DNA from: a virus
DNA length: 27,149 nt
IMG/VR virus record: IMGVR_UViG_3300040771_000520
Coordinates: 1 to 27,149 of that record
Strand: one strand, 5' to 3'
How positions within the stretch are numbered: the stretch's first letter is position 1; every line of letters begins with the position of its first letter. The notes under the pieces were generated by a model that was not told the origin of the DNA, did not search any database, and worked only from the letters and a program-made list of their open reading frames with translations. Of the stretch, positions 1-27,149 are shown in pieces. The position numbers and the translations under genes were made by a program.

Positions 1-132
1 TGGTCAGACATAGAATCCCTTTCGGAAGTAAGTGATGCTATGTTTTTAAACTTTGGTAAAACCGAAGCCGAAATAATGAAGCTCGAAAAACAACTCGTTC
101 GCGAAGCAATAAACCCAATCGATGAGAATTAA
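1..132 (+). CDS. 3' end of a truncated CDS, unknown virion-region protein
   Basis: The first reading frame is open from base 1 and ends at TAA 130-132, giving the last 43 residues of a protein whose start lies outside the window. The tail is charged and probably helical (KTEAEIMKLEKQLV). Its end overlaps the start of the next gene by 11 bases, so the two are probably translationally coupled and belong to the structural operon. The fragment is too short to assign to a family; a portal, neck or tail protein would fit the position, but nothing in the sequence shows it. Confidence 0.6.
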   Translation, partial: WSDIESLSEVSDAMFLNFGKTEAEIMKLEKQLVREAINPIDEN

Positions 133-952
133 TTTCAAAATAGCACAGCACTGGAACGACCTATCCGAATGGCAAATAAAAGCCATCGGGCGTTTTATGT
201 TTAACTCTCGAAATGAGCAAACCGAAACTAAACTTTTTAAGAAAGTAGTGCTTTCAATTTTGATTGTGCCCAAGCCAAATTTGACAAATATTGTCAAATC
301 AGTAATTTTGTTACTCCAAGTCCCATTCTCTGAGCTTGAGCAATACACCGCTTTTGTCTTTGATCAAAAAGAATTATTGACTCGTTTCCCTAACCAAATA
401 AAAATTGGTCGTTGGCCATTTCGCAAAACAGTCTACGGTCCCGCACCACGATTAGCAAATACAACCATCGAAGAGCTATCCTATGCAGACACTTTTTATT
501 ATAAATGGATGACTGAAAATAACCCCGATGATTTACATCGATTAACGGCTATACTATATCGACCATCCGCAGAACCAACTCTGGAAGACAAACGAATTCC
601 GTTTTCTAGTTTAACACTCGAGAGCAATTCCCGCATAACAGATGCAATCCCGTTGCCTGTGAAGTTTATGATTGCACACGCTTATTATGGCTGTCGCCAA
701 AACTTTATAAATCGACACCCTAACATATTCCCACAGAAAAAAGCAGTTGAAGGAGAGGAAGAAAAACCACCAGAAAAACCAAAACCCTATCAGCCTTTTT
801 CTAAAATCATAGATGCCTTTGCTATGGATGAAGTCCAAATTTTTGGCAATCATCAGCAGGTAGAGAAAGTATTTGCACCCAAGTTCCTCTCTATTTATGA
901 GGAATCTATAAAACGAGAACGAATAAAAGAACGTCAACGTAACACAAAATAA
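122..952 (+). CDS. Conserved-type phage protein upstream of the tail genes, function unknown
   Basis: A 276-residue protein starting at ATG 122, overlapping the preceding gene by 11 bases and ending 2 bases before the next. It has no signal peptide or convincing membrane segment. The N-terminal two thirds look globular and aromatic-rich. Around residues 210-230 there is a Lys/Glu/Pro-rich linker (EGEEEKPPEKPKP), and the C-terminus is a highly charged helix (residues ~255-276, many Lys/Arg/Glu). Tight packing with the flanking genes and the position ahead of the tape-measure gene suggest a head-tail junction or tail-assembly role by context only. I do not recognise the family. Confidence 0.6.
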   Translation: MRINFKIAQHWNDLSEWQIKAIGRFMFNSRNEQTETKLFKKVVLSILIVPKPNLTNIVKSVILLLQVPFSELEQYTAFVFDQKELLTRFPNQIKIGRWPFRKTVYGPAPRLANTTIEELSYADTFYYKWMTENNPDDLHRLTAILYRPSAEPTLEDKRIPFSSLTLESNSRITDAIPLPVKFMIAHAYYGCRQNFINRHPNIFPQKKAVEGEEEKPPEKPKPYQPFSKIIDAFAMDEVQIFGNHQQVEKVFAPKFLSIYEESIKRERIKERQRNTK

Positions 953-954
953 TC

Positions 955-1470
955 ATGGCCAGAGTATTATCATTCAGTAAAGTAGATGCTTATTTTCAAG
1001 AATTAGCTGATAAGCATATCGATATCAAGGATTATTGCAGCACCTCTATCGAGGAATTGGCTAATAAAATAGCCTCTGTCGCAGGTATTCAATCCCCTAT
1101 TTTAGTTTTTTTCGACTATTTTGGTAAGCTATCCGGTAATGAGCAGCGCACATTCAATAATAGATCACTTGCTTTTTCTATTTTATTTTCCCAAGTACCT
1201 GCTGATGATTTCCCAGCACAAAGAACCGCAATTGATACCGCTGAAGAGATTGGTCTTGAGGTTTTATCCAGGATAAACATTCAAAGCAAGATGCCTACTA
1301 TTGGCTGGTTATACAACAACTTTGATAAAAACAGCGTAACCATTGAGGAAGTCATTGCTGAGGGTCAAGACGGGTTTTATGGTATGGAATTCCACTTTGA
1401 TCTAAAAACATTAGAACCACTCGTAGTAAATCCTGCAAAATGGACTGATGGAGCTATTTTTTGTACCTAA
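955..1470 (+). CDS. Small structural-region protein, unknown function
   Basis: A 171-residue soluble protein beginning at ATG 955, 2 bases after the previous stop. It has a helical first half and a C-terminal part with mixed strands (GFYGMEFHFDLKTLEPLVV). Size, order and tight spacing resemble neck or tail-terminator proteins of long-tailed phages, but no motif confirms this. Its last codons lie in the left arm of a 10-bp inverted repeat (1452-1461 with 1485-1494), so the end of this gene may form a hairpin in the mRNA. Confidence 0.6.
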   Translation: MARVLSFSKVDAYFQELADKHIDIKDYCSTSIEELANKIASVAGIQSPILVFFDYFGKLSGNEQRTFNNRSLAFSILFSQVPADDFPAQRTAIDTAEEIGLEVLSRINIQSKMPTIGWLYNNFDKNSVTIEEVIAEGQDGFYGMEFHFDLKTLEPLVVNPAKWTDGAIFCT

Positions 1471-1494
1471 TTACGGTTTCCCGTAAAAATAGCT
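1452..1494 (+). other. Nested hairpin over the end of the 955-1470 gene
   Basis: AGCTATTTTT (1452-1461) is the exact reverse complement of AAAAATAGCT (1485-1494). Inside lies a second stem, TTACGG (1471-1476) with CCGTAA (1481-1486), around a 4-base loop. There is no T tract afterwards, so this is more likely an mRNA-processing or stability structure than a terminator. Confidence 0.45.
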
Positions 1495-1543
1495 GCAATA
1501 TTTTTTATTAGGTTTAAAAAATCACAAACTAACATTATTTATT

Positions 1544-1756
1544 ATGAATGAAAAATTAACCCAAGCTATTACCCCAATAGTAGAATCTCAACTTTCTTTA
1601 CAAGAACAACGCATGGCATTGCACGAAATGTTTGCATTAGCCATGAGCAACATTCCTGAAAATGAAACCGACAATTTTACTGCAAAAAAACTAGCACCGG
1701 CATATCTTGCTTTGTGCCAGTTCCTAGAAAACCTCGAGGGAGTAATTTTAAAGTAA
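1544..1756 (+). CDS. Small helical protein, unknown
   Basis: A 70-residue acidic, mostly helical protein starting at ATG 1544, 73 bases after the previous gene. No membrane segment or known motif is visible. A Gln/Glu/Leu-rich stretch (SLQEQRMALHEMFALAM) suggests a helix or coiled-coil pair. It is the last gene before a strong terminator at 1794-1816, so it closes this transcription unit. The function is unknown; a small virion-assembly factor is possible from its position. Confidence 0.5.
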   Translation: MNEKLTQAITPIVESQLSLQEQRMALHEMFALAMSNIPENETDNFTAKKLAPAYLALCQFLENLEGVILK

Positions 1757-1793
1757 AACCCAAAAACAAGTTCTAAGTTCATAAATACCACAG

Positions 1794-1816
1794 CCTACAT
1801 TCGTGTAGGTTTTTTT
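1794..1816 (+). terminator. Rho-independent terminator
   Basis: CCTACA (1794-1799), tetraloop TTCG and TGTAGG (1804-1809) form a perfect 6-bp stem followed by seven T residues. It separates the preceding structural genes from the accessory gene at 1849. Confidence 0.8.
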
Positions 1817-1848
1817 ATATATTTACATTTCACTAAAAGACTTAAAAA

Positions 1849-2343
1849 ATGAAAAAAATTATTTTATTGATTTTACTAATTTCTAGTTTTGCTAATGCGC
1901 AACAAAGAATAAAAGAGTACAAAGCTTCAAATCAAGTTGTTTATAAAGAAGGAGACACAATCACTCTAGGGAGAGGATCTGGTTTTAATGGAAATTTTGT
2001 ATTTGTTCAAATCTCTGGTTGGGCAGTAGGTGTAACTCCACAAGGTATTGGTTCAGCTTACAGTGGCTTAAATGTTATTATTAAAAAAATAAAACAAGTT
2101 ACTTTTAAAGGAGCTGTTAAAACAGGTTTTATTGTTGGAGGCGGAAATATTACTAACTATTTATTATTAATTGAGGATGCAATTGCTACTTGTGAAATAA
2201 AAGATTGTGTCGAGCCAAAAGCAACTGTTATATCTCAATCTGATAAATTTGATAAATTAAAAAAACTAAAAGAGTTATTGAATGATGGCACCCTTACTCA
2301 AGAGGAATATGATGCCGAAAAAAAGAAGTTGCTCAAAGAATAA
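1849..2343 (+). CDS. Secreted SHOCT-domain protein (phage accessory gene)
   Basis: A 164-residue protein. Residues 1-18 form a signal peptide (Lys-Lys start, a run of Ile/Leu, cleavage likely after SSFANA). There is no lipobox cysteine, so the product is probably periplasmic rather than a lipoprotein. The middle is glycine-rich and beta-like. Residues ~133-163 match the SHOCT motif (short C-terminal helical pair: KLKKLKELLNDGTLTQEEYD, then a Lys-rich end with LL). SHOCT segments usually sit at the C-terminus of otherwise unrelated proteins and are thought to mediate oligomerisation. The gene lies alone between a terminator and a separately promoted unit inside the structural region, the usual setting of a lysogenic-conversion (moron) gene. 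The exact role is unknown. Confidence 0.75.
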   Translation: MKKIILLILLISSFANAQQRIKEYKASNQVVYKEGDTITLGRGSGFNGNFVFVQISGWAVGVTPQGIGSAYSGLNVIIKKIKQVTFKGAVKTGFIVGGGNITNYLLLIEDAIATCEIKDCVEPKATVISQSDKFDKLKKLKELLNDGTLTQEEYDAEKKKLLKE

Positions 2344-2381
2344 AAATAACTGTAATCTATATTCCATTTTTTGTCTAAAAA

Positions 2382-2407
2382 AAATATACAAATAAACTGT
2401 ATATTTG
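2382..2407 (+). promoter_or_regulatory. Candidate Bacteroidetes promoter overlapping an inverted repeat
   Basis: TATATTTG at 2400-2407 matches the Bacteroidetes -7 consensus TAnnTTTG. It overlaps a perfect 9-bp inverted repeat, AAATATACA (2382-2390) with TGTATATTT (2398-2406). No TTG sits at the ideal -33 spacing; the nearest is at 2371-2373, too far upstream. Transcription would begin about 2413, at the 5' arm of the RNA stem described next. The repeat could be an operator. Confidence 0.55.
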
Positions 2408-2410
2408 CCT

Positions 2411-2527
2411 TGACCAATCATTTTAAAAACGAAGAGTGCGCTCTGTTAAGATTCTTAACACGGGAGTTCTCAGGTTTCGGGTAGCGTGAAAAAAACGTCC
2501 GGCTTCATTCTTCGTGATGATTGGTCA
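2411..2527 (+). ncRNA. Candidate structured RNA or leader with long end-to-end pairing
   Basis: TGACCAATCAT (2411-2421) pairs perfectly over 11 bp with ATGATTGGTCA (2517-2527). Just inside, ACGAAGAGTG (2429-2438) pairs with CATTCTTCGT (2506-2515) over 10 bp with one G-U. The enclosed part contains a 7-bp hairpin, TGTTAAG (2444-2450) with CTTAACA (2454-2460), and GC-richer sequence than the surroundings. A -7 box lies directly upstream. A compact hairpin (2536-2548) follows, then the gene at 2573. It may be a separate small RNA or the regulated leader of that gene. I cannot match it to a known family; 6S-like and ribozyme-like possibilities were considered without support. Confidence 0.5.
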
Positions 2528-2572
2528 AACCGTAAAGGGGACTCCCCTGTTCTGGATTTTATACCAATAATT

Positions 2573-2827
2573 ATGGAAATAATAATTTTAGATTACAAAA
2601 ACGAAGTAAAAAGGCTTATTGATGAAAATTACGAGCCTGCTGATGTGCTTTCTAAAGAGTTCCAAAAAACTACTCTAGAACTTACTTATGAGTTAATGAA
2701 TGTTATTCCTAACAATGCAATAGATGAACATCTTGTTTATGAAGCACTCAGAGAATTGGGTTTTGAACCAAAAGAGGAAAAGCCGCTAGTATATTTTTGG
2801 TACTTCAAACGAAAAAATAATATATAA
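2573..2827 (+). CDS. Small protein downstream of the structured RNA, unknown
   Basis: An 84-residue acidic protein using ATG 2573. The same frame is open back to a GTG at 2486, but that extension would read through the paired 3' arms of the RNA element, so the ATG is preferred. Segments such as YKNEVKRLIDENYEPADVL and DEHLVYEALRELGFEPKEEK look helical, and a short aromatic end (VYFWYFKRKN) follows. The gene forms a one-gene unit with the upstream promoter and RNA element and a terminator at 2847. The function is unknown; an accessory or regulatory role is inferred from its isolation inside the structural operon. Confidence 0.55.
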   Translation: MEIIILDYKNEVKRLIDENYEPADVLSKEFQKTTLELTYELMNVIPNNAIDEHLVYEALRELGFEPKEEKPLVYFWYFKRKNNI

Positions 2828-2845
2828 TCAACCTATAGGTTGATT
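2826..2845. repeat. 20-bp perfect palindrome
   Basis: AATCAACCTATAGGTTGATT is a perfect palindrome with no loop, overlapping the stop codon of the small gene and directly preceding a terminator. It could be a dimeric protein-binding site, or could extend the terminator structure. Confidence 0.5.
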
Positions 2846-2846
2846 T

Positions 2847-2872
2847 AAACCACTCACTAGAGTGGTTTTTTT
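2847..2872 (+). terminator. Rho-independent terminator closing the accessory island
   Basis: AAACCACTC (2847-2855), loop ACTA and GAGTGGTTT (from 2860) form a 9-bp stem that runs into a tract of seven T residues ending at 2872. Confidence 0.8.
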
Positions 2873-2924
2873 ATGTCCTTTTGCCACTGCTCAAAAACTT
2901 GGAAATTGCTTAAAAATTCAAGGT

Positions 2925-3401
2925 ATGGATAATCTTAACATAGAAGCCGAGGAAAGAAAAGCGGGCAGTATCGCCAGAGCTGCGCTTAAGGCTTCGGTTA
3001 TAAATCAAATAAAAAGAACTTTTCACAGACGTACAGGAACTTTACTAAAGTCTACCGTAAATGCTAATTATAAAGTAGGTAGGCTTGATCGTTTAACCTT
3101 GAATATGCCTAGGTATTCTTTTCAACAACACTTTGGCTCATCGCTAACAGGAACTCAAAAAGCTACAGAAAGAAAAGGAGCATCTGTCAAGTCATTTCAA
3201 AGACATTTGGAAGGAATTGTAACTGATGTAAAATCACATGAAAGAAGAGGTGGTTCTGTTAGTGCCATGCGTAAAAACATAAAATACGGCGCTCACAATC
3301 ATATTTCTCGTGCATTGAAGCAAACTAATGCGCTTAAAAACCTAGCTACTGACTTAGGTAAAAATAGAATTGTATTAATCACTTCACAAATTGAGTTCTA
3401 A
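2925..3401 (+). CDS. Putative tail-completion or minor tail protein
   Basis: A 158-residue basic protein. The frame extends upstream to a GTG at 2862, inside the terminator hairpin, so ATG 2925 is taken as the start. The N-terminal part carries a segment like those in HK97 gp10-type neck and tail-completion proteins (a basic helix then RRTGTLLKSTVNANYK, where such families have a G-x-L-x-x-S motif). The C-terminal half is Lys/Arg/His-rich. The stop codon shares one base with the tape-measure start (TAATG), so the two are coupled. Assignment to tail or neck completion rests on position and this weak motif. Confidence 0.5.
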   Translation: MDNLNIEAEERKAGSIARAALKASVINQIKRTFHRRTGTLLKSTVNANYKVGRLDRLTLNMPRYSFQQHFGSSLTGTQKATERKGASVKSFQRHLEGIVTDVKSHERRGGSVSAMRKNIKYGAHNHISRALKQTNALKNLATDLGKNRIVLITSQIEF

Positions 3402-6400
3402 TGGCAGGAGAAAATATAAACAGGCGGTTAAATATTTATATAAACGACAAAGAAGTCGTTAATTCATTATCTGGGATTACTCGTGAAATGGGTAAAACTA
3501 GAAATGAACTAAAGAATCTTAATAAAAATTCAGCAGATTATGATTCAGATGTAGCTCGTTTGACTAAACATTTGTCTGATTTGAACGAAAAGCAAGGGGA
3601 ATTTCGTGAGGAACTAAAACTCACGAATAAAGAGATGAATGCTGCTCAAGAAAATTTCTCTAATTTATTAGGTGGTTTAGCTACTGGAGACATGAAAGCA
3701 GTTCAGGAAGGATTGATGGGAATTCGCGGTTCTATCGTTGCGAGTTCGCAGGCAGCTTGGGCTTTTATTGCCACACCTATTGGTGCTTTTATCGTAGGTT
3801 TAATGGGTATAGGATTAGCTACTCGCGAATGGGCTAAGTATAATAATGAAATTGCTAAAACAAACATTCTTGTCAACGGAATTACTTCGCTTGCTGGATC
3901 TGATCTTGATAATGTGAGAGTAAGAGCGATGGCTCTTGCTGATTACTACGGTCAAGATTTTAATGAAATTTTAAATACCGCAAAAGCTAATGTTAAAGAA
4001 TTTGGGATTTCTTATATAGAAGCATTAGATAGTATTGAGGATGGTTTGGTAAAAGGTGGTCAAACAAATGGAGAATTTCTGGAATCAATGCGGGAATATC
4101 CCACTTTCTTTGCTTCAGCAGGATATTCAATTAAGGATTTTCAAAACCTTGTGAACTCTGGTATCGACTTAGCTATTTACCAAGATAAACTTCCAGATGC
4201 AATAAAGGAATTTGCATTATCTGTAAACGAACAAACTAAAGGTGTTTCTGATGCCTTAAAAAATGCGTTTGGTGCTAGTTTCACGACTACATTACTAAAG
4301 GGAATAAAGGATGGTTCTATTTCAGTAAAACAGGCTCTTTCGCTTATATCAGAAGAAGCTAAACGAATAGGTTTAAATGCACAACAGGCACAACAACTGA
4401 CAGCAGATTTATTTCGTGGAGCTGGAGAAGATGCAGGGGGTGCTTTAAAGATATTTGAAGCGGTACGTCATTCAATTGAAAATCAAATCAGACCATTGTC
4501 TGAGGCTGAAAAAGCAACAAAAGAATTAGCAGATTCTAATTTAGAATTAGCACAAGCCCAAGATAAGGCTCTTAAATCAGATGGGTTTGAGCGTTGGAAA
4601 CGAAATGCATTGTTGGCTATAAATAGCGTAAAAAAAGGCTGGTATGACTTCATTTACACCATAACTACCTCAAGAGAAGATATTGTAAATAATGGAAGAA
4701 AAAGAGGCGCTGAGAATGAATTGAAAGATGAAGCTAATAATTTTAAGGATTACATGGATCTAAGAAAAAAGCGTTTAGGTGCTGCTTTTGACTGGGAGAA
4801 AGAAAGAGCTGAAAAGTTAGCTGAAGTAATGAAACGAATGAATGCTGGATGGCTTACCGATATTGAACAAAAATCTTTTGATTTACAAATATCAGTAATA
4901 AAATCTGCTAAAAATCCAATCGCTACTTCCAAAGGAAATGCAGGACAACTATCAGATACAGATGCAAAGTCTGCTGAATCAGCAAATAAAAAAAGAGAAA
5001 AAGCATTGGCTGATGCTAAAAAACACTCAGAGGATCTATTGAAGCAATTAGAAGCCTCTGAAAAAGAATTACTCGCCACTGAGCGTAGTTTTGATGATTT
5101 AAAACTAGCTAATCAAAAAGAGAGCTATGACAAAGAGCTCGCTTTATTAAATGAGGAATACAGCCGTAAAATTGTAGATACAAAAGCCAAAGTAACCCAG
5201 TTACAGGAGGAAATAAACAGCTTAACTGCTGAGGCGAAAAACCCTGCTAATTCTGCTGCTGATAATGCAGTTATCAAAGCCACAATTGCCAATAAATTAG
5301 CGGCACAAATTGATTACAATACCAGTTTAGCTGATATTGAGAAATCCCGAATGTTGAAAGTGGCAACGCTTCAAGAGAAATACCTGCAAAAAGACATTCA
5401 AGATCAAGAACAAGCTAATGCTCGCGCGCTTCAAAACTTACAAACAAGGCAAAACAACGAGCTATCAGCCATTATTTCTTTAGAAGATGCAAAAGCCGTG
5501 CTTTCTAATTATTTATCTGAGGATGAATTAAAAAAAGTGCGCACGATTGAAGAATCTAAAAAGCAAATAAAACAGCAGTTTCAAAATGAGGAGTTAACGC
5601 TTCAGCAAAAGCACCTTGTAGCAATGATGGCTCAAATACAGGCCGTATTTGCACAAGAGAATTTACAAGGAATAGAATTAATTACACCCGAGCAAAGAGA
5701 AATTTTACTCAAATTCTTAGATGATGCTGCTGCAAAGCTATCTGCTTTAGGTGTTTCAAAAGCGGAGAATAGTGCTGGAGCCGTGGATGCTTCAAAAGAT
5801 ATTGCATCGTTATCGGGAATAGATATCCTTGGTTTCACACCAGAGCAATGGCAAAATGCCTTTGACAATCTAGATGGCTTTTCTAATAAGATAGCAGCTG
5901 TTGAATTGGCTATTGGAGCCGTTAAAAATGCATTTGGTATATATTTTCAATTCTTGGAAGCTGGCGAAAAAAGAACTTTACAAAAGTTTGAAGCCAACAA
6001 CCGAAAAAAACAAGCTGACCTAAACGATCAGTTAGAGAAAGGTTTTATCACTCAAGAAGTTTATACAGCAAGAAAAGCCAAACTTGAGGCGGAACTAGCT
6101 CGTAAAAAAGCCGAGATAGAATACAAACAAGCTAAGCGAGAAAAAGCAATGAACATCGCTAGTATAATTGGTAACACTGCGGTGGGAGTTTCTAAAGCTT
6201 TAGCTCAAGGTGGTTTTATTCTTGGTGTTCCTTTTGCAGGAATTGTAGCTGCTCTCGGAGCATTACAACTTATAGCAGCAATTGCGCAACCATTACCTGA
6301 TAGAGGCGGTTTCTATGACGGTGGTTATACCGGTTCTGGTCCTGAACGCAACTCTCCTGGTCCCGTGCATTATGATGAATATGTAGTGCCAAAAAAAGTA

Positions 6401-6700
6401 TTGTTTAGCAATGATCCAGTAGTGCCTAATATAGTAGGTTATCTTGAGGCTAAGCGCACTGGCAAAAACCCACAAATGGAACAAGACGAAGCCAGCAATA
6501 CTCAAACAAATCAAAGCAGTTCAAATAGCAATACATTGGATATAGCTGTTGTTAATGCATTGAATAGAAACTCAGCTATTCTTGAGAAAATTGAGGATGA
6601 TGGCATCCCTGCATATTTAGAAAACAATATCAAAAACGCTAAAAAAATTAGGGATAAAATCAAAGAAGTAAACAAACTAGAAACTAACGCAAAATTATAA
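3401..6700 (+). CDS. Tail tape measure protein
   Basis: A 1099-residue protein, by far the longest tail gene. It sets tail length during assembly and is expected to leave the tail at DNA entry. Residues ~20-95 form a charged coiled coil. Residues ~116-140 are strongly hydrophobic (GAFIVGLMGIGLA). Residues ~150-480 are mostly helical and Ala/Gln-rich. Long coiled coils rich in Lys, Glu and Gln follow at ~520-690 and ~855-915. A second hydrophobic zone lies at ~916-965 (GVPFAGIVAALGALQLIAAI), then a Gly/Pro-rich segment with GGYTGSGPERNSPGPVH as found in many tape measures. Using the common rule of about 0.15 nm per residue, a tail near 165 nm would be expected, which fits a siphovirus. Confidence 0.9.
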   Translation: MAGENINRRLNIYINDKEVVNSLSGITREMGKTRNELKNLNKNSADYDSDVARLTKHLSDLNEKQGEFREELKLTNKEMNAAQENFSNLLGGLATGDMKAVQEGLMGIRGSIVASSQAAWAFIATPIGAFIVGLMGIGLATREWAKYNNEIAKTNILVNGITSLAGSDLDNVRVRAMALADYYGQDFNEILNTAKANVKEFGISYIEALDSIEDGLVKGGQTNGEFLESMREYPTFFASAGYSIKDFQNLVNSGIDLAIYQDKLPDAIKEFALSVNEQTKGVSDALKNAFGASFTTTLLKGIKDGSISVKQALSLISEEAKRIGLNAQQAQQLTADLFRGAGEDAGGALKIFEAVRHSIENQIRPLSEAEKATKELADSNLELAQAQDKALKSDGFERWKRNALLAINSVKKGWYDFIYTITTSREDIVNNGRKRGAENELKDEANNFKDYMDLRKKRLGAAFDWEKERAEKLAEVMKRMNAGWLTDIEQKSFDLQISVIKSAKNPIATSKGNAGQLSDTDAKSAESANKKREKALADAKKHSEDLLKQLEASEKELLATERSFDDLKLANQKESYDKELALLNEEYSRKIVDTKAKVTQLQEEINSLTAEAKNPANSAADNAVIKATIANKLAAQIDYNTSLADIEKSRMLKVATLQEKYLQKDIQDQEQANARALQNLQTRQNNELSAIISLEDAKAVLSNYLSEDELKKVRTIEESKKQIKQQFQNEELTLQQKHLVAMMAQIQAVFAQENLQGIELITPEQREILLKFLDDAAAKLSALGVSKAENSAGAVDASKDIASLSGIDILGFTPEQWQNAFDNLDGFSNKIAAVELAIGAVKNAFGIYFQFLEAGEKRTLQKFEANNRKKQADLNDQLEKGFITQEVYTARKAKLEAELARKKAEIEYKQAKREKAMNIASIIGNTAVGVSKALAQGGFILGVPFAGIVAALGALQLIAAIAQPLPDRGGFYDGGYTGSGPERNSPGPVHYDEYVVPKKVLFSNDPVVPNIVGYLEAKRTGKNPQMEQDEASNTQTNQSSSNSNTLDIAVVNALNRNSAILEKIEDDGIPAYLENNIKNAKKIRDKIKEVNKLETNAKL

Positions 6701-6702
6701 AA

Positions 6703-8688
6703 ATGGCTAACTCTAAAATAATTATAGACTTTGTTCAAGTCCCAGATGCTAACTCGGTTTTGCAGTTTTCAGAGAGCCTTTTAGGCTTAAATCTAAATGC
6801 AATTTTTAAAAATGCCAGAGCTATTCTAGGCGAAGTATTACTGCCGCAGTCAAATAGTTTATACTACACAATGACTATTGATATCAATGCTGATGTATCA
6901 AATATAGATGTTGAATTTACTCCTCAAGGCGGCAACACAACAAGAGTTGCTTTGAGTAACTTAAATTTTTTAGAAGATAATTTAAACGGGACACGTACTT
7001 ACCAGGTAACATCCACTACTCCCGTTCTTTTAGTTGATGTAACGACCTCGAATTATATAAATTGGCCAGAAGGTTCATTTATATCTGCACCAGGATATAC
7101 AGGTTATGTTTCTGAAAATTATAATACGGCATTCAATGAAGATTATAATACTGGCTTAGATTTTACAACCACATTTACCACAGGAGATGAGGGTAGCGGT
7201 ATAGGAACCGTAACTATTGATGCTAATTATGCAAATGCTTTCTTTGCATTAGTTTCAAACACCTCTTTTGCAACAGTAACTATTATCAATGAGGAGCCAA
7301 TTACTCCACCTGATCCTACTAATTCTGTTACTCCTTTAGTATTAAATTTTGATTTAGTGACAGCTATTATTCCTGCTCCTTCTCAAAATATTATAATTAA
7401 TACCATGGAACAATGGGATATTATATCCCTGCTCCCTACTTGGTTACAATTATCAGCAATAAGTGGTTCAGGAAACGCAACAGTTGAAGTAACTCCAGTA
7501 AATTATACTGATTTAGCAGCAGGAAATTATAACGCAACTTTTGATGTCGTTATTGGCTCGCTAATATTTACTGTTACTGTAAACTTAACCGTTACTAATT
7601 TCTTTGAAAACCCATTCTCTGCTGGCAAATTATATTTTTCTCAAGAACTCGATTATTTAAAATTTAAGTCTGATACTGCTGGCACTTATGTTGCTATTGC
7701 TATTGAAATAAAAGTATTTAAGATCAATACCTATGAGCCAATAATTTACAATAGACCATACAAATTTCCTTTGTTTCAGGGTAAAGGCGAGTTTCACGTG
7801 GGTAGTATTGTTCACGGCTTATTTGAGGAGATTCAAGAGCTAGCTGATTTTGTGCCAAATTTTAAAAGTAATTACTCAAAAACACAATATAGACCTGCAG
7901 AGATCAGTATTACTTTTGAAGAGAAGCCATTTGGAGCAAATGTTCCAGGACTAGTTTCTGGTGTAATTCCAATGTTTAAAATGGCCAAAGGATTTAAGCC
8001 TTTCATGACCGAAAATCAACTAGCATTACTAACAGTAGCACAGCAGGAAATTACTAGAATTACTCCTCAATCATTCGTTGGGACATCATTTGTCTATTTT
8101 GGTACACCTAGAGTTATTGTCAAAAAAAACAATGCAGTTATCGATGATTTTGAAATTGAAGAAGCGGATGCTGATCGTGTAATTTTTTCTTATTTCCGTT
8201 TTTTAGATAATCTTAAACCAGGAGATAGTTTAGAGATTATAGTAATCAATGGATTAGAAACTCGCTCACAACGGTATTTAGTTTTTAAAAATGGCTTAGA
8301 ATCTACCTACTTCTTTTTTGAAAACAACAACGGAGTTCTAGAGCCTTTTGAGTTGTCAGGAAGAAGAAGGATTTCGTCTCCAATAAAACACATCACAACA
8401 ACTAAGTTTAAGAAACTGAACAGTTTTAACTCAAAAGTAAAGGCAGAGATTACCCAGACAATGATCATAAATACGGGTCAATTAAGTAAGAACGATCATC
8501 GGGTTCTGACTGCACTTATCGCCAGTGATAAAGTATGGTGTTCACTAGATAACCCCGAAGGTCCATATTTTAGAGTTGATGCTACAACAAACAGAATCGA
8601 TAATCAAGACACTTCAGGAAGTGAAGAAGATTTCAATATTGAATTTAACATCTTAGAAAACGCCAATGCTAGTATTTATCCACGCTAA
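6703..8688 (+). CDS. Tail protein with BACON/Ig-like domain
   Basis: A 661-residue protein directly after the tape measure (2-base gap), the usual place of the distal tail protein. Residues 1-~200 are beta-rich and Thr/Asn-rich. Residues ~205-298 look like a single Ig-fold domain of the BACON type: a Pro-rich linker, a Trp followed by LPTWLQLSAISGSGNATVEV, and a final strand pattern G-x-Y-x-A-T-F-x-V ending in VNLTV. BACON domains are common in Bacteroidetes glycan-binding proteins and in gut phage tail proteins. The remaining ~360 residues look like a distal-tail body. Its last 23 bases overlap the next gene. Likely roles are the tail tip structure and glycan contact, the latter inferred from the domain only. 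Confidence 0.7.
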   Translation: MANSKIIIDFVQVPDANSVLQFSESLLGLNLNAIFKNARAILGEVLLPQSNSLYYTMTIDINADVSNIDVEFTPQGGNTTRVALSNLNFLEDNLNGTRTYQVTSTTPVLLVDVTTSNYINWPEGSFISAPGYTGYVSENYNTAFNEDYNTGLDFTTTFTTGDEGSGIGTVTIDANYANAFFALVSNTSFATVTIINEEPITPPDPTNSVTPLVLNFDLVTAIIPAPSQNIIINTMEQWDIISLLPTWLQLSAISGSGNATVEVTPVNYTDLAAGNYNATFDVVIGSLIFTVTVNLTVTNFFENPFSAGKLYFSQELDYLKFKSDTAGTYVAIAIEIKVFKINTYEPIIYNRPYKFPLFQGKGEFHVGSIVHGLFEEIQELADFVPNFKSNYSKTQYRPAEISITFEEKPFGANVPGLVSGVIPMFKMAKGFKPFMTENQLALLTVAQQEITRITPQSFVGTSFVYFGTPRVIVKKNNAVIDDFEIEEADADRVIFSYFRFLDNLKPGDSLEIIVINGLETRSQRYLVFKNGLESTYFFFENNNGVLEPFELSGRRRISSPIKHITTTKFKKLNSFNSKVKAEITQTMIINTGQLSKNDHRVLTALIASDKVWCSLDNPEGPYFRVDATTNRIDNQDTSGSEEDFNIEFNILENANASIYPR

Positions 8689-10579
8689 TTTCAAATTAGA
8701 TCTAACTTATCTAAGCGTTACTTTTACCGAAATAAATCAATGGTTCAAGGACGATTTCTCAACAGAAACATCTATCCCTTTTGATTTATATTTAGACTCT
8801 GAACTTTCAAAGAATAGTGGTTTTCAAGCACATTATAATGCGAATCAAAACCAAACCATTTTTAGTGGTTATCTCGATAACGATGGCGAATTAAAAGCAG
8901 CGGTTTTACAGTTTTTAAGTATAAAAGGCAGTTTTATAAGTGCGATCATAAAAGCAGGAACAGACAACTTCCCTAGTTTTGATAAAAAGCTATCTGAGTT
9001 AAATTTAGAAGTTAAAGCCGTTGATAATATTATCACTGATGCTATTGCGGTAATATCAAAAGGATATCCCGAGACAAACTATAACTTCCCGATGGTTCAT
9101 ACGGACAAATACGATCCTTCTAATCAAGAGTGGCATGGATTTGAAAAAACAATAAATAAGTATGTTGCAGGAGCGTTTTTGACTAATACACTCGATTTGC
9201 AATCTAATATTGATTCCATTCGTAATATCATGCAGCCACTTCCTTATTTAATGCACATTATCAAAACAGGTGTAAATGATGCGGGATTTACTCTCGCAGG
9301 AGATATATTGACAGATGCTGATTTGCAACAAGCTTTACCATTTAGAGACGGGGAGTATTACATTCAAACTGCAAAGCAGGAATTGCCATTGGCATATAAA
9401 AACAATCAATATGATGCATTAGAATTTGAAAATAATTCCTTTCAGTACGTTCGTTTTGAAAAACAATTGACAATTGATAAAAAAGGAGATTATTTGCTTT
9501 TTGGTTCAATTTACAGTTTAGTTTACTCCGCAAGGAAAAATCCAGCATTTTTAAATAAAAGATATAGATGTTCCTCTTTACAAATAGATGTGGTAAAAAT
9601 AAGCGGAGGTGTAACAACTCCATTGTTTAATTTTTTACAATATCGTGAAGGTGCCGGAACTCAAAATTTAAACATAGAAATAAAAGAAAACGCAATTGAT
9701 GTCCCTGTTACCTTTGAAGCTGGAGACATTATAAAGATTATAAAAATTGAACCAAAAAGGGACTACACACCATCGATCACACCAGATTATCCTGAAGCGA
9801 TATCTTTAAAATTAATCCCGATACGTTTTAGAAATCAAGATGGATCTCCTATTATTTCTACTTTAAATCTAAATGAGATAGATCTTAAAAAAGTGGTGCC
9901 AGATATGACTTTTAGAGATTTGATAATGATCATTAAAAACTGGAAAAACTATGAGTTTATTCCAGTTGATAATGTGATCTACATGAATAGAATTACACCA
10001 AAGTTAAACAGGGCGTCTGCTGTAGATTTTGCTGATTTTGATATTGAGGAACCAGAGCGCCTCTTTCATGAGGACCGCCAGTTTGAATTGGCCTTTACTG
10101 ATGGGAAATCAAGTGAAACGTATCAATACGATTCAGTTTTGGTTTCAAAAGACAGTGTTATTGTGAATAATTATACGGTAAAAGATACGGTAAGTCAAAT
10201 AAAAATAGATGCGCTACCGCTTCCTGTAATTACACGAGATAGTATTAATACAGCATTAAGTTATGAAGATGCATCAGCAAAACTTCGTGTTGTTTTTATG
10301 AAGCCAATGCTTGAGGGCAGTACTCCTACATCATACTGGAATGAAAATGTTTTAATTCCAGCAGTTTATGAAAATGATTTTAAGCAATGGTTAGATTTTA
10401 GAATAAATTCAATTGCGTGGCGGTGGGATTTTATAATATCTGTCGAAAAATTTAGAGAGATCAGCATTCAAACCTTAATCTATGCCTATTCGAATTATCA
10501 TGTTTTATCCGAAATAGAAAAGGAGCGTATAAATAGTATGTTTTGGCGAATAAATGCTAAAACAGAAAGTTTGTTATAA
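8666..10579 (+). CDS. Large distal tail or baseplate protein
   Basis: A 637-residue protein whose ATG lies inside the end of the preceding tail gene (23-base overlap), implying coupled translation. It has no signal peptide or membrane helix. The composition is beta-rich and aromatic with repeated acidic loops, typical of tail-tip or hub proteins. The first ~100 residues (LTYLSVTFTEINQWFKDDFS) resemble the N-terminal portion of Bacteroidetes phage tail-hub-like proteins as I remember them, but I see no catalytic motif. It is the last rightward gene before the bidirectional terminator at 10583, so it closes the tail operon. Receptor binding or baseplate-hub function is inferred from position. 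Confidence 0.6.
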   Translation: MLVFIHANFKLDLTYLSVTFTEINQWFKDDFSTETSIPFDLYLDSELSKNSGFQAHYNANQNQTIFSGYLDNDGELKAAVLQFLSIKGSFISAIIKAGTDNFPSFDKKLSELNLEVKAVDNIITDAIAVISKGYPETNYNFPMVHTDKYDPSNQEWHGFEKTINKYVAGAFLTNTLDLQSNIDSIRNIMQPLPYLMHIIKTGVNDAGFTLAGDILTDADLQQALPFRDGEYYIQTAKQELPLAYKNNQYDALEFENNSFQYVRFEKQLTIDKKGDYLLFGSIYSLVYSARKNPAFLNKRYRCSSLQIDVVKISGGVTTPLFNFLQYREGAGTQNLNIEIKENAIDVPVTFEAGDIIKIIKIEPKRDYTPSITPDYPEAISLKLIPIRFRNQDGSPIISTLNLNEIDLKKVVPDMTFRDLIMIIKNWKNYEFIPVDNVIYMNRITPKLNRASAVDFADFDIEEPERLFHEDRQFELAFTDGKSSETYQYDSVLVSKDSVIVNNYTVKDTVSQIKIDALPLPVITRDSINTALSYEDASAKLRVVFMKPMLEGSTPTSYWNENVLIPAVYENDFKQWLDFRINSIAWRWDFIISVEKFREISIQTLIYAYSNYHVLSEIEKERINSMFWRINAKTESLL

Positions 10580-10582
10580 AAG

Positions 10583-10605
10583 AAAACCGCTAGTCTAGCG
10601 GTTTT
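10583..10605. terminator. Bidirectional terminator shared by tail operon and integrase
   Basis: AAAACCGCTA (10583-10592), loop GTC and TAGCGGTTTT (10596-10605) form a perfect 10-bp stem with T tracts on both strands. It ends the tail operon from the left. Read from the right it overlaps the last codons and stop of the integrase (stop at 10590-10592), so the integrase C-terminus is encoded by the terminator stem. Confidence 0.85.
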
Positions 10606-11801
10606 TTTGTTAGTATTGAATTCATGTTATGAATTTGTTTGTCTGTAATACTTTCTACAATGTGAGAGTAAATCATTGTTTGTTTGATATCAGAATGACC
10701 AAGTAATTTTTGTAGGTGCTCGATTCTACCTTCGCAAATTAGAAAATTAGTGGCAAAGGTGTGTCTTGCGACATGAAAAGTTACCTTTTTTTTAATTCCG
10801 ACAATTTTGGCAATAACTTTTAATTCTTGATTTATATGTTGATCAGTAAAACTCCCCTCAAAAAGTCTCTCTTTGCCTATGAATGATAATGCCGATTCAT
10901 TTAATTGTATTCTTTGAATTTTGCCCGTTTTTTTTGTAAAAAATATCAAAGTATCTCCTACTATATTTTCAGGACTGATCCTGGTAATATCTGAAATTCT
11001 TAAACCTGTAAAACAAGAAAATAGAAACCTTGCTAAAATTGCTTTTAAGCTACTGTTTATAAAAGGAGACTTGTAATATTCATTAAGATTAAATATTTCG
11101 TCTGAGGTTAAAAAAGCACGATTACTGCTTACGCGAATACTCTGAATATTCTTGTAGTTAAGATTGGTAACAATACCTTTATCGTTTGCTATATGCAGAT
11201 ACTTTTTAAAATTCTTAACCATAGTTTGAATTGTGTGTGGCTCGTGCTTTTCTACTTTTTTAAAGTGATTGATCATTTTGTTAAACCAATCATCTGTGAT
11301 CTCATAAAATAAAATTGACTCCTGGTACTTTTTTACTTTTCGTAAGGTTGACATTTGTTGATTCCATGTTGATAGCTCTTTTATTAATTTTTGATTATCC
11401 ATTTCTAATTCCCAAAATTTAATAAAATCAATTCTTGACGTTGGGTTTTGGTATTCGTACATCAACTTTTCTAATGTCAATACTTCGCCTCCAAGTCGGT
11501 ATGCTATCTCTATCTTGTTGATATCTCCTAATGCTTTTTCTATAATTAAGTTGTAATCCTTAGAATATGCATATTTCAATTTTACTCTTTGCTTTTTTTT
11601 GTCAAAATCGGAAGGTGCTGATGATATGTGCAGCGGAAGCCTTTTTCTTTTACCATTAAGAAATATTTGCATAAAAAGGGCACAAGTGCCATCTGCGCGA
11701 ATGTAATCGTCTTTGATCACTATTTTCGCTGTTAACTTCCCACTAAAATTCATTGGGTAGTTTTGTGGGAAGTAAAGTGTACTTTGATGTGTATTTAACA
11801 T
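10590..11801 (-). CDS. int: Tyrosine recombinase, phage integrase
   Basis: A 403-residue tyrosine recombinase for integration and excision between attP and the host attB. The N-terminal arm-binding domain is residues ~20-115, the SAM-like core-binding domain ~120-215, and the catalytic domain ~225-395. Catalytic residues visible are Arg268 (CFTGLRISDI), a lysine in FTKKTGK (290-294), His343 and Arg346 (HVARHTFAT), His369 (LLGHSDI) and nucleophile Tyr378 (MIYSHI). This set is complete, so the enzyme should be active. ATG 11801 gives the longest product. Met17 at 11753 is a plausible alternative because the first 16 codons overlap the attP-type repeats. The family is that of Bacteroidetes phage and mobile-element integrases; I see no sign of the extra alpha-helical patch of integron integrases. 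Confidence 0.92.
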   Translation of the reverse strand: MLNTHQSTLYFPQNYPMNFSGKLTAKIVIKDDYIRADGTCALFMQIFLNGKRKRLPLHISSAPSDFDKKKQRVKLKYAYSKDYNLIIEKALGDINKIEIAYRLGGEVLTLEKLMYEYQNPTSRIDFIKFWELEMDNQKLIKELSTWNQQMSTLRKVKKYQESILFYEITDDWFNKMINHFKKVEKHEPHTIQTMVKNFKKYLHIANDKGIVTNLNYKNIQSIRVSSNRAFLTSDEIFNLNEYYKSPFINSSLKAILARFLFSCFTGLRISDITRISPENIVGDTLIFFTKKTGKIQRIQLNESALSFIGKERLFEGSFTDQHINQELKVIAKIVGIKKKVTFHVARHTFATNFLICEGRIEHLQKLLGHSDIKQTMIYSHIVESITDKQIHNMNSILTKKPLD

Positions 11802-11976
11802 ACGTAAGTTTTTTTAAGGTTACCCGTAAACTGCTAAAGGCGTGAGTAATACACCTATTTGGTGTATTACTCACGCCTATGTTAAAACGGTTTTGTGGCC
11901 GAGACAGGGTCTCTTTAAATCTCTGTATGTCTTGTAAAATAGGCATTCTTCTATTTTGTTGGGTAGTTTGTGGGAA
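11735..11976. other. attP: attP-like region with repeated arms and an 18-bp hairpin
   Basis: Between integrase and repressor lie several repeats expected of an attachment site. TTGGGTAGTTTTGTGGGAA (11753-11771) recurs with one base fewer at 11959-11976. ACTTCCCAC (11735-11743) is an inverted copy of GTGGGAAGT (11765-11773). A perfect 18-bp stem with a 5-base loop spans 11838-11878. Between them, the - strand at about 11894-11911 reads ACCCTGTCTCGGCCACAA, which resembles the 3' end of a tRNA gene (T-stem, acceptor stem, then ACA) without the rest of a tRNA. This could be the crossover core targeting a host tRNA gene. Attachment-site function is inferred from this context; the exact core is uncertain. 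Confidence 0.5.
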
Positions 11977-11982
11977 CTTCTA

Positions 11983-12357
11983 TTATTTACACGTCACTTT
12001 TTTAATCTCAACAAGTATTTCGTCAAGTTTTTTATATAGGTCCTCTTGACCTATTTTTTTTTGATATTTAGTCTCTGGTTCTTTGATTATAGAGCTATAA
12101 CTATCTGCTTCTCCTATAAACATGTTGGAATCGGTGTCTTTTAAAAGCCAGTTTAAATTGAGGTTTGGAAAAATCTCCATTAATCTAAGTGTAATTTTAT
12201 TTCCCACAACTTGTGCTCCTCTAGTGTATGCATTCCACTGATTGTAATTCAAGTCAAAATCCTTGCAAAACATTGCTGTATATGACTTCTCTGGATAATC
12301 TTTATCCTTTCCATAGCTTGAAATAAGACTCTTTATTTTGGCTCCATCTATATACAT
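11983..12357 (-). CDS. CI-like phage repressor, short form
   Basis: A 124-residue putative DNA-binding repressor. Residues ~5-75 fit a lambda-type helix-turn-helix domain of the phage CI family, including the hallmark NLNLNWLL (65-72) followed by a Met-Phe, the counterpart of the NPNWLLTGEGEM end of that domain. The C-terminal 45 residues are a Lys/Glu-rich helix, probably for dimerisation. There is no S24 autocleavage domain, so induction would not work by classical RecA-stimulated self-cleavage. It is transcribed divergently from the early gene at 12452 and would act on the 94-bp intergenic region, where a perfect inverted repeat overlaps the early promoter. Confidence 0.75.
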   Translation of the reverse strand: MYIDGAKIKSLISSYGKDKDYPEKSYTAMFCKDFDLNYNQWNAYTRGAQVVGNKITLRLMEIFPNLNLNWLLKDTDSNMFIGEADSYSSIIKEPETKYQKKIGQEDLYKKLDEILVEIKKVTCK

Positions 12358-12391
12358 AAAATAATATTTTTAGAAATACACATAAATCTAC

Positions 12392-12421
12392 TTGTTTTAT
12401 ACAAAAATGTATGTATATTTG
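12392..12421 (+). promoter_or_regulatory. Early promoter with candidate operator
   Basis: TTG at 12392-12394, a 19-base spacer and TATATTTG at 12414-12421 match the Bacteroidetes -33/-7 promoter closely. Inside the spacer, ATACA (12399-12403) and TGTAT (12408-12412) form an inverted repeat around AAAA, well placed for repressor binding. This promoter would drive the rightward early genes from 12452. Confidence 0.75.
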
Positions 12422-12451
12422 CTAAACCAATATTAATCAAATAATACACTA

Positions 12452-12760
12452 ATGATAAACAAAGATAATACTTTCTTAGAGAAAGAAAACAATGGAATCA
12501 CCCCAGAGGCGGTGAATGAGGCTCTTGATAGCCTTCCTAGCAATTATGTGAAACAAGCACAGATTGTTTTAGAACAATGGAAAGAAAGTGGGATCATCAC
12601 TAAAACTTACTCAAAAGTTTATATCTCACGTGTGAAAACGGCAGACAAAGGAGCATTCAATGAAGATATCATGAATGCACTTGTTGAAGTTGGAACTAAA
12701 AATAAAGAAATCAAAGAAAAGTACGGACGTATAACAAAAAAAGCCTCTCCATCTAATTAA
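12452..12760 (+). CDS. First rightward early gene, unknown small protein
   Basis: A 102-residue basic, helical protein in the position of cro or an anti-repressor, divergent from the repressor and behind the early promoter. I cannot see a clear helix-turn-helix. The N-terminus is acidic; the centre (KQAQIVLEQWKESGIITKTYSKVYISRV) looks like a helix then a strand, and the C-terminus is Lys-rich (NKEIKEKYGRITKKASP). After it, AAAGCCT (12740-12746) and AGGCTTT (12769-12775) could form a weak hairpin over the gap before the next gene. A regulatory role is inferred from position only. Confidence 0.55.
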   Translation: MINKDNTFLEKENNGITPEAVNEALDSLPSNYVKQAQIVLEQWKESGIITKTYSKVYISRVKTADKGAFNEDIMNALVEVGTKNKEIKEKYGRITKKASPSN

Positions 12761-12778
12761 AGATATCAAGGCTTTCTT

Positions 12779-12797
12779 AAACATTTAGCGATGACAA
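12779..12797 (+). repeat. Repeated translation-initiation sequence, copy 1
   Basis: AAACATTTAGCGATGACAA spans the start codon of the gene at 12791 and is identical to 17563-17581, which spans the start of another phage gene. A 19-base match at two starts suggests recent duplication of a 5' region or a conserved initiation signal that lacks a Shine-Dalgarno. Confidence 0.8.
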
Positions 12798-13366
12798 ATA
12801 TACAAATTCCCTCTGGTATTATTGACGAAAACATTGAGTTGTTTTCTACAACAGGTAAAATGATGGCCCTCCACAACGGTGCCGTTAAAAACCTTTTTGA
12901 CCTTCCCTTAAAATTCATGGAAACTCTTGAATGGGAAATGCACAAAAATCCTTCAACAATTATTGCACTAAAATTAGCTGGATTTAAAACAAGAGAACAG
13001 CAACTAGAAAAATTTTCTGAGTGTCGTTTTGGCGGTTTTGACCTAACAGCTGATTTTAAAGATGGCAAACTTTCGGATACGGAGTATCACGAATGTGGCT
13101 TTAGAGGCGAATGCCCAATGGAAGGAATTGTTTGCGGATTTTTCAGGGTAAAAGGGCACATCATAACACCTTTTGATATTCACATGATCAAGCTTTTATC
13201 TACTGAAGACACGCTACCTGTAATTGCTGAAAAAATGCAAGTATGCATGAACACCTTCGAAATTAAAAAGAAGTTGCTTTATGAAAAACTAGGTGTCTTA
13301 TCTCGCGCACGATTGGTAGCTATCTGCTACGAGTTGCAAATCTTAATGCTAAAGCCATGTTCTTAA
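12791..13366 (+). CDS. LuxR-type HTH protein with a four-cysteine motif
   Basis: A 191-residue putative transcription regulator. Residues ~126-182 align with the GerE/LuxR helix-turn-helix: ITPFDIHMIKLLS at the start, helix pair with VIAEKMQVCMNTFEIKKK, and KLGVLSRARLVA at the end, the counterpart of KLGVSSRAELVA. The first ~75 residues are helical. Between them is a compact cysteine motif, C78-x23-C102-x5-C108-x6-C115 (ECGFRGECP and GIVCG), suited to binding zinc or an iron-sulfur cluster. A metal- or redox-responsive phage regulator is a reasonable inference. Its end overlaps the next small gene by 10 bases. Confidence 0.65.
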   Translation: MTNIQIPSGIIDENIELFSTTGKMMALHNGAVKNLFDLPLKFMETLEWEMHKNPSTIIALKLAGFKTREQQLEKFSECRFGGFDLTADFKDGKLSDTEYHECGFRGECPMEGIVCGFFRVKGHIITPFDIHMIKLLSTEDTLPVIAEKMQVCMNTFEIKKKLLYEKLGVLSRARLVAICYELQILMLKPCS

Positions 13367-13515
13367 ATATCCCAAAAACAAAACAAGCCGCTATTCTTTG
13401 CATCAAAATCCAAGAGATTGACATGTCAGATGAATACACTGACGGTGATAAAGCTCAAATGATGGCTTTTTATCGAAAAAAACTAAAAAATATACAGCCA
13501 AAAAGAAAATTTTAA
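13357..13515 (+). CDS. 52-residue small protein overlapping the HTH gene
   Basis: ATG 13357 opens a 52-residue frame ending at TAA 13515, overlapping the end of the LuxR-type gene by 10 bases in another frame. It fills a gap that would otherwise be empty. The sequence has a mostly helical N-terminus (KTKQAAILCIKIQEI), an acidic middle (DMSDEYTDGDK) and a Lys/Arg-rich end. The overlap, orientation and absence of another candidate support a real coupled gene. The function is unknown. Confidence 0.5.
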   Translation: MFLNIPKTKQAAILCIKIQEIDMSDEYTDGDKAQMMAFYRKKLKNIQPKRKF

Positions 13516-13536
13516 AAGTTCTAAAACTATTCAAAG

Positions 13537-13824
13537 ATGATAAAAATAGACCTGATTAACCGCATTGAACTTATTGAAGCTCAAATTGAAAATGTTAAAC
13601 ATTCTGGACACTTTACAGAAAAAGAAATCGACACAAATATATATCCACTAGAAATGGAACTAGAGTCATTAAAGACACAATTTGATGTTTTTGGGATGAC
13701 TTATGATCAATATGTTGAAGGCAAAGAAGTACACGAACACTGTTTTTCTCAAATGAAATTTATTTCGCCTGCTTTGGTAAACACTTGGAACACATTAGGA
13801 ATGAATCAAATAGCTAGAGGATAA
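13537..13824 (+). CDS. Small early protein, unknown
   Basis: A 95-residue acidic protein directly upstream of the primase gene (2-base gap). The first half is a charged helix of coiled-coil type (NRIELIEAQIENVKHSG and YPLEMELESLKTQFD), and the second half is less regular with CFSQMKF. No catalytic or metal motif is evident. Tight packing with the primase-helicase suggests a role in replication, but this is context only. Confidence 0.55.
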   Translation: MIKIDLINRIELIEAQIENVKHSGHFTEKEIDTNIYPLEMELESLKTQFDVFGMTYDQYVEGKEVHEHCFSQMKFISPALVNTWNTLGMNQIARG

Positions 13825-13826
13825 TT

Positions 13827-16800
13827 ATGAAATTTATAAAACAATCCTCTATTGATAATTTAATTGACGAAGCACGCATTGACGTTGTTATTGGAGCCAC
13901 TGAAGAGCTAAAAAAGAAAGGTGTTCACTATTTCTGCTTCTCTCCTTTTACGGGCGAAAAAGGAACTCCTTCTTTATGCGTGCATGTTGTAAAGAACTTT
14001 TTTTATGACAACTCAGCGGGTTTTGGTGGGAACTCCGTGCAGTTCATCATGAAAAAATACCCAACGATGAACTTCTTTGAAGCTGTCGAGAAAGTAGCTG
14101 AGATCACAGGAATAGTACTCGAGTACGAAGAGCAAAGCGAAGATGCAAAGAAAATTCATGACGAAATATTGTCCATGAAAAAGATCGTTCAATTTTGCTC
14201 TGATCAATACCAAAAGAAATTCAACAGCTTACAAGCAGATGATTGGGCAAAACAAATGATGCTCACTGATCGCGGTTTCTCTCCAGAGATATTGCAAGAA
14301 TTTATGATTGGCTTTGCTCCTGATGAAAGAAGCTTTGTTTCTACTCCACTAATCAATAACGCTCACTTTGAAATATCAAAAACGCTGGGCTTTTTGAACA
14401 CAAAAGATGGTGCTAACTATGATTTTTTTAGAAATAGAATCATGTTTCCTATTCATAATGAAAAAGGAGATATCATAGGTTTTGGAGGCAGGAGAAGCAA
14501 TGCTCCAGAAGAAGCAAACTACGCAAAGTACATGAACTCTAAGGAAAGTAAATTGTATCTGAAAGAGAAAGTGTTGTACGGTTTATGGCAAGCCAAAAAG
14601 AGAATAGCGTCCTCTGGGAAAGCGATATTATTAGAAGGTTACACTGATGTAATGGCTTTGCACCAGGCAAATGCAGGAAACGCCATCGCCACCTGTGGGA
14701 CTTCATTAACTGAGGGACATGCTAAATTATTGCACCGCTTTTGTAAGCATGTGATCTTATTTCGTGATGGTGACAAAGCGGGATTAAGAGCAGTACACCG
14801 TGACATTGATATTTGTTTACGCTTTGGTTTTAAGGTTGAAGTGGTGATTTGTCCTGATGGAGAAGATCCTGATAGCTTATCAAAACAATGTGATGTAAAT
14901 GATTTTATTGAAAAAAACCGTGAGGACGCCATACTTTGGAAAGCTAAATTTTTGCAGGAAGAAGCAAAGAATCCCGAGCTCGAATCATTAGAGCAAACAC
15001 TGCGTGAGGAATTAGACAAAAACATTGTAGAGTTAAAATACAGGCTAGCAACTGAAGAGGAGCTAAAAGCACTATCTATTCATGAACGGAAATTTAAGAA
15101 AAAAGAGAATGACGAAATTTTCAGGTCTATTGCTGAGCAGGAAAAGGAACTAAAACAAGAGCTTGCTGATTTACCAAAATATGATCCTGCACTGGTTGCC
15201 AACTCTGTGGAGAGCATGGCCAACACGCTGCACCTTATCCCTAACAAAATAGAGCAATCTACTTATGTAAAAATGGTTGCTAAAATACTAGGGCAAAAAC
15301 CGCTAGTAATTACAGGAATCATAGCATCAAATGAGGAAAATGAAGCTAGAGCCAAAAAAGGAAAAGCACAGGAAGCCGACAAAAAAGAGTTTGAAATATT
15401 AGGATTACCGGAAGGAGCTGATAAGGATCAATTTTTAACGGACCGCTTTTGTGAGATAGGAAATGTGTATTGGTTTAAGCGTGAAAACTCTTTTGTTTTA
15501 GGTACAAATTTTAGAATCACACCGCTTTTTCATGTGGAAGGACGTGCTGAAAACAAACGACTTTGTGAAGTAATAAACAACAAAGGGCATAAGAGACTGA
15601 TTGATTTTGACTCTACTGATTTAATCAATTTCACCAAAATAAAAGAGCGCCTTATCATGGAAGGGGAATTTTATTTTGAACCAGGAGCGCGAAATGAGGA
15701 TTTCCTTTATATCTCTAAAAAATTATTGAAAGATTTTATTACCGCTTCTGAGTTGAAAATATTAGGACTTCAACGACAAGGTTTCTATGCCTTTGCTGAT
15801 GGCGTTTACAATGACAATAGTTTCCACAAAGTCAATAAATATGGTGTTGTAAATGTAGAAGGATTAGAACATGTAGAAAGCGAATATAGATCTGATATTA
15901 AGCATTTCTACTCCCCATCCCACTCAGAGATTTACAAAGCAGCCAATGAAGGCGATGATCCATTCGAAAATGATAGACACTTTATTCACAAAGTAGCGAC
16001 AGTATCACTAGATCAATGGGCATCACAGATGGTTACTGTTTTTGGAGACAAAGGAAAGTTTGGAGTTGCATTTTGTTTGGCTGCCAATTTTAGGGATCTA
16101 TTTATAAAGCATTACAACTTCTTTCCCTTATTTGGAGGCTTTGGCCAAAAAGACAGCGGAAAGTCGGGATTTGGTTCTTGCCTTCAGGCTTTCTTTTATC
16201 ACAACTTAAATCCATTGGAGCTGAACACTTCTACACTTGTAGGTTTGTCCAGAAGGTTAACCAGAGTAAAGAATTCGATTGTTTTTTGTGATGAGATGCG
16301 CGATGATATTGACGAGGCCATGCACCAGACACTTAAAGGAACCTGGAACGGAATAGGTCGTGAAAAAGGAAAAGGATTTGAGAGTAACAGGACCACGGTT
16401 GACAAAATAAACTCAGCGGTGTATTATTCCGGTCAATATTTACCCACTCGTGATGATGGTGCATTGCCTTCTCGGTCTATCATAACCAATTTTGAAAACA
16501 AAGAGTTCACATCCCAAGAAAAAGAGCAATACAACAAATTGATCTCTTGGAACAAAGAAGGGATCTCCTCCTTTATCCTGGACACAATAAAGCACCGTGA
16601 TTATTTTACCAATAACATGACAAGGATCTATGCTGAAACAGGTAAGGAAATGAAAGCCGCTTTGAAAGAGCAGGAATACCAAAACAGGGTTTTTGACAAT
16701 TACATTGTGCTATTGGTTACTGTAAAAATGCTACAAGACAAATTCAACTTTCCTTTTACGTATGATCAATATTTCAATATTACTAAAGAGGCCATTGTTG

Positions 16801-17264
16801 AAAACTCAGAAACGATTGCAGACTCCGATGGATTAGCCGCTTTCTGGCGAATTGTAGAATACTTGGCTGATCCGGCACAGCATTCTATAAAGAAAGATGT
16901 TGATTTTATTATTGAAAGGGCATCAAGTTTTGACTACATCCCAAAACGAGGAGAAAAAGCCACTTATACTAACAAAGACCGAGACAAAATTATTTTTATA
17001 AACTTCTCAAAAGTACACCAGGATTACCACAAAGAGGTATCCAAACGTCAAGGTGAGGAAGTGATAGGAGCTACGACAATAAGGAATTATTTAAAATCTA
17101 AGAAATACTTCATTGGCTTATTTGGAAGCAAGAGAATGGGGGATAAATGCCCAAGCGGATATGCTTTTAATTACTCGATGATGCAGCGATTGGGAATATT
17201 GAGTCTAGATGATATCAACGACACTCAGATAGATATTGAAATGCCAGATGACTTAAAATTTTAA
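13827..17264 (+). CDS. Fused DnaG-type primase and P-loop helicase
   Basis: A 1145-residue replication protein. Residues ~1-100 match the DnaG zinc-ribbon domain in length and pattern, but all four zinc ligands are replaced (CPFH becomes SPFT at 39-42; the CxxC pair becomes Asp61 and Ala64). Residues ~120-260 hold the RNA-polymerase-like core, including IGFGGRRSN. The Toprim domain, ~265-345, is intact: EGYTDV, RDGDKAG and EDPDSL supply the acidic metal-binding residues. After a charged linker (~370-480), the C-terminal half has Walker A (GGFGQKDSGKSG, ~770-780), Walker B (SIVFCDEM, ~815-822) and an arginine-bearing LPSRSI segment. It looks like an SF3/D5-like helicase rather than a DnaB ring. 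It would unwind and prime DNA at the phage fork, like T7 gp4 or D5-type fusions in outline. Confidence 0.85.
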   Translation: MKFIKQSSIDNLIDEARIDVVIGATEELKKKGVHYFCFSPFTGEKGTPSLCVHVVKNFFYDNSAGFGGNSVQFIMKKYPTMNFFEAVEKVAEITGIVLEYEEQSEDAKKIHDEILSMKKIVQFCSDQYQKKFNSLQADDWAKQMMLTDRGFSPEILQEFMIGFAPDERSFVSTPLINNAHFEISKTLGFLNTKDGANYDFFRNRIMFPIHNEKGDIIGFGGRRSNAPEEANYAKYMNSKESKLYLKEKVLYGLWQAKKRIASSGKAILLEGYTDVMALHQANAGNAIATCGTSLTEGHAKLLHRFCKHVILFRDGDKAGLRAVHRDIDICLRFGFKVEVVICPDGEDPDSLSKQCDVNDFIEKNREDAILWKAKFLQEEAKNPELESLEQTLREELDKNIVELKYRLATEEELKALSIHERKFKKKENDEIFRSIAEQEKELKQELADLPKYDPALVANSVESMANTLHLIPNKIEQSTYVKMVAKILGQKPLVITGIIASNEENEARAKKGKAQEADKKEFEILGLPEGADKDQFLTDRFCEIGNVYWFKRENSFVLGTNFRITPLFHVEGRAENKRLCEVINNKGHKRLIDFDSTDLINFTKIKERLIMEGEFYFEPGARNEDFLYISKKLLKDFITASELKILGLQRQGFYAFADGVYNDNSFHKVNKYGVVNVEGLEHVESEYRSDIKHFYSPSHSEIYKAANEGDDPFENDRHFIHKVATVSLDQWASQMVTVFGDKGKFGVAFCLAANFRDLFIKHYNFFPLFGGFGQKDSGKSGFGSCLQAFFYHNLNPLELNTSTLVGLSRRLTRVKNSIVFCDEMRDDIDEAMHQTLKGTWNGIGREKGKGFESNRTTVDKINSAVYYSGQYLPTRDDGALPSRSIITNFENKEFTSQEKEQYNKLISWNKEGISSFILDTIKHRDYFTNNMTRIYAETGKEMKAALKEQEYQNRVFDNYIVLLVTVKMLQDKFNFPFTYDQYFNITKEAIVENSETIADSDGLAAFWRIVEYLADPAQHSIKKDVDFIIERASSFDYIPKRGEKATYTNKDRDKIIFINFSKVHQDYHKEVSKRQGEEVIGATTIRNYLKSKKYFIGLFGSKRMGDKCPSGYAFNYSMMQRLGILSLDDINDTQIDIEMPDDLKF

Positions 17265-17266
17265 TT

Positions 17267-17560
17267 ATGGACGCAAAAGAGTTTTATAAATATTCCAAGC
17301 CTTGTATTGATGCTCAGATTACTATTTATCCAAAGCCATCCAATACAGGCAAATATAAAATAGTGATTAACACCCGTGGGAGAGAAAAGGTAGGTGATGA
17401 AATTTATCAAACTGACTCCTATATAAAATCAGAGACAATCCGAACGCCATCAGGAATGAAAGTAGTAAAAATTCAAGTTCCTAGTGTTTATGATAAAATA
17501 TTAGAATTATACAAAGCAATTTGCATTAAAAATAAATTTTTAGACCCAATTATTAATTAA
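17267..17560 (+). CDS. Small early protein, unknown
   Basis: A 97-residue basic protein, 2 bases after the primase-helicase stop. It contains several beta-like segments (QITIYPKP, KYKIVINTRG, MKVVKIQVPSVY) and a short C-terminal helix ending in Ile-Asn. No membrane segment or known motif is visible. The spacing puts it in the replication operon; the beta-rich, basic character would suit nucleic-acid binding, but nothing confirms that. Confidence 0.55.
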   Translation: MDAKEFYKYSKPCIDAQITIYPKPSNTGKYKIVINTRGREKVGDEIYQTDSYIKSETIRTPSGMKVVKIQVPSVYDKILELYKAICIKNKFLDPIIN

Positions 17561-17562
17561 AC

Positions 17563-17581
17563 AAACATTTAGCGATGACAA
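17563..17581 (+). repeat. Repeated translation-initiation sequence, copy 2
   Basis: Identical over 19 bases to 12779-12797 and placed the same way across an ATG (17575). See copy 1. Confidence 0.8.
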
Positions 17582-17814
17582 CAACAATTAAAATTTTTAG
17601 ACAAAAAGTTCAAAGTACCCAAGTGTACCAAGCACTTGGAACGGTACAAAAACAAATTATTAGCACTAGACAAAACATTGATGCCATAGGCAAAAGCCTT
17701 ATGCTAATAGAAAAAGAAGGTGTAAAACGCTGGGAGGAAACTTCGCAAAACAGCAGGAACAACGCTGAGATCATAAGAGAATTATACGCAAAAAGTTTAA
17801 CCATAAATACATAA
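17575..17814 (+). CDS. Small coiled-coil protein, unknown
   Basis: A 79-residue helical protein. Residues ~15-70 have a heptad-like pattern rich in Gln, Ile and Lys (QALGTVQKQIISTRQNIDAI), suggesting a coiled coil. It starts MTTT behind the same 19-base leader as the gene at 12791, although the proteins themselves are unrelated beyond the first residues. It sits 6 bases upstream of the DUF3127-like gene. Function unknown. Confidence 0.55.
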   Translation: MTTTIKIFRQKVQSTQVYQALGTVQKQIISTRQNIDAIGKSLMLIEKEGVKRWEETSQNSRNNAEIIRELYAKSLTINT

Positions 17815-17820
17815 ATAAAA

Positions 17821-18099
17821 ATGACAATTACAGCAATCATAAAAAGAAAATTTGACACCAAGACAGTAGGTACAAATGGTTTTGAAACAAGAGAGGTACA
17901 TGTAACTACTGAGGAACAATATCCTCAAATATTAGCAATTCAGTTTACACAAGGACGAGTTAGCCTGCTGGATGGATTTGAAGCAGGCGACAAAGTAAAA
18001 ATTGATCTTAACTTAAAAGGTCGCGAGTGGACAAATGCTCAAGGCGAATTAGTTGTTTTTAACACCATTGAAGGATGGCGAATTGTAGAAGTAAAGTAG
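17821..18099 (+). CDS. DUF3127-like OB-fold protein, probable ssDNA-binding
   Basis: A 92-residue protein with the DUF3127 pattern: an N-terminal strand ending in K-x-F, a central EEQYPQILAIQFTQGR, then FEAGDKVKIDLNLKGREW and a final GWRIVEV. DUF3127 proteins are short OB-fold proteins found mainly in Bacteroidetes and their mobile elements and are taken to bind single-stranded DNA. Placement four genes after the primase-helicase fits a phage SSB at the fork. The stop is immediately followed by the ATG of the next gene. Confidence 0.7.
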   Translation: MTITAIIKRKFDTKTVGTNGFETREVHVTTEEQYPQILAIQFTQGRVSLLDGFEAGDKVKIDLNLKGREWTNAQGELVVFNTIEGWRIVEVK

Positions 18100-18453
18100 A
18101 TGTACACCTTTACAGAAATAGAACAGATATATAGCAGTTGCAGCTCTAAAAAAGAGTTGCAGCTTGTTACAGAAGCCTTTAGTGAGGTAATGTTAGAGCG
18201 GGATATTTCCAGTAAGAAAATATTTTTTATTAGGAAAATGGAAAGAATCAAAAAAAGAGAATTAGAAAACTTAAAAAAAAAGATGATGAATAAAAAAACT
18301 TGTCCCGTATGTGGTTTAGTAAAACAAGCCTGCCTTCATAGTCAACACAATAGAGCCCTTAAAACTGATTTAAGGGTTACAAGAATATTATGGTTTTGCA
18401 CCGGTTTCCTTCTTGCAATAGTAATAGTAATGGTAAACCTATCAATTCAATGA
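18100..18453 (+). CDS. Small protein with Cys/His cluster and C-terminal membrane helix
   Basis: A 117-residue protein starting directly after the previous stop. Residues 1-62 are helical and very basic. C68-x2-C71-x6-C78 with His80 and His83 (CPVCGLVKQACLHSQH) form a likely zinc site. Residues ~97-115 form one hydrophobic helix (WFCTGFLLAIVIVMVNL), which should anchor it in the inner membrane with the N-terminal region in the cytoplasm. Its TGA overlaps the ATG of the next gene (ATGA). A membrane-tethered, zinc-bearing protein beside an outer-membrane barrel gene suggests an envelope role, but no function can be assigned. Confidence 0.6.
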   Translation: MYTFTEIEQIYSSCSSKKELQLVTEAFSEVMLERDISSKKIFFIRKMERIKKRELENLKKKMMNKKTCPVCGLVKQACLHSQHNRALKTDLRVTRILWFCTGFLLAIVIVMVNLSIQ

Positions 18454-18929
18454 AAGCATTATTTATAGCATTGTTCCCAATGATGATGATGGCGCAAGGC
18501 TTTCATGTAAAAGATTCAGAAGATTTCACGCTTTCTGTAATTACTGATCCTAGAGCTTCATTTAAAGAAGGTGGTTTGTTTATAGGTGCTGAGATTGAAT
18601 ATTCAGGAGCTGTATACACGAGGGTAGGTATTTCAAACTTTGCAGTACTGAAGGATGGATATACGGAGTTGATTGGAGGAATTGGAGTGAACTTCTCCAG
18701 TGGTTACTTTGACACGGTTCGATATTATACCGGTATAAGACTAGGAGTAATAAAAAGACAAGCAGGAAATGCCACCGCTGGATTAGAAGCAGGAATTGAT
18801 TTTAAAATTACTGACAATCTTTTTATAGGAATGCGAGCCACTTATGACTATCGATCCGACTTTAAGTTTTATGATTACCCAAACGAAATGCGAGGCAGTG
18901 GCTATTTAAGAATAGGAACTAAATTTTAA
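18450..18929 (+). CDS. Small outer-membrane beta-barrel protein
   Basis: A 159-residue protein starting at ATG 18450, overlapping the previous stop. Upstream starts in the same frame would put 20 polar residues ahead of an obvious signal peptide, so this start is preferred. The signal is short (MKALFIALFPMMMMAQG). The mature part alternates strands and turns (GLFIGAEIEYSGAVYTRVGI, LIGGIGVNF, YYTGIRLGVI, LFIGMRATYDY) and ends GYLRIGTKF, with the terminal Phe typical of barrels. The size fits an eight-stranded OmpA/OmpX-like barrel. In a phage, this may change the host surface, for example receptor masking or superinfection exclusion; that role is inferred. Confidence 0.75.
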   Translation: MKALFIALFPMMMMAQGFHVKDSEDFTLSVITDPRASFKEGGLFIGAEIEYSGAVYTRVGISNFAVLKDGYTELIGGIGVNFSSGYFDTVRYYTGIRLGVIKRQAGNATAGLEAGIDFKITDNLFIGMRATYDYRSDFKFYDYPNEMRGSGYLRIGTKF

Positions 18930-18945
18930 GAAAAAATAAGAAAAT

Positions 18946-19149
18946 ATGAAAACAATTTATTTTCAACCTAAAGGAATTAAGCCTCAATATTGTGAGATAG
19001 GTATGATTTTAGAAATGGACCCCGAGTACATCCAATATTTAGATGAGCCTTGCAAAATAGCAATTAGTGAGGTTAAAATCATTGACAAAGAAAACGTAAC
19101 GTATAATAAAAAAAATAGGTTGTATTATGTTAAGACCGATGCTCAGTAA
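18946..19149 (+). CDS. Small protein upstream of the first attC-like site
   Basis: A 67-residue protein (MKTIYFQPKGIKPQYCEIG at the start) with beta-like segments and two cysteines (16 and 36). ATG 18946 is 16 bases after the barrel gene. An attC-like site begins 4 bases after its stop, so it occupies the position of a cassette gene. However, no inverted partner of the downstream R'' (TGCTGATAAC) is seen at its 5' end. It is either a phage gene with an attC inserted behind it or a 5'-truncated cassette. Function unknown. Confidence 0.55.
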   Translation: MKTIYFQPKGIKPQYCEIGMILEMDPEYIQYLDEPCKIAISEVKIIDKENVTYNKKNRLYYVKTDAQ

Positions 19150-19152
19150 TCT

Positions 19153-19287
19153 TGCTGATAACGGAAGGTTGCTTGGCATCTGTTGCCGATAACGTGAACG
19201 TGAATCGAAGAAATAAACATCAAAATTACCAGCGAATTTTCCGCTGAAAAACTAAACGGCAATAGTGCCAAACAACTGTTATAAGCA
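19153..19287 (+). repeat. attC1: attC-like recombination site 1
   Basis: An imperfect palindrome with the plan of an integron attC. R'' is TGCTGATAAC (19153-19162) and R' is GTTATAAGCA (19278-19287). The L'' arm (19168-19188) pairs with the L' arm (19257-19276), with only G-T-type mismatches and one unpaired T in L'', the kind of extrahelical base that sets attC strand choice. A ~68-base variable segment lies between the L arms and contains a small AGCG/CGCT-type hairpin. The proposed crossover is G19278^T19279. Confidence 0.75.
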
Positions 19288-19296
19288 GGTTTAATT

Positions 19297-19590
19297 ATGA
19301 TACTAAACGGACTAGCAAAATTAAAATTTTTAAAATGGTTTTCTAAAGAAAAATGGATGACAGGTTTTGAAGATAAAGACCCAATAATACAAATATTTTT
19401 AATCAATGAATGGTTTGGAACGGTTGGGTACAAAATATCAATTATTTCAAGGTATATTAAAGATGATTTCGGATATATTGTTTCAACAAACGAAGGAGAG
19501 TTTTATAAATATGGAATTAAAACGAGAATTGAAGCTGATAATTTAGCAATAGAACGAGCAACCGAAGATTATAACGAACGTAACTCGTAA
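19297..19590 (+). CDS. Cassette A protein, unknown
   Basis: A 97-residue protein, the only gene of cassette A. The ATG is 9 bases after R' of attC1, and the stop lies 3 bases before R'' of attC2. The N-terminus is basic with hydrophobic and aromatic patches (LNGLAKLKFLKWFSKEKW). The middle is beta-like (FGTVGYKISIISRYIKDDFGY) and the end is an acidic helix (ADNLAIERATEDYNERNS). No known family is recognised, as is common for integron cassette genes. Confidence 0.6.
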   Translation: MILNGLAKLKFLKWFSKEKWMTGFEDKDPIIQIFLINEWFGTVGYKISIISRYIKDDFGYIVSTNEGEFYKYGIKTRIEADNLAIERATEDYNERNS

Positions 19591-19593
19591 ACT

Positions 19594-19732
19594 TGCTTAT
19601 AACGGCGGATAATTGTATTAGTAGCGTGCCGAAATCACTAATAAATACTGAAACAAAACCAGTTGTTAAGTAATCCTTAACAACTCAAATAATCACTAAT
19701 AAAGCTATTGATACAATTATATGTTAACAATA
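19594..19732 (+). repeat. attC2: attC-like recombination site 2
   Basis: R'' is TGCTTATAAC (19594-19603) and R' is GTTAACAATA (19723-19732). L'' ATAATTGTATTAGTAG (19609-19624) pairs with L' CTATTGATACAATTAT (19705-19720) over 16 bases with two G-T-type mismatches. The central part carries a perfect 10-bp hairpin, AGTTGTTAAG with CTTAACAACT, and a direct repeat AATCACTAATAAA. R'' and R' of this site match each other poorly, but each matches the far end of its own cassette. Confidence 0.75.
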
Positions 19733-19750
19733 GTACTTACACACAAAATT

Positions 19751-19972
19751 ATGACAACAGATACTTACATCAACGAAAACAAGACATCCACTTTTAAAAA
19801 AGGAGACACAGTAGTAATGCACTCTTGCGGTGAAGCGAATTTTTACAAAGGTAAAATATGGAAGTGCCAAACAGATAGTTATTTAGATAGAGGGAAGCAA
19901 GAGGTTGTTTTTATTGAAGGATTTAGCGGTTGCTTTTCTGCTAAATATCTTCAACGAGTACATACGTCATAG
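19751..19972 (+). CDS. Cassette B protein, small SH3-like
   Basis: A 73-residue protein, the only gene of cassette B. ATG 19751 is chosen over an in-frame ATG at 19721 that lies inside R' of attC2. After a polar N-terminus it has a short beta-barrel pattern (KKGDTVVMHSCGEANFYKG, then KIWKCQTDSYL, EVVFIEGFSGCFSAKYLQRV) reminiscent of SH3-like modules, with Cys residues in CGEA, WKCQ and SGCF. Small proteins of this kind recur in Bacteroidetes as I recall. The stop lies 3 bases before R'' of attC3. Function unknown. Confidence 0.6.
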   Translation: MTTDTYINENKTSTFKKGDTVVMHSCGEANFYKGKIWKCQTDSYLDRGKQEVVFIEGFSGCFSAKYLQRVHTS

Positions 19973-19975
19973 TAT

Positions 19976-20059
19976 TATTGTTAACGGAAACGGCTATCAT
20001 AAGGCAGCCTACGTACAAAATACTTTTCGGCTGCTTGATGATAACCGATGTTATATTCT
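19976..20059 (+). repeat. attC3: attC-like recombination site 3
   Basis: A short site (84 bp) in the classic attC size range. R'' is TATTGTTAAC (19976-19985) and R' is GTTATATTCT (20050-20059). L'' CGGCTATCATAAGGCAGCC (19991-20009) pairs with L' GGCTGCTTGATGATAACCG (20029-20047), with one offset base on each strand acting as a bulge. The loop is only 19 bases. Confidence 0.75.
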
Positions 20060-20092
20060 CGTTGCTTTTTTAACACTATTAAATTAAATAAA

Positions 20093-20479
20093 ATGATAAC
20101 AAAAAAAATATTAGAGCAAATGCAATCTCAATTAGAGATTATGGATAATCATAGAAAATATTATGAGAATCAACAAATAACTTCCATTTTAAAATACTTT
20201 GGCATTCCTGAAAATAAATCTGAAAATATTAAAAGCATATCTGATTATTTGGAATTTGATATTATTTCAATCTTTACGCCAAGTTCTGTATTTGAAACTA
20301 TTGATTTTTCTAAATTATTTCTTCCTGAAAAAATAAAATTCATATCAAATTATAACAATGGGAATTGGATTATTATGGGACAAAATAGAAAAGATATGAA
20401 GTCTATTACAATAGAATTTGATAGTAATGAAAATCATAGGTTATATTCTTTTGGGCGTTCCAACAGCAATGGAATATAA
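20093..20479 (+). CDS. Cassette C protein, unknown
   Basis: A 128-residue protein. ATG 20093 is used; an earlier in-frame ATG at 20048 lies inside the attC3 site. The N-terminal third is helical and polar (KILEQMQSQLEIMDNHRK). The C-terminal part has beta segments (KFISNYNNGNWIIMGQNRKD, then SITIEFDSN). The last codons and stop (20471-20480, GGAATATAAC) form what looks like R'' of this cassette's attC, but no L'' or L' follows. Function unknown. Confidence 0.6.
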   Translation: MITKKILEQMQSQLEIMDNHRKYYENQQITSILKYFGIPENKSENIKSISDYLEFDIISIFTPSSVFETIDFSKLFLPEKIKFISNYNNGNWIIMGQNRKDMKSITIEFDSNENHRLYSFGRSNSNGI

Positions 20480-20480
20480 C
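20466..20480 (+). repeat. Orphan R''-type end of cassette C
   Basis: The sequence GCAATGGAATATAAC resembles the reverse complement of the cassette C start at 20050-20065 (GCAACGAGAATATAAC). Unlike the other R'' sites it is not followed by GG or by pairing L arms, which suggests the attC behind cassette C has been deleted or replaced. Confidence 0.5.
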
Positions 20481-20513
20481 TACTCAATAACATCAATATA
20501 AAATAGTATACCT

Positions 20514-20759
20514 ATGGAAACACCAATAAACAAAAGCAAAGTAGAATTAACCAAAGGTTTTATTTATGATAAATACCAAGCGCGTGAGCTCTCTTGTGAT
20601 GATTTAGTAGAAATTATTATACTGCTGTTTACATTGCTTAATTTCAAAACAATTAGCGAGTACGCTAAACAAGTTGGAAAAACATACAGCGGTGTAGAGA
20701 GGTACTGTAAGGACATAAAGCATGTCAATCAATTTAAGTTTGTAAAGGATAACGAATAA
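20514..20759 (+). CDS. Small putative helix-turn-helix protein
   Basis: An 81-residue protein starting at ATG 20514. The centre is hydrophobic (LVEIIILLFTLLNFKTI), then ISEYAKQVGKTYSGVERYCKDI, which has the shape of a helix-turn-helix of the kind in small excisionase-like or regulatory proteins, and finally a basic end. It is the last gene before the terminator at 20837 and the origin-like non-coding region. DNA binding is a tentative reading. Confidence 0.5.
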   Translation: METPINKSKVELTKGFIYDKYQARELSCDDLVEIIILLFTLLNFKTISEYAKQVGKTYSGVERYCKDIKHVNQFKFVKDNE

Positions 20760-20836
20760 TATAAGCCATGAAATAGTCAACCACACCCAAAGCGGGTATT
20801 ATAGAAAATTAGCTATTCTGCGAGATAGCCGCTTAT

Positions 20837-20873
20837 AAGCAATCAGTGAACAATAGTAGCTGGTTGCTTTTTT
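20837..20873 (+). terminator. Rho-independent terminator ending the early or cassette region
   Basis: AAGCAATCAG (20837-20846) pairs with CTGGTTGCTT (20860-20869) with one G-U, around a 13-base loop, and is followed by T residues to 20873. It closes rightward transcription before the non-coding region. Confidence 0.7.
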
Positions 20874-20994
20874 GTTTGTAAAAACGCCAGCATCACGTAA
20901 CAGCAAACAAATGCCGCTAACGGATGGTAATTAAAAATAACTACTCACAGTGGTAAATATAAAAAGGGTGCAGCACTGTGGTTCCATAGCTTCC

Positions 20995-21146
20995 CCCCCG
21001 CTCCCCCAAAGCGAATATTATCAACAAAATGTGGATCAGTGGAGTTGTTGATCAGTAAACCAACCTAATAATTAGCGTAATGATCTAAATAGATAAAAAA
21101 TAATTCTCAGAATTATTTTTTTTTGGAAATCCCCCGCACCCCCAAA
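20995..21146. repeat. Pair of C-rich direct repeats
   Basis: CCCCCGCTCCCCCAAA at 20995-21010 (within a longer C run) and CCCCCGCACCCCCAAA at 21131-21146 differ at one base. Their - strand is G-rich (two runs of five G per copy) in an otherwise very AT-rich region, so the four runs together could form a G-quadruplex. Confidence 0.7.
21095..21124 (+). terminator. AT-rich hairpin, possible weak terminator
   Basis: AAAAAATAATTCT (21095-21107), a single C, and AGAATTATTTTTT (21109-21121) form an odd palindrome running into further T residues. The stem has almost no GC, so termination would be weak; it may instead be part of the origin-like region. Confidence 0.4.
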
Positions 21147-21194
21147 ATTTAAAAAGTATGTCAAGAAGCGAGGATTTGAAAATCAGTAATAAAG

Positions 21195-21394
21195 CGTTCC
21201 ACTGTTCCACTGTTCCACAAATTTTATATATTAGTATGTAAGTATATAAATATCAAATAGTTAAGATAAATTTTAGTTTGATTTTATTTGTGGAACATGT
21301 GGAACAGTTTTTTAGTGTTCCTACAAAATAAGTACTGTTCAACACGGTTTTAAAAGTTAAGTACTTGATTATCAATATGTGGAACAGTGGAACA
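21195..21394. repeat. Iteron array: 8-bp GTGGAACA / TGTTCCAC repeats
   Basis: Three copies read TGTTCCAC in tandem at 21195-21218 (the first as CGTTCCAC). Two read GTGGAACA at 21290-21297 and 21299-21306, and two more at 21379-21386 and 21387-21394. The left group faces right and the right groups face left, around an AT-rich core. Half copies occur near 21314 and 21335. The right-most pair lies about 32 bp upstream of the -7 box at 21426. Confidence 0.8.
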
Positions 21395-21425
21395 AAAAAA
21401 ACAAAAAAATGTACATTAATCTATG

Positions 21426-21433
21426 TATATTTG
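21426..21433 (+). promoter_or_regulatory. Candidate promoter of the 21464 gene and head operon
   Basis: TATATTTG matches the Bacteroidetes -7 box. There is no TTG at the expected -33 distance (about 21404-21406). Instead a GTGGAACA pair ends at 21394, so transcription may depend on, or be blocked by, the iteron-binding protein. Confidence 0.6.
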
Positions 21434-21463
21434 TTTTTTAAAAAATAACTAAATTATTTTTTT

Positions 21464-21898
21464 ATGAGTGAAAGAACAGCCGTTACAATAAATTTTCCTG
21501 TAAAGCCTCACGTTTACAAGTACTTACAAAATAAGGTAGGCGAAAAACTAGTAGTTACAAAGAGTGATTTCTTTGGGAGTATGGTTCTGGACATTCTCTC
21601 TAAGAATTACAGTGATTTGCAGGCCGTGAAAGATGATATTACTTTTCCGGTTGAAATTTCGCTACGGTACATGGAAAAAATGGGAGTTTACATTGATAGC
21701 AAGATCATACGAAAGTTTAACACCAGGGTTGATGACGTTTTTAGAGAGGAAATGCGCACTTATGTTGGTTTAAATTTTACGGCGAACAAAATCCCAAAAG
21801 AAACGAGTTTGAAGCAATTTTGTTTCAATTATAACTTATCTGAGGATGATATAAAATTTGAAACTTTACTTAAGGATTTGCGACGTAACATCAAGTAA
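21464..21898 (+). CDS. Unknown protein beside the iteron region, possible DNA-binding
   Basis: A 144-residue protein whose ATG follows the promoter at 21426. The N-terminus (AVTINFPVKPHVYKYLQNKVG then VVTKSDFFGSMVLDIL) has a strand then two helices, a little like a ribbon-helix-helix or other small DNA-binding module. The rest is helical and basic, with KFNTRVDDVFREEMRTYVG and a Lys/Arg-rich end. It sits between the iterons and the head genes. Binding to the iterons and autoregulation are plausible from position, and a small terminase cannot be excluded, but no known family is recognised. Confidence 0.5.
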   Translation: MSERTAVTINFPVKPHVYKYLQNKVGEKLVVTKSDFFGSMVLDILSKNYSDLQAVKDDITFPVEISLRYMEKMGVYIDSKIIRKFNTRVDDVFREEMRTYVGLNFTANKIPKETSLKQFCFNYNLSEDDIKFETLLKDLRRNIK

Positions 21899-21982
21899 AT
21901 CAAGGGTACAATAAAAGTTTTTCCGATTTTGTCCCCCTGTTTTTAGCAATTTTGCACACTAATTTATTGATATTTTGAAACT

Positions 21983-22432
21983 ATGATCAATGCACTTACT
22001 TCTGAAAATTACAAAGACATCACTAAAATTTCTATTTTGGATGCAAAGGTTGTTTTTTACCCATTAAAATATGTTTTAGAAAAGCGAGATATTGCTTTTG
22101 ATGAGGATTTGGCTATTATTATTAAGCTAATGCCCGAGGATTTAAAATATCCTGCATCCGTTAAAATGACTGATGCTGGCGTTTTGCGTGACTATAAAAT
22201 AGAAGTGGCCATAAATAACCAGCATCCCGAAACAATTGATCAGCTGGAAAACTTGGTAAATAGAAAAGTAATTGTGGTCCTACACCACAATTTTGGAAAA
22301 ATAATTATAGGTTGTAACGAGATGCCATTGGAGTATTTATTCAATGATGACAATACAACTAACCCACAAGGCGACAATGGCTTTACGGTTACATGCCGTG
22401 GAAACGCTTACTTTTTAAAGGTTTCACTGTAA
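21983..22432 (+). CDS. Unknown protein preceding the head genes
   Basis: A 149-residue protein starting at ATG 21983. It is mixed alpha/beta with several beta-like stretches (ISILDAKVVFYPLKYVL, RKVIVVLHHNFGKIIIGCNE, NGFTVTCRGNAYFLKVSL). It has no signal peptide or membrane helix. The gene is followed by a 16-bp inverted repeat and then the S49 protease gene. Its position before the protease suggests a virion or head-assembly role, but the family is unknown to me. Confidence 0.55.
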   Translation: MINALTSENYKDITKISILDAKVVFYPLKYVLEKRDIAFDEDLAIIIKLMPEDLKYPASVKMTDAGVLRDYKIEVAINNQHPETIDQLENLVNRKVIVVLHHNFGKIIIGCNEMPLEYLFNDDNTTNPQGDNGFTVTCRGNAYFLKVSL

Positions 22433-22465
22433 TTTGCTGTCCTTTTTAAAGGGGTAATATGGTGG

Positions 22466-22504
22466 TAAAATTGTATCGTTAATAATACTAACGATACAAT
22501 TTTA
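22466..22504. promoter_or_regulatory. 16-bp perfect inverted repeat before the protease start
   Basis: TAAAATTGTATCGTTA (22466-22481) is the exact reverse complement of TAACGATACAATTTTA (22489-22504), with a 7-base loop. The stem ends 4 bases before the TTG start of the S49 gene, so in RNA it would sit over the ribosome entry zone. As DNA it could be an operator. It lacks the GC clamp of a normal terminator. Confidence 0.7.
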
Positions 22505-22508
22505 CATT

Positions 22509-23849
22509 TTGAGCGTAAAAAATCTACATTCTTTAATCAACGGAAAATGGTTTATTGATAAACCGTACGGCCATTCTCTTTTGCCTTCCTTATTTTCAAT
22601 ATTGGAAGGCAAAGACATTTCTATTAAGTCTGGGGAACGGGAACCGGATATTTTTATTTCCTTAAAAAAATCAAAAACTGCTTTAGTCGCTGCTGCTGGA
22701 TTTGACTCTGGTAGTAATGATAATGAGTATGTTGCTGTCATTAATTTGAAAGATCCTATCTACAAGTATAGTCAGGAATGCGGACCAACGGGTACAAAAT
22801 CAAAAATGCAGTCCATGAAGTCCTATGCACAGGATCCAAACTGTATAGGAGTTGTTCTTGATATTGATTCAGGTGGTGGTCAGGTTTCTGGAACTCCTGA
22901 GTTTTATGATTACATCGCGTCATTCAAAAAGCCAGTTGTTGCTTATACTGATGGATTGATGTGTTCTGCTGCTTACTACATAGGCAGTGCAACCTCTCAC
23001 ATTATTGCCAATAAACGTGCTGATGCCATTGGGAGTATTGGTGTGATGGTTTCTTTTATTGATTTTTCAGGTATTTATGAAAAACAAGGTGCTACACTAA
23101 TCACAGAATATGCCACGCAATCTACTGAGAAGAACAAAGCTTTTGAAGAATTGCTCAAAGGAAATCCAGAACTCTACATTAAAACCGAGCTAGATCCAAT
23201 TGCTGAAGATTTTATTAATGATATCAAAGCAGTTCGTCCAGGTGTTGATGCATCTGTTTTTAAAGGAGGAACATGGAACGCTCAAGAGTCATTAGATAAA
23301 AAGCTAATTGACTCCATTGGTACTCTTCAAGATGCCGTGAACAAAGTTTTCGAGCTTTCAAGTACAGGAAATTCAAATTCAAATAATAATTCAAATTTAA
23401 AAAAAGGAAATATGTCAAAAACGACTAAAAGCTTTCCTGCTATCCAATCATTAGTTGGGATTGAAGGAGAAGGTATAGCTACCATCTCTACAGTTCTAGG
23501 TAATAAAGGTGTGCAGCTTACGGAAGCACAACTAGAAGTGTTAGAAAACGCTCTAGTTGCAAATGAAGCGGCAGTTGCTGCTGCAAATGGTAAAGCGACC
23601 ACAGCCGAAAGCGTTGTGACAGCTTTAGAAGTATCTGTTGATGCCGTGCTTACAACTGCGAAAGTAGCTGTTGTAGAAGGAGCAACAATTGAAACCAAAG
23701 TAAGTTCCCTAGGGACTGAAATTGCGAGACTTGGTGCAATACCAGGAGCAAAAATCACTAAGGCAAAAGCTGAGGGTGATTCATTTGAGGAAGAAGACAA
23801 CATTGTGAATGCTAAGGATGCTCACAATGAATTTTATAACAAGGCTTAA
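22509..23849 (+). CDS. S49-family prohead protease with C-terminal scaffold
   Basis: A 446-residue protein. Residues ~75-285 are an S49 (SppA/ClpP-like) peptidase with the DSGGG oxyanion loop (120-124), nucleophile Ser153 in MCSAAYY, and a Lys near 208-210 in the TEYATQSTEKNK segment as general base. Such proteases mature the procapsid. An Asn/Ser-rich linker (~287-297) leads to residues 302-446, Ala/Glu/Val-rich and helical, typical of a scaffolding domain. No ATG exists upstream in frame before the stop at 22455, and TTG 22509 is the only likely start, directly after a perfect hairpin. The next gene, encoding the capsid protein, begins 10 bases after the stop. Confidence 0.85.
   Translation: MSVKNLHSLINGKWFIDKPYGHSLLPSLFSILEGKDISIKSGEREPDIFISLKKSKTALVAAAGFDSGSNDNEYVAVINLKDPIYKYSQECGPTGTKSKMQSMKSYAQDPNCIGVVLDIDSGGGQVSGTPEFYDYIASFKKPVVAYTDGLMCSAAYYIGSATSHIIANKRADAIGSIGVMVSFIDFSGIYEKQGATLITEYATQSTEKNKAFEELLKGNPELYIKTELDPIAEDFINDIKAVRPGVDASVFKGGTWNAQESLDKKLIDSIGTLQDAVNKVFELSSTGNSNSNNNSNLKKGNMSKTTKSFPAIQSLVGIEGEGIATISTVLGNKGVQLTEAQLEVLENALVANEAAVAAANGKATTAESVVTALEVSVDAVLTTAKVAVVEGATIETKVSSLGTEIARLGAIPGAKITKAKAEGDSFEEEDNIVNAKDAHNEFYNKA
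23412..23849 (+). CDS. Nested scaffold protein from an internal start
   Basis: In the same frame as the S49 gene, Met302 at ATG 23412 follows a purine-rich AAAAAAAGGAAAT and an Asn/Ser-rich linker. Starting there gives a 145-residue Ala/Val/Glu-rich helical protein with little beta, the expected shape of a scaffold. This is the arrangement of lambda C/Nu3 and many HK97-like phages, where an internal start makes free scaffold. It is supported by the linker and site but not proven. Confidence 0.6.
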   Translation: MSKTTKSFPAIQSLVGIEGEGIATISTVLGNKGVQLTEAQLEVLENALVANEAAVAAANGKATTAESVVTALEVSVDAVLTTAKVAVVEGATIETKVSSLGTEIARLGAIPGAKITKAKAEGDSFEEEDNIVNAKDAHNEFYNKA

Positions 23850-23859
23850 TTTTTAAGAT

Positions 23860-24858
23860 ATGTCAGTAAACATAGATCAGGTTTTAGAAGAAACTAAAAA
23901 GTTCGCAGCGCAAAACCCAACGGTTTTAAATGCAGCGGTAATGTCTAACGAAATTGTATTGAACAGATTCGCCAAATTGATCCCAAGAATTCGTGGAGAG
24001 TTTGCCTCTGTAAATTCAGTTATGGGACATGTTGTACAAGCATTCGCTCCTACATGGACTGAAACTGCAGATGTACAGTTTAGAGGGAAGCAGTTGAAAA
24101 ACTACCACCAAAAAGTAAATTTTGCTTTTACTCCAGCCGAAATTCTTGGTTCTTGGATTCAGCAAAAATACGATGAAGGTGTTGAGTTGAAAGACAAAAC
24201 AATCTCTAAGCACGTAATGACAATGCTTACAGCAAAAATCATTAGTGATGTGAATATTCTTTCAGTAAAAGGAATTTACAACGCAGCAACTCCTACTGTT
24301 TTTGGTGCGTCAATGGATGGTTTGAATAGAATCCACACTGCTTTGTTAGCCAACACAGATAATCCATGTTTCAAGATTGAAACAGATGCCATCACAGATT
24401 TGAACATCCTTGATGTTGTGCTTGACTTTGAAAAAGGAATTCCAGAGCAGTACAAGTCAGCGATCAAAGATCTTAAGATGAGTGTTACTAATGCTCAGAA
24501 CTACAAATTGCTTTATGAAGATTTGTACGGTAAAAATACTGATTACAAAGGGGATAAAGGAATGCGTACTCGTTTAGGTGAGCGTACAATCATTGCGGTT
24601 CCTAACATGGCAAATGATAAGATCGTTGCTACCCTTGACGGTAACTTTGTGAGAATGATTGATGTGGTGGAAAATCCTGCAACAATCACTGATGTTCAAA
24701 AATTAGATTACAAAATCAAAGTTTTTGGAGAGTTCACGCTAGGTTACGACTATGCAGTGAATGAGTTAGTATTAATGAATACTTCTGCAGTATTAGCAAT
24801 TAAAGGTTTAGGAAACGCTGCCTTGAATGCATTGTACTACCCAGAAGAAAACCTTTAA
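23860..24858 (+). CDS. Major capsid protein
   Basis: A 332-residue protein directly after the protease/scaffold gene. The N-terminal ~55 residues are helical, as in many capsid proteins with a delta-like segment or N-arm. The rest alternates alpha and beta, with an NYHQKVNFAFTPAEILGSW segment, a long central helix (KSAIKDLKMSVTNAQNYKLLYED) and a C-terminal beta part (FGEFTLGYDYAVNELVLM). Codon use is enriched in the common host codons and the composition is neutral, as expected of a highly expressed structural protein. HK97-fold membership is inferred from gene order and shape. Confidence 0.8.
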   Translation: MSVNIDQVLEETKKFAAQNPTVLNAAVMSNEIVLNRFAKLIPRIRGEFASVNSVMGHVVQAFAPTWTETADVQFRGKQLKNYHQKVNFAFTPAEILGSWIQQKYDEGVELKDKTISKHVMTMLTAKIISDVNILSVKGIYNAATPTVFGASMDGLNRIHTALLANTDNPCFKIETDAITDLNILDVVLDFEKGIPEQYKSAIKDLKMSVTNAQNYKLLYEDLYGKNTDYKGDKGMRTRLGERTIIAVPNMANDKIVATLDGNFVRMIDVVENPATITDVQKLDYKIKVFGEFTLGYDYAVNELVLMNTSAVLAIKGLGNAALNALYYPEENL

Positions 24859-24872
24859 TCCAATAGGAAACT

Positions 24873-25442
24873 ATGAGTGAGAACTTAAAAATAGCACAAG
24901 AGCTCGGTATTGAAAATGCCGAGGCTCTTACTGCTTCTCAATTGAAAAAAGCAATTGAAGGAGCGCAAGCCAAAGCCGAAAGATTGAGTGCCTTACAAAC
25001 GGCTGCTGATGAATTAGGCATTGCGTCAGAAGGATTGTCTGAAGAAGAATTAAATACTGCTGTGGGAACTGCTTTAGATGAAAAGCTAGCTAAGGAATTA
25101 GCAGAGCAATCAGCTGCGGCATCAGAGGAAGTATTAGAAATTTTGTCTGAATACCTAGGTGTTGAGAATATTTCTAATTTATCAGTAGAGGAAGTAAAAG
25201 CAATATTAGAAGAGAAATCGACTGCAGCTGCTGCTGAAATCGAAACTGTAATCGAAGAAGAAGGCAAAACGGATGAAAGCTTTACAGCTGAAAACGGAAA
25301 AGAATACGTGTTTACTCCAGATGCTCCTGCAGCGTTTAGATGCCTAGGTGTTGCAAAAACTCAAAAAGAGTGGATGCAAGACCAGGACTCTATGGAGTTA
25401 TTGATTGCAGGAAATTTGTCATTTTTAACTTTAAAAAAATAA
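24873..25442 (+). CDS. Capsid-adjacent protein with three SAP/Rho-N-like repeats
   Basis: A 189-residue, very acidic, Ala/Glu-rich protein 14 bases after the capsid gene. Three similar segments (residues ~7-29, 45-66 and 91-113) share E-x-x-G-I/V-E/A then a short loop, L-S/T-x-x-E/Q-L/V and a helix (AQELGIENAEALTASQLKKA and related), close to the helix-extended-loop-helix motif of SAP, HeH and Rho-N domains. The C-terminal ~50 residues (NGKEYVFTPDAPAAFRCLG onwards) form a small beta-like domain. Capsid decoration or a head-fibre base is a reasonable guess; DNA contact is another. Confidence 0.6.
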   Translation: MSENLKIAQELGIENAEALTASQLKKAIEGAQAKAERLSALQTAADELGIASEGLSEEELNTAVGTALDEKLAKELAEQSAAASEEVLEILSEYLGVENISNLSVEEVKAILEEKSTAAAAEIETVIEEEGKTDESFTAENGKEYVFTPDAPAAFRCLGVAKTQKEWMQDQDSMELLIAGNLSFLTLKK

Positions 25443-25445
25443 GAT

Positions 25446-26006
25446 ATGGCATGTTTTGAGAATATTGCAATAGAAGATTTAGATGCTTGTATCAACAGTG
25501 AAGTGCAAGCTGGAGTATCAGAGGTAGGTGTGTATTATGGCGTTCATGCGCAAATTACCACTTTCCCAATGCCATTGAATGTAAATGATGTAGGATATGA
25601 TTATGAAGCGGCAGTTGCAGTAACGGCTCCAATTGTGTTTACAGCAGGAAAAGGTTTCGGAAAAATTACAGTACAATCTGATTCAGGAGAGGTGATGGTT
25701 GATGTTGTGGGTAACAAAGGAAACAAGAAAACAAAAAGTTCATTTGCTTTCTACATTCCTGGTAACAGCAAGAAATTGTTAGGGATGGTGCGCACGTTGA
25801 AAAATGTTCCAATGGTTTTTTGTGTATCTGAAAGAGATGGTCAAAAACGTTTGATTGGGGACAAATTCAATCCTGCTTACATGAGCGAAGTAAAAGGAAC
25901 TACTGGTAAAGGTGGTGAGGACGACAAAGGAGTTCAATTTACAATTGAGAGCTATTGTATTCCTATCGTTTATGAAAGCACGATTCAACTTCCGGTGGTA
26001 GTTTAA
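25446..26006 (+). CDS. Putative major tail-tube protein
   Basis: A 186-residue, beta-rich protein starting 3 bases after the previous stop. Strand-turn patterns run through most of its length (VGVYYGVHAQITTFPMPLN, APIVFTAGKGFGKITVQSD, GEVMVDVVGNKGNKKTKSSF) and it ends in strands (VQFTIESYCIPIVYESTI). The size, beta content and place after the head genes fit a tail tube or major tail protein. A head-decoration protein is the main alternative. Its stop TAA overlaps the next start (TAATG). Confidence 0.55.
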   Translation: MACFENIAIEDLDACINSEVQAGVSEVGVYYGVHAQITTFPMPLNVNDVGYDYEAAVAVTAPIVFTAGKGFGKITVQSDSGEVMVDVVGNKGNKKTKSSFAFYIPGNSKKLLGMVRTLKNVPMVFCVSERDGQKRLIGDKFNPAYMSEVKGTTGKGGEDDKGVQFTIESYCIPIVYESTIQLPVVV

Positions 26007-26311
26007 TGAAAAAGTATTTTGAAATAGTAAATCTAGCCATTCCTTGTGCTTTCGTATTAACGGATGGTGCAAGGTTTGATTTACGAACCGGAATCCCAAA
26101 CAACTCACTTGAAGTATTCAAGACTGGATTTGCACATTTGGGATTAAAGCCTGGTGCGGAGGAACTTTTCAAAAAAGAAAAGATTAGCGATTTGATTTTA
26201 TTAATTCAAAAAGCGAAACGCATCGAAGACGTTGAAATTTTGGCTTTGGCAAAACCTGATAGCGAGAAAGTTCAGGAAGTAGCAAAAGCGAAAATAGCCC
26301 AATTTAAATAA
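26006..26311 (+). CDS. Small protein after the putative tail-tube gene
   Basis: A 101-residue basic protein overlapping the previous stop by one base. Residues ~1-35 are beta-like (FEIVNLAIPCAFVLTDGARF) and the rest is helical, with Lys-rich helices. A tail assembly chaperone would fit here, but I checked for a -1 slippery site near the end and found none leading to a longer product. A perfect extended ribosome-pairing sequence and a terminator follow. Function unknown. Confidence 0.55.
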   Translation: MKKYFEIVNLAIPCAFVLTDGARFDLRTGIPNNSLEVFKTGFAHLGLKPGAEELFKKEKISDLILLIQKAKRIEDVEILALAKPDSEKVQEVAKAKIAQFK

Positions 26312-26320
26312 AAAATATAC

Positions 26321-26335
26321 CTAGAAAGGAGGTGT
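26321..26335 (+). promoter_or_regulatory. Extended Shine-Dalgarno sequence without a gene behind it
   Basis: CTAGAAAGGAGGTGT is the complement of ACACCUCCUUUCUAG, which as I recall is the 3' end region of Flavobacteriia 16S rRNA. All 15 bases match. The only close start (GTG inside the motif) gives a two-codon frame, GTG-TCG-TAG, and the next real gene starts 81 bases later, beyond a terminator. Bacteroidetes genes seldom use Shine-Dalgarno sites, so this is unusual. Confidence 0.65.
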
Positions 26336-26369
26336 CGTAGTTTAATATTTTTTGGTTAGTTGATAGGTG

Positions 26370-26403
26370 AAAAGCTCCGGATATTATGTTCGGAGCTTTT
26401 TTT
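26370..26403 (+). terminator. Rho-independent terminator within the head/tail operon
   Basis: AAAAGCTCCG (26370-26379) pairs with CGGAGCTTTT (26391-26400) over 10 bp around an 11-base loop, followed by more T residues. It should limit expression of the genes to its right relative to capsid and tube genes. Confidence 0.8.
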
Positions 26404-26416
26404 AAAAGTAGTTGAT

Positions 26417-27149
26417 ATGGATATTAAAAGTTGGTTTAGTTCTCAAGGTTCGTATGCTGATGGCTTAAAGCTTTACAGCCAATTGCCTAGTTGCAATGCT
26501 ACTATTTTGAAAAGCTTTGCAAGAGAGAATAGTGCTAATTTTTTAAAGTTGAAATACGAGCTCAAGAAGGCTTCTTTATCATTGACCGACACAAATGCCG
26601 CTCAGTCAGTAAAAGTATCAACTGAGCCAAAGAAATCGATTAAACCAACCCATTTATTAAAGGAAATTATAAAACAATCAGCTGCGGTTTCTTTTGAAAA
26701 AGAAACAATGGCGATGTATCCAATGGAATTGCACTCTACCTACCGTCAGAGGGTGAGTGATTTTTATTTGGCATGTGAGTTAAAATTCCAATTGAACTCT
26801 ATTGCTGATGATGACGAAAACGATGCGCTTAACATTATTATTCAACTCGATGATCTGTGGACCAGGATTGATCGTGCGTGGATGATTCTAGGTCACTGGA
26901 AAGACCACAACCGGATTATGCCTACTGAAAGTCACGAAGATTTCTCTCAGGTTTCTGGTAATAAATTAGTAATGCTCAGAGATAACCTCCAGTCGAGTAT
27001 TAGCAAACGGGAGAAAACTATAGAATCGATGCAGGAGCGTGTGAAATCGTCTCCAGAAGATCGTACTATTCTCAATTTGTTAAATCGAAAGCTTGAGCAG
27101 CTCGAGCAAAAGAAAATTGATTTAGAAACCATTAGAAAAAAATTGAAAC
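26417..27149 (+). CDS. Helical structural-region protein, truncated by the window end
   Basis: ATG 26417 opens a frame that stays open to the last base (244 codons, no stop). The protein is almost wholly helical: residues ~1-55 charged helix, a Ser/Thr/Lys linker (~57-80), then long helices with Trp and Leu (LDDLWTRIDRAWMILGHWKDH) and a C-terminal coiled coil rich in Glu, Lys and Leu (LLNRKLEQLEQKKIDLETI). It follows a terminator by 14 bases and has no visible promoter of its own beyond that region, so it may be expressed by readthrough. An assembly or accessory virion protein is likely; the family is unknown. Confidence 0.6.
   Translation, partial: MDIKSWFSSQGSYADGLKLYSQLPSCNATILKSFARENSANFLKLKYELKKASLSLTDTNAAQSVKVSTEPKKSIKPTHLLKEIIKQSAAVSFEKETMAMYPMELHSTYRQRVSDFYLACELKFQLNSIADDDENDALNIIIQLDDLWTRIDRAWMILGHWKDHNRIMPTESHEDFSQVSGNKLVMLRDNLQSSISKREKTIESMQERVKSSPEDRTILNLLNRKLEQLEQKKIDLETIRKKLK

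Follow-up and report, generated by a model that had tools for sequence, protein, structure and literature searches.

Lysogens of P1 owe part of their immunity to the C4 RNA. In P1 and P7 the processed RNA of about 77 nt, released by RNase P, binds its target mRNA; its b' loop masks the ribosome-binding site, and specificity comes from a' (PMC5320573). The elements of P1 follow the order promoter, a1, b1, C4, a2, b2 and icd, and within C4 itself the second hairpin carries b' in its loop and is followed by the linker that contains a'. The C4 motif was listed from Proteobacteria and phages by Weinberg et al. 2010 (PMC2864571), and the C4 clan of Rfam (CL00128) includes the families C4 (RF01695) and c4-2 (RF02944).

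A structured RNA gene between two tail genes

The window is an IMG/VR virus record of 27,149 nt from a Flavobacterium phage. Between two tail genes of this phage a small RNA is encoded behind a promoter of its own, and the structured RNA at 2411-2551 is real. The features of the locus are as follows.

2400-2407, + strand: -7 box TATATTTG of a sigma-A promoter (TAnnTTTG, conserved spacing)
2411-2421, + strand: 5' arm and a1-like target site TGACCAATCAT, complementary to 2517-2527, kept in homologues and placed as a1 in P1
2429-2438, + strand: second 5' arm and b1-like target site ACGAAGAGTG, complementary to 2506-2515 and ordered as b1 in P1
2439-2461, + strand: linker hairpin TGTTAAG/CTTAACA, an alternative to the closing stem, with pairs that change on both sides
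2462-2471, + strand: 5' strand of the closing stem GGGAGUUCUC with an optional extension at 2457-2460; compensatory changes, 94% of cells paired
2473-2477, + strand: inner helix GGUUU, partner AAACC at 2527-2531, equivalent of GG/CC then UAAA in c4-2
2478-2501, + strand: first inner hairpin CGGGUAGCGUGAAAAAAACGUCCG, an inner pair changed from G-C to U-A; resembles the c4-2 consensus GGGUAGCG-GAAA-CGCCC
2505-2520, + strand: second inner hairpin UCAUU-CUUCGU-GAUGA, its loop (2510-2515) the b' antisense; folds in the core alone and is placed as the b' hairpin of P1 C4
2521-2527, + strand: a' antisense linker UUGGUCA, complementary to 2411-2417 and placed as a' of P1 C4
2537-2546, + strand: 3' strand of the closing stem GGGGACUCCC, also in a local hairpin (2537-2547), with an optional extension at 2548-2551; compensatory changes
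2563-2577, + strand: candidate target site ACCAATAATTATGGA spanning the start codon, pairing with 2511-2525 at 14 of 15 positions (duplex -13.1 kcal/mol, p 0.07)
2573-2827, + strand: 84-aa winged-helix-like gene, probably the regulated gene, conserved in 10 loci
2847-2872, + strand: intrinsic terminator ending the unit; a similar hairpin and T-run follow the gene in L004, L007, L012 and L019

The original prediction had placed a -7 box, two arm pairs and a 7-bp hairpin here, and every one of these coordinates was correct. The box, proposed to start the RNA at its first arm, was supported, and TAnnTTTG stands at a constant distance ahead of that arm in every homologue as well as in the divergent loci L030, L031 and L052. 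In F. johnsoniae the last G of the -7 box lies at -5 (PMC6847099), so the start predicted from the sequence, G2412, falls at the first arm. The segment was also described as richer in GC than its surroundings, and 2411-2551 does have a GC content of 45%, while the genes on either side are at 29-30% and the whole window at 35%. A 131-nt stretch folds at -45.2 kcal/mol compared with -28.8 +/- 3.5 in dinucleotide shuffles (z -4.7), none of 200 shuffles being as good, and the 3' limit of the RNA at about 2551 lies beyond the boundary first proposed. A scan of the window against Rfam gave no match, whether at the gathering score or relaxed to E<=10, and a tRNA/tmRNA search found none.

Promoter, RNA and stems are kept at seven homologous loci, namely L002, L004, L007 and L039 from virus records, L003/L010 from F. 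kayseriense, L012 from a Flavobacterium MAG and L019 from genome G317. The L010 copy is in the genome of F. kayseriense F-47. Three further candidates (L009, L011 and L013) were chance motif matches and were rejected. No homologue of the RNA was found among GenBank phages and PLSDB plasmids, and the R2 search of 397 genomes of the family returned only the already known genome. The arms 2411-2421/2517-2527 are perfectly complementary (11/11 pairs), and the stem 2429-2438/2506-2515 has 10 pairs, one of them G-U, with two pairs changed on both sides among homologues. Across homologues 93% of cells in the arm stems are paired, against 42-50% when the strands are slid; pairing is kept in all of them, with 8 pairs changed on both sides against a shuffle mean of 3.7, so that the arms do not vary without compensation. 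No exact arm pairs were found elsewhere in viral contigs, and the rest of the window has no more copies of a1 than chance would give.

Compensatory changes and the shuffle test contradict a chance inverted repeat. A coding region could be suspected in that the frame of the gene at 2573 is open upstream in the window, and in a short ORF from 2517 the window and L019 differ by changes that look synonymous. Across the loci, however, that frame has no common start codon and meets stops at -9 to -120 (-93 in L002, L003 and L012, -9 in L039), on which grounds a protein encoded across 2486-2572 was rejected, and the short ORF from 2517 is frame-shifted in L004 and L039. A coding or chance origin is thus highly improbable.

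A conserved closing stem and the C4 domain order

In every homologue 2457-2471 (AACACGGGAGUUCUC) is complementary to 2537-2551 (GGGGACUCCCCUGUU), with compensatory changes from C-G to U-A and from A-U to G-C. The proportion of paired cells in this helix falls from 94% to 43-64% when the strands are slid, and per-sequence shuffles gave p values of about 0.0005-0.01 for all eight sequences. The 10-bp helix 2462-2471/2537-2546 had been overlooked in the original prediction. It closes a core of about 85 nt (2462-2546) that encloses two hairpins, and the core alone adopts the C4 topology in the homologues tested. The full helix 2457-2471/2537-2551 and the 7-bp hairpin of the linker (2444-2450/2454-2460) exclude each other, and therefore the fold first proposed, about 117 nt closed by the long arms, is only one of two states. 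With the shorter helix as the conserved closing stem, the arms once taken as such are antisense and target in the C4-type reading.

Mutually exclusive helices might also indicate a leader acting in cis, in which expression of the gene at 2573 is set by a ligand or protein that selects one of the two states; a riboswitch-like switch was indeed the first reading of these helices and was dropped after the c4-2 matches described below. The linker hairpin together with the local 3' hairpin (2537-2547) excludes helix 2462-2471/2537-2546, both exclusive helices are conserved, the RNA always lies shortly upstream of a small gene, and the 3' hairpin of L030 runs into eight U residues in the manner of a terminator. 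Arms and core, however, keep their complementarity although their sequences are almost wholly different in L030, in L052 and in the window type, which fits antisense action better than a ligand pocket. Riboswitch families gave no match, nor did any cis-regulatory (riboswitch or leader) family of Rfam, and the C4 domain order and the c4-2 matches also speak against such a switch, which is an unlikely explanation. The locus also differs from type III toxin-antitoxin systems, with their tandem repeats upstream of a ToxN-like toxin: there is one copy, and the downstream protein is without a Pfam or PADLOC match.

The element is instead probably a C4-type phage antisense RNA. As in P1 and P7 (RF01695), the order is promoter, a1, b1, core with b' and a', and small gene, and the core likewise has a closing stem, a hairpin, a second hairpin with b' in its loop and an a' linker, at 85 nt against about 77 nt in the C4 clan. 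The loop at 2510-2515 (b') is complementary to b1 at 2429-2438 and the linker at 2521-2527 (a') to a1 at 2411-2421, and a1 begins UUGAC both in P1 and in the window. In contrast to P1 and P7, the window arms are 10-11 nt each, with 21 bp paired as against 7 plus 7, exact copies of a2 and b2 before the gene were not found in the window, and the host is Flavobacterium with a TAnnTTTG promoter. Nor does an icd or ant gene follow the RNA in the window, in contrast to the icd/antirepressor operon controlled in P1.

The likeness extends to c4-2 (RF02944), whose 10-bp closing stem corresponds to helix 2462-2471/2537-2546 and not to the long arms. The inner helix GGUUU/AAACC followed by GUAAA stands where c4-2 has GG/CC and then UAAA, and the c4-2 hairpin GGGUAGCG-GAAA has its equivalent, although the window has a longer A-rich hairpin loop and the 5' internal loop CA in place of UAU. 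The core begins with GG like the described RNase P site (PMC5320573), which proves nothing.

Divergent relatives and matches to c4-2

In genome G393 a divergent RNA (L030) occupies the same slot with the same promoter position and architecture, and its arms are new sequences that still pair (TTTGACTTACCGTTT/AACGGTAAGTCAAA). Genome G311 carries two copies of another type, L031 (5835-6000) and L052 (1434-1610), sister C4-type RNAs with different arms lying 15 kb apart on one contig. Downstream of each copy lies a related gene about 93 aa long, of a type that was found in just one genome, and upstream lies a P22-type antirepressor gene (P22_AR_N), which is intact at L031 and split over two frames at L052 (747-1267).

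In a relaxed Rfam scan c4-2 was the best match of both L052 (38.8 bits, E 3.7e-7) and L030 (24.5 bits, E 0.0038), against a cut-off of 41, whereas window-type sequences (the window and L003) gave no C4 or c4-2 match at E<=10 and none of this type reached the gathering score of the C4 clan. The converse search used a covariance model, R3, trained only on the eight window-type cores. With filters off, its two top-scoring places were the c4-2 sites of L052, at 18.2 bits, and of L030, at 15.9, whereas background over about 53 kb reached 12.2 at best. In L031 and in a 4-kb stretch of P1 it also picked the C4-type RNA as best match (11.8 and 10.4), both scores being at background level and not significant alone. 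With default filters none of these four was found. In sequence the window cores are only marginally similar to the consensus of c4-2 (p 0.02-0.36), and the C4-type placement is made because of the domain order, the core topology and the direct c4-2 matches of the syntenic relatives.

The RNA is so diverged from known C4 that Rfam misses the window type. The original prediction could not place the element in a known family; it is true that no Rfam family reaches threshold, but the RNA most likely belongs to a known kind, being placed as C4-type by its order, its topology and the c4-2 matches of its relatives. Since the architecture and antisense layout are those of C4, and the Rfam threshold and the P1 gene context are lacking, we file it as C4-type but divergent, most likely with the C4 mode of action, and not as RF01695 or RF02944.

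The downstream gene and a proposed route to repression

Immediately downstream of the RNA comes the 84-aa gene in the window, L002, L003, L004, L007, L012 and L039, and a gene of 91-92 aa in L019 and L030. The 84-aa protein belongs to no Pfam, PHROGs or PADLOC family. Its AlphaFold model (pLDDT 87.5) places winged-helix proteins at the top of the fold list with Z at most 7.5, from which a winged-helix-like product is predicted, such Z values being below the level that shows kinship. A distant homologue of the protein is encoded by Polaribacter phage Leef_1 (MT732473, 104-352), where no such RNA was seen adjacent, and a gene of this type can therefore occur without the RNA.

Beyond the candidate site in the window, where complementarity is weaker, the start codon in L003 shows 15/15 contiguous pairs with the antisense (-10 to +5, p 0.004), and pairings of 8 bp occur in L030 (p 0.018) and L019 (p 0.024). 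Start-codon pairing was unsupported in L004, L007, L012 and L039, and the combined p value over seven representatives is about 0.016. As the antisense is able to pair across that codon, we propose that the small gene downstream is repressed: judged from these complementarities, which are good in some phages and poor in others, the RNA most likely represses the winged-helix-like gene at 2573. That gene had been suggested as a partner of the RNA; it is linked and is the first gene downstream, but its likely role is that of target and not of partner.

The neighbour might instead be incidental, the RNA being a stand-alone molecule that forms an RNP or acts in trans on host genes. It has its own promoter and a 5' end inside a stem, and the adjacent gene varies (84, 92 or 93 aa). 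Against this, no terminator separates RNA and gene, and the antisense strand matches the start regions of downstream genes in several phages, so that this explanation appears quite improbable.

For the C4-type reading we propose that the host promoter would start a transcript at about 2412 carrying, in order, the a1 and b1 target sites, the core of about 85 nt and the small winged-helix-like gene. The 10-bp stem would close the core, exposing b' in the hairpin loop and a' in the linker, and the core would probably be cut from the transcript, as by RNase P in P1. Once freed it could act in trans, pairing with newly made transcripts both at a1/b1 and across the small gene's start codon, and would so keep that gene off in the lysogen; a1/b1 would represent a further binding site in the precursor.

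In the relatives L054, L056 and L057 the next conserved gene comes almost immediately after the tail gene, and the slot of the RNA is therefore an accessory position. Just before the RNA in the window lies a gene for a SHOCT-domain protein (1849-2343) behind its own upstream terminator (1792-1811); it is an accessory insert, also present before the RNA in L003, L004, L012 and L039 and absent in L002 and L007. The slot, upstream of the tape measure gene, carries other cargo in relatives (L030, 5493-6088; L058, 1645-2291), examples judged by eye being a HicA/HicB-like pair and a DNA-methylase-like gene.

Tentatively, and with somewhat less than even confidence, these RNAs may represent a distinct branch of the C4-type immunity RNAs, belonging to Flavobacterium phages and relocated to a cargo slot between tail genes. 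Its antisense arms would vary by phage, with several specificities and two copies in one genome, and it would guard a small winged-helix regulator and not an antirepressor. If the C4-type reading is true, a version of C4 with longer arms that vary among relatives would give Flavobacterium phages a testable RNA immunity or lysogeny switch, and the 84-aa winged-helix-like protein would become a candidate regulator.
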